Source: Amycolatopsis alba DSM 44262
GTDB taxonomy: Bacteria; Actinomycetota; Actinomycetes; Mycobacteriales; Pseudonocardiaceae
Direction of reading: 5' to 3'
DNA: 64,000 nt
Assembly (NCBI RefSeq): GCF_000384215.1
Contig: NZ_KB913032.1
Location: forward strand, 5,633,602 to 5,697,601
Shown here in pieces: positions 1 to 64,000 of the stretch. Position 1 is the stretch's first letter. Each line of letters begins with the position of its first letter. The position numbers and the translations under genes are program-made. Under the pieces are notes generated by a model that was not told where the DNA came from, made no database searches, and worked only from the letters and a program-made list of their open reading frames with translations.

Positions 1-2569
1 CGAACTGGCTGCGGACGACCTTCACGCCTTCAGGGGTGTTCACGCCGTAATCGAGGCTGACCGACGTCGGCCGCCGGGACGCGCCCGCGGTCGCGACCAC
101 GATCTGGCCGTCCGCGGGCTTCTCGGCGAGGGCGTACCAGTCGCTGCGCAGCCGCCCGGCCCGCGTCTCGGGGTCGAGGAAGCTGCTCCACATCGGGACC
201 TCGTCGGGTTTGAAACCGTGCGGAGGTTCCGCGAGGGGGTCCTTGTCGTCGATCGCGCGGGTGTGGAACCCGGTCTGCACGCGGCCGTTGTCCTGTTCCG
301 GATCGGGCAGCGGCGGCGGAGTCTGCCCGGCGGGCGGCTCCTCCTTCTTGACCGGCACCGTCCGTTGTTCGGGCTGGGCCCGCAGGATGCTGGTCGCGGC
401 GTCGCGTTCCACCATCACGTGGTCGGAGAGGTTGCAGCTCTTGCCGAACAGATGCCCGAAGTTCGCGGCGCCGAGGCTGTAGGAACCCTGCTGGTTGTGG
501 ATCGCCCACGCCATGCTGACGAACTCGCCCCCGGCCATCAGGCCACAGACGACCACCAGCGAGAGCGACCCGAGCCGCAGCGAGCGGCTCCGTCCTTCCT
601 GCGGTCCCGCCTGCTGGCCCGGCCGGTGCGCGCGGACGTTCTCCACGAACGCGTACACGCCGGATATCCCGGCCGCGACCAGCAGGATCGTCGACAGCGG
701 GAGCCCGCCGATCGACGGCGCCACCGCGGTCCACTGCACGCCGAGTTTCGAGACGAACCAGAACGAGTTGGGCCCGGTCGCGGCCAGTGCGCCGACCACG
801 AGCAGCCCGGCGAGGAACGCCGCCCGGTTCCGTCTCGACCGCAGCACCGTGGAACTGGTCGCCAGCGCGGTCAGCGCCGCCATGGCCGCGCCGACCGCGG
901 CGAACGCGCCGAAGTGATGCGTCCACTTGGTCGGGGTCAGCGCCAGCAGCAGGAAGAACAGCGCGACCGTGCCGATCAGGCGGCGGCTGGGGCCGAGCGC
1001 GGCGCCGGGGATCCGGCCGCGGCGCAGCAGCACCACCAGACAGGTCCCGGTGCACAGCAGCACCAGCAGGACGGGGAACCGGCGTGGTACCGATCCGTCC
1101 GGAAGGCTTTCGAAGAGCAACTGGTAGCGCGCGAGTTCCTGGAACCACGACAGGTTCGGGCCGACCAGCGTGCGGATCCGGGTCGCCTCCTGGACGGTGG
1201 CGAAGGTCTGGTCGGCGAACACCACGACCAGCACCAGCAGCCCGGCGGCCAGCACCGGCGCGAGCACCGGCAGCCAGCCGTTCTCGGCGCGCTGGCGGAC
1301 CAGTTTGAACAGCGGGCGGGCGGCGACCAGGAACGGTGCGACCGCGATCAGCCCGGTCGGCGTCGCGGCCAGGGTGAACCCGGCCGCGGTGAGACCGAGC
1401 GCCAGCGGCAGCAGGCGGCGCGTCACGAGGGCGCGTTCCACCGCGCAGATCGCCAGCAGCGAGCCCAGCGCGGCGACCGGTTCCGGCCGGACACCGTTGT
1501 TGAACGGCATCCACCAGACCAGGAAGACCGCGGCCGCGGCCCAGCCCGCCGCACGGCTCATCCGGACCTGGGTGCCCAGCCGCGGCATGACCTCACGGCT
1601 GATCAGCAGCCAGCTCAGCACCCCGAGCAGGAACGACGGGAGCCGGATCCACGGCGGCACCGTGCTGACGTGCGCCATCAGCTGATAGACGTGGTAGAAC
1701 CAGCCGAACGGGGCCTCGGCGACGCCGAACCAGCGGTGGTAGTTGGTGAGATAGCCGGTTTCCTCGGCCACTCTGGACATCGTGAGGATGTAGCCGTCGT
1801 CGGAGGTGACCGGGCCGATGAAGACCCACGCGCCGAGCGCGATGATCACCGTCGCGTCGCGGGCGGTCAGCCGCCACCAGCCGACCGGCGCCCAGCGCGG
1901 CGCGCGGCGGGCGAAGCCGGAGTCCATCCGCCACACCGCGATCAGGCAGCCGATGAACGACAGCGCCGCGATCACGCCGATGATCCACTTCAGCAGGGTC
2001 GGCGAGGTCTGGTAGCGGGTGTCCGGGACGACCGAGACGTGCAGGCCGTCGATCGGGTCCTTGCCCGCGTTGATCGAGGAGTAGATCCCGACCAGCCGCG
2101 GCCGGACGTCGCCCTCGGCGTGGAACACCACTGTCTCGGCGACGGTCAGCGTCATCTGGTTCGCGTCGGCCCGGAGCTTGATATCGCATTTGTCCTGTGA
2201 CGCTGACTGAGGAGGAAGCGGCTGCTGCACGATCTGCTGGCCCTGGCTGGAGGCGAGCAGCACGCCGTTGTCGATGCGCAGCTGCAGGCCGACACCCTTG
2301 CCCGCGCGCGGATCGGTACGGCCGTCGGGCACGGTGGAGAACAACAGTGCCTGGCCCTGCGAACGCGCGTCCAGTGACCGGACGGTCGTGCACGGCAGAT
2401 CGACGCGCAGATCCTGGGCCCAGTACCCGGTCAAGGGCGCGTTGACGGAGCGGGTGTCGCCGCCCGTTGGCCAGACGACCTCCGCTGTGTCCTGCACCAC
2501 CGGCAGGAAGGGGAAAGCCAACGCGCACAAGGCGGAGAGCAACCCCAGCGTGACCGCGATCAAACGCAT
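1..2569 (-). CDS. Emb-family arabinosyltransferase (partial, C-terminus beyond left edge)
   Basis: Integral membrane GT-C glycosyltransferase of the EmbA/B/C type, which adds arabinofuranose from decaprenyl-phosphoarabinose to cell-wall arabinan. Only the first 856 residues are visible; Emb proteins usually have 1050–1100, so the end, including the C-terminal carbohydrate-binding domain, is missing. Visible in order: an N-terminal membrane segment, an extracytoplasmic domain (about residues 30–190), then a long run of hydrophobic segments. The acidic pair D257-D258 in the sequence GPVTSDDGYILTMSR matches the GT-C aspartate motif of the family. The ATG at 2569 begins MRLIAVTLGLL. It lies 33 bp behind cobK on the same strand and may be co-transcribed with it. 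Which of embA, embB or embC it equals cannot be decided here. Confidence 0.88.
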   Translation of the reverse strand, partial: MRLIAVTLGLLSALCALAFPFLPVVQDTAEVVWPTGGDTRSVNAPLTGYWAQDLRVDLPCTTVRSLDARSQGQALLFSTVPDGRTDPRAGKGVGLQLRIDNGVLLASSQGQQIVQQPLPPQSASQDKCDIKLRADANQMTLTVAETVVFHAEGDVRPRLVGIYSSINAGKDPIDGLHVSVVPDTRYQTSPTLLKWIIGVIAALSFIGCLIAVWRMDSGFARRAPRWAPVGWWRLTARDATVIIALGAWVFIGPVTSDDGYILTMSRVAEETGYLTNYHRWFGVAEAPFGWFYHVYQLMAHVSTVPPWIRLPSFLLGVLSWLLISREVMPRLGTQVRMSRAAGWAAAAVFLVWWMPFNNGVRPEPVAALGSLLAICAVERALVTRRLLPLALGLTAAGFTLAATPTGLIAVAPFLVAARPLFKLVRQRAENGWLPVLAPVLAAGLLVLVVVFADQTFATVQEATRIRTLVGPNLSWFQELARYQLLFESLPDGSVPRRFPVLLVLLCTGTCLVVLLRRGRIPGAALGPSRRLIGTVALFFLLLALTPTKWTHHFGAFAAVGAAMAALTALATSSTVLRSRRNRAAFLAGLLVVGALAATGPNSFWFVSKLGVQWTAVAPSIGGLPLSTILLVAAGISGVYAFVENVRAHRPGQQAGPQEGRSRSLRLGSLSLVVVCGLMAGGEFVSMAWAIHNQQGSYSLGAANFGHLFGKSCNLSDHVMVERDAATSILRAQPEQRTVPVKKEEPPAGQTPPPLPDPEQDNGRVQTGFHTRAIDDKDPLAEPPHGFKPDEVPMWSSFLDPETRAGRLRSDWYALAEKPADGQIVVATAGASRRPTSVSLDYGVNTPEGVKVVRSQF

Positions 2570-2602
2570 CGGCGCAACGCTAACGGGTCTGGTCCGAACG
2601 GC

Positions 2603-3346
2603 TTACGCAGGGCTGCCCTTCGTCGCGGCGCCGATCCAGGTTAAGGCATCCTGAACTGTCGTCACGCTGGCCGTTTCGGGCCGCCGCGGGCGCCGGACGA
2701 CGACCACCGGAAGGCCGAGGTCGCGGGCCGCGGTGAGTTTCGCGGCGGTCATCGCGCCGCCGCTGTCCTTGGTGACGAGCACCCGGACGTCGTGCCGCTC
2801 CATGAGCGCGCGTTCCTTCTCCACCGTGTACGGCCCGCGGTCGAGCAGGAGTTCGTGCCGCCGGGGGAGCGGTACCTCGGGCGGATCGACGCAGCGGATC
2901 AGGAACCAGAGCTCCAGCCCGGCGAAGGCGTCGAGACCTTGACGTCCGCTGGTGAGGAACACGCGCTCGCCGAGCGCTGGGAGCAGCCGCGCGGCGTGGC
3001 CGAGGTCGTCGGCCCAGCGCCAGGTGTCGCCGGGCTGTTCGGTCCAGCCGGGCCGGGCCAGCCTCAGCAACGGAATGTCTGTCGAGCGGGCGGCTTCGGC
3101 CGCGTTGGCGCCGATGCGTTCGGCGAAGGGATGGGTGGCGTCGATCACCGCGTCGACGTCGTTCTCGGTCAGCCAGCGCGCGAGACCTTCCGGGCCGCCG
3201 AAGCCGCCGACGCGCACTTCGCCGTCGGGCAGTTTCGGGCGCGCGACGCGGCCCGCCAACGACGACACGACGTGTTCGCCCTGGTCGCCCAACGCTTTCG
3301 CGAGTTCCCGCGCTTCGCCGGTGCCGCCCAGGATCAGCAGCGTCAT
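2603..3346 (-). CDS. cobK: precorrin-6A reductase CobK
   Basis: NADPH-dependent reductase of the macrocycle in the aerobic cobalamin pathway (precorrin-6A to 6B). It has 247 residues, the usual family length. The N-terminus MTLLILGGTGEARELAKAL carries the GGTGEAR nucleotide-binding loop typical of CobK/CbiJ, followed by IDATHPFAERI, another family signature. The ATG at 3346 overlaps the stop of the upstream oxidoreductase gene by 4 bp (ATGA), so translation is probably coupled. It belongs to the minus-strand operon cobL-cobM-oxidoreductase-cobK. Confidence 0.95.
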   Translation of the reverse strand: MTLLILGGTGEARELAKALGDQGEHVVSSLAGRVARPKLPDGEVRVGGFGGPEGLARWLTENDVDAVIDATHPFAERIGANAAEAARSTDIPLLRLARPGWTEQPGDTWRWADDLGHAARLLPALGERVFLTSGRQGLDAFAGLELWFLIRCVDPPEVPLPRRHELLLDRGPYTVEKERALMERHDVRVLVTKDSGGAMTAAKLTAARDLGLPVVVVRRPRRPETASVTTVQDALTWIGAATKGSPA

Positions 3347-4338
3347 CGGGCCACGGCCGCGCGCCACCGTTCCAGCGTGCGCAGGTTGGCGAGCGTCTCT
3401 GCCCAGGTGAGTTCGGGTGCCTGCCGGTCGGCGAGATGCGTGGCGACGTGATCGGCCTCGCGAGAGAAGAGGCCTTGAGTCGCTTCGACCTCGATCACCT
3501 CGGGCTCGCCGCCCTCCGGCGTGAGGACGATCCGCGAGGTCTTCGGCTTGCGCATTTCGTGGATCCACGCCGGTTTCGGCACATACAGCTGCCCTTGCGA
3601 GCCGTACACGCGGATGTGGTCGTCCTGCGTCAGCTGGAACCCGCAGGACAGCTGCGCGATGATCCCGCCCGGCAACCGCAGCAGCCCGGACGCGAATTCG
3701 TCGACGCCGTTCGCGTCGAGCCTCGCCATCCCGAGCACCTCTTCGGGCTCGACGACGGCCTGCCCGGTCGCCGCCTGCGAGACCAGCCGCGCGAGCGAGG
3801 TGCAGTAACAGCCGACGTCGAAGATCCCGCCGCCGCCCAGCGCGGGGTCGGTGAGCCGGGGCACGGCGAAGTTGTAGCTGAAGGCGACGTCCACCGCGCG
3901 GACCTCGCCGATGGCGCCGCACGAGATCAGCTCGGCCAGCCGCCGGATCTGCGGGTGCAGCCGGTACATGAACGCCTCCATGAGGAAGACGTCGTTGACG
4001 CGGGCCGCCTCGATGACCTTTTCGGCCTCACTGACCGAAACGGTCAGCGGTTTCTCGCACAGGACGTGCTTGCCCGCCTCGGCCGCGCGGATCGCCCACT
4101 CGCCGTGCATCGGATGCGGCGTCGAGATGTAGACCGCGTCGACGTCCGGGTCCGCGAGCAGATCCTCATAGGAGCCATAGCATTTCGGGATCTCGAAGCG
4201 GTTCGCGAACTCGGCCGCCCGGTCACCGGATCGCGCGGCGACGGCCTCCAGGACACCGTGCTTGCTCTCTTCGACCCCCGCCGCGAACTCGGCGGCGATG
4301 GTCCCGGCGGCCAGCAGGCCCCAGCGTAGATTCTTCAC
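3343..4338 (-). CDS. Gfo/Idh/MocA-family NAD(P)-dependent oxidoreductase
   Basis: A 331-residue cytoplasmic dehydrogenase with an N-terminal Rossmann domain (about residues 4–120) and a C-terminal GFO/IDH/MocA alpha/beta domain. CEKPLTVSV carries the E-K-P motif, whose lysine is catalytic in this family. The GTG start at 4338 overlaps the cobM stop by 4 bp (GTGA), and the stop overlaps the cobK start by 4 bp, so it is translationally locked into a cobalamin operon. The family mostly oxidises sugars or reduces biliverdin-like compounds; the substrate here is unknown. No step of the standard cobalamin pathway is assigned to it. Confidence 0.85.
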   Translation of the reverse strand: MKNLRWGLLAAGTIAAEFAAGVEESKHGVLEAVAARSGDRAAEFANRFEIPKCYGSYEDLLADPDVDAVYISTPHPMHGEWAIRAAEAGKHVLCEKPLTVSVSEAEKVIEAARVNDVFLMEAFMYRLHPQIRRLAELISCGAIGEVRAVDVAFSYNFAVPRLTDPALGGGGIFDVGCYCTSLARLVSQAATGQAVVEPEEVLGMARLDANGVDEFASGLLRLPGGIIAQLSCGFQLTQDDHIRVYGSQGQLYVPKPAWIHEMRKPKTSRIVLTPEGGEPEVIEVEATQGLFSREADHVATHLADRQAPELTWAETLANLRTLERWRAAVAR

Positions 4339-5096
4339 AAGGACTCCGGTTGACTTGCGCGATCACGGGTGGCCGAATACAGGAAGCTGTCGGGAAACCC
4401 TTCTGCCGCAAGTACTTCTCCGACGAAGATCATCGCGGCCCGGCTGATCCCGGCTTCGCGGGACTGGGCGGCGATGGTACCGAGCGTGCCGCGCAGCACC
4501 TGCTCACCCGGCTGACTCGCCAGCGCCACCACCGCCGCCGGGCAGTCTTCCCGATAAAAGGGCCGCAATTCGTCGACTACCTGCTCGATCCGGTTGATCG
4601 CCAGATGCAGCGCGAGGGTGGTGCCGGTGCGCGCGAAGTTCGCCAGCGTCTCACCCGGTGGCATGGCCGTGGACCGGGCCTGCGCCCGCGTGATGACCAG
4701 GCTCTGGCCGACTTCGGGCACGGTCAGTTCGCGGTTGAGCAGCGCGGCCGCGGCGGCGAACGCGGGGACGCCGGGGGTGACGTCGTAGGGAACGCCGGCC
4801 GCGTCGAGGCGGCGCATCTGCTCGGCGACAGCGCTGTAGATCGACGGATCGCCCGAGCACAGCCGCGCGATCTCGTGGCCGTTCCCGTGGGCCTCGACCA
4901 TGCGCTCGACGATCGAGGGCAGGTCGAGGTTCGCGGTGTCGATGAGGACCGCGCCGTCCGGGCAGTACTCAAGGAGCGCCGTCGGCGTCATGCTGCCGGG
5001 GTACAGGCAGGTTCCGCAGCGGCCGAGCAGGTCACGCCCCCGCACGGTGATGAGGTCGGCGGCGCCGGGGCCCGCGCCGATGAAGTGCACTGTCAA
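4335..5096 (-). CDS. cobM: precorrin-4 C11-methyltransferase CobM
   Basis: SAM-dependent tetrapyrrole methyltransferase that methylates C11 of precorrin-4, giving precorrin-5. It has 253 residues. MTVHFIGAGPGAADLITVRG is the family N-terminus, followed by CLYPGSM and the CSGDPSIYSA loop. I chose the TTG at 5096: it overlaps the cobL stop as TTGA, a GGAG stands 6 nt upstream, and it restores the usual MTVHFIGAG beginning. A GTG at 5090 (MHFIGAG) is the alternative, with poorer spacing. Downstream it overlaps the oxidoreductase gene by 4 bp. Confidence 0.94.
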   Translation of the reverse strand: MTVHFIGAGPGAADLITVRGRDLLGRCGTCLYPGSMTPTALLEYCPDGAVLIDTANLDLPSIVERMVEAHGNGHEIARLCSGDPSIYSAVAEQMRRLDAAGVPYDVTPGVPAFAAAAALLNRELTVPEVGQSLVITRAQARSTAMPPGETLANFARTGTTLALHLAINRIEQVVDELRPFYREDCPAAVVALASQPGEQVLRGTLGTIAAQSREAGISRAAMIFVGEVLAAEGFPDSFLYSATRDRASQPESL

Positions 5097-6229
5097 GGCA
5101 TGCTCCACTGTGTGACGGCTCGCGCCGGGGTCCAGCCGGTGAATCCGCCCAGCGGCGCCGCCTGCTCGACGCCGACGCGGATCAGCTCGCCGCCGTGTTC
5201 GGTGTACGCGCGGGCCAGGGCCTGTTCGGATTCGAGGGTCACGCCGTGCGCGACGATCCGCGCGCCGGTCGCCAGGCAGGCGTCCAGGACACCGGGCACG
5301 GTCAGCCCGCCACCGATGAAGATCGCGTGAGGCCTGGTCAGTCCTTCGAGTGCGTCCGGCGCGGCACCGATCACCACGTCGAGTTCCGGGACACCGAGCG
5401 CGTGCGCGTTCCGGGTGATCCGGGCGACCCGCTCCGGTGAGCGTTCGAGGGCGATCGCCCGGTTCAGCGGATGCACGCGGGACCACTCGATCCCGACGCT
5501 GCCCGCGCCCGCGCCGACGTCCCACAGCAGCTCGCCGGGCGACGGCGCGAGCCTGGCCAGCGCGGACGCGCGCAGGTCACGTTTGGTGAGCTGGCCGTCG
5601 TGTTCGAAGGCGTCGTCCGGCAGACCGGTCAGCGGCAGCGCGGGACCGTCGGCGTCGATGGCGAACACGGTCAGCGTGCCGGGCCCGATCCGCTCCTCGG
5701 GGCCGCCGAGATCGGACAGCGCGGTGACACGGCTTTTCTCGTACCGGCGGGCTTTGAGCAGGTCGAGCAGGTCTTCGGCGTTCGCGCCGAGGACGAGGAT
5801 CTTCCGGCCGGGCGCCAGCGCCCGGTTCACCCGGCCGATCGCGCGGCCGACGACCGTGACCACCTCGGTCTCCTCGGCCGACCAGCCGAGCCTCGCTCGC
5901 GCGAGCGTCACCGAGGAGAGCGCGGGCAGGACCTCGACGTCGTGGCCGCGCTGGATCAGCGTCGTCCCGATACCGGACAGGAGCGGATCGCCGCTGGCCA
6001 GCACGCAGACGCCGCTTCGGCCCGCGAGGAAGTCGTCCAGGGCGGGCAGGAGCGGGCTGGGCCACGGTTCGGCTTTCACTCCGGCCGGCAGGTACGCGAG
6101 CTGGCGCGGGGCGCCGACGACGACGTCCGCGCGCAGCACCGCTTCTCTGGCCTGCGCGGACAGGCCGGACCAGCCATCGGCCCCGATCCCGACCACCGTC
6201 AGGGGTGATTTTTCGCGCACCTCGGTCAC
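5093..6229 (-). CDS. cobL: precorrin-6Y C5,15-methyltransferase (decarboxylating) CobL
   Basis: Bifunctional enzyme that methylates C5 and C15 of precorrin-6B and removes a carboxyl group, giving precorrin-8. The 378 residues comprise a CbiE-like tetrapyrrole methylase domain (about 10–200, with LASGDPLLSG) and a CbiT-like class I methyltransferase domain whose SAM loop reads WDVGAGAGSVGIEWSR. The GTG at 6229 (MTEVREKSPL) is the chosen start; a GTG at 6220 is possible. First gene of the minus-strand cob operon, divergent from the chelatase gene across only 60 bp, so the promoters must be compact or overlapping. Confidence 0.95.
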   Translation of the reverse strand: MTEVREKSPLTVVGIGADGWSGLSAQAREAVLRADVVVGAPRQLAYLPAGVKAEPWPSPLLPALDDFLAGRSGVCVLASGDPLLSGIGTTLIQRGHDVEVLPALSSVTLARARLGWSAEETEVVTVVGRAIGRVNRALAPGRKILVLGANAEDLLDLLKARRYEKSRVTALSDLGGPEERIGPGTLTVFAIDADGPALPLTGLPDDAFEHDGQLTKRDLRASALARLAPSPGELLWDVGAGAGSVGIEWSRVHPLNRAIALERSPERVARITRNAHALGVPELDVVIGAAPDALEGLTRPHAIFIGGGLTVPGVLDACLATGARIVAHGVTLESEQALARAYTEHGGELIRVGVEQAAPLGGFTGWTPARAVTQWSMP

Positions 6230-6289
6230 GCTAGACGACGGAATTCCTATGCGATGATCGGCTGGAGGTCGTCTACGACGAGGAGAGCT

Positions 6290-8251
6290 GTGAAGCCGTA
6301 CCCGTTCACCGCCGTTGTGGGGATGTCGGATCTGCGCCTGGCGCTGGTGCTTTCCTCCATCTCGCCCGCCGTCGGCGGGGTGCTCGTGCGCGGGGAGAAG
6401 GGCACGGCGAAATCCACGATGGTCCGGGCGCTGGCCGGTCTGCTGCCCGGCGTCGACGTCGTGGACGCGTGCCGGTTCTCCTGCGACCCCGTCGAACCCG
6501 ACCCGGCCTGCCCGGACGGCCCGCACGCCGAGGGCTCGGCCGCGCACCGCCGTCCCGCGCGGCTGGTGGAACTGCCGGTGGGCGCGGCGGAGGACCGCGT
6601 GATCGGCTCGCTGAACCTGGAGCGCGCGCTCGCCGACGGCGTCACCGATTTCCAGCCCGGCCTGCTCGCGGCCGCGCATCGCGGGCTGCTGTACGTGGAC
6701 GAGGTCAACCTCCTGCACGACCACCTGGTCGACACGCTGCTCGACGCCGCCGCCATGGGCCGCGCGACCGTCGAACGCGAGGGTGTCTCGGTGTCGCACG
6801 CCGCCCGGTTCGTCCTGATCGGCACGATGAACCCCGAGGAAGGCGAACTGCGCCCGCAGCTGCTGGACCGCTTCGGGCTCACCGTCGAGGTCGCGTCCAG
6901 CCGGGATCCTGAACTGCGCGTCGAGGTCGTCCGGCGGCGGCTCGCCTACGAGGCGGATCCCGACGGTTTCGCCGGCCAGTACGCCGCGGCCGACGCCGAA
7001 CTGGCGGCCGACATCGAGGCGGCACAACGACTTCTGCCGTCGGTCAAGCTGCCGGACGACGCGCTGCGGCAGATCGCCGAGGTCTGTGCCTCGTTCGAGG
7101 TCGACGGTATGCGCGCGGACATCGTGACCGCGCGGACCGCGGTCGCGCACGCCGCCTGGGCCGGGCGGACCGAGGTGACCACCGAGGACGTCCGGGTCGC
7201 GGCCCGGCTCGCGCTGCCGCACCGCCGTCGCCGCAATCCCTTCGACGCGCCAGGAATCTCCGAGGAGCAGCTGGAGCAGGCGTTGCAGGACGCCGAGCCT
7301 GAAGGTCCCGGCCCGGAAGACGACGGCCCTGGCTCGGGCACCCCGCCGCCCCCCTCAGAGGGCGAAGCTCCGTCGTCGGAAGGCGCCCAGGAACCCTCGG
7401 GCGGGGGCCAGAGCGGCGGTGACCAGAAGCCGGTCGGCGCCGGGGAAGCCTTTCGTGCCAGGCGTTTCGAGGTGAAGGGCACCGGTGAGGGCGCCGCCGG
7501 GCGGCGGTCCCGCGCGATCACCGACAACGGGCGGACCATCGGCGTCCAGCCCGCCGGGACCAAGGACGGGCATCCGCATCTGCTCGCGACCGTGCGCGCG
7601 GCCGCGCCGCACCAGCGGTCCCGCGGCCGCAGCGGCGCCGGGCTCGTGGTGCGGCCGCAGGATCTGCGCTTCGCCCGGCGTGAGGGACGCGAAGGCAACC
7701 TCGTGCTGTTCTGCGTCGATGCGTCCGGCTCGATGGGCGCGCGTCAGCGGATGCGCGAGGTCAAGACCGCCGTTCTGTCCTTGCTGCTCGACGCCTACCA
7801 GCGCCGCGACAAGGTGGGCCTGGTGACCTTCCGCGCCTCCGGTGCCGAACTCGCGCTTCCGCCGACCATCAGCGTCGACGCCGCCGCGTCCCGTTTGGAC
7901 GGTCTCGCGACTGGTGGCCGCACGCCGCTGGCCGAGGGACTCCTCGAAGCGGCACGGGTGCTGCGGATCGAAGCGGTCCGGGATCCGCTGCGACGTCCGC
8001 TGCTCGTCGTCGTCACCGACGGCCGGGCGACCAGCGGCGCCGACGCCGTCCAGCGGGCACAGCAGGCGGCCGGTTTGCTGGCCGGGAACGTGACGTCGGT
8101 CGTGATGGACTGTGAGAGCGGCAAAATGCGCCTCGGGCTCGCCGCGGACCTCGCGGAACACCTTGGCGCGGAACATGTCCCGGTCACCGAGGTCGCCGCC
8201 GACACGCTCGCGGGTGCCGTCCGCACGCGGATCTCCGGGAGGGCCGCGTAA
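6290..8251 (+). CDS. fused chelatase I/D subunit (AAA ATPase plus VWA domain), probable cobaltochelatase partner
   Basis: Motor subunit of a class I metal chelatase, 653 residues. The N-terminal AAA+ module has a Walker A (GEKGTAKST, 35–43) and a Walker B region (LLYVDEVNLL). A proline/glutamate/glycine-rich linker follows (about 340–400), then a C-terminal VWA domain with the MIDAS motif D477-ASGSMG. This is the BchI/ChlI plus BchD/ChlD arrangement on one chain. In actinobacteria such proteins are thought to work with CobN to insert cobalt; cobN is not in this window. GAGGAG lies just upstream of the GTG at 6290, which fixes the start. Its TAA overlaps the cobO ATG by 1 nt. Confidence 0.9.
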   Translation: MKPYPFTAVVGMSDLRLALVLSSISPAVGGVLVRGEKGTAKSTMVRALAGLLPGVDVVDACRFSCDPVEPDPACPDGPHAEGSAAHRRPARLVELPVGAAEDRVIGSLNLERALADGVTDFQPGLLAAAHRGLLYVDEVNLLHDHLVDTLLDAAAMGRATVEREGVSVSHAARFVLIGTMNPEEGELRPQLLDRFGLTVEVASSRDPELRVEVVRRRLAYEADPDGFAGQYAAADAELAADIEAAQRLLPSVKLPDDALRQIAEVCASFEVDGMRADIVTARTAVAHAAWAGRTEVTTEDVRVAARLALPHRRRRNPFDAPGISEEQLEQALQDAEPEGPGPEDDGPGSGTPPPPSEGEAPSSEGAQEPSGGGQSGGDQKPVGAGEAFRARRFEVKGTGEGAAGRRSRAITDNGRTIGVQPAGTKDGHPHLLATVRAAAPHQRSRGRSGAGLVVRPQDLRFARREGREGNLVLFCVDASGSMGARQRMREVKTAVLSLLLDAYQRRDKVGLVTFRASGAELALPPTISVDAAASRLDGLATGGRTPLAEGLLEAARVLRIEAVRDPLRRPLLVVVTDGRATSGADAVQRAQQAAGLLAGNVTSVVMDCESGKMRLGLAADLAEHLGAEHVPVTEVAADTLAGAVRTRISGRAA

Positions 8252-8865
8252 TGCCACAGGGCAAACCGGAAACGGTGCCGAACGACGGTCTCACCACCCG
8301 TCAGCGTCGCAACCGTCCCTTGCTCGCCGTGCACACCGGCGAGATGAAGGGGAAATCCACGGCCGCGTTCGGGATGGCGTTGCGGGCGTGGAACCAGGGC
8401 TGGTCGATCGGCGTGTTCCAGTTCGTGAAATCGGCGAAATGGCGGGTCGGCGAGGAAGCCGCGTTCCGCGCGCTCGGCAAGCTGCACGAGGACACCGGCC
8501 AGGGCGGCGCTGTCGAGTGGCACAAGATGGGCGAGGGCTGGAGCTGGGCGCGCAAGGCCGGGTCCGACGAGGATCACGCCGCCAACGCCCGCGAGGGCTG
8601 GGCCGAGATCAAACGCCGTCTCTCCGCCGAAACCCACGACTTCTACGTCCTCGACGAGTTCAGCTACCTGCTGAAATGGGGCTGGCTCGAAGTGGACGAC
8701 GTCGTCTCCACGCTGACCGCGCGTCCAGGGCACCAGCATGTCGTGATCACCGGCCGGTACGCGCCGCCGGAGCTGATCGAGGCCGCGGACCTGGTCACCG
8801 AGATGACCAAGGTGAAGCATCCGATGGACGCCGGGCAAAAAGGCCAGCGGGGCATCGAATGGTGA
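8251..8865 (+). CDS. cobO: cob(I)yrinic acid a,c-diamide adenosyltransferase CobO
   Basis: ATP:corrinoid adenosyltransferase of the CobA/CobO/BtuR family, which makes the Co-adenosyl bond. The 204 residues show the P-loop G30-EMKGKST and the family phrases VFQFVKSAKW, VLDEFSYLLKWGW and VITGRYAPPELIEAADLVTEM. It starts within the chelatase stop codon (TAATG) and ends inside the cobB start, so the three genes are coupled. Confidence 0.97.
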   Translation: MPQGKPETVPNDGLTTRQRRNRPLLAVHTGEMKGKSTAAFGMALRAWNQGWSIGVFQFVKSAKWRVGEEAAFRALGKLHEDTGQGGAVEWHKMGEGWSWARKAGSDEDHAANAREGWAEIKRRLSAETHDFYVLDEFSYLLKWGWLEVDDVVSTLTARPGHQHVVITGRYAPPELIEAADLVTEMTKVKHPMDAGQKGQRGIEW

Positions 8866-10193
8866 ATCGCGTGGTCATCGCCGCGCCCGGTTCCGGGCAC
8901 GGCAAGACCACGATCGCCGCGGGCCTGATGGCGGCGTTGCGCGCGCGAGGACTGAAGGTGTCCGGGCACAAGGTCGGCCCCGACTTCATCGACCCGAGCT
9001 ACCACGCCCTCGCGACCGGGCGGCCCGCCCGCAACCTCGACCCGTTCCTGCAGGGTGAAGACCAGCTGATCCCGTTGCTGCGGCACGGTTCCGCCGGGGC
9101 CGACATCGCGATCATCGAGGGCGTGATGGGCCTGTTCGACGGGGCGCTGGGCACCGAGGGTTACGCCTCGACGGCGCATGTCGCGCGGCTGCTGGACGCC
9201 CCGGTGGTGCTCGTCGTGGACGCCTCGGCGGCGTCGCGCAGTGTCGCCGCGACCGTGCTCGGTTTCGCGCAGTACGACACCCGCGTCCGGCTCGCCGGGG
9301 TGATCCTCAACAAACTGGGCTCGCAGCGGCACGCGGACGAGATCGTCACCGCGCTGGAAGCGACCGGGGTCCCGCTGCTGGGAACGTTGTACCGCAACGA
9401 AGAGATCCACGCGCCCAGCCGTCACCTCGGCCTCGTCCCGGCGGCCGAACGCGCGAGCGAGTCGGAGCGGCTCCTGCCGGAGCTGGCGGGCTGGATCAGC
9501 GACGGTGTCGACCTCGGCGCCGTCGTCCAGATCGCCAGCTCGGCGCCCCGGCTTTCCGGGGAACCTTGGCGGCCGCCGCTCGCCCACGAGGGACGGCGTT
9601 CGGTCGTCGCCGTCGCGGCCGGTCCGGCGTTCACCTTCCGCTACACCGAGGCCGACGAACTGCTGTCCGCCGCCGGCGTCGATGTCGTCGAGGTGGATCC
9701 CTTGCAGGACAAGGAACTTCCGGAGGGTTGCGCCGGGCTGTACTTCGGCGGCGGCTTCCCCGAGGTGCACGCCGAAGAGCTGTCGGCGAACGTGCCGTTG
9801 CGGACGGCGGTGGCGCGCGCGATCGGCGACGGAATGCCCGTCGTCGCCGAATGCGCCGGCCTGCTGTACCTGTGCCAGGACATCGACGGGATGCCGATGA
9901 CCGGCGTCCTCGACGCCTCCGCCACCATGACCAAACGCGGGAAACTCGGCTACCGCAAGGCTTTCTCGCCCGCGGACACCGTGCTGACCGTCGCCGGGCA
10001 ACGCGTCACCGGGCACGAGTTCCATCGCACGATCGTCGAACCCGGCAGCGGCCCGACCCCGGCCTGGGGCTGGGACCGCACGCCCGACGGCTTCGCGTCG
10101 GCGTCGCTGCACGCGTCCTACCTGCACGTCCACTGGGCGGGCTACCCCGAACTCGCCGAGCGGTTCGCCGCCGCGGTGCGGGCCCATGGCTGA
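8859..10193 (+). CDS. cobB: cobyrinate a,c-diamide synthase CobB
   Basis: Glutamine-dependent amidotransferase that amidates the a and c side chains of (hydrogeno)byrinate. The 444 residues have an N-terminal ATPase domain with P-loop GSGHGKTT (11–18) and KVGPDFIDP, and a C-terminal class I-type glutaminase domain with nucleophile Cys332 in VVAECAGLLYLC. ATG at 8859 (MVNRVVIAAPG) overlaps cobO by 7 bp; a GTG at 8862 giving a 4-bp overlap is equally possible. Confidence 0.96.
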   Translation: MVNRVVIAAPGSGHGKTTIAAGLMAALRARGLKVSGHKVGPDFIDPSYHALATGRPARNLDPFLQGEDQLIPLLRHGSAGADIAIIEGVMGLFDGALGTEGYASTAHVARLLDAPVVLVVDASAASRSVAATVLGFAQYDTRVRLAGVILNKLGSQRHADEIVTALEATGVPLLGTLYRNEEIHAPSRHLGLVPAAERASESERLLPELAGWISDGVDLGAVVQIASSAPRLSGEPWRPPLAHEGRRSVVAVAAGPAFTFRYTEADELLSAAGVDVVEVDPLQDKELPEGCAGLYFGGGFPEVHAEELSANVPLRTAVARAIGDGMPVVAECAGLLYLCQDIDGMPMTGVLDASATMTKRGKLGYRKAFSPADTVLTVAGQRVTGHEFHRTIVEPGSGPTPAWGWDRTPDGFASASLHASYLHVHWAGYPELAERFAAAVRAHG

Positions 10194-11196
10194 CTACGAC
10201 CTCTGGCACCACGGAGACCGCGAGGTCGGCGAAGGGCTCGTCGATCTCGCGGTCAACGTCCGGCTCCCGGCGCCGCCTGCCTGGCTGCGCGCCGAACTGG
10301 CGGCGGCACTGGACGACCTGGCCGCGTACCCGGACGTCACCGCCGCTGTGTCGTCGGTGGCCGCCCGGCACGGGCTGCCGGAGTCCCAAGTGCTGGTGAC
10401 CTCGGGCGCGGCCGAGGCCTTCACCTTGCTGGCCACGGCGTTGCGGCCCCGGCACGCGGTGGTCGTGCATCCGCAGTTCACCGAACCCGAAGCCGCTCTG
10501 CGCGCGGCCGGTCATCCCGTGCACCGTGTTCTCCTGTCACCCGACGACGGTTTCCGGCTGGGCGGCGTTCCGGAGGACGCGGACCTGGTGTTCGTCGGGA
10601 ATCCCACGAACCCGACTTCGGTGCTGCACCCGGCCGCGGACCTGCTCGCCTTGCGGCGTCCCGGCCGCCTGGTGGTCGTCGACGAAGCCTTCCTCGACGC
10701 CGTCCCCGGCGAGGTCGAGAGCGTCGCGGGACAACCGGATTTCGTCGTTCTCCGTAGCCTGACGAAGACCTGGGGGATCGCCGGGCTGCGCGCCGGGTAC
10801 GTCCTGGCGGACGAGTCCGTTGTGGACACTCTGCGCGCCGTCCAGCCGCCTTGGTCGGTGTCGTCGCTGGCCGCCGTCGCCGTGGTGGCGTGCTGCCGTC
10901 CGGCGGCGTTGGAGGAGGCCGAGAAGCTGGCGGCCGCCGCGGAATCCGACCGGGAGTACCTGGTCTCGGGCCTGACCGCGCTGGGCGTCGAGGTACTGGG
11001 GGAGCCGCGAGGGCCTTTCGTGCTCGTCCGCCTTCCCGGTGCCGACGGTGTCCGGGAACGGTTGCGGGACAACGGGTTCGCCGTCCGGCGCGGGGACACC
11101 TTTCCTGGCCTGGACGCGCGGTACCTGCGGATCGCTGTCCGGGACCGGGAGACGGTGGACCGTTTCCTGGCGGCCTTGGCGTTGGAGGTTCGTTGA
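10186..11196 (+). CDS. cobC: CobC-like PLP-dependent aminotransferase/decarboxylase (Rv2231c type)
   Basis: Fold type I PLP enzyme of 336 residues, related to histidinol-phosphate aminotransferase and to CobC/CobD, which supply the aminopropanol moiety of cobalamin. Lys194 in SLTKTWGIAGLRAGY is the PLP lysine; VFVGNPTNPTS and VVDEAFLD are the usual cofactor-contact segments. The ATG overlaps the cobB end by 8 bp. The context supports a cobalamin role, but whether it decarboxylates threonine phosphate cannot be read from the sequence. Confidence 0.88.
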   Translation: MADYDLWHHGDREVGEGLVDLAVNVRLPAPPAWLRAELAAALDDLAAYPDVTAAVSSVAARHGLPESQVLVTSGAAEAFTLLATALRPRHAVVVHPQFTEPEAALRAAGHPVHRVLLSPDDGFRLGGVPEDADLVFVGNPTNPTSVLHPAADLLALRRPGRLVVVDEAFLDAVPGEVESVAGQPDFVVLRSLTKTWGIAGLRAGYVLADESVVDTLRAVQPPWSVSSLAAVAVVACCRPAALEEAEKLAAAAESDREYLVSGLTALGVEVLGEPRGPFVLVRLPGADGVRERLRDNGFAVRRGDTFPGLDARYLRIAVRDRETVDRFLAALALEVR

Positions 11197-11702
11197 GCTA
11201 CTGGGCCATCGTCAGCCGTAACCACCCGTTGAGCGATCCCTGGACCGTGGTCCGGGGAACGCCCTCCTCCGAGGAATCCCTCACCGTCGACCTGACCTGG
11301 CGGAAGTCCGACCAGATCTACCGGATCGACTCCGGCCGCGAGTACCAGGACTACCTGCCCGTCACCGAGGAGTTCGTCGAGTGGTTCAAGACCAAGATGG
11401 CCGAGCGGACCGGTGGCCGTCGGGCCGTCGAACCGAGGTGGGGCCCGGAGTTCTACCACTGGGCGATCGTGCTCGGCCGGTTCACACTGGATGATCCGAT
11501 GACCGTGGTGCGTGCCGACGGTCACGGTGACGACCTCCACGAGTTCACCCGTGACCTGGTTTGGCGGCCGGGCAAGGCGGACCGGTTCACCCGGCTCATG
11601 GGTGCCAGGGGCCCGGACAACGACGCCGTCCTGATCACCGGGGAAGAGGCTCAGCGGTTCGAGCGGATCCAGGCCGATCGCGTGCGCGAGCACAGATTCT
11701 GA
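11193..11702 (+). CDS. conserved hypothetical protein with an internal duplication, coupled to cobC
   Basis: A 169-residue protein starting at TTG 11193, which overlaps the cobC stop as TTGA; GGAGGT lies directly upstream. I do not recognise a named family. It contains two related halves: SYWAIVSRNHPLSDPWTVVRG near the start and HWAIVLGRFTLDDPMTVVRAD near residue 90, each followed by an aromatic/charged stretch ending in a short helix. No signal peptide, membrane segment or cysteine motif is visible. Coupling to cobC hints at cobalamin metabolism, but that is context only. Confidence 0.7.
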   Translation: MSYWAIVSRNHPLSDPWTVVRGTPSSEESLTVDLTWRKSDQIYRIDSGREYQDYLPVTEEFVEWFKTKMAERTGGRRAVEPRWGPEFYHWAIVLGRFTLDDPMTVVRADGHGDDLHEFTRDLVWRPGKADRFTRLMGARGPDNDAVLITGEEAQRFERIQADRVREHRF

Positions 11703-11736
11703 CGCCACACCGCGCGCGAAATGGTTGGATGAGCCG

Positions 11737-12363
11737 GTGAACTTCGTGATCGGCGTCTTCGATCTCTTCGCCTACACCATCCCCGGCGCGCTTTACGTCG
11801 CGTTCTTCGGTTACCTCGGGGCGAAGCTCCACATCCTGACGGCCGCGAGCATCGGTGGCGTGCCGACCGTGATGCTGGTCGTCGTCATCGTTGTGCTGAG
11901 TTTCCTGCTGGGCTATCTGGCCTATCCGCTCGGCGAGGCGCTGGAGCGGATCGTGCCGCGCAGGCGCGACCGGAACCCGGTCGAGGTGTTTCTCAAGCGC
12001 TCGCCCGAGGCCAAGGACCGCGCGTTCCTGAAGGAGAACACGCATCTCCTGCTGAGCGCGCTGCAGCTGCACGACAAGGAGGTCGCGGTCGACGTCACGA
12101 GGCTGCGCGCGTCCGGGCTCATGGTGCGCAACTGCGCGCCTCCGTTGCTGGCCGGTGCGGTCGCGGCGATCGTCGAGATCTTCGCCGGCAAGCATCCGTT
12201 CGTCGCCGCCGGGCTCGCGGTGCTGCTCCTGTTCGCCGCGCTCGCCCTGGTCTCGCAAAGCCGGAAACTGAGTCTCTGGGCCGGGATGAAGACCCTCGAA
12301 CTGTGCTTCTGGATCCCGGAAATCGACGAGAAGCTCGCGGCGGGTGACCCTGCCTCCTCGTGA
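11737..12363 (+). CDS. conserved membrane protein of unknown function
   Basis: About 208 residues from GTG 11737 (MNFVIGVFDLFAYTIPGA); a TTG at 11725 would add four residues, and neither has a strong ribosome site. Four hydrophobic stretches are seen, near 8–25, 42–65, 135–150 and 155–172, separated by a charged cytoplasmic-looking section with RRRDRNPVEVFLKRSPEAKDR. No enzyme motif is recognised. It follows the cobC-linked gene by about 30 bp on the same strand and may be the last gene of that operon. The 3' end faces cobS. Confidence 0.68.
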   Translation: MNFVIGVFDLFAYTIPGALYVAFFGYLGAKLHILTAASIGGVPTVMLVVVIVVLSFLLGYLAYPLGEALERIVPRRRDRNPVEVFLKRSPEAKDRAFLKENTHLLLSALQLHDKEVAVDVTRLRASGLMVRNCAPPLLAGAVAAIVEIFAGKHPFVAAGLAVLLLFAALALVSQSRKLSLWAGMKTLELCFWIPEIDEKLAAGDPASS

Positions 12364-12403
12364 GTGCCTGCCGGGTTCCGCGTGTGTCGGGATCGACGGT
12401 GCC

Positions 12404-12420
12404 GCGAAAGCCACTTTCGC
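12404..12420. terminator. GCGAAAG palindrome between convergent genes
   Basis: GCGAAAG, loop CCA, CTTTCGC: a 7-bp perfect stem in the 58-bp spacer between the membrane-protein gene and cobS, which converge here. No T-tract follows on either strand. The same core occurs as a longer double element at 50679–50731, so it is a repeated sequence and not only a chance hairpin. A bidirectional terminator role is inference. Confidence 0.55.
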
Positions 12421-12421
12421 A

Positions 12422-13177
12422 TCACACCCCACAGAACGACGAAGCGACCAGAATCCCCGCGACGGCCACCTCGACACATCCGCCGAGCACGTCCCCGGTG
12501 ACCCCGCCCAGCCGCTGGACGCACCGGGCCAGCAGCGCCGACGCGGCCAGATATCCCAGCGCCACCGCGATCAGCCCTTGCCGCCACGGAAGCACCAGCG
12601 CCGCCCCTCCGGCGAGCACGGCGAACACCAGCGCGGCCGTCCACACCGGCACCGAACCGGCGACGGTCGCGCCGAGCCCTTCCGGCCGGGCCGAGGGGAC
12701 ACCGTGCGCACAGCACAGCGAGAGCACACCGCGTCCGGCGACGACGGCGATCGCGGCCGCGGCGACCCCGTGCCCGGCCGAGATCGCCCCGGCCAGCGCG
12801 CCGACCTGCACGAGCAGCACCAGCACCAGGGTCGCGATCCCGGTCGGCCCGGAATCCCCGCGCCGCATGACCTCCAGCGCCCGTTCGCGATCGTAGGAAG
12901 CGCCGAGGCCGTCGGCCGTGTCGGCGAGCCCGTCCAGATGGAGCCCGCGACTGCCCAGCGCCACCGCGCCGATCGCGAGCGCCGCCGACGCGAAGGCGGG
13001 CAAGCCGACGAGATCACCTGAATAGACGATCACCGAAGCGACCGCCGCGAGCGGAACGACGGCCAGCGGAGCGAGCACCATCGCGCCGCCTGCCACCCGC
13101 CGGTCGATCAGTTTCGGCGCCGGGACCCGGACCGTGGTCAGGGTCCCGAAGGCCATCTTCAGCGCGTCGGCGATCAA
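12422..13177 (-). CDS. cobS: adenosylcobinamide-GDP ribazoletransferase CobS
   Basis: Cobalamin-5'-phosphate synthase that joins alpha-ribazole (phosphate) to adenosylcobinamide-GDP, an integral membrane enzyme. The 251 residues carry LHLDGLADTADGLGA and RRGDSGPTGIAT, the acidic family signatures, and six or so hydrophobic helices. TTG 13177 is chosen because it overlaps the cobT stop (TTGA) and gives the usual MIADALKMAFGTLTTVRVP start; ATG 13156 would trim seven residues. Last gene of cobU-cobT-cobS. Confidence 0.94.
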   Translation of the reverse strand: MIADALKMAFGTLTTVRVPAPKLIDRRVAGGAMVLAPLAVVPLAAVASVIVYSGDLVGLPAFASAALAIGAVALGSRGLHLDGLADTADGLGASYDRERALEVMRRGDSGPTGIATLVLVLLVQVGALAGAISAGHGVAAAAIAVVAGRGVLSLCCAHGVPSARPEGLGATVAGSVPVWTAALVFAVLAGGAALVLPWRQGLIAVALGYLAASALLARCVQRLGGVTGDVLGGCVEVAVAGILVASSFCGV

Positions 13178-14187
13178 GCCAGATCCGCCAGCAGCCCCAT
13201 GTCCGCGAGAATCGCCCGCGCGGCCCTCAGCGTCGGCACCGCCTGCACGGCGCCGCTGCCCTCGCCGAGCCGGAGCCCGAGGTCGAGGATCGGGTCCAGC
13301 CCGAGCGCCTTCAAGGCGTACGCCTGCGACGGTTCGGTCGACCGGTGCCCGGCCAGCCACCACCGCTCGGCGCCCGGCGCGATCTCCCGTGCGACGAGCG
13401 CCGCGGCCCCCGAGAACACGCCGTCGAGCAGCACCGGCACCCCGCGGGCCGCCGCGCGCACGAGAAAGCCCGCCGTCGCGGCGAGACAGGCGCTGCCGAG
13501 AGCGGTCAGCACCGCGAAGGGGTCCTTCACCGCACCTGCCCTGGTCAGCGCGGCCTCGACGACCGCTACCTTCCGCGCCCGACCGTCTTCGTCGATCCCC
13601 GTGCCGGTGCCGACGACGTCGTCCGCCGCCAGGCCGAGTACCGATGCGACCACGGCCGCGCAGATCGTCGTGTTGCCGATCCCCATGTCGCCGGGGATGA
13701 GCAGATCCGCGCCGCCGTCGATCTCCTCGTCCGCGATCGCCAGCCCGTGCTCGAACGCCGCCCGCGCCTCGCCCTCGGCGAGCGCGTCCTCGACGTCGAT
13801 CGAACCGGACCCCCGCCGGACCTTGTGCGCGGTGACCTCGGCGGGCACGTCCGTGCCGTCCCAGTCCACGGCGATGTCCAGCGCCCGCACCGTCGCCCCG
13901 GCCTGCGCGGCCAGCACACCGACGCCGCTCTTCCCGGCCAGGAACACCCGGACCATCGCCGCGGTGACCTCCCGCGGATACGCCGACATCGCGGAAACCC
14001 CGTGGTCACCGGCGAACACGACCACGCGGACGTCGTCGAGCGGCCGCGGCGGGACGGTGCCGTGCGCGGCGCTGAGCCAGGCGGCCAGGTCCTCGAGCCT
14101 GCCGAGCGAACCCAGCGGCTTGACCAGGCCGTCCAGTCTGACGCGCGCGGCGGCTTCGGCGGCGGCGTCCGGGGCGGGGATACGCAT
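13174..14187 (-). CDS. cobT: nicotinate-nucleotide--dimethylbenzimidazole phosphoribosyltransferase CobT
   Basis: Forms alpha-ribazole phosphate from nicotinate mononucleotide and the lower-ligand base. It has 337 residues with KPLGSLGRLEDLA, VFAGDHGV, GDMGIGNTT and the catalytic glutamate, Glu309, in LRLGEGSGA. ATG 14187 lies 9 bp behind the cobU stop. The length and motifs are normal for the family. Confidence 0.96.
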   Translation of the reverse strand: MRIPAPDAAAEAAARVRLDGLVKPLGSLGRLEDLAAWLSAAHGTVPPRPLDDVRVVVFAGDHGVSAMSAYPREVTAAMVRVFLAGKSGVGVLAAQAGATVRALDIAVDWDGTDVPAEVTAHKVRRGSGSIDVEDALAEGEARAAFEHGLAIADEEIDGGADLLIPGDMGIGNTTICAAVVASVLGLAADDVVGTGTGIDEDGRARKVAVVEAALTRAGAVKDPFAVLTALGSACLAATAGFLVRAAARGVPVLLDGVFSGAAALVAREIAPGAERWWLAGHRSTEPSQAYALKALGLDPILDLGLRLGEGSGAVQAVPTLRAARAILADMGLLADLA

Positions 14188-14196
14188 GGCGGCTCC

Positions 14197-14802
14197 TTAA
14201 GGCAGGTCCAGCATCCGTCCGGCGACGACCAGCACGGTCCGGTCGGATACGGCGGACACCCGGTTGTTCAACGCGCCCAGCACATCACGGAACACGCGCC
14301 CGGACACCGTCGCGGGCACCACACCGCTGCCGACCTCGTTGCTGACCGCGATCACCGGCACGTCGGCCTGCGCCCACGCCGCCAGGAAGTCCTCCAGCCG
14401 GTCGTCGAGCCGCCGTTCCCAGCCCTGGCGCTGCTCCCAGGCGCCGACCTCGTCGAGCACCCGGCTGATCCAGGTGCCGAGGCAGTCGATGAGCAGCGGA
14501 TGTGTCGCCGTGCGCAGCACCGTGGCCAGGTCGGTGGTCTCGATCGTCTTCCAGTGGGACGGCCGTCGCGCGCGATGCGCGGCGACCCTGGCCGCCCATT
14601 CGGGATCGTCGGCGCTCGGCGGCAGTCCGGGCGCGATGTAGGTCAGGTGCGGGTGGCGGGACGCGAGGCCCTCGGCGTGGTGTGACTTCCCAGAGCGGAC
14701 GCCGCCCAATATCAGCACCTTGCCGTCGTCGCGCGAGTAACGGCGAAGTGCCCTCGCGAGGGTCTCGAGAACCCCCGCGAGGCGATGCGTCAGCTTGGTC
14801 AT
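14197..14802 (-). CDS. cobU: adenosylcobinamide kinase/guanylyltransferase CobU
   Basis: Phosphorylates adenosylcobinamide and activates it with GMP. The 201 residues include a P-loop (GVRSGKS, 34–40), followed by the histidines of the GMP-accepting region, and IDCLGTWISR and AVSNEVGSGVVP, which are family landmarks. I use ATG 14802 (MTKLTHRLAG); ATG 14811 is also in frame. About 25 residues precede the P-loop, longer than many homologues. Divergent from cobD with a 36-bp spacer. Confidence 0.92.
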   Translation of the reverse strand: MTKLTHRLAGVLETLARALRRYSRDDGKVLILGGVRSGKSHHAEGLASRHPHLTYIAPGLPPSADDPEWAARVAAHRARRPSHWKTIETTDLATVLRTATHPLLIDCLGTWISRVLDEVGAWEQRQGWERRLDDRLEDFLAAWAQADVPVIAVSNEVGSGVVPATVSGRVFRDVLGALNNRVSAVSDRTVLVVAGRMLDLP

Positions 14803-14838
14803 ACCCCGCATTCTCGTGCACGCGCTACCGTTCGCCAC

Positions 14839-15771
14839 GTGCCACTCCGACAAGCCGCCACCGCAGCCGGACTCGTTACCGGTTACGTCGCCGACGCCGT
14901 CTTCGGAGATCCACGGCGCGGGCATCCCGTCGCCGGTTTCGGGCGCGCCGCGCAAGCCCTTGAGCAGCGGGTTTGGGCTGATTCGAAGGCGAGGGGAGCG
15001 GCGTACACCGCCGCCTGCGCCGGCACCGTCACCGGATTGGGTGTAGCGGCCCAGTTCTGGACCCGGAAGCGGCCTTTCGCGCGGTTCGCGCTCACCGCGG
15101 CGTCCACTTGGGTGGTTCTGGGCGGCCGGGGGCTCGCGGCCGAGGGCACGCGCATGGCCCGGCTGCTCGACGACGGTGACCTTCCCGCCGCGCGGCGGCG
15201 GCTGTCGCATCTGTGCGCCCGCGACGCCACCGATCTCGACACCGAGCAACTCGCGCGCGCCACCACCGAGTCGATCGCGGAGAACACTTCGGACGCCGTC
15301 GTCGCGCCGCTGCTGTGGGGAGCGGTCGCCGGGATCCCCGGTCTGCTGGGGTACCGGGCGCTCAACACGCTCGACGCGATGGTCGGCTACCGCTCGCCGA
15401 AGTACGCCAACTTCGGCTGGGCGTCGGCCAGGACGGACGACCTGGCGAATCTGGTTCCCTCCCGCGTCGGCGCGGCGCTGACCGTCGCTTCGGCGCCACT
15501 CGCGGGCGGCTTTGCCAAAGCCGCGTTCCGGGTCTGGCGCCGCGACGGGAAACATCATCCGAGTCCGAACGCGGGCCAGGTCGAGGCCGCTTTCGCGGGC
15601 GCGCTCGGGGTCCGGCTCGGCGGGACGAACAGCTACGGCGGCCGCACCGAACGCCGCGGTGTCCTCGGCGACGGCCGCGAACCGGAACCGGTGGACGTGC
15701 GCCGCGCTGTCCGGCTTTCGAGGGCTGTCGGCCTGGCCGCGCTCGCCGTCGCGGTCGCGGTCACCCGGTGA
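14839..15771 (+). CDS. cobD: adenosylcobinamide-phosphate synthase CobD (CbiB)
   Basis: Membrane enzyme that attaches the aminopropanol (phosphate) arm to adenosylcobyric acid. The 310 residues contain DAVFGDPRRGHPVAGFG near the start, TTESIAENTSDAVVAPLLWG, NTLDAMVGYRS and YGGRTERR, all CbiB signatures. GTG 14839 is preceded by a TACCGT -10-like hexamer at 14826–14831 with 7 nt between, which suggests a leaderless transcript. Its stop overlaps the cobQ start (GTGA). Confidence 0.95.
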   Translation: MPLRQAATAAGLVTGYVADAVFGDPRRGHPVAGFGRAAQALEQRVWADSKARGAAYTAACAGTVTGLGVAAQFWTRKRPFARFALTAASTWVVLGGRGLAAEGTRMARLLDDGDLPAARRRLSHLCARDATDLDTEQLARATTESIAENTSDAVVAPLLWGAVAGIPGLLGYRALNTLDAMVGYRSPKYANFGWASARTDDLANLVPSRVGAALTVASAPLAGGFAKAAFRVWRRDGKHHPSPNAGQVEAAFAGALGVRLGGTNSYGGRTERRGVLGDGREPEPVDVRRAVRLSRAVGLAALAVAVAVTR

Positions 15772-17225
15772 GCGGCCTGCTCGTCGCGGGGACGACGTCG
15801 GACGCGGGCAAGAGCCTGGTCACCGCCGCGTTGTGCCGCTGGCTCGCGCGCCGGGGCGTCCGGGTCGCGCCGTTCAAGTCGCAGAACATGTCGAACAACT
15901 CGATGGTGTGCGCGGACGGTGCCGAGATCGGCCGCGCGCAATGGCTGCAGGCGCGGGCGGCCGGGGTCGAACCCGAGGCCGCGATGAACCCGGTCCTGCT
16001 CAAACCCGGCAGCGACCGCCGCAGTCACGTCGTCGCGCTCGGGAAACCGTTCGGCACGCTGGAGGCGGGGGAGTACGCGACAGGCAGGGCAGGGCTCGCG
16101 GAGATCGCCTTCGACACATTCTCCACGCTGCGACGCCGCTTCGACGTCGTGCTGTGCGAAGGCGCGGGCAGTCCGGCCGAGATCAACCTGCGCGAAGGCG
16201 ACTACGTCAACATGGGGCTGGCACGGCGCTTCGGCCTGCCCGTGGTCGTCGTCGGCGACATCGACCGCGGCGGCGTCATGGCCGCGATGTTCGGCACCCT
16301 CGCTCTCCTGTCTGCGGAGGACCAAGCGCTGGTTTCGGGCTGGCTGGTCAACAAGTTCCGCGGCGACGTCGGCCTGCTGCGGCCGGGACTGGAGACACTG
16401 GAGAAACTCACCGGCCGCGAGGTCTTCGGCGTGCTGCCCTGGCTCGACCAGGTGTGGATCGACTCGGAGGACGCGCTGGCCGCCGCGGGCTGGGGTGCTT
16501 CGGGCGGATCCCTGCGGATCGCCGTCGTGCGTTTTCCGCGTGCCTCCAACGCGACCGACGTCGACGCGCTCGCCGCCGAGCCCGGTGTCTCGGTCGCGCT
16601 GACGGCCGATCCGGACACGGTCCTGTCCGCCGACGTGGTGATCCTGCCGGGGTCCCGCGCCACTGTGGACGACCTGGCGTGGCTGCGTGCCCGCGGTCTG
16701 GCGGACGCCGTGCGGACGCGCGCCGAAGCGGGCCGTCCGGTACTGGGGATCTGCGGCGGCTATCAGATGCTGGCCGCCGAGATCGAGGACGACGTCGAAT
16801 CCGGCGCCGGGACGGTCCCCGGTCTCGGCCTGCTGCCGACCCGTGTCTCGTTCAGCGCGGACAAGGTACTGGCCCGTCCCACGGGTGCGTGGCGAGGCCA
16901 GGCTGTCGAGGCGTACGAAATCCACCACGGCGCCGTGACGGCCACCGGCCCCGCCGAGTCCTTTTTGGACGGCTACCGGCAGGGTGCGGTGTGGGGCACG
17001 ATGTGGCACGGCGCCTTCGAGAACGACGGTTTCCGCCGCGCCTGGCTGGGCGAGGTCGCGGACTGGTCACCGGTCGACGGTGCTCCTGGTTTCGGCGTGC
17101 TCCGGGAGAGCATGCTGGAACGGCTCGCCGACGCTGTCGAGCTCCACGTCGACACCGTGGGTCTCATGCACTTGATCGAGGGTGGCGCTCGGCCCGGCCT
17201 GCCCTTCGTCCCACCCGGTGCCTGA
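15768..17225 (+). CDS. cobQ: cobyric acid synthase CobQ
   Basis: Glutamine amidotransferase that adds the b, d, e and g amides to adenosylcobyrinic acid diamide. The 485 residues comprise an N-terminal ATPase domain (GTTSDAGKS, PFKSQNMSNNS, GDIDRGG) and a C-terminal glutaminase domain with nucleophile Cys329 in GICGGYQML and WGTMWHGAFEN. GTG 15768 overlaps the cobD stop by 4 bp. The last 159 bp lie antisense to the 3' end of the neighbouring tetR gene. Confidence 0.96.
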   Translation: MSGLLVAGTTSDAGKSLVTAALCRWLARRGVRVAPFKSQNMSNNSMVCADGAEIGRAQWLQARAAGVEPEAAMNPVLLKPGSDRRSHVVALGKPFGTLEAGEYATGRAGLAEIAFDTFSTLRRRFDVVLCEGAGSPAEINLREGDYVNMGLARRFGLPVVVVGDIDRGGVMAAMFGTLALLSAEDQALVSGWLVNKFRGDVGLLRPGLETLEKLTGREVFGVLPWLDQVWIDSEDALAAAGWGASGGSLRIAVVRFPRASNATDVDALAAEPGVSVALTADPDTVLSADVVILPGSRATVDDLAWLRARGLADAVRTRAEAGRPVLGICGGYQMLAAEIEDDVESGAGTVPGLGLLPTRVSFSADKVLARPTGAWRGQAVEAYEIHHGAVTATGPAESFLDGYRQGAVWGTMWHGAFENDGFRRAWLGEVADWSPVDGAPGFGVLRESMLERLADAVELHVDTVGLMHLIEGGARPGLPFVPPGA

Positions 17226-17819
17226 AGGCGGCCGTAGCGCGCGCAGCACCAGCCGGACCACCGACTCGCCGAACTCGGCGGTGAGCGGGCCGGTCCGCAG
17301 CAGCCAGCGGTAGTACACCGCCCCGTAGAACAGATCCACCCCCGTTTCGATGTCGGTGCCGTCGACCGTCCCCGCCGTCGCGGCCCGGCGGAACCGCGCA
17401 CGGGTCGCCTCCAGCCAAGGCCGCATGAGCCGCTCGTCGAGCTCCGCCGACAGCTTCAGATCACCCTGGATCGCGGTCAGCAACGCGCGGTAATAGCCCT
17501 CGTATCCCTTGTCCGCCAACGGGTTCACCGTAGACCGGAGGACCGTGCGCAGATCGGCCTCGAGGTCGCCGGTGTCCGGGAAGGTCAGCTCACCGGCCCC
17601 CTGGACCATGGTCAGGTACGCGTCCAGCACCAGCGCGCCCTTGTCCGGCCACCACCGGTAGATCGTCTGCTTCCCGACCCCCGCCCGCGACGCGATGGCC
17701 TCCACCGCCAGCTTCGGGTAGCCCACCTCCCCGAGCAGTTCGGTCGTCGCGGTCAGGATCGCCTGTCGGGAGCGTTCGTTTCGCCGGGTCGGATCCGGGG
17801 ACTTGACGTTTCCTGCCAT
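17067..17819 (-). CDS. TetR-family transcriptional regulator of the adjacent dehydrogenase
   Basis: A 250-residue repressor-type protein. Residues about 15–62 form the TetR helix-turn-helix (RQAILTATTELLGEVGYPKL, then GVGKQTIYRWWPDKGAL). The ligand domain fits up to about residue 198 (VVRLVLRALRP); after that the frame runs on with no stop for some 52 residues antisense to cobQ, an unusual tail with no family match that I can see. Start ATG 17819, with a TACCAT -10-like box (17826–17831 on this strand) six bases upstream, so probably leaderless. Divergent from the dehydrogenase gene over a clear operator. Confidence 0.85.
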   Translation of the reverse strand: MAGNVKSPDPTRRNERSRQAILTATTELLGEVGYPKLAVEAIASRAGVGKQTIYRWWPDKGALVLDAYLTMVQGAGELTFPDTGDLEADLRTVLRSTVNPLADKGYEGYYRALLTAIQGDLKLSAELDERLMRPWLEATRARFRRAATAGTVDGTDIETGVDLFYGAVYYRWLLRTGPLTAEFGESVVRLVLRALRPPSGTGWDEGQAGPSATLDQVHETHGVDVELDSVGEPFQHALPEHAETRSTVDR

Positions 17820-17835
17820 GCCGGTATGGTAGCAC

Positions 17836-17861
17836 AACGAGACGAGACGGTTCGTCTCGTT
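17836..17861. promoter_or_regulatory. inverted-repeat operator between tetR and the short-chain dehydrogenase gene
   Basis: AACGAGACG, 8 nt, CGTCTCGTT: perfect 9-bp arms in the 61-bp divergent spacer, with an overlapping shorter form GAGACG-gtt-CGTCTC. It abuts the -10-like box of tetR and lies upstream of the dehydrogenase ribosome site (GGAGGAG). Position and symmetry suit autorepression by the TetR protein with control of both genes. Confidence 0.75.
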
Positions 17862-17880
17862 CGATCTGGAGGAGCAGGAA

Positions 17881-18690
17881 ATGCGTACTTGGTTCATCAC
17901 CGGCGTCAGCCGCGGGTTCGGTCGCCTCATCGCCGAGCACGCGCTCAAGGCGGGGGACAATGTCGTGGGCACGGCGCGCCGCCCCGAGTCACTGGATGAT
18001 CTGGTGGCGGCGAGCGAAAGCAGATTGGTCGTACTGCCACTCGACGTCACGGACAGGACTTCGGTCTTCACGACGGTCGAGGAGGCCGCCGAAGTGTTCG
18101 GGCGGATCGACGTCGTCGTCAACAACGCGGGCTTCGGCCTGATGGGCGCGGTCGAAGAGATCGGCGAGGACGACGCGCGGGCCATCATGGAGACGAACTT
18201 CTTCGGCGCACTGTGGGTCACCCAAGCCGTGCTTCCGGTGCTGCGGAAACAGGGGGCGGGCCGGATCCTGCAGATGTCGAGCGTGAGCGGCCTGATGGCC
18301 GTGCCGACCATGGGCCTCTACAACGCGAGCAAGTTCGCGCTCGAAGGCTTCAGTGACGCGCTCGCGCAGGAGGTCGACGGCTTCGGGATCCACGTGACCC
18401 TGGTCGAGCCGCGGATCTACGCCACCGACTTCATGGGCGCCAGTCTCAAGATCTCACCGGCGAACCCCGCTTACGATCCGGTTCGCGCGGCCCTGATGGC
18501 CAAGTACGCCGACGGTGTCCCCGGAGACCCGGTGAAGGTCGCCGAGGCCGTCCTCGACCTGGTGGCCAGTGACGCGCCGCCCCGCCGCCTGTTGCTCGGC
18601 GACGGGGACTTCGACGTCATCATGGAACTGCACCGGGACCGCGTCGCGGAATGGCGCTCGTGGGAGCCGGTCAGCCGGGCTGCGGGCTAG
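17881..18690 (+). CDS. short-chain dehydrogenase/reductase
   Basis: Classical SDR of 269 residues. TGVSRGFG (7–14) is the NAD(P) glycine motif, VVNNAGFG follows, and Y147-NASK151 is the catalytic Tyr/Lys pair, with the serine in MSSVSG. The last 20 bp overlap cbtA head-on. The partner TetR and operator suggest induction by a small molecule, perhaps the substrate; the substrate is not evident. Confidence 0.9.
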   Translation: MRTWFITGVSRGFGRLIAEHALKAGDNVVGTARRPESLDDLVAASESRLVVLPLDVTDRTSVFTTVEEAAEVFGRIDVVVNNAGFGLMGAVEEIGEDDARAIMETNFFGALWVTQAVLPVLRKQGAGRILQMSSVSGLMAVPTMGLYNASKFALEGFSDALAQEVDGFGIHVTLVEPRIYATDFMGASLKISPANPAYDPVRAALMAKYADGVPGDPVKVAEAVLDLVASDAPPRRLLLGDGDFDVIMELHRDRVAEWRSWEPVSRAAG

Positions 18691-19453
18691 CGACTTCCTT
18701 GCGCGCCAACGCCTTCTCGGCCAGAGCCCCGAAGGCCAGGCCGAGCGCGGTCCAGAGCACCACCTGCGTGCCGACCGACGCCAGCCGGAAGGTCCACAGT
18801 GTGGAACCGGGGAACCCGGCAGGGACCTCGTCGATCGACGGCAGCAGCGCCGCCGCCACCCCGATCAGCACGACGTACCCGCCCGCGGCGATCAGCCCGC
18901 CGCGCCACGCGCCGAGCTTGTCGGCCAGCTTCCGGCCGAACGCCGCCGCGAGGAGACCGATCAGCAGCGAGAGCGCGACGAAGCCGAAGTACAGCGAGGT
19001 CCGGCTCCCGATCGTGCCCGCCTGCCCGACGGCAGGGGGATTCGCCGGGTACTTCAGGAACGGCACCAGGAACACGACCACGAAGGCGCCACCGGCGAGG
19101 AGCGCCGCGGTCACCCGCGGCCGCAAGGTGCCGAGCCGTCCGTAGACGAACGCGAACGCGAGCGAGAACAGCCCGCCGACAGCGACGCCGTACAGGCCGA
19201 CGCCGGTCAGCAGGCCGACGGTGCTCTGCACGCCACGCGTGACGAGCTCTTCCTCCGCGGCCTCGGCCTCGGCGGGAGCGTGTTCGTGCGCGTCCGGAGC
19301 CGCACCCGGAGCACTGTGCGAATGCGCGGCGGTGCCTTCGAGACCGATGGAGGTCTCGACCGAAGGCTCACCGAAGAAGTAGGCGAAAAGGGTCGCCAGG
19401 ACACCGGCGACCAGGCCCGCGAGCATGCCGCGGACCAGCAAGGTCCTCATCAT
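18671..19453 (-). CDS. cbtA: CbtA, cobalt transporter membrane subunit
   Basis: Predicted cobalt uptake protein of 260 residues with about five to six membrane helices (near 8–28, 80–102, 110–128, 155–172, 185–205, 225–247). A histidine-rich loop, AAHSHSAPGAAPDAHEHAP, sits between the first helices and is a likely metal-collecting segment. It follows cbtB by 14 bp and the pair is headed by a cobalamin riboswitch, so import should fall when cobalamin is plentiful. Confidence 0.92.
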   Translation of the reverse strand: MMRTLLVRGMLAGLVAGVLATLFAYFFGEPSVETSIGLEGTAAHSHSAPGAAPDAHEHAPAEAEAAEEELVTRGVQSTVGLLTGVGLYGVAVGGLFSLAFAFVYGRLGTLRPRVTAALLAGGAFVVVFLVPFLKYPANPPAVGQAGTIGSRTSLYFGFVALSLLIGLLAAAFGRKLADKLGAWRGGLIAAGGYVVLIGVAAALLPSIDEVPAGFPGSTLWTFRLASVGTQVVLWTALGLAFGALAEKALARKEVASPQPG

Positions 19454-19467
19454 GGGGCGCGTGCCGC

Positions 19468-19674
19468 CTAGTGGCAGGGGAAGGCCAGCAGGTGCCGGCC
19501 GTCGTGGACGAACTCGTGGACGTACGAATTCGCGAACACCGACACCGCACCCTGCTCGGCGCTGACGAAGTACAGCGCGATCAGCGAAAGGAGGATGACG
19601 AGCACCGCCCAGGGCAGGATCTCTCGGACGGGGATCCGGACGGGAACGGGTACTGCGGCTACCGCTTCGGACAT
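19468..19674 (-). CDS. cbtB: CbtB, small cobalt transporter subunit
   Basis: A 68-residue single-span protein: hydrophobic helix near 20–40 and the family-specific C-terminus HDGRHLLAFPCH, whose histidines and cysteine are candidate cobalt ligands. ATG 19674 is preceded by GAGGAGGT, so the longer frame to 19767 is not needed and would run into the riboswitch. Acts with CbtA. Confidence 0.92.
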   Translation of the reverse strand: MSEAVAAVPVPVRIPVREILPWAVLVILLSLIALYFVSAEQGAVSVFANSYVHEFVHDGRHLLAFPCH

Positions 19675-19714
19675 GGCGGTGGGACCTCCTCGGGCTAGCG
19701 CGGCCTCTTCAGGG

Positions 19715-19820
19715 GTGACACGACGGCTCCGGGTCTGGCTTCCCCGAACCGGCTGGTTCGAGGTCACAGTGGCGCGACCGCGCGGAATCTCACCGCGTTC
19801 CGGGTGCCCGTCGTCTGGCC
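19715..19820 (-). promoter_or_regulatory. cobalamin riboswitch controlling cbtB-cbtA
   Basis: On the minus strand the order is: 5' arm ACGACGG (19815–19809), then GGAACGCGGTGAGATTCC, then GGTCGCGCCACTGTGACC, then a hairpin CGAACCAGCCGGTTCG, then the B12-box GGAAGCCAGACCCGGAGCC and the 3' arm CCGTCGT. The conserved GGTGAGA-TCC, GCCACTGTGA and AAGCCAGACC blocks in this order are the signature of the cobalamin aptamer; the short peripheral arms suggest a compact class II-type version. It ends about 40 nt before the cbtB start, next to the Shine-Dalgarno sequence, so control of translation is likely. Confidence 0.88.
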
Positions 19821-19918
19821 GGTCGAGCGTAGGTCGCCACGAAGCGTCCGGTCAATGTGACGGAACCCGATCGGAGCAGGCTCGTTACGACGGAATCGGG
19901 ACCCTCGCCGCCGGCAGG

Positions 19919-19938
19919 CATCCACCGATCGGTGGATG
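19919..19938. promoter_or_regulatory. perfect 20-bp palindrome upstream of a broken ABC/response-regulator operon
   Basis: CATCCACCGATCGGTGGATG reads the same on both strands; a further half site GGATCCACCGG follows at once. It stands 68 bp before the ATG of the truncated ATPase gene. Probably the operator of that former operon, perhaps bound by its own NarL-type regulator, whose gene is now 5'-truncated. Confidence 0.6.
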
Positions 19939-20005
19939 AAGGATCCACCGGGGCTTGGCCGCCCGGTCGATTCGGCGCACCCCCGCCGGGCGGCATGGTC
20001 AGCGT

Positions 20006-20419
20006 ATGGCAATCATCGAGGTAGACGGCCTCGTCAAACGCTACGGCGACCACACCGCGGTGGACGGTGTCGGCTTCACCGTCGAGCGAGGCGAGATCTT
20101 CGGAATCCTGGGGCCCAACGGAGCGGGCAAGACCACGACCGTCGAGTGCGTCGAGGGACTGCGCGTCCCGGACGGCGGGAGCATCCGGGTCTGCGGGATC
20201 GATCCACGGCGCGAAACCGGTGAGCGCCGGCACCTGCTCGGCGCGCAGCTGCAGGAGAGCGAGCTGCCGGACAAGCTCGAAGTCGGCGAGGCGATGCGGC
20301 TGTACAGCTCCTTCTACCGCGAACCGGCGGACTGGCGGGAATTGCTCGGCACCCTCGGCCTGACCGACAAGATCGACACCCGGTTCCGGAGGCTGTCCGG
20401 CGGGCAGAAGCAGCGGTGA
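20006..20419 (+). pseudogene. truncated ABC transporter ATP-binding protein
   Basis: The frame encodes the first 137 residues of a drug-export type ATPase: Walker A GPNGAGKTTT, Q-loop GAQLQES and the signature LSGGQKQR, then stops at once. Walker B, D-loop and H-loop are absent, so it cannot hydrolyse ATP normally. Just after the signature the sequence switches into the middle of a response regulator gene, showing that an internal deletion removed the rest of this gene and everything up to that regulator. Confidence 0.85.
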
Positions 20420-20954
20420 GGCGGGGGACGGCGAGGAGGCCATCACCGCCGGGGTGAGGCTGCGGCCCGACGTGATCCTCATGGATCTGCGGATGCCCCG
20501 CACCGACGGTGTCACGGCCATCAAGGAGCTGGCGAAACGCGGAGTGACTTCGAGGGTTCTCGTGCTCACCACGTACGACACCGACAGCGACATGCTTCCC
20601 GCCATCCAGGCCGGTGCCACCGGCTACCTGTTGAAGGACGCGCCGAGGGACGAACTGTTCCGCGCGGTGGAGGCGGCCGCACAGGGGCAGGCGATGCTTT
20701 CCCCCGCCGTCGCGACCCGGCTGATGGGGCAGATGCGGCAGCCTGCCTCGGGTCCGCTCTCTCAGCGTGAGCTGGAGGTCTTGGAGCTGATCGCCCAGGG
20801 CTCGACGAACCGCGAGGCGGCGAAGCGACTGTTCATCAGCGAAGCGACGGTGAAGACGCACCTGCTGCACGTGTACACGAAACTCGGGGTCAACGACCGG
20901 GCGGCGGCCGTGGCCACCGCGTTCTCCCAGGGGTACCTGACACCGCGCGGCTGA
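20415..20954 (+). pseudogene. 5'-truncated NarL/LuxR-type response regulator
   Basis: The frame is open from GEAGDGEEAI and continues through the phosphorylation site DVILMDLRMP, TYDTDSD, GYLLKDAP and a C-terminal LuxR helix-turn-helix (LSQRELEVLELIAQG, then SEATVKTHLLHVYTKLG). The first 30 or so residues of the receiver, with its acidic pocket and start codon, are missing. A GTG at 20454 could still start a shortened protein with an intact DNA-binding domain. Native neighbours in such operons are ATPase, permease, histidine kinase and regulator; the permease and kinase are gone. Confidence 0.82.
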
Positions 20955-20998
20955 CGGAACCCTGCCGCCCGCGGTAGGGCGCATGCCAAAATCCAGCT

Positions 20999-21904
20999 AT
21001 GACTCCAGCGGTGGCGGCACTCGATGTCGGCGGAACGTCCATCAAGGCGGCCTTGTACGACGCGGACCTGAAGGACCTGGCCAGCCTGCGTGAGCCGACG
21101 GCGCGCGGAGCTGACGGCGAGGCGCTCGCCGACCAGGTCGCGCGGATCGTGGAAACACTGGGCAAGCAGGCGGGCACCGGGACACCCGACGCCGTCGGCG
21201 TGGTCATCCCCGGCATCGTCGACGACGTCGAGCGCGTGGCCCGGTTCTCCGCGAACCTCGACTTCCGGGACGTCCCGTTCGGCGAAATGCTCGACAGCAG
21301 GCTGGGGCTGCCGTTCGCGTTCGGGCACGACGTCCGCGCCGGCGGGCTCGCGGAGTTCCGCGTCGGCGCCGGCAAGGGCTGCACCGACGCCGCCTTCATC
21401 CCGGTCGGCACTGGCATCGCGGCCGCGCTCCAGCTCGACGGCAAGCTGTACGCCGCGGGCGGGCAAGGCGGCGAGATCGGGCATATCGACGTCGGTCACC
21501 GGCTGCCGTGCGGCTGCGGCGCGACAGGATGTCTCGAGGCGATCTCCTCCGCGTCGGCCATCGCCCGCCGCTACAGCGAGCACACCGGACGTCCGGCCGA
21601 AGGCGCCGAGCAGGTGGTCGACGCCGCCCGGCACGGCGACGAGGCCGCGATCTCCGTGGTCAACGACGCGCTCGAAGGCCTCGGCCACGGCATCAAGACC
21701 CTCGTCACCTTGCTCGCGCCGGAGGTCATCGTCCTCGGCGGCGGCCTGTTCACCGCGGGCGACTACGTCCTCGAGCCGGTGCGGGCCTGGCTGAGCGCGA
21801 ACCTGCAGTTCCAGCGGATGCCGGAACTGCGGATCGCGCAGCTCGGCGACGAGGCGGGCAGGCTCGGCGCGGCCCTGCTCGCTCTGGACCGGCTCAAGCC
21901 TTGA
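20999..21904 (+). CDS. ROK-family sugar kinase (glucokinase-like)
   Basis: A 301-residue ASKHA-fold kinase. DVGGTSIKAAL is the ATP phosphate loop, GQGGEIGHIDV supplies the E-x-G-H sugar/zinc motif and CGCGATGCLEA is the ROK cysteine cluster that binds zinc. No N-terminal DNA-binding domain, so an enzyme and not a ROK repressor. ATG 20999. The end overlaps the DeoR gene by 11 bp head-on. Glucose or N-acetyl-hexosamine are likely substrates; not decidable here. Confidence 0.92.
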   Translation: MTPAVAALDVGGTSIKAALYDADLKDLASLREPTARGADGEALADQVARIVETLGKQAGTGTPDAVGVVIPGIVDDVERVARFSANLDFRDVPFGEMLDSRLGLPFAFGHDVRAGGLAEFRVGAGKGCTDAAFIPVGTGIAAALQLDGKLYAAGGQGGEIGHIDVGHRLPCGCGATGCLEAISSASAIARRYSEHTGRPAEGAEQVVDAARHGDEAAISVVNDALEGLGHGIKTLVTLLAPEVIVLGGGLFTAGDYVLEPVRAWLSANLQFQRMPELRIAQLGDEAGRLGAALLALDRLKP

Positions 21905-22679
21905 CCACCCGCACGCCTTCCTCCTCGAAGGCGTGCACCCGCTCGGGATCCGCGCGGCCGTCGGTGACGAGAACGTCGACATCGGCGGTCCCGCAGATCT
22001 TCGCGAAGGCGTGACCGCCGAGTTTCCCGCTGTCGGCGAGCACGACGACCTGACGGGCGCGGGCGGCCATCAGCCGGTTCGTGCTCGCGTCGCCCTCGTG
22101 GTGCGCCTGCGCGCCGTGCACCGGGTCGAACGCGTCCACCCCGAGGAACACCAGATCCAGCGAGATCTGGTCGAGGAACAGATGCGACAGCGGCCCGGAC
22201 AGGTCGAACGACTGCTGTCGCGCGACCCCGCCGGTCACCACGATCTTGATGTTGGGCCGCACCGCGAGCTCGTGGGCGATGTTGAGCGCGTTCGTCACCA
22301 CGGTGAGCAGCGGCCCGCCGCTCGGCTCGCCCATGTCCGGCCGGGTCGCGAGCGCGCGCCCCACTTCGGTGCTCGCGGTGCCGCCGTTGAGGCCGATCAC
22401 CATGCCCGGATCGACCATTCTCGACGCGGCGGCGGAAATCCGTTGCTGCTCGGGCGCGTTGCGCGCCGCCTTGTGCCGCAACGGAAGGTCGTAGGCGACG
22501 TTGCTCGCGACGGCGCCGCCGCGCGTGCGGACCACGAGGTTGCGGCCCGCCAGATGATCGAGGTCCCGCCGGATCGTCGCGGGGGAGACACCGAGTTCGC
22601 CCGCCGAAACCTCGACGTCGACTTTTTCCCGCTCTCCCACCATGTCCAATAAAGCCGTCAGCCGTTCATGCCGGTTCAT
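21894..22679 (-). CDS. DeoR-family transcriptional regulator
   Basis: A 261-residue regulator with an N-terminal DeoR helix-turn-helix (ERLTALLDMV then GVSPATIRRDLDHLA) and a C-terminal sugar-phosphate sensor domain of the DeoRC type (GLNGGTASTEVGRAL, VVTGGVARQQSFDL, LVFLGVDAFD, LADSGKLGGHAFAKI). Such proteins repress sugar-use genes and are released by phosphorylated sugars; the converging ROK kinase gene would make a suitable ligand, but the target is not in view. Confidence 0.92.
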   Translation of the reverse strand: MNRHERLTALLDMVGEREKVDVEVSAGELGVSPATIRRDLDHLAGRNLVVRTRGGAVASNVAYDLPLRHKAARNAPEQQRISAAASRMVDPGMVIGLNGGTASTEVGRALATRPDMGEPSGGPLLTVVTNALNIAHELAVRPNIKIVVTGGVARQQSFDLSGPLSHLFLDQISLDLVFLGVDAFDPVHGAQAHHEGDASTNRLMAARARQVVVLADSGKLGGHAFAKICGTADVDVLVTDGRADPERVHAFEEEGVRVVKA

Positions 22680-22785
22680 CCGAGCTCCCTCCCCGAAGCG
22701 CGATGTCGCTTACCGCACCGGACAAAGTACTACGCGTCGCGATGCGGGCGGAGGGAAGCAGCAGGTTTGGGACGCAGGAGGGAGC

Positions 22786-22818
22786 GGGCGCCGGCCACCC
22801 CCAGTGTGACCGGCGCCC
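22786..22818. terminator. GC-rich hairpin
   Basis: GGGCGCCGG, 15-nt loop, CCGGCGCCC: 9-bp perfect stem in the spacer 22680–22966 between the DyP peroxidase 3' end and the deoR start. No T-tract. The rest of this 287-bp spacer shows only the second inverted repeat at 22898–22949 and a degenerate reading frame with no gene-like features. Confidence 0.5.
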
Positions 22819-22897
22819 TCCCGGTGGCCGGCACGCCCAGGGCCGGCCCGTTTCGCAGGTTATCTCCGACGGCTGGTGGCTGAATATCCGCTTCGCG

Positions 22898-22949
22898 CCG
22901 GTTCCGGTGACGTTTGGCGGATAGCCCGCCATTCGGTCACCGGAACCGG
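22898..22949. terminator. 14-bp inverted repeat just behind the DyP peroxidase gene
   Basis: CCGGTTCCGGTGAC and GTCACCGGAACCGG are exact complements separated by 24 nt, and the spacer itself folds (GGCGG/CCGCC). It begins 17 bp after the peroxidase stop. A rho-independent-like hairpin without T-tract, common in high-GC actinomycetes. Confidence 0.65.
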
Positions 22950-22966
22950 TCGCAGTGCGTGAAAGA

Positions 22967-24379
22967 TCAGCCCCTGCCTGCCAGTCCGCGCAGGAAGGCG
23001 AGTGAGGGCATGAAGAAGTAGTCGCCGCCCTTCAGTGTCACCGCCTGCGGGAACGGATCCGCGGTCACCGTCCGCGTCCCCGCCCAGTCCTTGGTGTAGA
23101 CGGATTCCGGACGCGGGCCCTGGCCGATGACCGGATCGAGGCCCGGCGGCTTCACCCCGACCGGGGGAATCGGGAACCCAGGGTTGTTCGCCCAGGTCTG
23201 CTGGGTGAACTCGAACTGGTTGCCCAGCGCCGCGTTGAACGCCATGAACAACAGGCCGACCCCGCCGCTGGGCCGGGCCGACGGCGGCAGGTCGGCGTTC
23301 GGGTCGTCGGCCCGTTCGCCGTAGGGCACGCCCCGCCGCGCCATCAGGTGCAGGCGTTCCTGCGGGAGTGGTTCCGCCCCGCCGCTGCCGCGTGGATTCG
23401 TCTTCCGGATGTGCGCCTGGAAGGGGCATTTGGCGCCGGAGACGTCACTTCCGTAGTCGAAGTTGTTCGGTACCGGGCTTTCCGCACCCTCTTGCCGCTG
23501 CGCGGTCAGCGGTGTGCCGTCCTCGAACCGGCCGACGACCATCGCCCCCGCGCGTTCCCGGTCTTCGCCGGTGAGCCCCAACTGATCCGCCAGCGCCTCC
23601 TCGGCCTGCTTGAATCGCCGCACATTCTGTTCGAGTTTGCGGAAAACGAGGTAACTGCCGAAATGCACGGTGGGATCCGGGGCCGCGGAATCCGCCACGA
23701 GCACCTGGTTCAAGGGCGCACTCGGATCCCAGACGCTGGTCCCGTCCGTTCCCGTCTTTTCCACGTGGATGTCCTCGACCAGGAAGAGCGACTGGCTCCG
23801 GCCGTCGACGTAACCGAAATGTTCGATCCCCTCGCCGCGCGAATTCACCCGGCCGAGTCCGGTTTCCTCGGCGACGACGGAAATCGTCGACGGAATCAGC
23901 GCGAGAACCGCGTTCCGGCGTGCGGTCATCGGCGCGTCGGCGGCGTCGGCGATGATGACGACGGCGTGGATCTCGTCGTGGTACCCGCTGTCGAAGGTGG
24001 AGCGGGGCGGATCGTTCAGCCTGTCGCGGGTGTCCTGGGTGCGCATGCCGCGACGGAAGGATTCATCTTGCGGTGCAACGACTTTCAGGAACCGGTAACC
24101 GGCAGAGGTCAGCCCGGCGCCGACGTAGGGAGACCCCTTCGCGCCCTCGGTCTTGAAGCGTTCGACCTCGGTCAGGTGGACCTTCGCCGACTTCATCAGC
24201 GGGACGAGCGACGTGAGGAACTTTTTCGCGCTCTTTTCCTCCGAAAAACGGAGGAAGAGTGCGGAGAAATGGTCGCGAGCGTGCGCTTTGAGAATGTTCG
24301 GCTGTAGTTCTTCGAGCATTTTCGCGGCGTCGCCGGTCGCCGTCTTCCATTCCAAGGGCGTGCTCAGATCAATGGGCAT
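22967..24379 (-). CDS. DyP-type heme peroxidase
   Basis: A 470-residue dye-decolorising peroxidase, a length typical of the large C/D-type enzymes. The signature G-x-x-D-G is present in HFGYVDGRSQS, giving the distal aspartate, and CPFQAHIRKTNPRG carries the conserved His/Arg heme region. No signal peptide or Tat motif, so cytoplasmic or carried by a partner. ATG 24379 (MPIDLSTPLEW) follows AAGGAGGGGG; the longer frame from GTG 24442 has no ribosome site. Transcribed alone; the 307-bp region upstream also holds the palindromic repeat behind gltD. Confidence 0.92.
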   Translation of the reverse strand: MPIDLSTPLEWKTATGDAAKMLEELQPNILKAHARDHFSALFLRFSEEKSAKKFLTSLVPLMKSAKVHLTEVERFKTEGAKGSPYVGAGLTSAGYRFLKVVAPQDESFRRGMRTQDTRDRLNDPPRSTFDSGYHDEIHAVVIIADAADAPMTARRNAVLALIPSTISVVAEETGLGRVNSRGEGIEHFGYVDGRSQSLFLVEDIHVEKTGTDGTSVWDPSAPLNQVLVADSAAPDPTVHFGSYLVFRKLEQNVRRFKQAEEALADQLGLTGEDRERAGAMVVGRFEDGTPLTAQRQEGAESPVPNNFDYGSDVSGAKCPFQAHIRKTNPRGSGGAEPLPQERLHLMARRGVPYGERADDPNADLPPSARPSGGVGLLFMAFNAALGNQFEFTQQTWANNPGFPIPPVGVKPPGLDPVIGQGPRPESVYTKDWAGTRTVTADPFPQAVTLKGGDYFFMPSLAFLRGLAGRG

Positions 24380-24620
24380 GAAAAGGAACCCCCTCCTTGG
24401 GAATCCCGTCCGGCGGCCCCGGCAGGTCTTGCCGGTCCCCACCGCCGCACGAGAGCTACTCCTTGATACAACCGATACCGAAAGCCCGTCGGCATCACCC
24501 TCAGGTATGCGCTTTCAGGCATTCTTTCACTCGAAAGGACTAACGAGCGATCACGTAAAGCAAGCAGAGGACTGAATACGTGAAGGGCCGGTACCGGGCC
24601 CGAGTCGGCAGCGGCAACAA

Positions 24621-24675
24621 GTACATGAAGGCCCCCTTCACCGCGTCTAGCGCAACGAAGGGGGCCTTCATGTAC
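24621..24675. repeat. 19-bp perfect inverted repeat, GTACATGAAGGCCCCCTTC family
   Basis: Arms 24621–24639 and 24657–24675 are exact reverse complements around a 17-nt loop containing GCGTCTAGCGC. It begins 12 bp beyond the gltD stop. A second copy with nearly the same arms lies behind vanW at 50783–50833, so this is a repeated element. A transcript would form a very stable hairpin; terminator or 3'-end protecting role is inferred. Confidence 0.85.
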
Positions 24676-24686
24676 TGGAAAGAGCC

Positions 24687-26138
24687 CTAGGTGAGGGGCC
24701 GGTCGGTCGGGGCGATCGGTGCGGGCAGGACGTCCCGTCCGGTGAGGAACGCGTCCACCCCGGCCGCGGCGGAGCGGCCTTCGGCGATCGCCCACACGAT
24801 GAGCGACTGGCCACGGCCCATGTCGCCTGCCACGAACACGTTGTCGACGCTGGTCTTGAACGCCTTGTCGCGGGCGACGTTGCCGCGCTGGTCCAGCTTG
24901 ACGTCGAGCGCCTCCAGCAGGCCTTCCCGCTCCGGGCCGACGAAGCCCATCGCGAGCAGCACCAGCTGCGCGGGCAGCTCCTTCTCGGTGCCCTCGACCG
25001 GGACGAACTTGCCGCCCTCGTTGCGCACCTCGACCAGCTTCAGCGCCCGCACCCGGCCGTCGGCGTCGGCGGCGAACTCCTGGGTGTTGACCGAGTACAG
25101 CCGCTCGCCGCCCTCTTCGTGCGCGGACGAGACGCGGTAGATCATCGGGTACGTCGGCCACGGATGCGCGCCGGACCGCGAAAGCGGCGGTTTCGGCATG
25201 ATCTCCAGCTGCGTCACCGACTTCGCGCCCTGACGGTGCGAGGTCCCGACGCAGTCCGCGCCGGTGTCGCCGCCGCCGATGACGACGACGTCAAGGCCCT
25301 CGGCACTGATCGGCGACACGCCCAGCTCACCGGCCGCGACGCGGTTGGCGGGCGGCAGGAACTCCATCGCCTGGTGGATGCCGTCGTGCTCCCGGCCGGG
25401 GATCGGCAGGTCACGCCACGCGGTCGCGCCACCGGCGAGGACCACGGCGTCGTAGGACGACTTCAGCTCCTCGACACCGACGTCGACGCCGACGTTCACC
25501 GAAGTCCGGAACTCCGTGCCCTCGGCCCGCATCTGGTCCAGACGACGGTCGAGCCGGTGCTTCTCCATCTTGAACTCGGGGATGCCGTAGCGCAGCAGCC
25601 CGCCGATCTTGTCGGCCCGCTCGAAGACCACGACACTGTGGCCCGCGCGCGTGAGCTGCTGCGCCGCGGCGAGTCCCGACGGGCCGGACCCGATCACGGC
25701 CACCTTCTTGCCGGTCTTCGCGACCGGCTCCTGCGGCGTGACCCAGCCTTCCTCGAAGGCCCGGTCGATGATCGAGATCTCGACCCGCTTGATGGTGACG
25801 GGATCGTCGTTGATCCCGAGCACACACGCCGTCTCGCACGGCGCCGGGCAGAGGGTCCCGGTGAACTCCGGGAAATTGTTGGTCGCGTGCAGCCGCTCGG
25901 CCGCGTCACGCCAATCGTCGCGCCAGGTCAGCGTGTTCCACTCGGGGATGAGATTCCCGAGCGGACAGCCCTGGTGACAGAACGGGATACCGCAGTCCAT
26001 GCAGCGCCCGGCCTGCTTCTGCAGCTTCGACGTCGCGAAGTCCTCGTACACCTCACGCCAGTCCATCAGGCGCAGGTCGACGGGACGGCTCTTCGGCGTC
26101 TCGCGCGTGGTGGTCAGAAAGCCCTTGGGGTCAGCCAT
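24687..26138 (-). CDS. gltD: glutamate synthase small subunit GltD
   Basis: NADPH-oxidising beta subunit of glutamate synthase, 483 residues. N-terminal cysteine clusters (CMDCGIPFCHQGCP and CPAPCETAC) bind 4Fe-4S centres; GSGPSGLAAAQQL is the FAD loop and VIGGGDTGADC the NADPH loop. The ATG at 26138 has GGAGG 5 nt upstream. It follows gltB by 65 bp on the same strand and makes reducing power for it. Confidence 0.97.
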   Translation of the reverse strand: MADPKGFLTTTRETPKSRPVDLRLMDWREVYEDFATSKLQKQAGRCMDCGIPFCHQGCPLGNLIPEWNTLTWRDDWRDAAERLHATNNFPEFTGTLCPAPCETACVLGINDDPVTIKRVEISIIDRAFEEGWVTPQEPVAKTGKKVAVIGSGPSGLAAAQQLTRAGHSVVVFERADKIGGLLRYGIPEFKMEKHRLDRRLDQMRAEGTEFRTSVNVGVDVGVEELKSSYDAVVLAGGATAWRDLPIPGREHDGIHQAMEFLPPANRVAAGELGVSPISAEGLDVVVIGGGDTGADCVGTSHRQGAKSVTQLEIMPKPPLSRSGAHPWPTYPMIYRVSSAHEEGGERLYSVNTQEFAADADGRVRALKLVEVRNEGGKFVPVEGTEKELPAQLVLLAMGFVGPEREGLLEALDVKLDQRGNVARDKAFKTSVDNVFVAGDMGRGQSLIVWAIAEGRSAAAGVDAFLTGRDVLPAPIAPTDRPLT

Positions 26139-26203
26139 GTGCGGCCTCCGTGTCTTGCGGGATACCCGCACCCAGTCGGCACTCATAGCCGGCTTCGCGA
26201 TTA

Positions 26204-29200
26204 TCAGCCATGAGCTGCCTCCATGATCGCCTCGTTCACGTCACGCCCGTCGCGCTCGGCTTCCGCCTGAGCCGCGAGCACCCGCTTGTAGTCCTTCGGC
26301 ATGACCTTGCCGAACCGGTCGACGGCGGCGTCCCAATCGGCGAGCAGCGCACGCGCGACCGCGGACTCCGTTTCGTCGTAATGCTTTTCGAGCGCCTCGC
26401 GCAGGAAGTCCACATCGGACGAATCCAGCGGGTCGATGTCGACCATCTCCGGGTTCGTCCGGTGCGCGGGCAGGTCCAGCACGTACGCGACGCCGCCCGA
26501 CATCCCGGCCGCGAAGTTCCGGCCGACACTCCCGAGCACGACGACACGGCCACCGGTCATGTACTCGCAACCGTGGTCGCCCACGCCCTCGACGACGGCC
26601 AGCGCGCCCGAGTTCCGCACGCAGAACCGCTCGCCGACCTTGCCGCGGATGAAGATCTCGCCGCTGGTCGCGCCGTAGCCGATCACGTTGCCCGCGATGA
26701 TGTGCTCTTCGGCGTTGTACCGCGCCACCTCGGGCGGCCGCACGACGAGCCGCCCGCCGGACAGGCCCTTGCCGACGTAGTCGTTGCCGTCACCGAAGAG
26801 CCGCAGGGTGATGCCCTTGGGCACGAAAGCGCCGAACGATTGACCGGCGGTCCCGGTGAAGGTGACGTCGATCGTGTTGTCCGGCAGGCCCTCGCCGCCC
26901 CACCGCTTGGTGAGCTCGTGGCCGAGCATCGTGCCGACGGTCCGGTTCACGTTGCGGACCGGCAGCTCCAGCCGCACCTTGTCCCCGGACGACAGCGCGC
27001 CCTCGGCGAGCTGGATCAGCGTGTTGTCGAGCGCCTTCTCCAGTCCGTGGTCCTGCACCGTCTGCTGGTGGCGCAGCCCGGCGGGCGCCGAGTCGGGCAC
27101 GTGGAAGATCGGCGACAGGTCGAGACCGGCGGCCTTCCAGTGGTCGATCGCCTTGCGCTTGTCGAGCATCTCCGCGTGGCCGACGGCCTCGGCGATGGAC
27201 CGGAAACCCAGCTCCGCCAGGTACTCCCGGACCTCCTGGGCGATGAACTCGAAGAAGTTCACCACGTATTCGGCCTTGCCGCTGAACTTCGCCCGCAGCT
27301 TGGGGTTCTGCGTCGCGACGCCGACCGGGCAGGTGTCGAGGTGACACACCCGCATCATGATGCAGCCCGACACCACCAGCGGCGCGGTCGCGAAACCGAA
27401 CTCCTCGGCACCGAGAAGCGCGGCGATGACGACGTCGCGGCCGGTCTTGAGCTGGCCGTCGGTCTGCACGACGATCCGGTCGCGCAGGCGGTTGGCCAGC
27501 AGCGTCTGCTGCGTCTCGGCGAGCCCGAGTTCCCACGGGCCGCCGGCGTGCTTGATCGACGACAGCGGGGAAGCGCCCGTGCCGCCGTCGTGCCCGGAGA
27601 TGAGCACGACATCCGCGTGCGCCTTGGAGACACCGGCGGCGACCGTGCCGACGCCGACCTCGGACACGAGCTTCACGTGGATGCGCGCGGCCGGGTTGGC
27701 GTTCTTGAGGTCGTGGATCAGCTGCGCGAGATCCTCGATCGAGTAGATGTCGTGGTGCGGCGGCGGGGAGATGAGCCCGACGCCCGGCGTGGAATGCCGC
27801 GTCTTCGCGATCCACGGGTACACCTTCGCACCGGGCAGTTGGCCGCCCTCGCCGGGCTTCGCGCCCTGCGCCATCTTGATCTGGATGTCGTCGGCGTTGA
27901 CCAGGTACTCGCTCGTGACACCGAACCGGCCGCTCGCGACCTGCTTGACCGCGCTGCGGCGCTCGGGGTCGTAGAGCCGGTCCGGATCCTCGCCGCCCTC
28001 ACCGGTGTTCGACTTGCCGCCGAGGCGGTTCATCGCGATGGCCAGCGTTTCGTGCATCTCCGACGAGATCGACCCGTAGGAGATGGCGCCGGTGGCGAAC
28101 CGCTTGACGATCTCGGAGACCGGTTCGACCTCCTCGATCGGCACCGCGGGCCGCTTGCCGATCTTGAAGTCGAACAGCCCGCGCAGCGTGTACAGCTTCT
28201 GCGCCTGGTCGTCGACGGACTTCGTGTACTCCTTGAAGACCTCGTACTTCCCGGCGCGGGTGGAGTGCTGCAGCTTGAACACCGTCTGCGGGTTGAACAG
28301 ATGCGGTTCGCCCTCGCGGCGCCACTGGTAGTCCGCGCCGGTCTCCAGCTCGCGGTGGTTCGCGCGGAACCCGTCGCGCGGGAAGGCCCGGCTGTGCCGC
28401 TGCGCGACCTCCAGCGCGAGCGTGTCGAAGCCGACGCCGCCGAGCCGGGAGGTGGTGCCGGTGAAGCAGTCCTGGACGACCTCGTCGCCGAGCCCGACCG
28501 CCTCGAAGATCTGCGCGCCGGTGTAGGAGGCCACTGTGGACACACCCATCTTCGACATCGTCTTGCGGACGCCCTTGCCCAGCGCCTTGATCAGGTTCGC
28601 GGTGGCCTGTTTGGCGGTGGCGCCGGGGATCAGGCCCTGGTCGGCCATCTCCTCGACGGTCGCCATCGCCAGATACGGGTTGACCGCCGCGACGCCGTAG
28701 CCGATCAGCAGCGCGATGTGGTGCACCTCGCGCGCGTCGCCTGCCTCGACGATGAGGCCGACCTGGGTGCGGGTCTTCTCCCGGACCAGGTGGTGGTGGA
28801 CGGCGCCGGTGAGCAGCAGCGACGGGATACCCGCGTGGTCTTCGTCGATCCCGCGGTCGGAGAGCACGATCAGCCGCGCGCCCTCGGCGATGGCCGCGGA
28901 CACCTCGGCGCGGATCTCGCCGAGCCGTCGCACCAGCGCCTCGCCGCCGCCGTGGACGTCGTAGGTGCCGTTCACGGTGACCGACTGGAACTCGGGCAGG
29001 TCACCGTCGTCGTTGACGTGCACCAGCTTCGCGAACTCGTCGTTGTCGAGAACCGGGAACGGCAGCACGATCCGGCGGCACGACTTCGCGTCGGAGACGA
29101 GCAGGTTCGGCTCCGCGCCGAGCTGGGTGCCGAGCGAAGTGACCAGTTCCTCGCGGATCGCGTCGAGCGGCGGGTTGGTCACCTGGGCGAAGAGCTGGAT

Positions 29201-30742
29201 GAAGTAGTCGAACAGCAGCCGCGGGCGGCTGGACAGCGACGCGATGGGGGAGTCGTTGCCCATCGAGCCGATCGGCTCCGCGCCGGTGCGGGCCATCGGT
29301 TCGAGCAGGACGTCGAGTTCCTCTTCGGTGTAGCCGAAGGCCTGCTGACGGCGCACGAGCGCGCCGTGCGCCGGGATCTCGCGCTCCCGCGCGGGAAGCC
29401 CTTCGAGCGGCAGCAGGCCGTCCTCGACCCATTCGTCGTACGGGTGCTCGGTGGCGAGCTCGTTCTTGATCTCGTCGTCCTCGACGATCCGGCCTGCGGC
29501 CGTGTCCACGAGGAACATGCGGCCCGGCTCCAACCGTCCTTTGCGGACGATCGTGGACTGCTCCAGCTCCAGCACGCCGACCTCGCTGGCGAGGACGACG
29601 AGGCCGTCCTCGGTGACCCAGTACCGCGCAGGGCGCAGGCCGTTGCGGTCGAGCACCGCGCCGATCCGGGTGCCGTCGGTGAAGGAGACCAGCGCGGGCC
29701 CGTCCCACGGCTCCATCAGCGTCGAGTGGAACTCGTAGAACGCGCGGCGCGCGGGGTCCATCTCCTGATGGTTCTCCCAGGCCTCCGGGATCATCATCAG
29801 CACCGCGTGCGGCAGCGACCGGCCGCCGAGGTGGAGCAGTTCCAGGACCTCGTCGAAGGAGGCCGAGTCGCTCGCGCCGCGCGTGATGATCGGGTAGATC
29901 CGCTTGAGATCGCCGGGGATCAGGTCGGATTCGAGCAGCGCCTCGCGCGCGTCCATCCAGTTCCGGTTGCCGCGCAGGGTGTTGATCTCACCGTTGTGGG
30001 CGACGTACCGGTACGGGTGCGCCAGCGGCCACGACGGGAAGGTGTTGGTGGAGAAGCGGGAGTGCACCAGGCCGATGGCGCTGATGACCCGCTCGTCGGT
30101 GAGGTCGGCGAAGAACTTCTCGACCTGCGGCTCGGTGAGCATTCCTTTGTAGACGATGGTCCGCCAGGACAGGCTCGGGAAGTAGACGTCGTCCTCGGCC
30201 AGCTCGTGCTCGGCGCGTTTGCGCACCACGAAGGCGGCGCGTTCCAGCGCCAGGCCTTCCAGCGCGTCCTGTCCGGCCAGGAACAGCTGGCTGAAATGCG
30301 GCATGGTCTCGGCCGCGCCCGTCCCGACGTGTTCGGTGTGGACCGGGAGGTCGCGCCAGCCGAGCACGCGCATGCCCTCTTCGGCGGCGACCCGCTCGAT
30401 GGTCGTCATCGCGCGGCCGCGCGGGATCTCCTCCCGCGGAAGGAAAGCCGTGCCGACGGCGTACGCGCCGGGTTCGGGCAGGTCGAAGCCGACGACTTCG
30501 CGATAGAACTCGTCGGGGACCTGGATGAGGATGCCGGCGCCGTCGCCGGTTTCCGGATCCGCGCCGCGGGCTCCGCGATGTTCCAGATTCCGCAGCGCGA
30601 TCAGCGCTTTGGCGACGATGCCGTGATCGCGCTTTCCGGAGAGGTCGGCGACGAACGCGACACCGCAGGCGTCGTGCTCGAACTCCGGGTCATAAAGGCC
30701 TTCGGGGGCCTTGCTGCCCTTGTTGCTGGCATGGTGGGTCAC
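26204..30742 (-). CDS. gltB: glutamate synthase large subunit GltB
   Basis: Alpha subunit of NADPH-dependent GOGAT, 1512 residues. Cys26 in [12 protein letters not shown] is the glutaminase nucleophile exposed after removal of a 25-residue propeptide. The central and FMN domains follow, with the 3Fe-4S cluster [11 protein letters not shown] and the FMN barrel sequences [20 protein letters not shown]. The C-terminal GXGXG-like beta-helix domain is complete. GTG 30742 has GGAGG 9 nt before it. Ammonium assimilation with GltD. A long open frame on the opposite strand is only its shadow. Confidence 0.98.
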
Positions 30743-31301
30743 GGCTGGCCGCCTCCCAAGGCGTCGGCGCGACCGGTAGCACTCCGTTCGGGTGGTTCGG
30801 ACGTGAACCAGTTAACGAAGTGGTCCGGGACCGCGATGGTCAGTCGAGAGGGAACGATCCTGCCCGCGAAACGGGGGCAGGCCTCGTAGAGCCGCACTGC
30901 ACTGGGCGGCCGATGCGCTTGTGTGTCTCATGTGTACTGCCGCGCGCCGGGTCCCGCCAGACCGTTGTGGTGGATGGCAGGCGGGGCGCACGTATTACTT
31001 CCGGGTTCGCCGGTCTTATGACGATAGTGTGAAATCGCTGTTATCGACATACGTCGGTTGGTCGGGGTGGGAAATGCCACGCGGGCGTTGACTTCAAACA
31101 TCATCTGCCCACTGGCTGGAACGACATGTCCACTGAGTGGGGCACCAGCGCGCTGATCAGCGTAAACGATCGCTCACGTCGCTCGGTAGTGTGACCTGGA
31201 TCGCGCGGAAGAGTGAGTTTCACCGGTGTCACGGTGACCCGAGGTGACCGCCGGATCGCCCGAACGGCAGAGCGAACTGCCCGGTTTGAGAGACTCGGCC
31301 G
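30743..31301. other. 559-bp divergent spacer without a recognisable gene
   Basis: Lies between the starts of gltB and the YigZ gene and must hold both promoters. It is more AT-rich than its surroundings around 31000–31060. A 12-bp palindrome CGCTGATCAGCG is at 31151–31162, and an imperfect inverted repeat around TCACCGGTGTCACGGTGA at 31222–31239. GTGAACCAGTTAACGAAG near 30802 loosely resembles a GlnR-type half-site pattern, which would fit gltB, but the match is weak. No convincing reading frame or RNA gene was seen. Confidence 0.5.
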
Positions 31302-31931
31302 ATGGCGGATCGTTATCTCACCGTGGCGGGTGCCGGCGTCAACGAGATCGAAATACGGCGCTCCCGGTTCCTCTGCGCGCTCGCCCCGGTCACTTCGGAA
31401 GAGGCCGCCCGTGAGGTGATCGCCGCCAGGAAGAAGGCCGATCCGGCGGCCCGGCACCACTGCCACGCGTTCGTGCTGGGCGCCGACGGCCGTGCCCAGC
31501 GCTCCAGTGACGACGGCGAGCCCGCGGGCACGGCGGGCATCCCGATGCTCGAGGTGCTCCGCCGCCGCGAGCTCACCGACACCGTCGCGGTGGTGACCCG
31601 GTACTTCGGCGGGGTGCTTCTCGGCGCCGGAGGCCTGATCCGCGCGTACGGACAGGCCGTCTCGGAGGCCGTCGACGCCATCGGGGTGCGCGAGTACCGG
31701 CGGCTGCGGCTCGTGGAGGTCGTCGTCGACTACGACCGGGCCGGACGGTTGGAGAACGACATCCGCTCGTCGCCGTACCTGCTGCACGCGACGCGGTTCG
31801 AGGACGTTGCGCATTTCGACGTCGGGCTCGCGCCGGACCAGGGCGACACCTTCCACGCCTGGCTGGCGGACCTGACCGGCGGGGAGGCCCTCACCGAAGA
31901 GATCGGCGAGACCTGGCTCCCCACCCCGTGA
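31302..31931 (+). CDS. YigZ/IMPACT-family protein
   Basis: A 209-residue protein with an N-terminal IMPACT domain (RHHCHAFVLG, then SSDDGEPAGTAGIPML and VTRYFGGVLLGAGGLIRAYGQAV, the family core) and a C-terminal DUF1949 ferredoxin-like domain. Homologues are linked to translation under stress; the molecular role in bacteria is poorly known. Its TGA lies inside the first unit of the 21-bp repeat array. Confidence 0.93.
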   Translation: MADRYLTVAGAGVNEIEIRRSRFLCALAPVTSEEAAREVIAARKKADPAARHHCHAFVLGADGRAQRSSDDGEPAGTAGIPMLEVLRRRELTDTVAVVTRYFGGVLLGAGGLIRAYGQAVSEAVDAIGVREYRRLRLVEVVVDYDRAGRLENDIRSSPYLLHATRFEDVAHFDVGLAPDQGDTFHAWLADLTGGEALTEEIGETWLPTP

Positions 31932-32052
31932 TCAGACAGCGAACTCGCGTGATCAGAGGCGGAACACGCGTGATTGAACGGCGAACACGGTGTTCGCCGT
32001 CTGATCACGCGAGTTCCGTGTCCAATCACGCGAGTTCGCCGTCTGATCACGG
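31926..32052. repeat. inverted array of six 21-bp units (3 + 3)
   Basis: Three direct units at 31926–31946, 31947–31967 and 31968–31988, one base, then three units in opposite orientation at 31990–32010, 32011–32031 and 32032–32052. Each unit is 21 bp: CGTGATCAGA-type 5' half and CGGCGAACTC-type 3' half. The whole is a 63-bp imperfect inverted repeat. It fills the spacer between two convergent genes, and the outermost units supply both stop codons (TGA in CCGTGATCA). Related arrays are at 50552–50657 and 56747–56959. Confidence 0.9.
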
Positions 32053-32613
32053 GTGAGGGCGGGCGCGCCACTCCGCCAGGGTGATGGCGTACTCGACCTC
32101 GCCCTCCTCGGTTCCGGGGATCGGGTTGTCGAAGTGCTCGTGGAAGGTCCGGACGTGGCGCATCCCGATCTTCTCCATCACCCGCCGGGAGCCCAGGTTC
32201 ACCGCCATGGTCGCCGCCCAGATCCGCTCGGCCCCGAATTCGGTGAAACCCTTCTCCAGGAGCGCGAGCGACCCTTCGGTCGCATACCCCTTGCCCCAGG
32301 AGGACCGGTTCAGCCGGTATCCCAGTTCGGGATCGTCCGTGTGATGACCGCGCAGCGGACGGAAATGGAACCACCCCAGGAAAGCGCCGCCGGATTTCTC
32401 GATCGCCGCCCAGAACCCGTAACCGGGGAAACGCTCGTAGTAGCCGAGAAAGGCGGGAAGGTCACGGTTTTCGATCTCCGCCCGATCGGCGGGTTCGCCA
32501 CCGTTGAGATAGCGCATGACTTCGGGGTCGTCGTAGAGCGCGAACAGGTCGTCGACGTCGTCGCCGGTGAACTGCCGCAGCAGGAGCCGCTCGGTCTCCA
32601 GAAAGACACGCAT
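32047..32613 (-). CDS. GNAT-family N-acetyltransferase (RimJ/RimL-like)
   Basis: A 188-residue acetyltransferase of the Acetyltransf_3 type: TERLLLRQFTGDDVDDLFALY at the start, LGYRLNRSSWGKGYATEGSLALL as the acetyl-CoA binding region, and AVNLGSRRVMEKIGM near the end. It may acetylate ribosomal protein or small amines; substrate not evident. Its stop codon is part of the adjoining repeat array. Confidence 0.92.
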   Translation of the reverse strand: MRVFLETERLLLRQFTGDDVDDLFALYDDPEVMRYLNGGEPADRAEIENRDLPAFLGYYERFPGYGFWAAIEKSGGAFLGWFHFRPLRGHHTDDPELGYRLNRSSWGKGYATEGSLALLEKGFTEFGAERIWAATMAVNLGSRRVMEKIGMRHVRTFHEHFDNPIPGTEEGEVEYAITLAEWRARPHP

Positions 32614-32653
32614 CGGCGAAGCGTGACGCTCCGGGGCTGTCCGGGCAACCTGT

Positions 32654-32923
32654 TTACGCGGCCACCTCGGGGCTGAGGAGGCCCCCCAAGGCCACCTCTC
32701 CGGCCGCCGTGAGCAGGGCGGGAACGCGTTCGCCCCAGTGGCCGCCCCTGGCGGGCGCCACCAGGCCGAGATGGGCGAGGCGATGCGCGGTGTGCTGGTC
32801 GCAGCAGGCGAGACCGTCGACGAACAGATCCGGCTCGCAGCTGCAGCTGATCTCGGCGTGGCCCTCGGCCACGGCTCTCAGGGTGGCCCGCTCACGATGG
32901 TTCAGCTCTGTCCGAACGTCCAT
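32654..32923 (-). CDS. small conserved hypothetical protein with a cysteine cluster
   Basis: An 89-residue protein from ATG 32923, fixed by AGGAGG 6 nt upstream; a longer frame to 33022 lacks such a site. MDVRTELNHRERATLRAVAEG is followed by CSCEPDLFVDGLACCDQ and then a winged-helix-like tail (AHRLAHLGLVAPA, LLTAAGEVAL). The four cysteines (C-x-C, then CC) could bind a metal. Function unknown. Confidence 0.75.
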   Translation of the reverse strand: MDVRTELNHRERATLRAVAEGHAEISCSCEPDLFVDGLACCDQHTAHRLAHLGLVAPARGGHWGERVPALLTAAGEVALGGLLSPEVAA

Positions 32924-33054
32924 GGCGCGCCTCCTTTCTGTTCCGCTCCGTACAGTCGAACCCATACCCCCGACAGTTTCCGTCTCCTCCGATGCGAAGT
33001 CTCGGATTTCGGGCGGACTCAAGGGTGGCGTGTCGCGTATTCAGGGGTGTCCAC

Positions 33055-33534
33055 CTAGGGACTGTCACCTGGTATTCGGCGCTGAAGGGGTTCCAGCTCG
33101 GTCTTGCGCAGATGCCGGAAAATGATCGAACTCCGGAAGCCGACGATCTCTTTGCGCTTCGACAATCGATCCACCAGAAAGGAGTGGAGCTGATCGATGT
33201 CCTGCGCGGCGACGTGGATCAGGAAATCGTCGCTGCCGGCGGTGACGAAGACGGAAAGGACCTCCGGCAATTCCGCGACCGAACGCTGGAAGGAGTCGAT
33301 CACCTCCCGGCTCAGCGGCCGCACCTGCGCCGAGACCATCGCCTGCACGCCGCGGTTGAGGCTGCGCAGGTCGATGTCCGCGTGATAGCCGCGGATGACG
33401 CCGCGTTCCCGCAGCAGCCGGATCCGTTCCAGGCAGGTCGACGGCGCGACACCGACCTTGCGGGCGATGTCGCGGTTCGACTGCCGCGCATCCGCCTGGA
33501 GTTCCCGGATGATCGCCGAATCAAGTTCGTCCAC
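33055..33534 (-). CDS. Lrp/AsnC-family transcriptional regulator
   Basis: A 159-residue regulator: N-terminal helix-turn-helix (LDSAIIRELQADARQSNRDI, VGVAPSTCLERIRLL) and a C-terminal RAM effector domain (VFVTAGSDDFLIHVAAQD). Divergent from the branched-chain amino-acid dehydrogenase gene over 111 bp holding a strong inverted repeat; it likely controls that operon in response to amino acids, in the manner of Bkd-type Lrp proteins. Confidence 0.93.
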   Translation of the reverse strand: MDELDSAIIRELQADARQSNRDIARKVGVAPSTCLERIRLLRERGVIRGYHADIDLRSLNRGVQAMVSAQVRPLSREVIDSFQRSVAELPEVLSVFVTAGSDDFLIHVAAQDIDQLHSFLVDRLSKRKEIVGFRSSIIFRHLRKTELEPLQRRIPGDSP

Positions 33535-33550
33535 GCTCGCTCCTTCCCTG

Positions 33551-33577
33551 GCTCTGCCGAATATCGTTCGGCAGAGC
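33551..33577. promoter_or_regulatory. 27-bp inverted repeat, probable Lrp operator
   Basis: GCTCTGCCGAA, 5 nt (TATCG), TTCGGCAGAGC: 11-bp perfect arms, 17 bp from the lrp start. A second weaker repeat TTCAG-13-CTGAA lies at 33605–33627, close to the dehydrogenase start. Spaced sites between divergent lrp and target gene are typical for Lrp proteins that bind as octamers. Confidence 0.72.
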
Positions 33578-33645
33578 GCCGCTGAACCTGGAGATCAGCC
33601 TAACTTCAGCGCAGTTGGTCGACTGAATGCGTGGAAGGAAGTGGG

Positions 33646-34719
33646 ATGTCCGTACAGGAGCTGATCGTCCGGCGGGGGCGCCGGTCAGGGGTGACCACGA
33701 TGGTCGCCGTGCATTCGAGCGCGCTCGGCCCGGCCGTCGGCGGCTGCCGGTTCAAGGTCTATCCGCGCGTCCACGACGCGATCGACGACGTCCTCCGGCT
33801 GTCCGCGGCGATGACCCGCAAATGCGCGGTCGCGGGCCTGGACTTCGGCGGCGGCAAGAGTGTCGTCGCGCTCGACAGCGTGCCGGGCCCCGAGCGGCGA
33901 CGGGACATCCTGCTCGACCACGCCGACCTCATCGAATCACTCGATGGTGGGTATCTCGCGGGTCCGGACGTCGGCACCGGTCCGGAGGACATGCTCGTGT
34001 TGCGTGAGCGGACCCCGCACGTGTTCTGCGTGCCCGAGGAGCACGGCGGCACCGGTTCGTCCAGCGGGCCGACCGCCGTCGGCGTCCTCGCCGCCCTGCG
34101 CGCGGGCGCGCGGGCTGTCTTCGGCAGCGACGGGATGAAGGACCGGAAAGTGGTCATCAGCGGCTACGGCTCGGTCGGCGAGCACCTGGCCACCGCGTTG
34201 GCCGCGCAGGGCGCCGACGTCACCGTGTCCGATGTGGATGAACGGCGGCTGCGGGCCGCCGCGGAACGTGGGTTCGGCCGGGTCCGGCCGGAGCAGGTCC
34301 TCGGCATCGAGGCGGACGTCCTGATCCCGGCGGCCATCGGCGGCGTGTTCGGCCCTGGCGCCGAGGTCGCGGCGCCGCTCGTCGTCGGCCCGGCCAACAA
34401 CCAGCTCACCGACGACGCCGTGGCGGACGACCTCGCCGCCAGGGGTGTCCTGTGGATTCCGGATTTCGTCGCGAGCGCCGGGGGAGTCGTCTACACGCTG
34501 GGCCGCGAAGCCGGAAAACTCACGCACGAACAGGCGCTCGACAGGGTCGAGGCGCTCGAAGCGACGACACGGCGGCTCCTCGACGCCGCTTCGGCCAACG
34601 GCACCACACCGCTGGCCGAAGCGGACGCACTCGCCGAAGCCCGGCTCACGTCCGGTGCGGGAGCGGCTTTCGGACATACCCGGCCGGAGAGCGTGCGTCC
34701 CGGCCCGCTGTTGTCTTGA
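33646..34719 (+). CDS. leucine/valine dehydrogenase (Glu/Leu/Phe/Val dehydrogenase family)
   Basis: NAD-dependent oxidative deaminase of 357 residues. Lys59 in MTRKCAVAGL and Lys71 in DFGGGKSVV correspond to the substrate and catalytic lysines of leucine dehydrogenase; GYGSVGEHLA is the NAD loop and GPANNQLTDD is a family segment. ATG 33646 is chosen with AAGGAA 6 nt upstream; a GTG 15 bp earlier is possible. Together with the Lrp gene this suggests branched-chain amino-acid catabolism. The next gene begins directly after its stop. Confidence 0.92.
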   Translation: MSVQELIVRRGRRSGVTTMVAVHSSALGPAVGGCRFKVYPRVHDAIDDVLRLSAAMTRKCAVAGLDFGGGKSVVALDSVPGPERRRDILLDHADLIESLDGGYLAGPDVGTGPEDMLVLRERTPHVFCVPEEHGGTGSSSGPTAVGVLAALRAGARAVFGSDGMKDRKVVISGYGSVGEHLATALAAQGADVTVSDVDERRLRAAAERGFGRVRPEQVLGIEADVLIPAAIGGVFGPGAEVAAPLVVGPANNQLTDDAVADDLAARGVLWIPDFVASAGGVVYTLGREAGKLTHEQALDRVEALEATTRRLLDAASANGTTPLAEADALAEARLTSGAGAAFGHTRPESVRPGPLLS

Positions 34720-37494
34720 ATGGACTCCGTGGAGATCCTGGCCGACGCCGCGACACTGGCGCTGTACACGACCGATGCCTCCAACTACCGCCACGTGCCA
34801 CGGGGCGTGGTGCTGCCGAGGAGCGTCGACGAGGTGATCGAGGCCGTCGCCGCCTGCCGGGAGGCCGGGCTGCCGGTGATCGCCCGCGGCGGCGGCACCA
34901 GCGTCGCGGGCAACTCGTGCGGGCCCGGCGTCGTGATCGACACGTCGCGCCATCTCGGCGGCGTCCTCGACCTCGATCCAGGCTCGCGGACGGCGAGGGT
35001 GGCGCCTGGCACCGTCCTCGATGACCTCCAGGCGCTCGCCGCGCCGCACGGGCTGCGGTTCGGCCCCGACCCGTCGACGCATTCGCGCTGCACGATCGGC
35101 GGGATGATCGGCAACAACGCCTGCGGATCGCATTCGGTCGCCTACGGCCGCACGGTCGACGTCGTCCGCGAACTGGACGTGCTGCTCTACGACGGCACCC
35201 GGCTGACCGTCGGGCCCACCTCGCCGTCCGAAGTGGACGCGCGGGCGGCCAGGCCCGGTACCGAAGGCCGCGTCTTCTCCGAACTCCGCGCGCTCGTGCG
35301 CGAAAACCTCGCGTTGCTGCGCACCGAACTGTCCTCGTTCAGCAGGCGAGTGTCCGGATACGGGCTGGAGCACCTGTTGCCGGAGAACGGTTTCGACGTC
35401 GCCAAGGCGCTGGTCGGCAGCGAGGGCACCTGTGTCACCGTGCTGGGGGCGACGGTCTCGCTCGCCGAGGTGCCGAAACGCAAGGTGCTCGCGGTGCTCG
35501 GCTTCGAGTCCGACATCGCCGCGGCCGACGCCGTCCCGTCGATCCTGCCGTGGTCGCCGCTGACCGTGGAGGGCGTCGACGCGGACCTCGTCGCGTTGCT
35601 GGAGCCGGGCCGCGCCGACGGGCTCCCGCCGGGCGGTGCCTGGTTGTTCGTCGAGATGGAAGATCCGGACCGGGCTCGCGGGCTGATCGACGGACTGCGC
35701 GGCGCGCTCACCGGATCCGCGCTGCTGGACGACGCGGCCGCGCAGAAGCGCCTGTGGCGGATCCGCGAGGAAGGCGCCGGCCTCGCGACCCGGCTGGCCG
35801 GGGGCGAGGAGGCCTGGCCCGGCTGGGAAGACGCCGCTGTCCCGCCCGCGCGCTTGGGTGCCTACTTGCGCGAGTTCAAGGAACTCATGCGAAGGCACGG
35901 CCGCAAAAGCGTGGTCTACGGCCATTACGGCGAAGGCTGCCTGCACTTGCGCCTGGACTTCGACCTGCTTTCCCCGCAAGGGATTTCCGGTTTCCGGTCG
36001 TTCCTCGAAGAGGCGGCGGACCTGGTCGCCGCGCACGGCGGCTCGCTGTCGGGGGAGCACGGTGACGGCCAGGCCCGCTCGGAGCTGCTGTCCCGGATGT
36101 ACAGTCCCGAGATCCTCGCGCTTTTCGCCCGGTTCAAGGGGATCTTCGATCCGGCGGGGATGATGAACCCCGGCATCCTGGTGAATCCCCGGCCGGTCGA
36201 CGCGGATCTCCGGGTGCGGCGCGCGCCGCTGGAGCTCGAAGACGTCACCGCGCTCGCGTATCCGGAGGATCAGGGGAGCTTCGGGCAGGCGATGCGGCGC
36301 TGTGTCGGCGTCGGGAAATGCCGCAACACCACCGGAGCGGGTGTGATGTGCCCGAGTTATCGCGCCACGCGCGAGGAGAAGCATTCGACGCGCGGCCGCG
36401 CGCATCTGCTCGCCGAGATGGTCAACGGCGAGGTGATCACCGACGGCTGGCGCTCGGAAGAGGTCGCCGAGGCGCTGGATCTCTGCCTGTCGTGCAAGGG
36501 CTGCCTGTCCGATTGCCCGGTCGACGTCGACATGGCGACCTACAAGGCGGAATTCCTGCACCAGCACCACAAGGGGCGGCTGCGTCCGGCGTCGCACTAC
36601 TCGATGGGCTGGCTCCCGGTGTGGCTGCGCGCGGCCTCGCTGGCGCCGCGCGTGGCGAACACGATGTCGCGCCGGTTCTCCGGCCTGCTGAAGAAGTTCG
36701 GCGGGATCGCGCCGGAACGGGACCTGCCGACGTTCGCCAAGACGCCCTTCACCCGGCGCCGCGCCGACCTCAAGCGCTGGGCGACCGGCCCCCGGCGGGT
36801 CGTGCTGTGGCCCGACTCCTTCAACAACCACCTGACGCCGGACGTCCTCGACGCCGCGGCCGAGGTGCTCACCGCGGCGGGCTACGACGTCGTCCTGCCC
36901 GATCGCGGCGTCTGCTGCGGCCTCACCTGGGTGTCCACCGGGCAGCTGGATGTGGCGAAGAACGTGTTGCGCCGTACGCTTTCCGTCCTCGAACCGTATC
37001 TGCGGGCCGGGTATCAGGTGGCCGGGCTGGAGCCGAGTTGCACGGCTCTCTTCCGCGGCGATCTGGCGGCGCTCCTGCCCGGTGACCCGGTGGCGGAACT
37101 GCTCGCCGGGCGCACCCGCACCTTCGCCGAACTCGTGGCGGACTCGCCGCTGGAATTCCGTTCGCTGGACGTCGAAGCGCTCAGCCAGGTGCACTGTCAC
37201 CAGCACGCCGTGCTCGGCTTCGGCGCCGACGAGGCCGCGATGCGCGCCGCGGGTATCCACAATTCCACCATGGACTCCGGCTGCTGTGGACTGGCGGGCA
37301 ACTTCGGCTTCGAACGCGGGCACTACGACGTCTCCGTCGCCTGCGCCGAAGATCGCATGCTGCCCGCGATCCGCGCCGCGGCCGAGGGGACCGAGGTGGT
37401 CGCGGACGGCTTCAGTTGCCGGACGCAGATCGAGCAGCTCGACGGGCGGCGGGCGCTGCACCTGGCGGAGTTGCTGCGGCGCGCGCTGCCCTAG
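34720..37494 (+). CDS. FAD-linked oxidase fused to 4Fe-4S/CCG domains (D-lactate/glycolate dehydrogenase-like)
   Basis: A 924-residue fusion. The N-terminal half is an FAD_binding_4 plus FAD-oxidase C domain (ARGGGTSVAGNSCG, GGMIGNNACGSHS, GEHGDGQARSEL). Then two 4Fe-4S motifs (CVGVGKC with CPSYR, and CLSCKGCLSDCPVD) and two CCG domains (CCGLTWVST, CCGLAGNFGF). This is the GlcD+GlcF-like arrangement of Dld-II type enzymes that oxidise 2-hydroxy acids and pass electrons to quinones. Start ATG touches the dehydrogenase stop (TGAATG); coupling suggests a 2-hydroxy acid derived from amino-acid breakdown, which is inference. Confidence 0.9.
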   Translation: MDSVEILADAATLALYTTDASNYRHVPRGVVLPRSVDEVIEAVAACREAGLPVIARGGGTSVAGNSCGPGVVIDTSRHLGGVLDLDPGSRTARVAPGTVLDDLQALAAPHGLRFGPDPSTHSRCTIGGMIGNNACGSHSVAYGRTVDVVRELDVLLYDGTRLTVGPTSPSEVDARAARPGTEGRVFSELRALVRENLALLRTELSSFSRRVSGYGLEHLLPENGFDVAKALVGSEGTCVTVLGATVSLAEVPKRKVLAVLGFESDIAAADAVPSILPWSPLTVEGVDADLVALLEPGRADGLPPGGAWLFVEMEDPDRARGLIDGLRGALTGSALLDDAAAQKRLWRIREEGAGLATRLAGGEEAWPGWEDAAVPPARLGAYLREFKELMRRHGRKSVVYGHYGEGCLHLRLDFDLLSPQGISGFRSFLEEAADLVAAHGGSLSGEHGDGQARSELLSRMYSPEILALFARFKGIFDPAGMMNPGILVNPRPVDADLRVRRAPLELEDVTALAYPEDQGSFGQAMRRCVGVGKCRNTTGAGVMCPSYRATREEKHSTRGRAHLLAEMVNGEVITDGWRSEEVAEALDLCLSCKGCLSDCPVDVDMATYKAEFLHQHHKGRLRPASHYSMGWLPVWLRAASLAPRVANTMSRRFSGLLKKFGGIAPERDLPTFAKTPFTRRRADLKRWATGPRRVVLWPDSFNNHLTPDVLDAAAEVLTAAGYDVVLPDRGVCCGLTWVSTGQLDVAKNVLRRTLSVLEPYLRAGYQVAGLEPSCTALFRGDLAALLPGDPVAELLAGRTRTFAELVADSPLEFRSLDVEALSQVHCHQHAVLGFGADEAAMRAAGIHNSTMDSGCCGLAGNFGFERGHYDVSVACAEDRMLPAIRAAAEGTEVVADGFSCRTQIEQLDGRRALHLAELLRRALP

Positions 37495-37497
37495 CGG

Positions 37498-38412
37498 CTA
37501 CCACCAGGCGCGGGCGAGGGCGTCCGGCGTCGGTTCGTCCGGCGCCGGAAGAACCTTCAGATACCAGGTGAAATTGCTGTAGACGTGCAAGAACGCGTAC
37601 GCCAGGCAGCGACGGGAGAACTCCTCGTCCGGTTCGGTGCCGTACCCGGTGAGCAGCCGTCGCAGGAAGTCCTTGTCCCCGCCGGAAACGAACAGGCCGA
37701 CGGCGACGAAGTCGTACTCGGCCGCGCCTCGCATCGCCGGTTCGAAGTCGAAGAGCCCGGTCAGCCGCGGCCGTTCGCCGTCGTGGACGACCATGACGTG
37801 GTCGCGCATGAACTCGGTGTGCAGCGGGACGACGGGCGGGATGCCCAGGTCGACGGAGTCGAGGAACGCCGGGATCCGCGCGATCCAGCTTTCGTCGAGC
37901 CCGGTCCGCCGGTGGTGCTCGACGACGTTCGCGCGCTGTTCGGCGACGAACGTGGCCCAGTCCGGCGGGTCGAGGACGTCGAGCCGCGGGTCGCGCAGCG
38001 AATGCAGGGCGGCCAGCGCCTCGCCGAGCTCGGGAGCGAGCCGGTTCTTGTCCTCTGTGGACAGTTTCGGCCAAGCGTCCTTCAGCGTTTCGCCGCGCAG
38101 GCGTTCCATGAGCACGTAGCCCCAGCCGTCCCGCTCGCCGACGTCGTGCACGGCGGGGGTCGGGATCGGCAGTTTCCCGTGCAGGACCTCGAGCATCGTC
38201 CGCTCGGTGGGGAGTTCGTCGAGGTGCACCGGCGGGAACAGCTTGAGCACCAGATCGTCGCCGACGGCGTACACCGGCAGAGAGCCCTCGGTGAACGGGA
38301 CGACTTCGCCGAGGCTGAGCGATCCGGTCAGCGACGTCACCGCCGGAAGCAGGTCTTGCCTGGTCAGCGCGTCGAACTCGGCTTCGGTGCCCGCAGGGGG
38401 GAACAAGATCAC
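37498..38412 (-). CDS. APH-family phosphotransferase
   Basis: About 304 residues with the kinase-like fold of aminoglycoside/choline phosphotransferases: LVLKLFPP (nucleotide lysine), YVLMERLRGETL, the catalytic stretch LHTEFMRDHVMV and the metal site GLFDFEPAMRG. The catalytic loop reads H-T-E where most members have H-x-D, so activity may differ. GTG 38412 is chosen because a TACGGT box (38424–38419) lies 6 nt before it, as in leaderless genes; GTG 38430 adds six residues. The 3' end meets the oxidoreductase gene with 3 bp between. Confidence 0.8.
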   Translation of the reverse strand: MILFPPAGTEAEFDALTRQDLLPAVTSLTGSLSLGEVVPFTEGSLPVYAVGDDLVLKLFPPVHLDELPTERTMLEVLHGKLPIPTPAVHDVGERDGWGYVLMERLRGETLKDAWPKLSTEDKNRLAPELGEALAALHSLRDPRLDVLDPPDWATFVAEQRANVVEHHRRTGLDESWIARIPAFLDSVDLGIPPVVPLHTEFMRDHVMVVHDGERPRLTGLFDFEPAMRGAAEYDFVAVGLFVSGGDKDFLRRLLTGYGTEPDEEFSRRCLAYAFLHVYSNFTWYLKVLPAPDEPTPDALARAWW

Positions 38413-38452
38413 GAACCGACCGTAGAACACCGGGCGGCAGTCGGCGACGCAA

Positions 38453-39019
38453 TTAGCCGCTGCGCTCCAGCAGTGTCCGCGCCGCGCCGAGAACCAGACG
38501 GCAGACGTCGTCGGGATCGGCGCTCGCCAGCGGTTCCTTGCCGGTGATCTCGCGGACCAGGCCGATGCCGAGCAGCCAGGCCAGGATGAGGTCGGCCCGC
38601 AGATCCGCGTCGTCGGCGTCGGTCAACGTGGCGAGCACCTTCGCGTACTCCTCGCCGAGCTGCCGCCGGACCGCGCCCGCGGCACTGTCGTGCCCCGTGG
38701 AACGCAGGTAGGCGTCTAGCGAGCGATCGCGGCCCTTGTCGGTCTCCAGCATGCTGCGCAACGCCGTCCCGAGCAGTTCACCCGGCGGTGTGGTGGCGAT
38801 CTGCTCGCGCCCACCGCGCGCCAGGACCTCCTCGAACAGCGCGTCCTTGGAACCGAAGTAGCGGAACAGCAGCGCCTGATTGGCTCCGGCGAGCTTCGCG
38901 ATGTCCCGCACCGTCGTCCGGTCGAAGCCGCGCTCGGCGAACAGCGCCGCCGCCGCGTCGAGCAAGGCCGCCTTGGTCGCGGCCGCGTCACGCTTGCGGG
39001 CTTGCGGTTCTTCCGTCAT
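38453..39019 (-). CDS. TetR-family regulator, divergent from P450
   Basis: A 188-residue repressor-type protein with helix-turn-helix RTTVRDIAKLAGANQALLFR and FGSKDALFEEVL. ATG 39019 with GGGAGG just upstream; the frame extends to 39040 without support. The neighbouring palindrome at 39099–39118 is its likely operator. Controls the P450-ferredoxin operon and perhaps itself. Confidence 0.9.
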   Translation of the reverse strand: MTEEPQARKRDAAATKAALLDAAAALFAERGFDRTTVRDIAKLAGANQALLFRYFGSKDALFEEVLARGGREQIATTPPGELLGTALRSMLETDKGRDRSLDAYLRSTGHDSAAGAVRRQLGEEYAKVLATLTDADDADLRADLILAWLLGIGLVREITGKEPLASADPDDVCRLVLGAARTLLERSG

Positions 39020-39070
39020 CGCGCCTCCCCCGGTCCGCACAGGTTAACGGGGCGTCGCACCGTAGGCGCA

Positions 39071-39099
39071 TTGACGCTCAGCGTGATCGTGGCTAGCGT
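39071..39099 (+). promoter_or_regulatory. sigma-70-type promoter of the P450 gene
   Basis: TTGACG (39071–39076), 17 bp, TAGCGT (39094–39099): near-consensus spacing and -35 element. The start site would fall inside the palindrome that follows, so a bound repressor would block transcription. Confidence 0.7.
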
Positions 39100-39118
39100 T
39101 GTAAGCAGTTGCTTACAA
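39099..39118. promoter_or_regulatory. TetR-type operator TTGTAAGCA-GT-TGCTTACAA
   Basis: 9-bp perfect arms around 2 bp, overlapping the -10 end and the expected start site of the P450 promoter, 28 bp before the P450 ATG. Typical size for TetR dimers. Confidence 0.78.
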
Positions 39119-39146
39119 ACCGCCGAGCCGGGGGGTTTCCGGACAA

Positions 39147-40337
39147 ATGACCACCACTGACACCGAATTCGTCGCCTATCCCTTCAACCAGGAAGCGGGA
39201 CTCGAACTCGACGCGGCCTACGCCACCGCCCGCGCGGCCGAGGGCATGATCCGCGTCCGGCTCCCGCACGGTGAACCGGCGTGGCTCGCCGTGCGCTACG
39301 CCGACGCGCGTCTCGTGCTGGGCGACCGGCGGTTCTCCCGCGCCATGGCCGTGGACAAGGACGAGCCGCGGATGGCGCCGGGCAGGCGGCCCGGCGGGAT
39401 CCTGAGCATGGACCCGCCCGACCACACCCGGCTGCGCACGCTGGTCGCGAAGGCGTTCACCATGCGCCGTGTCGAAACGCTGCGGCCGAGGGTCGCCGAG
39501 CTGGCGGCGGGCCTGATCGAGGACATGAAGGCCAAGGGACAGCCCGTCGACCTGGTCGAGGACTACGCGCTGCCGATCCCGGTCGCGGTGATCTGCGAAC
39601 TGCTCGGCGTCCCCGTCGAGGACCGGCCGAAGTTCCGCGTGTGGAGCGACGCCGCGTTGTCGACCAGCCCGCTGACCACCGAAGAGATGATGGCCAACCA
39701 GGACGAGCTGCGGGCGTACATGCACGTGCTCGTCGAGCAGCACCGCGCCGAGCCCCAGGACGACCTGATGACCGCGCTGATCGAAGCGCGCGACGTCCAC
39801 GACAAGCTGAGCGAGCTGGAACTGGTCGACATGTGCATCGGCATCCTGGTCGCCGGGCACGAGACCACCGCCAGCCAGATCCCCAACTTCGTCTACGCCC
39901 TGCTCGAACAGCCGGAACAGCTCGCCCGCCTGCGCGCGGACCTGGACCTCATCCCGGCCGCGGTCGAGGAACTGCTGCGCTTCATCCCGCTGGGCGCCGG
40001 GGCCGGGTTCGCCCGCTACGCCACCGAAGACATCCAGGTGGGTGACGTGCTGGTGAAGGAAGGCGAGCCGGTGATGGTCGCGATCGGTGCCGCCAACCGG
40101 GACGCGCTCCAGTTCACCTCGGCGGAAACCCTCGAATTCGGCCGGGAAGCCAATCCCCACCTCGGCTTCGGGCACGGTGTGCACCACTGCCTCGGTGCCC
40201 CGCTGGCGAGGCTGGAACTGCAGGAGGCGTTGCGGGCATTGCTGCGAGATCTTCCCGGACTGCGCCTCGACGGCGATATCGTGTGGAAGACGCAGATGCT
40301 GGTGCGGGGGCCCCGCTCCATGCCGATCGGATGGTGA
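39147..40337 (+). CDS. cytochrome P450
   Basis: A 396-residue soluble bacterial P450. Cys348 in FGHGVHHCLGAPLARLEL is the heme thiolate; AGHETT (236–241) is the oxygen-activating I-helix; the ExxR motif is not spelled out in my reading but EELLRF precedes the heme region. Substrate unknown. A ferredoxin gene follows within 2 bp, giving its electron donor; a reductase is not nearby. Negative control by the divergent TetR protein is likely. Confidence 0.95.
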   Translation: MTTTDTEFVAYPFNQEAGLELDAAYATARAAEGMIRVRLPHGEPAWLAVRYADARLVLGDRRFSRAMAVDKDEPRMAPGRRPGGILSMDPPDHTRLRTLVAKAFTMRRVETLRPRVAELAAGLIEDMKAKGQPVDLVEDYALPIPVAVICELLGVPVEDRPKFRVWSDAALSTSPLTTEEMMANQDELRAYMHVLVEQHRAEPQDDLMTALIEARDVHDKLSELELVDMCIGILVAGHETTASQIPNFVYALLEQPEQLARLRADLDLIPAAVEELLRFIPLGAGAGFARYATEDIQVGDVLVKEGEPVMVAIGAANRDALQFTSAETLEFGREANPHLGFGHGVHHCLGAPLARLELQEALRALLRDLPGLRLDGDIVWKTQMLVRGPRSMPIGW

Positions 40338-40339
40338 GC

Positions 40340-40555
40340 ATGAGCTGGAAAGTCGAGGTCGATGGCAACACGTGCATCGGCTCGGGGATGTGCGCAGCGC
40401 TGATGCCGTCGGTCTTCGAACTCGAAGGCGCGACGGCGACGGCGATCAAGGGCGAGGTGGATCCGGACGACATGGTGCTGGACGCGGCGGATTCCTGCCC
40501 CGCCATGGCCATCGAGGTGCGGGAAAAGAGCGAGGTGATCGGGCCGCGGCCCTGA
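40340..40555 (+). CDS. 3Fe-4S-type ferredoxin
   Basis: A 71-residue ferredoxin (MSWKVEVDGNTCIGSGMC...SCPAMAI). Cysteine spacing C-x5-C and a later C-P fits the 3Fe-4S ferredoxins that serve actinomycete P450s. ATG 40340; a GTG at 40334 would overlap the P450 stop by 4 bp. It carries electrons to the adjacent P450. Confidence 0.93.
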   Translation: MSWKVEVDGNTCIGSGMCAALMPSVFELEGATATAIKGEVDPDDMVLDAADSCPAMAIEVREKSEVIGPRP

Positions 40556-40608
40556 AGTCCGCGCTTTAATGCGTGGCGGTCGTCGGTGAAACAGCGTAGG
40601 ACGGCTGG

Positions 40609-41829
40609 GTGAGCGATGACGGCTTGACCCTCCGCACCCTGACCACCGACGACCTGTCCACGTTCGCGGACATGCTCGCGCGCGCGTTCAATCTCGATCC
40701 CACGGACGCGCTGAAGCGCCGCGAGGAGCTGGTGTTCGAGCCTGAACGTTGGCACGGCGTCTTCGAGGGCGACGAGATCATCGGGACAGGGGGAGTGCTC
40801 ACCCGCAGGATCACCGTGCCGGGCGGCGGGCAGACGCCGCTCGCTGCCGTGACTTCGGTCGGTGTCGCACCGGGGCATCGCAGGCGGGGAGTACTCACCC
40901 GGATCATGCGGGCGCAGCTGCACGGCCTGCACGAGGACGCCCGTGAACCGGTCGCCGCGCTGTGGGCTTCGGAATCGGTCATCTATCCCCGGTTCGGCTA
41001 CGGCCTCGGAGCGCAGTTCTACCGCGCGACGATTCAAGCGAAGGCCGGGTTCCGGCCCGGTGTCGAACTCGGATCCGAGCGGGTGCGCGAAGTCGGGCTG
41101 GACCAGGCGATCCCGCTGATCAGGTCGATCTACGAGAAAGAGGCGCCCCACCGGGTCGGCGCGCTCGACCGGCCGGACACGGCGTGGGAGTTCGTCCTCG
41201 ACGACCCGGAATACCGGCGCCGGGAGTTCACGGCGTTGAAGTTCGCCGTGCTGCCGGACGCCTACGCGATATACCGGGTGAAGAGCGACTGGAACGAACA
41301 AGGGCCTTGCGGGACCCTGCGGGTGATCGAACTGGTCGCGACCACGCCGCAGGCGTACGCGACCCTGTACCGCTATCTCCTCGACTACGACCTGACCACC
41401 ACGATCGAGCTGAACGCCGCCCTCGACGAACCGCTCATCCACCTGCTCGCCGACCCCCGCAAGATGACCAGGTCCGCCGGGGACTCGCTGTGGGTGCGGC
41501 TCGTCGACGTCGATCGCGCCCTGGTCACCCGCCGCTACGGCGTACCGGTGGACCTGGTGTTCGGGGTCCGCGACGCCTTCTGCCCGTGGAACACCGGGAA
41601 CTGGCGGCTCGTCACCGACGCGGCCGGGAACGCCGAGGTGACCAGGGTGGAGGACGCCCCGGACCTCGAACTGGACGTGATCGACCTCGGCGCCGTCTTC
41701 CTCGGCGGGACCCGGCCGAGCACGCTGGCCGCGGCGGGCCGGATCAAGGAGCGGACCGCCGGGGCGGTTTCGCGGGCGACCGCGGCGTTCGCCACCGACC
41801 GCGAGCCGTCCTGCCTGGAATCCTTCTAG
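40609..41829 (+). CDS. Eis-like GNAT acetyltransferase
   Basis: A 406-residue protein of the Eis class: N-terminal GNAT domain (AAVTSVGVAPGHRRRGVLTRIM), YPRFGYGLG with the likely general-acid tyrosine, a second GNAT-like domain and an SCP2-like C-terminus ending in phenylalanine, whose carboxylate acts as base in Eis. Members acetylate amines, including aminoglycosides, or protein lysines. GTG 40609 is the start; no strong ribosome site. Confidence 0.88.
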   Translation: MSDDGLTLRTLTTDDLSTFADMLARAFNLDPTDALKRREELVFEPERWHGVFEGDEIIGTGGVLTRRITVPGGGQTPLAAVTSVGVAPGHRRRGVLTRIMRAQLHGLHEDAREPVAALWASESVIYPRFGYGLGAQFYRATIQAKAGFRPGVELGSERVREVGLDQAIPLIRSIYEKEAPHRVGALDRPDTAWEFVLDDPEYRRREFTALKFAVLPDAYAIYRVKSDWNEQGPCGTLRVIELVATTPQAYATLYRYLLDYDLTTTIELNAALDEPLIHLLADPRKMTRSAGDSLWVRLVDVDRALVTRRYGVPVDLVFGVRDAFCPWNTGNWRLVTDAAGNAEVTRVEDAPDLELDVIDLGAVFLGGTRPSTLAAAGRIKERTAGAVSRATAAFATDREPSCLESF

Positions 41830-41835
41830 CCCGGC

Positions 41836-41852
41836 ATTACCCGGCGGGTAAT
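41836..41852. promoter_or_regulatory. 17-bp palindrome ATTACCCG-G-CGGGTAAT
   Basis: 8-bp perfect arms about one base in the 58-bp gap between the Eis-like gene and the next gene, 36 bp before its GTG. Looks like an operator for a TetR- or MarR-type protein; no obvious regulator gene adjoins. Confidence 0.55.
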
Positions 41853-41887
41853 CGACTTCGCCCGGCCTGCCTTGCCAAGCTGACCGG

Positions 41888-42595
41888 GTGCGAAAAGTCC
41901 TGGAGCGGGTCGAAGGCACGGTTTCGCCGTCCGCCTTCGCCTTCATCACGAAACAGACGGAATTCGGGGCGATGCGCTCGGAGACTCCCGAAGCGCGTGA
42001 AGCCAGGGTTCGGCTGTACGGCGGCATCTTCGCGGCCGACGGGACACTGGCCGAAGCGGGCAGTGCCGCGCCGGTGGCGGGCAGGGCGAACATCGAGAAC
42101 AACCTGCGGACCCTGCTGGGAGCCTTCCCGACGTTCCGGTTCACCCCGGTGAAGATCGTGGTGAACCGGGACGTCGTCTTCTACGAAGCGGCCAACGAAG
42201 CGGTGATCAACGGCCGGATGGTGCGGTATCCGGCCGTCTACCGCGTGGTGCTGAAGGACGGCGAGGTCACCCAGGGGCGCCGCTATCACGACCGGACGGA
42301 ATGGTTCCGCCCCATCGAGAAGGACGCCCTCCGTGAACTCGGCAGGTTGTCGGGCGCGATGACCGAAGTCCGGCTGGCGGCCGACCGGTCGGCGGCGGGT
42401 ACGCACACGAAGTTCCAGGAATATCACGGGACCGTGCGGGCGAAAGGGCGGACGATCGACTTCGGGATCGTCGTCAGAACCGGGCCAGGCCTGGTCCGGT
42501 ACTACTTCGACACGCTGCCGCTGAGTTACGACGACGCCGAGATGACCGCCCTGTTCACCAAGCTGCTCACGGGCGCAGCACGCCCCGCTCGGTGA
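41888..42595 (+). CDS. SnoaL/NTF2-like domain protein of unknown function
   Basis: A 235-residue protein from GTG 41888 (MRKVLERVEGTVSPSAF). The middle (RLYGGIFAADGTLAEAGS, ANIENNLRTLLGAFPTF, YRVVLKDGEVTQGRRYHD) resembles the NTF2/SnoaL cone fold used by small isomerases and hydrolases, apparently repeated in weaker form at the C-terminus (HGTVRAKGRTIDFGIVVRTG). No catalytic residues can be named. Its last 29 bp overlap mtnA head-on. Confidence 0.72.
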   Translation: MRKVLERVEGTVSPSAFAFITKQTEFGAMRSETPEAREARVRLYGGIFAADGTLAEAGSAAPVAGRANIENNLRTLLGAFPTFRFTPVKIVVNRDVVFYEAANEAVINGRMVRYPAVYRVVLKDGEVTQGRRYHDRTEWFRPIEKDALRELGRLSGAMTEVRLAADRSAAGTHTKFQEYHGTVRAKGRTIDFGIVVRTGPGLVRYYFDTLPLSYDDAEMTALFTKLLTGAARPAR

Positions 42596-43532
42596 CCACC
42601 GCGGTGATCAACTCGTGCGGTGTCACGTCGAAGGCGGGGTTGAACACCTCCGCGCCTTCGGGCGCGACCGTCGTACCGCCGAAGCTCAGGACCTCGCCGG
42701 GGTCGCGTTCTTCGATCACGATCCCGGCGCCGTCCGGCATCGAGGTGTCCACAGTGGACGACGGGGCGACGACCACGAACGGGACCCCGTGGTGATTCGC
42801 CGCGATCGCCAGGCCGTAGGTGCCGATCTTGTTGGCGACGTCGCCGTTCGCGGCGATCCGGTCGGCGCCGACGAGCACGCAGTCGACCAGGCCCCGGCTC
42901 ATCGCGGCGGCGGCCGCGCCGTCGGGCTGGATCCGGTACGGGACACCGGCTTCGGCCAGTTCCCACGCGGTCAGGCGGGCACCCTGCAGCAGCGGCCGGG
43001 TCTCGTCGACCAGCACGGATTCGACCAGGCCGCGGGTCTGCAGATGCCAGACGACGCCGAGCGCGCTGCCCCAGGAGACCGTCGCGAGATGGCCGGCGTT
43101 GCAGTGGCTGAGCAGTCGCAACGGCCGCCGCTCGCAGTGTTCGAGCACCACTTCGGCCGCCAGCCGGGAGGCCTCGTGGTTGATCCGCTCGTCCTCGTCG
43201 AGGATCGCCAGCGCTTCGGCGAGGACGGCTTCCGGCCCCTCCGGGAGCTTCGCGAGCGCGCGGGAGACACCCCAGCTCAGGTTGACCGCCGTCGGCCGGG
43301 CCTGGGCGACACGGTGCGCCTCGGCCTCGACGTCCCCTTTCGCGCGGGTCGCGAGCACCACGCCGAGCGCTCCCGCCGCGCCGAGCGCCGGTGCCCCTCG
43401 GACCGCGAGCCGCTGGATGGCGCCGACGAGTTCGCCGACCGTGCGCAGTTCGAGCACGCGATACTCGGCGGGGAGCACGGTCTGGTCGATGATCGTGACC
43501 GCGTCGCCGGTCCAGTCGATCGTCCTGCGCAT
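42567..43532 (-). CDS. mtnA: S-methyl-5-thioribose-1-phosphate isomerase MtnA
   Basis: Methionine-salvage enzyme of 321 residues, aldose-ketose isomerase with the eIF2B-like fold. AVRGAPALGAAGALG, LLSHCNAGHLAT with the catalytic cysteine, and VGADRIAANGDVANKIGT with the catalytic aspartate are all present. I start at ATG 43532 (MRRTIDWTG), preceded by GGGAG; the frame to 43601 would run into the divergent Rid gene. Other salvage genes are not adjacent. Confidence 0.95.
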   Translation of the reverse strand: MRRTIDWTGDAVTIIDQTVLPAEYRVLELRTVGELVGAIQRLAVRGAPALGAAGALGVVLATRAKGDVEAEAHRVAQARPTAVNLSWGVSRALAKLPEGPEAVLAEALAILDEDERINHEASRLAAEVVLEHCERRPLRLLSHCNAGHLATVSWGSALGVVWHLQTRGLVESVLVDETRPLLQGARLTAWELAEAGVPYRIQPDGAAAAAMSRGLVDCVLVGADRIAANGDVANKIGTYGLAIAANHHGVPFVVVAPSSTVDTSMPDGAGIVIEERDPGEVLSFGGTTVAPEGAEVFNPAFDVTPHELITAVVTERGVLRP

Positions 43533-43584
43533 GGCGAGGTCTCCCGGAAAATCCAGTTGGCCGGCCGAGGCCGGTACGGTGAGG

Positions 43585-43992
43585 ATGCGGATCGTGACCA
43601 TTCAACGCCACCATCCGCCCGGTCTGCACCCCACGCCCACCTACCACCACGTGACCGTCGTCGAAGGACGGCGGGACATCCACCTGGCAGGCCAGTGCCC
43701 GCTCACCGAAGACGGCAAGGTCGTCGACGGTGACGTGCTCGCGCAGGTCGACCAGGTCGTCGCGAACACCGCCGCCGCGCTGTCCTTCGCCGAGGCGACC
43801 CCGGCCGACGTGGTGCGCACGGTGATCTACGTCGTCACGCCGGACGCCGACGTGCTTTCGTCCGTCTGGGACCGGTTCGTCGAGTCGGAGATCGGGGAGG
43901 CCTTCACGACGGCGAGCACCTTGCTCGGTGTCGCGCAGCTCGGCTATCCCGGTCAGCTCGTCGAACTGGACGTCACCGCCGCCACTGCCTGA
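43585..43992 (+). CDS. RidA/YjgF-family protein
   Basis: About 135 residues with the Rid fold sequence pattern: RDIHLAGQCPLTEDGKVVDGD, QVDQVVANTAAALS, VVRTVIYVV and TLLGVAQLGYPGQLVELDV. The Rid arginine seen in deaminases of 2-aminoacrylate is not in its usual place, so it is probably another subgroup. ATG 43585, or GTG 43594 behind GTGAGG. A TACGGT box is at 43575–43580. Divergent from mtnA. Confidence 0.86.
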   Translation: MRIVTIQRHHPPGLHPTPTYHHVTVVEGRRDIHLAGQCPLTEDGKVVDGDVLAQVDQVVANTAAALSFAEATPADVVRTVIYVVTPDADVLSSVWDRFVESEIGEAFTTASTLLGVAQLGYPGQLVELDVTAATA

Positions 43993-44010
43993 CCGCGCTG
44001 CGGGAAGGGC

Positions 44011-44069
44011 AAGTCCGTGAAGGCCTCCTTGAGGGACTCTGAGTCCCTCAAGGAGGCCTTCACGGACTT
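44011..44069. repeat. 29-bp perfect inverted repeat between convergent genes
   Basis: Arms 44011–44039 and 44041–44069 are exact complements about a single base. The core GTGAAGGCCTCCTTGAGG resembles the arms of the elements at 24621 and 50783 (TGAAGGCC-C/T-CCTT). An outer pair GCCACTGCC (43981–43989) and GGCAGTGGC (44075–44083) can extend the stem. It lies between the Rid gene and the DUF1877 gene, which converge. Confidence 0.85.
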
Positions 44070-44087
44070 TGCACGGCAGTGGCGTCG

Positions 44088-44552
44088 TCAGGTGATGATC
44101 GTGACGACCGGCTCCCCGGCCTTCGCGGCCCCGGCGAAGAACGTCACGAGCTCGTCGTAGTAGCCCCGCACGTAGTCCAGCGCGTCGGGCTCGTCCCAGA
44201 TCGACGGGTAGATCCCCTCGGTTTCGAGATCCGAGAGCGCGACACCGTCCGAAAGCTTGTCGAATCCGGTCCGCGACAGCTCCGCCGAGATGGTCCGGAC
44301 CTCGTCCGCGCTGAAGTGCCGCGGCGGCCCGTCACTGTCGGCTTCTCCCAGCAGTGTCCCGCCCAGCACGAAGTCGACCTCGAACCCGGCTCGCTGGACC
44401 AGGAACCACAGCGCGTGCCACGCCTTGTCGACGTCCGCCGCTCGCTCGGTGCCTTCGGCCTTTTCTGCGTACTCCCAGTACCGATCGGGTTCCTCGATCA
44501 GCTCGCGCAGGTCACCGGAGGTGACGCGCAGGTACGCGCCGCACATGCCCAT
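44088..44552 (-). CDS. DUF1877-family protein
   Basis: A 154-residue protein with the DUF1877 pattern: MGMCGAYLRVTSGDLRELI at the start, ADVDKAWHALWFL, and a C-terminal DALDYVRGYYDELVTFF. No known activity; a soluble single domain. It is followed by 3 bp and then the deacetylase gene upstream on the same strand. Confidence 0.85.
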   Translation of the reverse strand: MGMCGAYLRVTSGDLRELIEEPDRYWEYAEKAEGTERAADVDKAWHALWFLVQRAGFEVDFVLGGTLLGEADSDGPPRHFSADEVRTISAELSRTGFDKLSDGVALSDLETEGIYPSIWDEPDALDYVRGYYDELVTFFAGAAKAGEPVVTIIT

Positions 44553-44555
44553 CGG

Positions 44556-45350
44556 TCAGAGCCCCGCCATCAGGTCGGTCTCGGTGATACCCGGCCCCTG
44601 CCCCGCGCGGATGAACCACTCGACGCCGAAAGCCTGCGCGAAACCCTCGTCGGGCATCGCGAGGAAGAACGAGTCTTCGCTGATCTGGCTGGCGTGCGCG
44701 CGCATCGCGGCCCGCTTGTGCGGCAGGTACGCGCCGACGTCGACCCTTGCCGTCAGGATCGCTTCGGGCTTGCCGAACTCGGAACCGTCCTCGAAGTCGG
44801 GGAGGTCCTCGGCCTTCATCTGCCCCGTCCGCACCGCCTCCTCCATGCCGCGGCGCATCTCGTCACTGTTGCTCGTCGCCTCGTAGACCCGCGGCGTGCC
44901 GGCCAGCTCGGCCGCGCGCATGCCGACGCGGTGCACCTGGATGTGGTCCGGATGCCCGTAGCCGCCGTTGTCGTCGTAGACGGTCAGGACGTCGGCCTGC
45001 TCCTCGCGCAGGATCTCGGCCAGCCGCTGGGCGGCCTCCTCGACGTCGGCCTGCCAGAACGTGCCGGGCACGTCGTTGCGCGGCTCGCCCATCATGCCGG
45101 AGTCGGTGTACCCCAGGAACTCCACGCGCTTGGCCCCCAGCACCTCGGCCGAAGCGTGCGTCTCCTGCACGCGGCGCTGCCACAACTCCTCTCCTTCGTC
45201 GAGGAACCCGTCCGGGACCTCGCCGACCTCGCCCCTGGTCGCGACGACGAGCACGACACGGTGGCCTTCTTCGAAAGCCTTGCGCATGACGCCGCCCGCG
45301 ACGATGCACTCGTCGTCGGGGTGGGCGTGAAAACTCACCAATGTGGCCAT
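44556..45350 (-). CDS. PIG-L family deacetylase (MshB/Mca-like)
   Basis: A 264-residue zinc-dependent N-deacetylase. FHAHPDDECIVAGG holds the H-P-D-D zinc/catalytic motif and GGYGHPDHIQVHR the third zinc histidine. Related enzymes are MshB (mycothiol synthesis) and Mca (mycothiol conjugate amidase); assignment is open. ATG 45350 with a TAGTTT box 7 nt upstream suggests a leaderless transcript. Confidence 0.9.
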   Translation of the reverse strand: MATLVSFHAHPDDECIVAGGVMRKAFEEGHRVVLVVATRGEVGEVPDGFLDEGEELWQRRVQETHASAEVLGAKRVEFLGYTDSGMMGEPRNDVPGTFWQADVEEAAQRLAEILREEQADVLTVYDDNGGYGHPDHIQVHRVGMRAAELAGTPRVYEATSNSDEMRRGMEEAVRTGQMKAEDLPDFEDGSEFGKPEAILTARVDVGAYLPHKRAAMRAHASQISEDSFFLAMPDEGFAQAFGVEWFIRAGQGPGITETDLMAGL

Positions 45351-45494
45351 GGTGGGGAAACTATCGCGAGGTACCGACATATTCCGGCGTGACGGTCGCT
45401 CACACGTAACAGTTGACCTTCCCTGTGTTGCGGATTCGGCCATCGACACGATTCAAGATTCACGGGCAACAGGAGGCAGAGGGGGCGGCCGGCC

Positions 45495-46226
45495 GTGGTG
45501 GGGATCGACGATTGGTACCAGACCCGCGCACATCGGGGCGACGTACAGCCGGAGTACAGCCCGGACGACGACATCCCGGATCCGGTGGTTTTCGGGGAGG
45601 CCCCGGCTCACGGGTGGAGCATCCACAGAGGTGGGCAGCCTCGGCACAAGACGCGGATTTCGGCGCCCAAGGGTCCCCGCAAGCTGCCACCCGCCGCCTC
45701 TGGAGGTACCTGGGAGTCAGCTGCCCGGAAGTGGCTGACCGCCTTCCCACAGGGCACGAACCGCGAGTGCGAGCGTGCCTTGAAGCAGGCAGGCCACAAG
45801 AAGGCGACGACCCGAGTGATCGAGCGTTTACGGCGCGACCTGCCCGCCGCTACACCGCCGCCGCCGCCGAAAGCCAAGACCTCAGCCGGCGACAACCGGG
45901 CGGCGAACACCCGGCGGAGCACTTCCGGAAACAAGCGGCGCCGTGCCGCCGGAGCCGTATCGTGGCAAGGCTTCGCAGTTCAGTGGTTGCGAACTCATCC
46001 GGACGCGAGCAACCGTAAATGGCGGGAGGCGGTCGAGGAAGCGGGGTATGTCGGAGTCACCAACGCGGCGATTTCCAGGCTCCGCCATGACGCGAAACCC
46101 GGCAAGGCAAAACCGTCTCGGCGACCGATCGCTCGCCCGACATCGACCCCGACGCGAACTGCCGGGGTCGACTACTGCGACGGTTGCGGTATCGCGGTTC
46201 GCGACGACGGTCTCTGCCGCTGCTAG
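45495..46226 (+). CDS. hypothetical protein with duplicated HTH-like segment and C-terminal cysteine knuckle
   Basis: A 243-residue frame from GTG 45495 (MVGIDDWYQ). I do not recognise the family, but two segments match each other: one around residues 73–115 (ARKWLTAFPQGTNRECERAL, then AGHKKATTRVIERLRRD) and one around 157–200 (AVQWLRTHPDASNRKWREAV, then AGYVGVTNAAISRLRHD). The pattern W-L-P-N-R-A-AG-I-RLR-D looks like a helix-turn-helix. A lysine/arginine/proline-rich linker joins them and the end YCDGCGIAVRDDGLCRC may bind zinc. A nucleic-acid role is plausible. Confidence 0.7.
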   Translation: MVGIDDWYQTRAHRGDVQPEYSPDDDIPDPVVFGEAPAHGWSIHRGGQPRHKTRISAPKGPRKLPPAASGGTWESAARKWLTAFPQGTNRECERALKQAGHKKATTRVIERLRRDLPAATPPPPPKAKTSAGDNRAANTRRSTSGNKRRRAAGAVSWQGFAVQWLRTHPDASNRKWREAVEEAGYVGVTNAAISRLRHDAKPGKAKPSRRPIARPTSTPTRTAGVDYCDGCGIAVRDDGLCRC

Positions 46227-46255
46227 GCGCTGTCCTGTGCAGTCCGTCCGCGGTC

Positions 46256-46945
46256 TTACACGGGATAGGTCCTCCGCAGGAACTCCAGGGTCAGCTCCCA
46301 GGCGGCCGCGGCGGGCTCGGGCTGATGGAACATCGGCGCCACATGGTTGTGGAACGCGTGCCCCGCGCCTTCGTGGACGTGGATCTCCGCCCCGTCATGC
46401 GTGGCGACCGCGTCGGCCAGGCGACGCACCCCTTCGGCGGGAATGTAGGGATCGGCGCCGCCGAACTGGAACTGGATCGGGCAGGTGATCTTGTCCAGCA
46501 ACGAAAGCTGCTCCGGGACACGGGACCCGTAGTACGACACCGCGACGTCCGGATCGCCCTCGGCGGCGGCCGCGTAGGCCATCGAGCCGCCGAGGCAGAA
46601 GCCGAAGACACCCGCCCTGCCGCCGGATCCGGGCAGGGAACGCAGCGTCGCCAGGGTCGCGAGGACGTCGGAAACGGCGCGCGCGGGGTCGAGTTTGCCG
46701 GCGACCTCCATCGACGCCGAGACACCGGCTTCGTCGTGCGTGGCCGACCAGCCGGGGGCGATCCGCCAGAACAGTTCGGGCACGGCCACGACGTAGCCGA
46801 GCTTCGCGAGGTCGGCGGCGACCGACTTGAGGTAGTCGTCAAGGCCGAAGATCTCCTGGATCAGCACCAGGCCAGGGCCGGAGCCGGATTCGGGCAGCCA
46901 GAGCGGGGCGTCGAACGAGCCGTCGGCGACGGTCACCTTGGTCAT
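46256..46945 (-). CDS. dienelactone hydrolase family protein
   Basis: A 229-residue alpha/beta hydrolase. The nucleophile is the cysteine in GFCLGGSMAYA, as in dienelactone hydrolase, with GGADPYIP supplying Asp and GAGHAFHN the His. ATG 46945 overlaps the upstream arginase-fold gene by 4 bp (ATGA). Substrate unknown. Confidence 0.92.
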   Translation of the reverse strand: MTKVTVADGSFDAPLWLPESGSGPGLVLIQEIFGLDDYLKSVAADLAKLGYVVAVPELFWRIAPGWSATHDEAGVSASMEVAGKLDPARAVSDVLATLATLRSLPGSGGRAGVFGFCLGGSMAYAAAAEGDPDVAVSYYGSRVPEQLSLLDKITCPIQFQFGGADPYIPAEGVRRLADAVATHDGAEIHVHEGAGHAFHNHVAPMFHQPEPAAAAWELTLEFLRRTYPV

Positions 46946-47826
46946 CGGGTTCCTTCCAGCGCGCGCACGAGGCAGTCCGTCACGAGGGCGGCCTGTGTGC
47001 CGTCGGGGTCGAGGTCGGGATCGAAGATGGTCAGTTCCAGCCCTGCCGCGCCGGGGATCGCGACGAGACCCCGCAGCAGGGCGACGAGCTTGTCCGGGCT
47101 GAGCCCGCCGGGATCGGGACTGTCCACGGCGGACACGAACTCCGGGTCGAGGGTGTCGATGTCGATGTGGATCCAGAAACCGTCCAGCGGCGCGAAGATC
47201 TCGCGCGCGGCGGCGAGCGCGCCGTCGGTGCCGGACGCCATGATCTCCTGGCTGGTCACGACGCGAAGCCCGGTTTCCCTTGCCTCGGCGGATTCCTCCT
47301 CGCGAACGCCGAGCACGAGGACGTCCTCGTCGCGGACGTAGGGCGAAAGGCCGTCCACATCGGCCAGTTCCGGTGCGCCTCGGCCGGTCACGACGGCAAG
47401 CGCTTCGCCGCCGACGTTGGCGACGTGGTCGGAGTTGCCGAGGTGCCGGAAGTCGTCGTGACCGTCGAAATAGGCGATGCCGAAGCGTCCTTCGCGACGC
47501 AGGGTCAGCATCGCGGCGAGCGCGATCGAGCAGTCGCCGCCGAGCACGACCGGGAAGCCGCCGTCCGCGCGGATCTTCGCGAGGCGCCCGGCGAGGGCCG
47601 CCGTGTAGGCCGCGATGCCTTCCGCGTTCCGGACGCCGCTTTCCGGCGACCACGCGGGCAGATACCGCGGCGGTGTGACCACGCCGCCGTCGGTCGCGCC
47701 CAACCGGGCGAGCAGGTCGTGGTCACGCAGCGCGCCCGGCGCCTTGTAGCAGCCTGGGATCACTCCTTCGGCGGGCGGGCGCAGGCCGAGGTTGGACGGT
47801 GCGTCGAGCAGTACGAGATTCCCCAT
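46942..47826 (-). CDS. arginase/agmatinase-fold ureohydrolase family protein
   Basis: A 294-residue member of the arginase family. Metal motifs: VVLGGDCSIAL, YFDGHDDFRH and HIDIDTLDPEF. In classical arginases these read GGDHS, DAHxD and D-x-D-xxDP; here the first manganese histidine is replaced by cysteine, so metal binding or activity may differ. ATG 47826 (a GTG precedes it). Coupled to the hydrolase gene. Confidence 0.88.
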   Translation of the reverse strand: MGNLVLLDAPSNLGLRPPAEGVIPGCYKAPGALRDHDLLARLGATDGGVVTPPRYLPAWSPESGVRNAEGIAAYTAALAGRLAKIRADGGFPVVLGGDCSIALAAMLTLRREGRFGIAYFDGHDDFRHLGNSDHVANVGGEALAVVTGRGAPELADVDGLSPYVRDEDVLVLGVREEESAEARETGLRVVTSQEIMASGTDGALAAAREIFAPLDGFWIHIDIDTLDPEFVSAVDSPDPGGLSPDKLVALLRGLVAIPGAAGLELTIFDPDLDPDGTQAALVTDCLVRALEGTR

Positions 47827-47887
47827 CACCTCACCGTAGTAGCCGCCGCTGGTGTCGCGTCGGTCGGTGACAACGCGGGGGGATGGG

Positions 47888-49138
47888 TCAGCCGGTCACC
47901 TGGTAGCCCGAGGTCCGGTTCCGCCCGGTGTTCTTCGCCTCGTAAAGCGCCCTGTCCGCGACGGCGATCACCGTGTCCAGGTCGGCGACCCCCGGCCGGT
48001 CGGCCAGCCCGATCGACACGGTGACGTGCTCCGGCAGGTCACCGGCACGGGAGGCCACACTCGACCGGATCCGTTCCGCGATCGCGTGGGCGTGCACGGC
48101 GGACGTGCCGGGCAGCAGCACGACGAACTCCTCCCCGCCGAACCGCCCGACCAGATCCGTACCGCGCACCTCGGTGCGCAGCGTTTCCGCGATCGCCGCC
48201 AGATACCGGTCGCCGACCAGGTGCCCGTGCCGGTCGTTGATCAGTTTGAACCGGTCGACGTCCACCATCAGCAGGCTGGTGCGCCGTCCCGCGCGCCGCG
48301 CGCGGTCGAGTTCGTCGGCCGCGGCCTCGCGCCACGCCTTGGCGTTGAGCAGCCCGGTCTTGGCGTCGCTGCTCGCCTGCCGTTTCAGCTGCCGCAGCAG
48401 GACACCGCGGTGCAGCACCAGCGTGATCCCGACGACCAGCAGCAGTACCACCGGCCAGTCCCGCAGCGCCCACGCCACGATGACACCGAGGGCGATCGTC
48501 GCCGCTTCGAGCGCGTACTCGAACGGCTTCGCCAGCGCGTCACGCAGCTTGTCGTGCGGGGTGCCGTAGTACACGGCGACCGTCATCAGCACGGTGTTGA
48601 CCAGCAGGAACACTCCGCCCGCCACGACGATCGACCCGAACGACGAGACGTCGCGGGGGAGCGCGTCGAACGGGGCGGCGTAGCGGGCGAGGTAGGCGGC
48701 GGCCGCGAAACCCGACAGCACGGTGGCCGACATGGAGAACGTCCGCCGGAACAACGGGTTCGGCTGCCCGCGGAACCAGCGGTAGAAGAACGACGCGCCG
48801 ATGACCAGCGCGGCCAGCCCAGGGTGCATCAGCAGTACGGCGGCGAAGGTCCAGACGCTGTCGAGCGAGATGTGCGGCGTTCCCGCGAACCGTTCCCGCA
48901 CTCGTTCCACCGGACGTGACAACTCCGTGTACAACACGACGCTGGTGATCAGGATCGCGAAGGGGATGGCATCGCCCTGACTGAACGGGAGCCGGAGAAA
49001 AGACCAGGCGGATCCGGCGATCGCCGCGACGTCCACCAGGAGGACGAAGCCGATCAAGCCGCGGTTGGGTAGCTTCCACAGCGCCCAATTCGTTAGCGCC
49101 ACGGTGACGAACGTAATCGGTTGGATACTAGGTGTCAC
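47888..49138 (-). CDS. membrane diguanylate cyclase (GGDEF)
   Basis: About 416 residues: seven or eight hydrophobic helices (MASE-like sensor, roughly residues 1–220) and a C-terminal GGDEF domain. The active site is GGEEF, and an inhibitory RxxD site (RGTD) lies five residues before it, so it should make c-di-GMP with product feedback. GTG 49138 (MTPSIQPITF) is used; the frame to 49207 begins with sequence unlike a membrane protein. Alone on its strand between the arginase gene and the MFS gene. Confidence 0.9.
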   Translation of the reverse strand: MTPSIQPITFVTVALTNWALWKLPNRGLIGFVLLVDVAAIAGSAWSFLRLPFSQGDAIPFAILITSVVLYTELSRPVERVRERFAGTPHISLDSVWTFAAVLLMHPGLAALVIGASFFYRWFRGQPNPLFRRTFSMSATVLSGFAAAAYLARYAAPFDALPRDVSSFGSIVVAGGVFLLVNTVLMTVAVYYGTPHDKLRDALAKPFEYALEAATIALGVIVAWALRDWPVVLLLVVGITLVLHRGVLLRQLKRQASSDAKTGLLNAKAWREAAADELDRARRAGRRTSLLMVDVDRFKLINDRHGHLVGDRYLAAIAETLRTEVRGTDLVGRFGGEEFVVLLPGTSAVHAHAIAERIRSSVASRAGDLPEHVTVSIGLADRPGVADLDTVIAVADRALYEAKNTGRNRTSGYQVTG

Positions 49139-49240
49139 TACGCTGTATGGGTAGGCGTGGGTGCACCACGCGTGACCGGATCGGGATGCGGAGGGGGTGA
49201 GCTCCATGCGCGGGCAGAACTGGTGAACATCCGGTTCCGG

Positions 49241-50452
49241 TCAAAGGGGGTGAAGCGGGGCCACGTGGCGCCAAGCCCAGGTGGCCGGAACAGCCACAAC
49301 GAGACCGGCCAATGCGATGACCGAGACCGTCGTCGCGGGTGAGCCGAGCACGCCGACGAGCAGGCCGCCGGCGATCAGCCCGATTCCCTGCACGGCGATG
49401 AGTCCCGACCCGGCGAGGCCGAAAGCCTGGCCTCGTTCGGTGTCGGGGACCAAGCGCATGAACGTGGTGCTCGCGGTGACCTGGTAGGCCGCGCACATCC
49501 CGGACAGCACGAGCAGTCCGGCGGCGTAGGGGAGCGAGGGCCGGAACCAGAACGCCGCGAGCGGCACGATCGCGCCGAGCGCCAGTATCCCGACCATCCG
49601 CAGCCGGATTTCGGGCCGCACCAGCCTGCCCAGCACGAACACGCCGAGCACGATCCCCGCCGGATGCGCCGCGAGCAGCAGCCCGGCCGTCGCCGCCCCG
49701 CCGCCGATCTCCGCGGCGTAGGGCACGGCGAGACCTTCCGGCACGATCACGAAACCCGCCAGCCAGGCCAGGCCGACCAGCGCGCGCAACCGGCGGTCAC
49801 GCCAGATCGTGCGGGCACCCGCCGAAAGCCGCCGCAGGGTCGACGTCGCCGGTCCGCCGGAACCCGAAGCGGCCCTGGCACGGACACCCAGCCGGAGGAC
49901 GATCGCCGAGACCCCGAACGTCACCGCGTCGACGGCCAGCCCGCGTCCGGGCCCGATCACGGCGATCACCGCGCCGCCCAAGGCGAACCCGGCGAGCTGG
50001 CCGACCTGGTTGGTGATCTTCAGCAGGGACTGGCCCAGCACATAGGCGTCCCCGCTCAGCACCGACGGCAGGACGGCGGCCTGCGCGGCGGTGAACGGCG
50101 CGTTCGCCAGCTGCACCACCACGAGCACGGCGGCGAGTACGGGCAACGGGATGCCGGGGACGGCGAGCACCGCGACCAGGATCGCCCGGACGACGTCGGA
50201 GCAGACCATCACCGCGCGGCGGGGGAACCGGTCGGCCAGCCCGCCGAGCAGCGGTCCGCCGATCAAGTCCGGCAGGTAGGTGAGCGCGTAGGTCAGCGCC
50301 GGCCAGGTCGCCGAACCGGTCCGCTGGAACACCAGCACCGACAGGGCGACCCTGGCCACCTGATCACCGAGGATCGACTGGAGTTCCGCGAACCAGATCG
50401 CCCGCAGTTCACCGACCGCGAGGATCTGCCGGAAGGTCGCCTTGGAGTCCAC
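49241..50452 (-). CDS. MFS transporter
   Basis: A 403-residue major facilitator protein with about 12 helices; GLADRFPRRAVMV is the loop 2-3 motif of this superfamily, and the general plan resembles the enterobactin-exporter/MFS_3 group. Probably exports a drug or siderophore; not decidable. GTG 50452 start, with the palindrome GGTGGCCACC directly upstream (50455–50464). Confidence 0.88.
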   Translation of the reverse strand: MDSKATFRQILAVGELRAIWFAELQSILGDQVARVALSVLVFQRTGSATWPALTYALTYLPDLIGGPLLGGLADRFPRRAVMVCSDVVRAILVAVLAVPGIPLPVLAAVLVVVQLANAPFTAAQAAVLPSVLSGDAYVLGQSLLKITNQVGQLAGFALGGAVIAVIGPGRGLAVDAVTFGVSAIVLRLGVRARAASGSGGPATSTLRRLSAGARTIWRDRRLRALVGLAWLAGFVIVPEGLAVPYAAEIGGGAATAGLLLAAHPAGIVLGVFVLGRLVRPEIRLRMVGILALGAIVPLAAFWFRPSLPYAAGLLVLSGMCAAYQVTASTTFMRLVPDTERGQAFGLAGSGLIAVQGIGLIAGGLLVGVLGSPATTVSVIALAGLVVAVPATWAWRHVAPLHPL

Positions 50453-50551
50453 GAGGTGGCCACCCCCGCTCGATCGGGTTCACCACTCAGAGTACTCCGC
50501 CGGACGCTTTCAGTGAACCCTCGCAAGTGCATCGAGGAGGAGGTGTCGTGT

Positions 50552-50657
50552 TCAGGTGAGACGGGCGATCTCGCGTGATCAGGCGACGTTCACCGAGTTC
50601 GCCGTCCGATCACGTGAGTTCCGTTTCTGATCACGCGAGTCACGTCTTCGCTCACCT
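50552..50657. repeat. inverted array of 21-bp units (2 + 3)
   Basis: Direct units at 50552–50572 (degenerate) and 50573–50593 (GCGTGATCAGG-type), one base, then inverted units at 50595–50615, 50616–50636 and 50637–50657 (last one degenerate). Same unit and same one-base centre as the array at 31926–32052. Located in the spacer between the vanW 3' end and the MFS start. Confidence 0.85.
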
Positions 50658-50678
50658 CGGACACGGTGAGTCGGAGGT

Positions 50679-50731
50679 GTTGCGAAAGCCACTTTCGCAA
50701 CCTTCAACGTTGCGAAAGTGGCTTTCGCAAC
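50679..50731. repeat. double GCGAAAG palindrome
   Basis: Two 23-bp sequences, 50679–50701 and 50709–50731, are exact reverse complements of each other with 7 bp between, and each is itself nearly palindromic (GTTGCGAAAG...CTTTCGCAAC). Flanks TCGGA and TCCGA extend the pairing. A shorter relative is at 12404–12420. Confidence 0.82.
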
Positions 50732-50782
50732 ATCCGAAGCCGGTACACCGGCGAGCCGGCCTGACATCTTTGCCTTACTGCC

Positions 50783-50833
50783 ACATGAAGGCCCCCTTCA
50801 CGGCGCTAGGCGCACTGAAGGGGGCCTTCATGT
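50783..50833. repeat. 18-bp perfect inverted repeat, ACATGAAGGCCCCCTTCA family
   Basis: Arms 50783–50800 and 50816–50833 with a 15-nt loop that itself contains GCGC-TAG-GCGC. Close copy of the element at 24621–24675. It starts 11 bp beyond the vanW stop, as the first copy does behind gltD. Confidence 0.85.
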
Positions 50834-50843
50834 ACTTCCGGGA

Positions 50844-52694
50844 CTACTCCGTGCCGCAGGTGATCTTCGGCTGCGGGTTGTAGTGCACGTTCCGGGTGTG
50901 ACGCCGGACCTCGCGGCCCGTCGCGGCGTCCTTGATGACCCGTGTGTCCGACGTGGTGAAGCCGGGCGCGCCGTTGCTGGGCTTGCAGTTCTCGGCCGGG
51001 CCGGGCTTCGTCGGCGGGTCGGACGGGTTGCTGCGGCCGCCGGGGATCGACTCGACGGTGTACTTCTTGGTGCCCCACAGCCGGATCGTGATGTCCGACG
51101 GCGTCCAGATGGTCTGGATCGCGATGCCCGTGTCACCGTCGTTGGTGAACTTCAGGTCGATCACGCTGCCGCCGCCGTGGTTCTGGAACACGGTCGCCTC
51201 GCGCGCGGCGGGGTAGCGGCTGATGTAGTAGCTGTGCTCCTTGTGCTCGGTGTCCTTCATCCCGGCGAAGTACGAGGCGTTGTACAGCGTGGTCGCGAAC
51301 TGCGAGATCCCGCCGCCGACCTCGCGGCCGGGTGCGCCGTCCTTGATGACACCGGCCTCGACGTAACCCTGCGGGGCGCCGCGCGGCCCGGTGAACCCGT
51401 TGAGGCTGAACGTCTCGTTCGGCTTCACGATGGCGCCGTTCACCTTCTGCGCCACGACCCGGATGTTCGTCCCCGAGTCCGCGGCGAATCCGCCGGTCTT
51501 GAACTCGCTGACGACCTCCTTGATGCCGAGCTGGTTCGCCTGCTCGGTGGTCACCTTGGCCGGGGTCTTCTTGTAGGTCACCGGCAGCTCGCGGGGCGCG
51601 GTGCGCTTGAGCACGTCGAGCACCGGCTTGAGGCTCGGCTCCCAGTCGACGACGTTGGCGTCCTCGGAGGGCTGGACGGTCGGCTTGCCGCCTTCGAAGA
51701 CGATCTGCGCGTCCTTGCCCTCCTTCTCGGTGGGCTTCAGCTGCGGGCCCGCGGCCTCGATGATCTTGTTGTTGTCCACCTTCGGGTTCAGCACGCCGCC
51801 GTCGGCGGGTTCGAAGGTCAGCGCGGCCGCGATGGCTTCGGGTTTGACGATCGCGTCCTTGCCCTCGCCCTTGATCACCATCGGCGACGCCACGGCGGGC
51901 TTCGCGATCTGGTCGAGGGCGGCGTGGACGGCCTCGGCGGAGACCTTGACCGGGGTCTGGGTGACCGCGAGCGTGAGCGGCTCGCCGGTCGCCCAGCGGT
52001 CAAGGATGGTCTTCTTCGCGGCCTCGACGTCGAGCTTCTGCCCGGTCTTCGGCTCGACCGCGACCGGCTTGGCCTCCTCGAAGCGGACGGTGCCCTCGAC
52101 CGGGTCGCGGTCGACCTTGTCGCGCAGGTTCTCCAGCGCGGCGGTGAGCTTGCCGTCGTCGGTCTGCGTGACGACGCCGACCTCGGTGGTCGAGAAGAAC
52201 GACGCGATCCGCGTGAACGGGCTCAGCGGCTGATCGCCCGCCTGGTCCAGGGTGGCGGGCCAGTCGAGGCGCAGACCTGCCGTGTTCGGCGCCAGCGACT
52301 CCTCGGCGTCACCCGCGGCGACCTTCACCGGCCGGGTCAGCCGCGGCTCGATGGTGCCCTTGAGCTCCTTCTCGGCCGCCGTGCGGTCCATCCCGCCGAC
52401 GTCGACCCCGGCGACGGTGACGCCGCGGGGGACGCTGCCCTGGGAGACCAGCACGTCGAGGGCGTACGCGACGACCAGTAGGCCGAACACGCCGCCGCCG
52501 ATGAAGGCGGCCTTGCGGTAGCTCCGTCGGCGTTTCGGTGGCGTGGGCTCCTGCGGCGTGGCAGACTCCGCGAACCCGGACGTGACGACCGGGAGAATGT
52601 CCGTCTGCTCAGCGTGGGACTCGGGCCAGCGCGGTTCCTGCGGCAACTCTCCACCCTCCACGGTCCAGTGAGCCTGGACGTCGTGATCGAACAT
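50844..52694 (-). CDS. VanW family membrane-anchored protein
   Basis: A 616-residue protein: cytoplasmic N-terminus, KRRRSYRK, one membrane helix (about 62–80), then a large outside part with two YoaR-like/PG_binding_4 repeats (about 85–350) and a VanW domain (about 390–530; GTNIRVVAQKVNGAIVKPNE, GREVGGGISQFATTLYNASYF). The family is linked to cell-wall stress and glycopeptide resistance clusters, function unproven. ATG 52694 is fixed by GGAAGG 5 nt upstream. Monocistronic. Confidence 0.9.
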   Translation of the reverse strand: MFDHDVQAHWTVEGGELPQEPRWPESHAEQTDILPVVTSGFAESATPQEPTPPKRRRSYRKAAFIGGGVFGLLVVAYALDVLVSQGSVPRGVTVAGVDVGGMDRTAAEKELKGTIEPRLTRPVKVAAGDAEESLAPNTAGLRLDWPATLDQAGDQPLSPFTRIASFFSTTEVGVVTQTDDGKLTAALENLRDKVDRDPVEGTVRFEEAKPVAVEPKTGQKLDVEAAKKTILDRWATGEPLTLAVTQTPVKVSAEAVHAALDQIAKPAVASPMVIKGEGKDAIVKPEAIAAALTFEPADGGVLNPKVDNNKIIEAAGPQLKPTEKEGKDAQIVFEGGKPTVQPSEDANVVDWEPSLKPVLDVLKRTAPRELPVTYKKTPAKVTTEQANQLGIKEVVSEFKTGGFAADSGTNIRVVAQKVNGAIVKPNETFSLNGFTGPRGAPQGYVEAGVIKDGAPGREVGGGISQFATTLYNASYFAGMKDTEHKEHSYYISRYPAAREATVFQNHGGGSVIDLKFTNDGDTGIAIQTIWTPSDITIRLWGTKKYTVESIPGGRSNPSDPPTKPGPAENCKPSNGAPGFTTSDTRVIKDAATGREVRRHTRNVHYNPQPKITCGTE

Positions 52695-52795
52695 CCGGGC
52701 CTTCCACACGTTCCGGACGTACGTTCAAGATACGGGGGGCGTTTTGTGAGCTTGCAACTCGCCCGGTTGGGTGAGCGGGTCACTCCGTCGGGTGG

Positions 52796-54514
52796 TCACT
52801 GGGCGTCAGGTTCCGGATTTTCGCCCACTCTGGCGAGAAAGTCGAAGTCACAGCCCTCGTCGGCTTGCGTGATGTGTTCGGAGTACAACGCGCCGTAACC
52901 CCGTTCGTACCGCGGGGGCGGGGTGGTCCACTGTTCCCGGCGGTGTTGCAATTCCGCATCATCGACGTCGAGGGTCAGCCGTCGCGAAGGGACGTCCAAT
53001 GTGATCGGATCGCCGTCGCGGACCAGCGCGAGTGGTCCGCCCACGTGGGATTCCGGTGCGACGTGCAGCACGCAGGCGCCGTAGCTGGTGCCGCTCATCC
53101 GGGCGTCGGAAACCCGGACCATGTCCCGGACCCCCTTGGTCAGCAGGTGATCGGGCAGCGGCAGCATCCCGTATTCGGGCATGCCGGGGCCGCCGAGCGG
53201 GCCGGATCCGCGCAGCACCAGGACCGAGTCCTCGGTGATGCCGAGGGCGGGGTCGTTGATGCGCTTCTTCAAGTCCCTGTAGTCGTCGAAAACCACCGCG
53301 GGTCCAGTGTGGACGAGCAGCCGCGGGTCCGCGGCGATGTGCTTGATCACCGCCCCCGAAGGAGCGAGATTTCCGCGCAGCACCGCGACTCCACCCTCCG
53401 CGGCGACCGGGTTGTCGCGGGTGCGGATGACGTCGTCGTTGTGCACCCGCGCCGTTTCCAGTGTCTCGCCGAGGGGCCGGCCGGTGACCGTGACGCGATC
53501 GGTGTGCAGCAGATCGGTCAGCCGGGAAAGCAGGCCGGGAAGTCCGCCCGCGTAATGGAAATCCTCCATCAGCCAGACCCCGCCGGGCCGGATGTCCGCC
53601 AGTACCGGGACCCGGCGCGCGATCGCGTCGAAATCGTCGACGGACAACGGGATCCGCCCGCGACCGGCCATCGCGATCAGATGGATGACGGCGTTCGTGG
53701 AGCCGCCGAGCGCCAGCACGGTGGTGATCGCGTCGGCGTACGCGCGCTTGTCGAGGATCTTCGTGATGGTGAGGTCCTCCCACACCATGTCCACCACACG
53801 CGCGCCGCTCGCCGCGGCCATCCGGTGGTGCGCCGAGTCCACGGCGGGGATCGACGCCGCGCCGGGCAAGGTCAGCCCGAGGACCTCGGCGACCGACATC
53901 ATCGTGGACGCCGTTCCCATCGTCATGCAGGTTCCGGGGGAGCGGGCGAGCCCACGCTCCAATTCGGACAGTTCCGCGTCGCCGATCAGCCCGGCGCGCT
54001 TGTCGTCCCAGTACTTCCACATGTCGGTGCCACTGCCGAGTACCTCGTTCCGCCAGTGCCCGCGCAACATCGGGCCCGCCGGCACGAAGATCGCGGGCAG
54101 GCCGGCGCTCACCGCGCCCATCAGCAACGCGGGCGTCGTCTTGTCGCAGCCGCCCATGAGGACGGTGCCGTCGATCGGGTAGGACCGCAGGATTTCTTCG
54201 GTCTCCATCGAAAGCAGGTTGCGGTAGAGCATCGGAGTCGGCTTCTGAAAGGTCTCCGAAAGCGTCGCGACGGGGAATTCCAGCGGGAACCCGCCCGCCT
54301 GCCACACCCCGCGCTTGACTTGTTCCGCGCGTTCGCGCAGATGCATGTGGCACGGGTTGATGTCGCTCCAGGTGTTGAGGATCGCGATGACGGGCTTCCC
54401 GAGGTGTTCCTCCGGGTTGTAGCCGAGTTGCCTGCTCCGGGCGCGGTGGCTGAAACCGCGCAGCTCGTCGCCACCGAACCAGCGGTGGCTGCGGAGATCC
54501 TCGGGGGCTTTCAT
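52796..54514 (-). CDS. IlvD/Edd-family dehydratase, sugar-acid type
   Basis: A 572-residue Fe-S dehydratase. The beginning SHRWFGGDELRGFSHRAR and the size match the L-arabonate/D-xylonate/galactonate dehydratase branch more than dihydroxy-acid dehydratase of valine synthesis. Three cysteines in the cluster positions are present: DINPCHMHL, MGGCDKTTPA and SPGTCMTMG. Probably converts a sugar acid to its 2-keto-3-deoxy form. ATG 54514; divergent from a gntR gene over 34 bp with a palindrome. Confidence 0.9.
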   Translation of the reverse strand: MKAPEDLRSHRWFGGDELRGFSHRARSRQLGYNPEEHLGKPVIAILNTWSDINPCHMHLRERAEQVKRGVWQAGGFPLEFPVATLSETFQKPTPMLYRNLLSMETEEILRSYPIDGTVLMGGCDKTTPALLMGAVSAGLPAIFVPAGPMLRGHWRNEVLGSGTDMWKYWDDKRAGLIGDAELSELERGLARSPGTCMTMGTASTMMSVAEVLGLTLPGAASIPAVDSAHHRMAAASGARVVDMVWEDLTITKILDKRAYADAITTVLALGGSTNAVIHLIAMAGRGRIPLSVDDFDAIARRVPVLADIRPGGVWLMEDFHYAGGLPGLLSRLTDLLHTDRVTVTGRPLGETLETARVHNDDVIRTRDNPVAAEGGVAVLRGNLAPSGAVIKHIAADPRLLVHTGPAVVFDDYRDLKKRINDPALGITEDSVLVLRGSGPLGGPGMPEYGMLPLPDHLLTKGVRDMVRVSDARMSGTSYGACVLHVAPESHVGGPLALVRDGDPITLDVPSRRLTLDVDDAELQHRREQWTTPPPRYERGYGALYSEHITQADEGCDFDFLARVGENPEPDAQ

Positions 54515-54531
54515 GACCCGAGTATGACATC

Positions 54532-54541
54532 TCATATATGA
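54532..54541. promoter_or_regulatory. TCATATATGA palindrome in the ilvD-type/gntR divergent promoter
   Basis: Perfect 10-bp AT-rich palindrome in an otherwise GC-rich spacer. It overlaps TATGAT (54537–54542), a consensus -10 box with 6 nt before the gntR ATG at 54549, so gntR is probably leaderless; CATACT faces the other gene at the same distance from its ATG. A GntR-type repressor bound here would shut both promoters. Confidence 0.7.
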
Positions 54542-54548
54542 TTGCTCG

Positions 54549-55208
54549 ATGTCTTCGACCTTCAGCTTGCCCGCCTCGCGTACCGAAGTGGTGCTCGACG
54601 AGATCCGCCGCGGCATCCTCACCCGCGAGCTCAAGCCAGGGCAGCCGCTGGTCGAAGCCGAGCTCGCGGCCCGGCTCGGGGTGTCGAAGACGCCGGTCCG
54701 CGAGGCGCTCAAGGTGCTGTCGAACTCGGGGCTCGTGACGTTCAGCCCTTACAAGGGCGCGTCGGTGTGCGTGGTGGACGCGGAGCTGGCGAGGTCCGTC
54801 TACGACGTCCGCATGGTGCTGGAGCCCGAGGCCGTGCGCCGGTCGGTGGAACGCCGCTCGCCGGACCTGCTCGAAGACGCCGCGGAGGCGCTGAAGGAGG
54901 CGTCGGCGGCGATCGCGGACAAGGACCAGGCCGCGCTCAGCCTGCTCAACCGCCGGTTTCACCGCGCGCTCTACAGCGGCTGCGGCAACCCGTTGATGGT
55001 CTCGATGCTGGACGACCTCAAGGACCGCGCCGCACTGATCAGCGTGGTCGGCTGGGAGGCGAATCCCAGCTGGCGCAAGGAATGGACCGAACACAAGGCG
55101 GTGCTGGCGGCGGCGAAGAAGGGTGACGCCGACGGCGCGGCGGGACTGTTGCGCGCCCACATCGGTGACTTCCTGGACCGGATCCTCGAGGCCATCGGAG
55201 CCGAGTGA
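54549..55208 (+). CDS. GntR-family regulator (FadR/FCD type)
   Basis: A 219-residue regulator with winged HTH (ELAARLGVSKTPVREALKVL) and an FCD ligand domain (DVRMVLEPEAVRRSV, FHRALYSGCGNPLM). Such proteins answer to sugar acids and similar metabolites, in keeping with the divergent dehydratase gene. Its stop overlaps the next start (TGATG). Confidence 0.93.
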   Translation: MSSTFSLPASRTEVVLDEIRRGILTRELKPGQPLVEAELAARLGVSKTPVREALKVLSNSGLVTFSPYKGASVCVVDAELARSVYDVRMVLEPEAVRRSVERRSPDLLEDAAEALKEASAAIADKDQAALSLLNRRFHRALYSGCGNPLMVSMLDDLKDRAALISVVGWEANPSWRKEWTEHKAVLAAAKKGDADGAAGLLRAHIGDFLDRILEAIGAE

Positions 55209-55711
55209 TGCGCCTGCTGCTCATCGCCGACACGCATCTGCCGCTGCGCGCGAAGGCGCTGCCGGAACAGGTCTGGCGCGAGGTCGACGCGGCGGACGTC
55301 GTCGTCCACGCCGGTGACTGGGTCGAGGCCGCCTTGCTGGACGAGCTCGAAGCCCGGAGCGAGCGGCTCATCGGGGTCTGGGGCAACAACGACGGCGCGG
55401 ACCTGCGGGCACGGCTCCCCGAGATCGCGCGGGCCGAACTCGGCGGTGTCCGGCTGGCCGTCATCCACGAAACCGGCGGCAAACAGGGCCGCGAGCAGCG
55501 CTGCGACGAGCAGTTCCCGGACGCCGACGTCCTCGTGTTCGGGCACAGCCACATTCCCTGGGACACGGTCACGCCGAACGGGCTGCGGCTGCTGAACCCC
55601 GGCTCGCCGACCGACCGGCGTCGGCAGCCGTTCTGCACGTATCAGACCGCCGGGATCCGCGACGGCGAGTTGCGCGATGTCGCCCTTCATGAGCTGCCTC
55701 TTCGCCGCTGA
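55208..55711 (+). CDS. metallophosphoesterase (YfcE/MJ0936-like)
   Basis: A 167-residue calcineurin-like phosphoesterase: IADTHLP, HAGDW, GNNDG, HE and FGHSHIPW, the metal ligand series of the family. ATG 55208 within the gntR stop. Substrate not evident; co-transcribed with gntR by position only. Confidence 0.92.
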   Translation: MRLLLIADTHLPLRAKALPEQVWREVDAADVVVHAGDWVEAALLDELEARSERLIGVWGNNDGADLRARLPEIARAELGGVRLAVIHETGGKQGREQRCDEQFPDADVLVFGHSHIPWDTVTPNGLRLLNPGSPTDRRRQPFCTYQTAGIRDGELRDVALHELPLRR

Positions 55712-55729
55712 CGGGGTAGACAGGGAGCC

Positions 55730-56725
55730 ATGGAACCGGCGCAGGCGTTGAGGGAGATCGCGTTCCGGCTGGAGCGCGCGGGCGAGCCGTCCTACCGGGT
55801 GCGGGCGTTCCGGCAGGCGGCCTCGGTGATCGCCAAGGTCAAGCCCGATGACCTGCGCAAACGTGCCGAGGCGGGCACGCTGACCGCGTTGCCGAACATC
55901 GGCAAGGCGACCGCGGCCGTCGTCGAAGACGTCCTCGCCGGCCGCCGTCCCGCGTACTTCGAGAAGATCGGCGAGCCGAAGCTGCCCGACGGCGGCCCGA
56001 TGCGGGCCGCGCTGCGCGGCGACTGCCACACCCATTCGGACTGGTCCGATGGCGGGAGCCCGATCGAGGAGATGGCCGAGGCCGCCCGTGCGCTCGGGCA
56101 CGAATGGATGGTGCTGACCGACCATTCGCCGCGGCTGACCGTCGCCAACGGTCTCTCGCCGGAGCGGCTGCGACGGCAGATGGACGTCGTCGCGGAACTG
56201 AACGAGACGATGGCGCCGTTCCGGATCCTGCACGGCATCGAGGTCGACATCCACCTCGACGGCACTCTCGACCAGGAGGAAGACCTGCTGGAGCGGCTGG
56301 ACTTCGTCGTCGCGAGCGTGCATTCGAAGCTGCGGATGCCCGCTCGGGAGATGACGCCGAGGATGATCGCGGCGGTGTCGCATCCGCGGGTCCGGGTGCT
56401 GGGGCACTGCACCGGGCGGCTGGTGATGGGGGCGCGCGGGAAGCGGCCCGAATCGGAGTTCGACGCGGAGGCGGTGTTCACCGCTTGCCGGGACAACGGG
56501 GTCGCCGTCGAGATCAACTCGCGTCCCGAACGCCGGGACCCGCCGACGCGGCTGCTGAACCTGGCCGTGGACCTGGGCTGCGACTTCGCGATCGACAGCG
56601 ACGCGCACGCGCCGGGGCAGCTGGACTGGCTGGTCTACGGCTGCGTGCGGGCCACCGAGCTGGGCATCGAGCCGGACCGGGTGATCAACACACGGACCGC
56701 CGAGGACCTGCTGGCCACCGCCTAG
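55730..56725 (+). CDS. PHP-domain protein with N-terminal HhH region, PolX-like but without polymerase
   Basis: A 331-residue protein. Residues 1–80 resemble the 8-kDa/HhH part of family X polymerases (RVRAFRQAASVI, LTALPNIGKATAAVVEDVLAG); residues about 95–330 form a PHP phosphoesterase (GDCHTHSDWSDGGS, LTDHSPR, HGIEVDIH, SVHS, DSDAHAPGQLDWL). The nucleotidyltransferase core that usually lies between is absent. Role possibly in DNA end processing, by analogy. Confidence 0.88.
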   Translation: MEPAQALREIAFRLERAGEPSYRVRAFRQAASVIAKVKPDDLRKRAEAGTLTALPNIGKATAAVVEDVLAGRRPAYFEKIGEPKLPDGGPMRAALRGDCHTHSDWSDGGSPIEEMAEAARALGHEWMVLTDHSPRLTVANGLSPERLRRQMDVVAELNETMAPFRILHGIEVDIHLDGTLDQEEDLLERLDFVVASVHSKLRMPAREMTPRMIAAVSHPRVRVLGHCTGRLVMGARGKRPESEFDAEAVFTACRDNGVAVEINSRPERRDPPTRLLNLAVDLGCDFAIDSDAHAPGQLDWLVYGCVRATELGIEPDRVINTRTAEDLLATA

Positions 56726-56746
56726 ACCGTCCGCGAGCCGTGACTC

Positions 56747-56959
56747 ACGTGCCCAGCCCCCGCACTCACGTGATCAGAGCCGTGACTCACGTGATCAGAC
56801 CCGGAACTCACGTGACCAGTGGGACGACACACGTGACTGAATGAACGACACGCGTGATTGGACGGACGCCACGCGGTGGGACTCGGCGGTGGCCGAGTGT
56901 CGTCCGTCCAGTCACGAGTGTCGTCCGTCTGATCACACGTGCCGTCCACTCGGTCACGC
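56747..56959. repeat. inverted array of 21-bp units (6 + 3)
   Basis: Six direct units in register (starts 56747, 56768, 56789, 56810, 56831, 56852), a degenerate 24-bp centre (56873–56896), then three inverted units (starts 56897, 56918, 56939). Units read ACGTGATCAGAC-type with CTC/CAC ends; the period of exactly 21 bp is kept across all of them. It fills most of the 313-bp spacer between the PHP gene and the chitosanase gene, which converge. Confidence 0.9.
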
Positions 56960-56982
56960 GAAAGTAGCGGCTGGCCCGCGGG

Positions 56983-57030
56983 GGTCGTGAGTGGCGATTC
57001 GGGGTGGAACACGACTTGCCACTCACGACC
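56983..57030. terminator. 13-bp inverted repeat GGTCGTGAGTGGC / GCCACTCACGACC
   Basis: Arms 56983–56995 and 57018–57030 with a 22-nt spacer, ending 9 bp from the chitosanase stop. A strong hairpin, placed as a terminator for the chitosanase gene; the GTGAGTGG core distantly echoes the neighbouring repeat array. Confidence 0.65.
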
Positions 57031-57038
57031 ACCGGGCG

Positions 57039-57896
57039 CTAGCCGGTCTCGTACGGGTCCCCGTAGACCTTCCACTTCAGCGGGGTGTGCAGGTCGAGGT
57101 TGCCGTCGTTGAGCCAGACCAGCTGCGCGGTGTCGATCCGCGACGTGTCCGCGTGCGCCTCTTCCTGCTTCATGACCACCCGCCGCGCGTCGAGGAACGC
57201 CTTCAGGTACGTCTTCTCGTCACCGCCCTGGGACGGCGGCTTCGCCTTCTGGAGCGCGGCCGAGCGGATGCCGCCGAAGCTGGCCTGGCTGGTGCCAGGA
57301 CCGTGCATCACGATGGCGTCGTAGTAGATGAATTGTCCCAGTGCGCCCAGGCCGTCCGATTTCGCCTGGTTCACCGCCGGGTCGAAATAGACGCGGTCGC
57401 GTTCGCCGTTCTGCGCTTCCTTGAAATCGGAACGGCCGGCGGCCTCCTTCCATGCGTTTTCGAAACCACTGCCGAGGCCTTCGTGCGAATCGCTGCCGTC
57501 GACCTTCCGCAGCGCCGGGAGATAGTCCGCGAGCGGGTTGTCCGGAACCGACTTGGTGTACCGCTCGACGAGATCGAGCATGTCGCCGGTGCCGGAACAG
57601 AACCCGATGATGCCGGCGGTGTACCCGCGGCCGTCACCGATGTCCTCGATGTAGGAGTACTGCGCTTTCCAGTCCAGAGAAGAGTTTTCCGCGCTGGAGA
57701 CGATCTGCATCGCGATCTCCTTCTTCTCCGGCGAGGCGAGGTCGCCACCGGAGGCGAAGATCGACGCCGACGCCGACGCCGGGACGGGCTCGGCGGACGC
57801 GAGTGAAGAGAGCGCGACAGGGCCGGAAACGGCGAGAGCGAGAACGGAGACCGCACCGAGAGCGCGGTGCATCGCGGGCCGCAGGGCGTTACTCAT
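57039..57896 (-). CDS. secreted chitosanase, glycoside hydrolase family 46
   Basis: A 285-residue precursor with a signal peptide (MSNALRPAMHRALGAVSVLA..., cleavage likely after SLASA near residue 35). Mature part has the GH46 active site: Glu70 in SSAENSSLDW as acid and Asp88 in DIGDGRGYT as base, 18 residues apart as in known enzymes. It hydrolyses chitosan outside the cell. Probably controlled with the upstream ArsR-like gene on the same strand, though this is only proximity. Confidence 0.95.
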   Translation of the reverse strand: MSNALRPAMHRALGAVSVLALAVSGPVALSSLASAEPVPASASASIFASGGDLASPEKKEIAMQIVSSAENSSLDWKAQYSYIEDIGDGRGYTAGIIGFCSGTGDMLDLVERYTKSVPDNPLADYLPALRKVDGSDSHEGLGSGFENAWKEAAGRSDFKEAQNGERDRVYFDPAVNQAKSDGLGALGQFIYYDAIVMHGPGTSQASFGGIRSAALQKAKPPSQGGDEKTYLKAFLDARRVVMKQEEAHADTSRIDTAQLVWLNDGNLDLHTPLKWKVYGDPYETG

Positions 57897-58002
57897 GAAA
57901 GGTGTCCCTTTCTGCAGAGAATTGTCATTTTCTCATCGGTGTTGCTGCGGCGTGCGCACACGATAACCATGGGTGACAGTTTCCGGCAAGGGGTTCAGCC
58001 GG

Positions 58003-58959
58003 TTAAAGATTTTTGCGGAGCAAGGCCGACCCCAGCGGTGTGAGGTGGTGCCGCACCGTGTTGCCCTGGCGCACGCTGAGCACGAGACCCGCCTCGCGGA
58101 GCACGGTGGCGTGCTGGCTCGCCGAGGACACGGAGATCCCGGCGCGGCGCGCCAGATCGCTGGTCCGCCCGCCCTCCGCGATCGTCTCCAGGACTGCCGC
58201 GCGGGTGTGCCCCAGTAGCGCGGCCATGGCCGGTCCCCGGTCATGGGGCACGACCTCGGGAGCCCGCTGTTCGATCGGATACACGAGTACCGGCACCTGG
58301 TCGTTCGCGACCAGCGTCACCCCGGTCCGCCAGCAGAAGAACGACGGGACGAGCAGCAGCCCCCGTCCGGCGAGACGGAGGTCGTGGCGCACCGGGTAGT
58401 CGACTTCGAGCACCGGCGCCTTCCAGCGCATCGAGGCGGAAAGCCCGCGCAACAGCCCCTCCACACCTTCGGTGAGCAAGACTTGCGCCTGCAGGGCTCG
58501 CTGACGATCGAAGCGCGCGAGGATCTCGTTCCACACCGGCTCGATCGCCGCACGATGGTAGGACCGGACCGCCCGCGCCAGCGCGCCGAGCGCCGCCGGA
58601 TGGGCGTCGCCGAGATCCCGTGCCCACGGGGTCGGCTTCCGGGAGCGGGCCAGCGTCGCCAGATCCCGTCGCAGAGCGCGGCGGCAGGTGCCGCTCAGCG
58701 CCTCCAGTTGCTCGTCGAGATCCTCGCCGGACGGCGTCAGGAAATCGGGGAAGTACCCGCTGGGCGGGACCAGCGTCAGCAACGGTCCGGCCGCCTTCGG
58801 CAGACGGCTGCGGACCGTGCCGCGCCATTTCCGCACCGGCAGATCACCGTCCCCGCGTTGCAGCCGATGCAGGCTCAACGTCGTCTCCCACATCGGATCC
58901 GGCCTCGTCGCGACCCTGACCCGAGCCAGATCCTCCCCGGAAAAATGCACGCGCAGCAC
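58003..58959 (-). CDS. ArsR-type winged-helix regulator with large N-terminal domain
   Basis: A 318-residue protein with an N-terminal domain of unknown function (about 1–240; related to the DUF5937 type) and a C-terminal ArsR-like helix-turn-helix (LLGHTRAAVLETIAEGGRTS, LARRAGISVSSASQHATVLR, VRQGNTVRHHLTPLG). No metal-binding cysteine motif. Divergent from the secreted small protein gene. A role in controlling that gene or the chitosanase is a guess. Confidence 0.84.
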   Translation of the reverse strand: MLRVHFSGEDLARVRVATRPDPMWETTLSLHRLQRGDGDLPVRKWRGTVRSRLPKAAGPLLTLVPPSGYFPDFLTPSGEDLDEQLEALSGTCRRALRRDLATLARSRKPTPWARDLGDAHPAALGALARAVRSYHRAAIEPVWNEILARFDRQRALQAQVLLTEGVEGLLRGLSASMRWKAPVLEVDYPVRHDLRLAGRGLLLVPSFFCWRTGVTLVANDQVPVLVYPIEQRAPEVVPHDRGPAMAALLGHTRAAVLETIAEGGRTSDLARRAGISVSSASQHATVLREAGLVLSVRQGNTVRHHLTPLGSALLRKNL

Positions 58960-59106
58960 AGCTTCCCCCTCCCCAGGTTCCCCGAAGGAATTAACGCACG
59001 GGAAGCACGTTTTGGCGATGTTTCAACCAGGACTAAAAGTGCGCGGGACACCCTGAGGCGCCTGGCACGGTTCGTGGGGCAGGGTCCACTACCGAGGGGA
59101 TGAAAG

Positions 59107-59493
59107 ATGAACATCAAGAAGTTCGGGCTCGCCGCCACGGGTGCGGTGATGGCGTTCGGGTCGCTGTTCGCGGCCACTCCCGCCACGGCGGCTCAGGCGA
59201 TCGACGGCCAAGCCCCGCGCAAGGAAGTGGTGTGCCAGGAGAACCCGTACAACCTCTACCCGCCGGGCGGCTGGGCCCAGTTCACCGTCCGGTGTGGTGG
59301 TAACACCGTGGCCATCTCCGGCTGGGTGCTGGACACCAAGAAGGATGGCAAGTGTGCCTACGTGAAGGTCTACTGGCCGAGCGAAAACCGGACGGTCACG
59401 AGCCCGAGGGCATGTCCTGAAAAGAACAAGAAGAGCTATACGTTCTACGGGCTGTACGCCGCGAACCCGGTGGTCACCGCCCACACCGACTGA
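59107..59493 (+). CDS. small secreted protein with four cysteines
   Basis: A 128-residue precursor: signal peptide MNIKKFGLAATGAVMAFGSL with cleavage likely after ATPATA (near residue 28), leaving about 100 residues. Four cysteines (VVCQEN, TVRCGGN, KCAYVKV, RACPEKN) could form two disulphides. Aromatic-rich beta-type sequence; no family recognised. Common genomic neighbour type is an adjacent ArsR-like gene, as here. Confidence 0.8.
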   Translation: MNIKKFGLAATGAVMAFGSLFAATPATAAQAIDGQAPRKEVVCQENPYNLYPPGGWAQFTVRCGGNTVAISGWVLDTKKDGKCAYVKVYWPSENRTVTSPRACPEKNKKSYTFYGLYAANPVVTAHTD

Positions 59494-59500
59494 GCTGCCA

Positions 59501-59530
59501 GGCCGCGCGGGGGACTCCCTCCGCGCGGCC
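59501..59530. terminator. GC-rich bidirectional hairpin
   Basis: GGCCGCGCGG, 10-nt loop, CCGCGCGGCC: 10-bp perfect stem in the 42-bp gap between the converging secreted-protein gene and GPP34 gene. Confidence 0.8.
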
Positions 59531-59535
59531 GCCGG

Positions 59536-60177
59536 TCACCGTCTGTCGCCGGTGTAGACGACGGCGGCCCCCACCGCGTCCACGCCCGAGATCAGCTCGG
59601 CGAGCGCCCGCGGGAGTTCCCGGTGCGTTTCCTCGGCCCAGGCCCGCAGGCCGGCGCGGTCGAGTTCCGGTTCGCAGAGATCGTCGAGACCGACGGTCCA
59701 GGCCAGCAGGGCCAGGCAGACCGAATGCGGATCCGGCCGTTCGGTGCCGAGGACGGCCGTCCTCGCCTTGCTGCGCGCGGCCGTCGACATCAGCAGATCG
59801 CGCGGCGGGTACCGGTGATTCTTCCGCATGAGCACCCGGTCGGTCTCGCGGTCGATCACTCCCGCGGCGAGCAGATTGCCCGCGACCGTTTCCCCGAGAT
59901 CCTGCCGGAGATGGCCGACCCATTCCCGGACGGTGTGCCGCTCGCGTTCGCCGAGGATTTCCGTGAACACCCCGTCCAGTGCGGGATGCGCCAGGCCGCG
60001 GCGGGTCAGCGGCCGGATTCGCTTGCGTTCCACGGTGATCCGCTCGGCGAGGAGGAGATCGCAGAGCGCCGCACCGGCCATTCCGATGCCGAGTCCGGTG
60101 CGTCGCAGCGCGGGTTTTCCGGTGAACTCGTCGTGGGCGAGGAAGAACAGGGAATCGACCAAGGTCAGCCGACGCAT
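59536..60177 (-). CDS. GPP34 (Golgi phosphoprotein 3-like) family protein
   Basis: A 213-residue protein with the GPP34 pattern: LTLVDSLFFLAHDEFTGKP, GMAGAALCDLLLAERI, LAAGVIDRE, RYPPRDLLM and CLALLAWTVGLDDL. Actinomycetes have many copies; the eukaryotic relative binds phosphoinositide, while bacterial function is unknown. ATG 60177 is chosen with GGAGGG upstream; GTG 60186 is too close to that site. Confidence 0.9.
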   Translation of the reverse strand: MRRLTLVDSLFFLAHDEFTGKPALRRTGLGIGMAGAALCDLLLAERITVERKRIRPLTRRGLAHPALDGVFTEILGERERHTVREWVGHLRQDLGETVAGNLLAAGVIDRETDRVLMRKNHRYPPRDLLMSTAARSKARTAVLGTERPDPHSVCLALLAWTVGLDDLCEPELDRAGLRAWAEETHRELPRALAELISGVDAVGAAVVYTGDRR

Positions 60178-60220
60178 GAATGGCACGCCCTCCGGCGTTG
60201 TAGTGCGGGACGGCCAAAAT

Positions 60221-60241
60221 AGCGGTAGCCCGCGTACCGCT
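60221..60241. promoter_or_regulatory. inverted repeat AGCGGTA-7-TACCGCT
   Basis: 7-bp arms with a 7-bp spacer in the divergent region between the GPP34 gene and the permease gene, 44 bp before the GPP34 start. Candidate operator; no regulator adjoins. Confidence 0.4.
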
Positions 60242-60379
60242 GCGACCCGAGGTCCGTTTTTAGCCTGAACGGACGTATCTCACCGGGTTGCCCGGCCCTA
60301 AGGTGGGATGGCTTTCGCAAGATCAAGAACGCGAACCGACCGTGTTCGCTGACAAACCGACGTCCGGGGGGACGGGTCC

Positions 60380-61855
60380 ATGGGTACGCACAGGCCGAGG
60401 CGCGGTCTCGGTCACCGGCGGCTCGGAGCCGCCCAGATCGTCTTCTTCGTGGTGGCAGCGGCGGGTCCGCTCTTCGCCATCGCGGGCGGGGTCCCGACGA
60501 ACTACGCGGTCACCGGCAGTGTCGGTGTGCCGCTGTCGTTCCTCCTGCTCGCCCCGATCCTGGGGCTGTTCGCGGTCGGGTACGCGGCGATGAGCCGCTA
60601 CATCACCAACGCGGGCGCGTTCTATCCCTATGTCGCCAACGGGGTCGGCAAATCCACCGGCGCCGGGATCGCGTTCGTCACGCTGATCTCCTACAACGCC
60701 ATCCAGATCAGCATCTACGGCCTGTTCGGCTGGTCGGTGTCGACCTGGCTCGGCACGCTCACCGGGTCCCCGCCGCCGTGGTGGCTGTGCGCGCTGGTGA
60801 TGGTGCTGATCGTCGGCGTGCTCGGTGTCCTGCGGGTCGATCTCAACGCCAAGGTGCTCGGGGTGGCGTTGTGCCTCGAAGTCGCCGTCGTCGCGATCGT
60901 CGACATCGCGTTGTTCGCGAATCCCGCCGGTGGCAGCGTTTCCTGGGTTCCGCTGGAGCCGTCGAGCCTGTTCACGACCGGTGTGGGCGCGGTGTTCGCG
61001 TTCTCCGCCGCCGCGTTCATCGGTTTCGAGGGCGCGGCGACCTACGGCGAGGAGACGCGCGAACCCAGCCGCACGGTCGGCAGGGCGACGTTCGCCGCGA
61101 TCGGCCTCACGGCGGTGCTCTACGTCGTTTCGTCGCTCGCGCTGGCGGTGGGCGCCGGGCCCGACGTCATCGTCACCACGGCGGCCGCCCAGGGGCCGGA
61201 TCTGCTGTTCAACCTGGCGGGTCAGCATCTCGGTGGCACCTTCTCCGACATCGCGTACACGCTTTTCGTGACCGGCCAGTGCGCGGCGCTGCTGAGCTTC
61301 CACAACGCCGTCGCACGCTACTTCTTCGCGCTGGGCAGGGAAGGGCTGCTGCCGCGCTCGCTGGCCAAGACCAGCAAGCGCACCGGCGCGCCCGTGGGCG
61401 GTTCGCTCACGCAGACCGCGCTGGCCCTGGTGGTCGTCGCCCTCTTCGCGGTCGCGGGCCGCGACCCGGTGACCGAACTGTTCACCTGGCTCGGCACCAC
61501 GGCGTCGACCGGTGTCGTGGTGATCATGATCGCCGTCTCGCTTTCGGTGATCGGCTTTTTCAAACGCCGCCGCCAGGTCGAAAACGCCTGGCGCCGCTGG
61601 ATCGCGCCCGGACTGGCGATCCTCGCGCTGTCGGCCGTCCTCGCGCTGATCCTGCTCAACTTCGATCTCCTGCTCGGCCCGGCAGGCAATTTCCTGCTGC
61701 GCTGGGGACTGCCCGGTCTCGTGGTCGTCGCCGCACTGGCGGGTTTCCTGCGCGCGGAAGTGTTGCGGACAAGGGATCCCGAGACCTACGCCGCGATCGG
61801 CGGCCCGCTCGAAGGTGACGACGAGGAACTCGCGACGCTGCGGGCGGGACGATGA
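60380..61855 (+). CDS. APC-superfamily amino acid permease
   Basis: A 491-residue membrane protein with about 12–13 helices. The first helix motif QIVFFVVAAAGPLFAIAGGVP and the sequence SAAAFIGFEGAATYGEETREP are typical of the basic/aromatic amino acid and amine (APC) transporters. Substrate unknown. It overlaps the next gene by 4 bp. Confidence 0.93.
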   Translation: MGTHRPRRGLGHRRLGAAQIVFFVVAAAGPLFAIAGGVPTNYAVTGSVGVPLSFLLLAPILGLFAVGYAAMSRYITNAGAFYPYVANGVGKSTGAGIAFVTLISYNAIQISIYGLFGWSVSTWLGTLTGSPPPWWLCALVMVLIVGVLGVLRVDLNAKVLGVALCLEVAVVAIVDIALFANPAGGSVSWVPLEPSSLFTTGVGAVFAFSAAAFIGFEGAATYGEETREPSRTVGRATFAAIGLTAVLYVVSSLALAVGAGPDVIVTTAAAQGPDLLFNLAGQHLGGTFSDIAYTLFVTGQCAALLSFHNAVARYFFALGREGLLPRSLAKTSKRTGAPVGGSLTQTALALVVVALFAVAGRDPVTELFTWLGTTASTGVVVIMIAVSLSVIGFFKRRRQVENAWRRWIAPGLAILALSAVLALILLNFDLLLGPAGNFLLRWGLPGLVVVAALAGFLRAEVLRTRDPETYAAIGGPLEGDDEELATLRAGR

Positions 61856-62412
61856 CCGTGCGCGCCGCCGAACCGTCCGAATTGGACACCGTGGTCGACG
61901 TGCTGACCGAGGCCTTCCACGACGATCCGGTCAGCGTGTGGGTCTTTCCCGGTGCCGGGCGCCGCGCGGTGGCGCTGTCGATCTTCCATCGGGCGATGGT
62001 GCGCGGAACCCTCTCCGCGGGCGGCCACGTCGACGTCACCGACGACCTGTCCGGAGCCGTCCTCTGGACACCCGGCGGCGAGGAGGACGTGGACGGCGAC
62101 GCGTTCACCGGACTCACCGGGGAAGAGATCGGCAGGCTCGCCGCGTTGTTCGAGCTGATGACCGGGCACGCTCCCGGCGGCGACCACCACCACGCGCAGT
62201 TCATCGGTGTCCGCAGGAGCGCGCAGCGGCAGGGGATCGGCGCGCGGCTCATGCGCCACGGGCTCGACCGCAACGGCGCCGTGCCCGCGTATCTGGAAGC
62301 CAGCAGCCCGGAGAGCGCGAAGCTGTACCGGCGGCTGGGTTTCCGTGACCACGGACCGGCTTTCGCGGTCGAGGGCGGGCCGCCGATGCGGCCCATGTGG
62401 CGGGAGCCGTGA
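61852..62412 (+). CDS. GNAT-family N-acetyltransferase
   Basis: A 186-residue acetyltransferase with GVRRSAQRQGIGARLMRHGL as the acetyl-CoA loop and EASSPESAKLYRRLGF as the C-terminal element. ATG overlaps the permease stop (ATGA), so an imported compound may be acetylated; inference. Confidence 0.92.
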   Translation: MTVRAAEPSELDTVVDVLTEAFHDDPVSVWVFPGAGRRAVALSIFHRAMVRGTLSAGGHVDVTDDLSGAVLWTPGGEEDVDGDAFTGLTGEEIGRLAALFELMTGHAPGGDHHHAQFIGVRRSAQRQGIGARLMRHGLDRNGAVPAYLEASSPESAKLYRRLGFRDHGPAFAVEGGPPMRPMWREP

Positions 62413-62461
62413 CAGATCTCTCGTCGATTTGTCTATAAAGGACTGGTAAAGTCGGCGGCAG

Positions 62462-62770
62462 ATGACGACGAACCGTGCCCCCGCCCCACGGCACAGTTCC
62501 GTCTTCTTTCTCTTGATCTTGCTCGTCTTCGCCTTCGTCACGCCGACGGTTCCCCATGGGCACGGCCGCGCGAAGGAAGACCCGGTCGCCGTCTTCGCGA
62601 CCCATCCGCTGCCCGCCTTCCACGGCGGCCAAGCCGTCCCCCTCGCCGACGAGCCCGCCGAAACGGCGACCGTCGAGCTCCTCGACGCCGGTCCCGTCCC
62701 TGAGCAGGGCGAACCCGTCGTCGTCACCCGCGCGGTGCCCCAGGCTCCCGCGCGGGCACCTCCTGGCTGA
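62462..62770 (+). CDS. small protein with one N-terminal hydrophobic helix, unknown function
   Basis: A 102-residue frame: MTTNRAPAPRHSSVFFLLIL begins a helix or signal peptide (13–28), followed by VPHGHGRAKEDP and a proline/valine-rich acidic tail with no clear fold. TATAAA and TAAAGT lie just upstream. It stands 41 bp before the antiporter gene. Could be a real small secreted or membrane protein; coding evidence is modest. Confidence 0.45.
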   Translation: MTTNRAPAPRHSSVFFLLILLVFAFVTPTVPHGHGRAKEDPVAVFATHPLPAFHGGQAVPLADEPAETATVELLDAGPVPEQGEPVVVTRAVPQAPARAPPG

Positions 62771-62811
62771 GCCGGTCCTCACTCCCGCATCAGCCACCAT
62801 CGGAGGTCTCC

Positions 62812-64000
62812 ATGAGTTCCGGTCATGCCCTGCTGGCCGTCGGCGGTGCGTTCCTCGCCGCCGGTGTCATCGCCAGAGCAGGCGCCCGTATCGGGCTGCC
62901 CACCATCCCCCTGTTCATGCTGGCCGGATTCGTCTTCGGCCCCAACACCCCCGGACTGTCCCTTGTGGACGATCCGAAGGAACTCGGCGTCCTCGCCGGG
63001 CTCGGCCTCGTCTTCCTCCTGTTCTACCTCGGCCTGGAGTTCTCCCTCGACGACCTCGCCAAGGGCGGGCGAAAACTCGTCTGGTCCGGGCTGATCTACC
63101 TGATCCTCAACATCGGGGGCGGGCTCGCCTTCGGCTTCCTGCTGGGCTGGGGAACCAGGGAAGCGCTGGTCATCGCCGGTGCCATCGGCATCTCGTCGTC
63201 GGCGATCGTCACCAAACTCCTGCTCGAATCCCGCCGGATGAACAACCCCGAATCCCGGCTGATCATGGGCATCATCGTGATCGAGGACCTGTTCCTCGCG
63301 CTGTACCTGGCGTTGCTGCAGCCGGTGCTGTCCGGAGCGGGCAGTTTCGGCTCGGCCGTCGCCGACTTCGGCAAGGCCTTCGCGTTCCTGATCGTGATGG
63401 CCGCGCTCGCCCGCTGGGGCGGCCGGGTGGTGTCGAAGCTGTTCGGTTCGGCCGACGACGAACTGCTGACAGTCTGCTTCGTCGGTGTCGCCGTCATGGG
63501 CGCGGCCGTCGCCGAGGAGGTCGGGGTGTCCGACGCCATCGGTGCGTTCATGGTCGGCATGATGCTCGGCGGGTCGAAGGTCGCGCCGCGGATCCACAAG
63601 CTGGTGCTTCCGCTGCGGGACGCGTTCGGCGCGCTGTTCTTCTTCATCTTCGGGCTCAGCATCGACCCGAACGCGGTCGGTTCGGTGGTCGTGCCGGTGC
63701 TGATCGCGGTGGCGCTGACGATCGTGCTGAACCTGGGCGCGGGCGCGCTGGCCGCGCGGCTGCACGGGTTCGGCCGCCAGGCGGGGGTGAACATCGGGTT
63801 GACCGTGCTCACCCGCGGCGAGTTCTCGCTCGTGCTCGCCGCGATGGCGACGGCGGCCGGGCTGGACTCGCGGGTCGCGCCGTTCGTCGCGGGCTACGTT
63901 CTCCTGCTGGCCGTGATCGGTCCGGTCGCGGTCATCCGCTCGGAGAAACTCACCTGGTTGCTACCGGCGAGTATCGTCCGGAAGAATTCGACCACTCGGG
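62812..64000 (+). CDS. CPA2-family cation/proton antiporter (KefB-like, partial at right edge)
   Basis: The visible 396 residues contain about 12 hydrophobic helices of the Na_H_Exchanger domain: GLPTIPLFMLAGFVFGP, LLFYLGLEFSLDDLA, GISSSAIVTKLL, MGIIVIEDLFLALYLALLQ and GVSDAIGAFMVGMMLGGS, LTVLTRGEFSLVLAAMA. The frame is open at the window end. GGAGG 6 nt before ATG 62812. Likely K+ or Na+ extrusion in exchange for protons. Confidence 0.92.
   Translation, partial: MSSGHALLAVGGAFLAAGVIARAGARIGLPTIPLFMLAGFVFGPNTPGLSLVDDPKELGVLAGLGLVFLLFYLGLEFSLDDLAKGGRKLVWSGLIYLILNIGGGLAFGFLLGWGTREALVIAGAIGISSSAIVTKLLLESRRMNNPESRLIMGIIVIEDLFLALYLALLQPVLSGAGSFGSAVADFGKAFAFLIVMAALARWGGRVVSKLFGSADDELLTVCFVGVAVMGAAVAEEVGVSDAIGAFMVGMMLGGSKVAPRIHKLVLPLRDAFGALFFFIFGLSIDPNAVGSVVVPVLIAVALTIVLNLGAGALAARLHGFGRQAGVNIGLTVLTRGEFSLVLAAMATAAGLDSRVAPFVAGYVLLLAVIGPVAVIRSEKLTWLLPASIVRKNSTTR

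Follow-up and report, generated by a model that had tools for sequence, protein, structure and literature searches.

A REP-like family of 21-bp repeat arrays at gene 3′ ends in Amycolatopsis alba, and unrelated elements at the same gap in related genomes

The inverted array of six 21-bp units at positions 31926-32052 of the window (the whole 64,000-nucleotide stretch of the Amycolatopsis alba DSM 44262 genome that was analyzed) is interpreted here, with moderate confidence, as a member of a REP/BIME-like, lineage-specific family of 3′-end elements. The members of this family would probably serve as bidirectional terminators or barriers, a function judged from sequence, and their symmetry may be maintained mainly by copying at the DNA level. 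The 21-bp units have been duplicated in tandem, and most arrays contain inverted copies as well. The arrays sit at gene 3′ ends, chiefly between convergent genes, and the stop codon may come from the array itself. In related genomes, the gap of one gene pair is occupied by elements from families that are unrelated to each other.

The array was delineated by sequence comparison and folding. It is 127 bases long (63 + 1 + 63 bp) and is not assigned to either strand; it contains three units in each direction. Units 1 to 3 are on the + strand at 31927-31947, 31948-31968 and 31969-31989, and the inverted units 4 to 6 are on the − strand at 31989-32009, 32010-32030 and 32031-32051. A single base separates the inverted arms (31925-31988 and 31990-32053), whose complementarity is 86%. 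Both the 21-bp register and the symmetric inversion given in a preliminary description of this DNA were thus recovered at 31926-32052. The two conserved halves that it assigned to each unit proved less uniform than claimed: the left half is GTGATCAGA in four of the six units and a GATT variant in the other two, and several right-half types occur genome-wide. When the whole window was searched with the unit pattern (≤2 mismatches), 10 matches were obtained, including the six units of the array; 100 shuffles of the same window gave a mean of 1.5 and a maximum of 5.

The array fills the gap between two convergent genes. On the left is the gene for a UPF0029/DUF1949 protein (31302-31931, + strand), which we take to be of the YigZ/IMPACT type, and on the right is a GNAT acetyltransferase gene (32047-32613, − strand). 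Both stop codons lie within the outermost units (TGA at 31929-31931 in unit 1, and TGA at 32049-32047, read on the minus strand, in unit 6). Two other arrays of the family are found in the window. The first (50593-50655, − strand; three inverted units detected) is between tandem genes, and the second (56749-56957, no single strand; six + and three − units detected) is between convergent genes.

RNA folding of the array at 31926-32052 gave −100.9 kcal/mol for one strand and −105.5 kcal/mol for the other (z-scores of −15 and −17), and the RNA of either strand is predicted to form a stem with more than 50 pairs and a loop of 3 nt. The motif CGTC, listed for REP/BIME sequences as an unpaired tag at one end, is present in the inverted units of this particular array, within the predicted stem. 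As a stable hairpin predicted on both strands and placed between convergent stop codons, the array resembles a bidirectional intrinsic terminator; it differs in having no U-tract, in its far longer stem, and in being built of dispersed repeats. The canonical form of an intrinsic terminator was rejected because no U-tract follows the stem, and a search of 31000-33000 of the window for terminator-like sites returned none. In 121 flanks downstream of arrays, the longest T run within 15 nt was 0 to 2, in keeping with the earlier statement that the array is not a simple terminator. The same description had set aside a CRISPR, and it did so correctly: the units abut without unique spacers. In the 2 kb of the window compared with Rfam (31000-33000), no known RNA matched above the gathering score, and there was one sub-threshold match (20.8 vs. 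45 bits).

A search of the host genome for further copies, which had been proposed as a check, was positive. A degenerate unit pattern (≤2 mismatches) had 449 matches, compared to 12 for the reversed pattern, and the 21-bp spacing was kept. A unit profile was derived from 60 regions of the host genome (1.26 Mb), mostly picked around pattern matches; 476 units were gathered, and 74 arrays of at least two units were present (81 after the addition of further stretches). The density of arrays was taken from a 553-kb stretch, contiguous except for a 399-base hole, which was itself begun from the window and match-centered regions. Its 18 arrays correspond to 33 per Mb, or by extrapolation to approximately 320 in the 9.81-Mb chromosome. 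Arrays hold 2 to 12 units. Among independent matches above a high threshold, 255 of 258 same-strand neighbors within 70 bp were spaced by 21 bp, which agrees with duplication by unit in a strict register, as originally proposed. Both orientations occur in 62 of the 81 arrays and a single orientation in the other 19. Folding z-scores below −4 were obtained for 55 of the 62 two-orientation arrays, compared to one of the 19 one-orientation arrays (median z, −0.6); 11 of these 19 are between convergent genes. Further dispersed families of 3′-end hairpins, among them the AAGTCCGTGAAGGCCTCCTTGAGGGA and GTTGCGAAAGCCACTTTCGCAAC types, were each observed in several gaps of the 553 kb.

Genes were called with a home-made codon-usage caller. 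Considering gaps of at least 40 bp in the 553 kb, an array was present in 11 of 47 convergent, 7 of 129 tandem and 0 of 80 divergent gaps (Fisher test, convergent vs. the rest, p = 3e-5). The gap is shorter than 40 bp, with no array, in 36 of the 83 convergent pairs of this stretch. When strong stems were counted together with arrays in gaps of 30-500 bp, the respective fractions were 23/39, 26/126 and 0/69; weaker stems were present in 4 of the 69 divergent gaps, and none of 117 base-shuffled convergent gaps contained an equally strong stem. In the larger, match-centered sample, with genes called by the same home-made program, 41 of 74 arrays were convergent, 27 tandem and 6 divergent. The median distance of arrays to 3′ ends was 18.5 bp (n = 118) and that to 5′ ends was 147 bp (n = 41), using complete genes within less than 600 bp. 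Stop codons were located within the outer unit in 20 of 118 cases.

The gap between the UPF0029 and GNAT genes was then compared among relatives. Eighty genomes were matched and 30 loci were fetched (that of A. alba and those of 29 relatives). The 18 close relatives (L197-L214) were counted, and the 11 more distant ones (L215-L225) were dropped because the right gene was weakly aligned or not adjacent. An element was present in all 18 close relatives: 21-bp arrays with other units in five, TTTAGTCCTC-type elements in 10 (eight plus two variants), and GTGAGTGG hairpins in three. In 17 of 19 genomes, the left gene terminates within the element, with its stop codon among the initial bases: TGA where these belong to array units or GTGAGTGG, and TAG where they belong to TTTAGTCC or one of its variants. 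A single orientation is seen in three of the five arrays in relatives (G076, G063 and G012), and the simplest hairpins at this gap have stems of only ~6 bp; the occupants are therefore not all strong palindromes. At two more array loci, some element was seen in 17 of 18 relatives each, as judged by eye from printed gaps, some of them several hundred bases long; the exception was G076 both times, empty at one locus and ambiguous at the other. The three array-bearing gaps together hold an element in 52 of 54 relative-by-locus cases, a count that was likewise made by eye and in which the relatives are not independent.

Some individual loci deserve description. In the more distant relative G046 (L215), the gene pair is close together with no obvious element, and in L216 there is an unrelated inverted repeat. 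Variant arrays (CCGTAACTCGC and CCCGGAACCCGC units) follow the left gene in L219 (G065) and L220 (G029), where the right neighbor was not found adjacent. In L208 (G060), ~1.3 kb of extra DNA, possibly an insertion sequence, is located between the left part of the GTGAGTGG element and the right gene. The GTGAGTGG element of L211 (G013) contains a run of N followed by cttccgatct, presumably the end of an Illumina adapter; this probably reflects an assembly error at a strong hairpin.

When 80 genomes of the genus were searched with an exact pattern, 18 contained it. A looser junction pattern had at least 16 matches in 16 of 26 sampled genomes of the genus (A. alba included) and at most 4, i.e. 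background, in each of 271 genomes from other genera of the family. Eighty fetched loci (493 kb; two from Amycolatopsis) contained no arrays. The type of unit (GCGTAAC vs. GCGGAAC), for which fractions cover 12 of the 22 genomes counted, was 246:18 in G044, 71:15 in G052, 6:45 in A. alba and 3:21 in G033, with a mixture of 34:43 in G023. Because this flavor goes by genome, there appears to be spread or conversion of copies from one locus to another. Copies of the TTTAGTCCTC type numbered 26 in A. alba, 354 in G034 and 2 in G063; those of the GTGAGTGG type numbered 18 in A. alba and 505 in G034. G034 and G042 gave 3 and 0, then 0 and 0, matches to two 21-bp junction patterns, and the latter genome has 309 TTTAGTCCTC-type copies beside the 354 of the former.

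We class the 21-bp family as REP-like in its behavior, but outside the REP families proper. REP/BIME sequences are described as dispersed, high-copy extragenic repeats, often clustered in both orientations, that adjoin the 3′ end of each gene where the gap is convergent and that of the upstream gene where it is tandem; the stop codon is often donated by REPs of the GTAG type (PMC3733652). The 21-bp arrays match this description in place, copy number, clustering in two orientations and stop-codon donation (PMC3733652). They are, like REPs, short, palindromic, high-copy and extragenic, and they lie downstream of genes, in convergent and tandem gaps in preference to divergent ones. The differences are the fixed, quasi-palindromic 21-bp unit in arrays of 2 to 12, and the fact that relatives carry elements of unrelated families at the corresponding gap. 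The GTAG tag is absent from the consensus of the 476 units, and a search for RAYT (Y1 transposase, PF01797), the partner of GTAG REPs, had no match in the A. alba genome, with 5 of 14 control genomes positive. No paper describing the family in Amycolatopsis was found among open-licence PMC papers, which is weak evidence of absence.

A REP-like distribution would also be expected of selfish or neutral repeats that spread and survive only where they are harmless, downstream of genes. The elements would then have no function, and the changing occupants would represent the turnover of repeat families in a tolerant site. We regard this as a real possibility, though not a probable one. It is consistent with the very different sizes of the TTTAGTCCTC and GTGAGTGG families in related genomes, with the lack of a sense-strand G:U bias in tandem arrays (see below), and with the one-orientation arrays, which are mostly unfolded and which occur also among relatives at the UPF0029/GNAT gap; restriction to 3′ ends can also follow from the purging of harmful insertions elsewhere. 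However, the presence of an element in 52 of 54 relative-by-locus cases exceeds the 23 of 39 convergent gaps of A. alba itself, with the reservations that the relatives are not independent, that one miss is unclear and that some gaps are long. Also on the opposing side, no mobilizing enzyme was found in the A. alba genome by a search limited to the Y1 transposase. In a further reading, which we consider unlikely, the 3′ ends of the genus would be a niche in which unrelated families compete and replace each other, carrying a stop codon and a terminator with them. The 21-bp array would be the modular, helix-phased member, whose symmetry and homogeneity over many loci are upheld by DNA-level copying, and would act in both directions as a DNA palindrome or a protein roadblock, not as an RNA hairpin.

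The preliminary description had offered phased protein binding on one DNA face as an explanation of the regular register, and this proposal was weakened. The 19-bp quasi-dyads (GTGATC-N7-GAACTC), which recur every two helical turns, would each be bound by a protein that acts as a roadblock or bridges the DNA at convergent ends. The 21-bp spacing in 255 of 258 neighbors is as this scheme would have it, and so are the junctions between opposite units: the commonest spacing is 19 (31 cases), followed by 18 (9 cases), with other junctions variable, and arithmetic conversion shows that these two keep the unit centers 21 or 20 bp apart. One-orientation arrays and the genome-wide change of flavor would also fit a binder acting in trans. 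On the other hand, 13 of the 18 close relatives have unrelated hairpins instead of the array between the UPF0029 and GNAT genes, and mutual information among the nine dyad position pairs of the unit gave clear coupling at positions 5/15 alone, the one pair that supports an operator dyad at the level of the unit. Overall, phased binding appears quite improbable, and we know of no protein that binds the 21-bp unit. Single units are only quasi-palindromic. They are mosaics, with left halves that are most often GTGATCAGA and right-half types that include GGCGGAAC, CGGCGAAC, CGGACGAC, ACGTGAC and ACCGCAC; coupling is strong inside the right half.

Symmetry above the level of the unit was assessed by comparing arms and by covariation. 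The likeness of arms within one array was 16.09, compared to 14.75 (sd 0.22) between arms of different arrays. Shuffling the order of units within the array left a nearly identical value (15.89, sd 0.11), so most of the arm likeness is array-level, and a position-specific pairing of units was rejected. At locus A, five orthologous arrays were aligned, drawn from the six genomes with an intact, comparable array (G063 was omitted because of an extra unit; the arrays of G037 and G052 are other or broken). The 42-pair stem had five double-changed pairs, and 97.6% of cells were paired. This number of double changes was reached in 0 of 500 shuffles, and no slid register came close, with the provisos that this alignment was also the source of the structure and that related sequences can exceed such shuffles. 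The mismatches on the + strand were eight G:U and two A:C. At locus B, which houses another hairpin family, the alignment comprised eight relatives with the hairpin (G052 and G042, with the hairpin among other sequence, were omitted; G076 has no hairpin). Both sides were changed in 12 of 26 pairs, and the cells were 31 double, two one-sided and three unpaired. One-sided changes are common in the 21-bp arrays.

Selection on an RNA stem should favor G:U over A:C mismatches. These were counted by self-alignment, with both scored alike, in a set of 81 A. alba arrays and 17 from relatives; arrays were skipped if longer than 420 bases with flanks or if they did not have both neighbors. The sense strand of 34 tandem arrays had 122 G:U and 130 A:C mismatches (p = 0.66), and an earlier count based on unit pairing had given 34 and 44. 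Given these equal counts, selection in the RNA sense is not supported in tandem arrays; locus A alone leans the other way (8 vs. 2). A stem acting after transcription, in 3′-end processing or in the stabilization of mRNA against exonucleases, is accordingly very improbable: the more than 50 pairs on both strands of the array at 31926-32052 and the covariation and G:U excess at locus A speak for the long RNA stem that had been suggested at the outset, but the sense-strand counts and the existence of one-orientation arrays (19 of 81; median z, −0.6) speak against it. On balance, the pattern of mismatches and covariation is consistent with a DNA-level repair of symmetry, e.g. by template switching, with stepwise compensation as the alternative.

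The creation and maintenance of hairpins by template switching have been described for RNA genes (PMC8794818). The multi-base compensatory change in that account (PMC8794818) resembles what was seen in the neighboring hairpin family of locus B; the account concerns RNA genes and the proposal made here concerns intergenic palindromes, and the 21-bp arrays differ in their common one-sided changes. A study of stem-loops on the 3′ side of prokaryotic genes describes an excess of them there and, for its set of bacteria, a preference for convergent gaps relative to divergent ones (PMC1590033). The 21-bp arrays have the same preference; modular 21-bp arrays or swapped occupants are not described in the available part of that source (PMC1590033).

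If the arrays are, as we prefer, REP/BIME-like elements of 3′ ends, the various occupants would share one job that is set by their position at the 3′ end and, for most, by palindromy, not by a particular sequence. They would most likely stop RNA polymerase arriving from either side without the aid of a U-tract. The symmetry of the arms and the genome-wide flavor may be kept largely by DNA-level copying (template switching in the palindrome, and spread or conversion among copies), with a lesser part for selection on RNA base pairing. The three one-orientation arrays at the UPF0029/GNAT gap slightly lowered our confidence in termination as the function. Should the hairpin be the active form, such arrays would be decaying or would work otherwise, and they would be better explained by a roadblock of protein.

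A terminator is usually regarded as a sequence that evolved where it stands. In the present case, a single convergent gap is occupied, in related genomes, by repeat families that are different and unrelated, and the stop codon is contained in the element. The turnover of occupants and the type of unit, which differs by genome over many loci, make the maintenance of hairpin symmetry, by compensatory selection or by template switching, a testable matter, and these gaps are natural replicates for the study of termination without a U-tract in high-GC bacteria.
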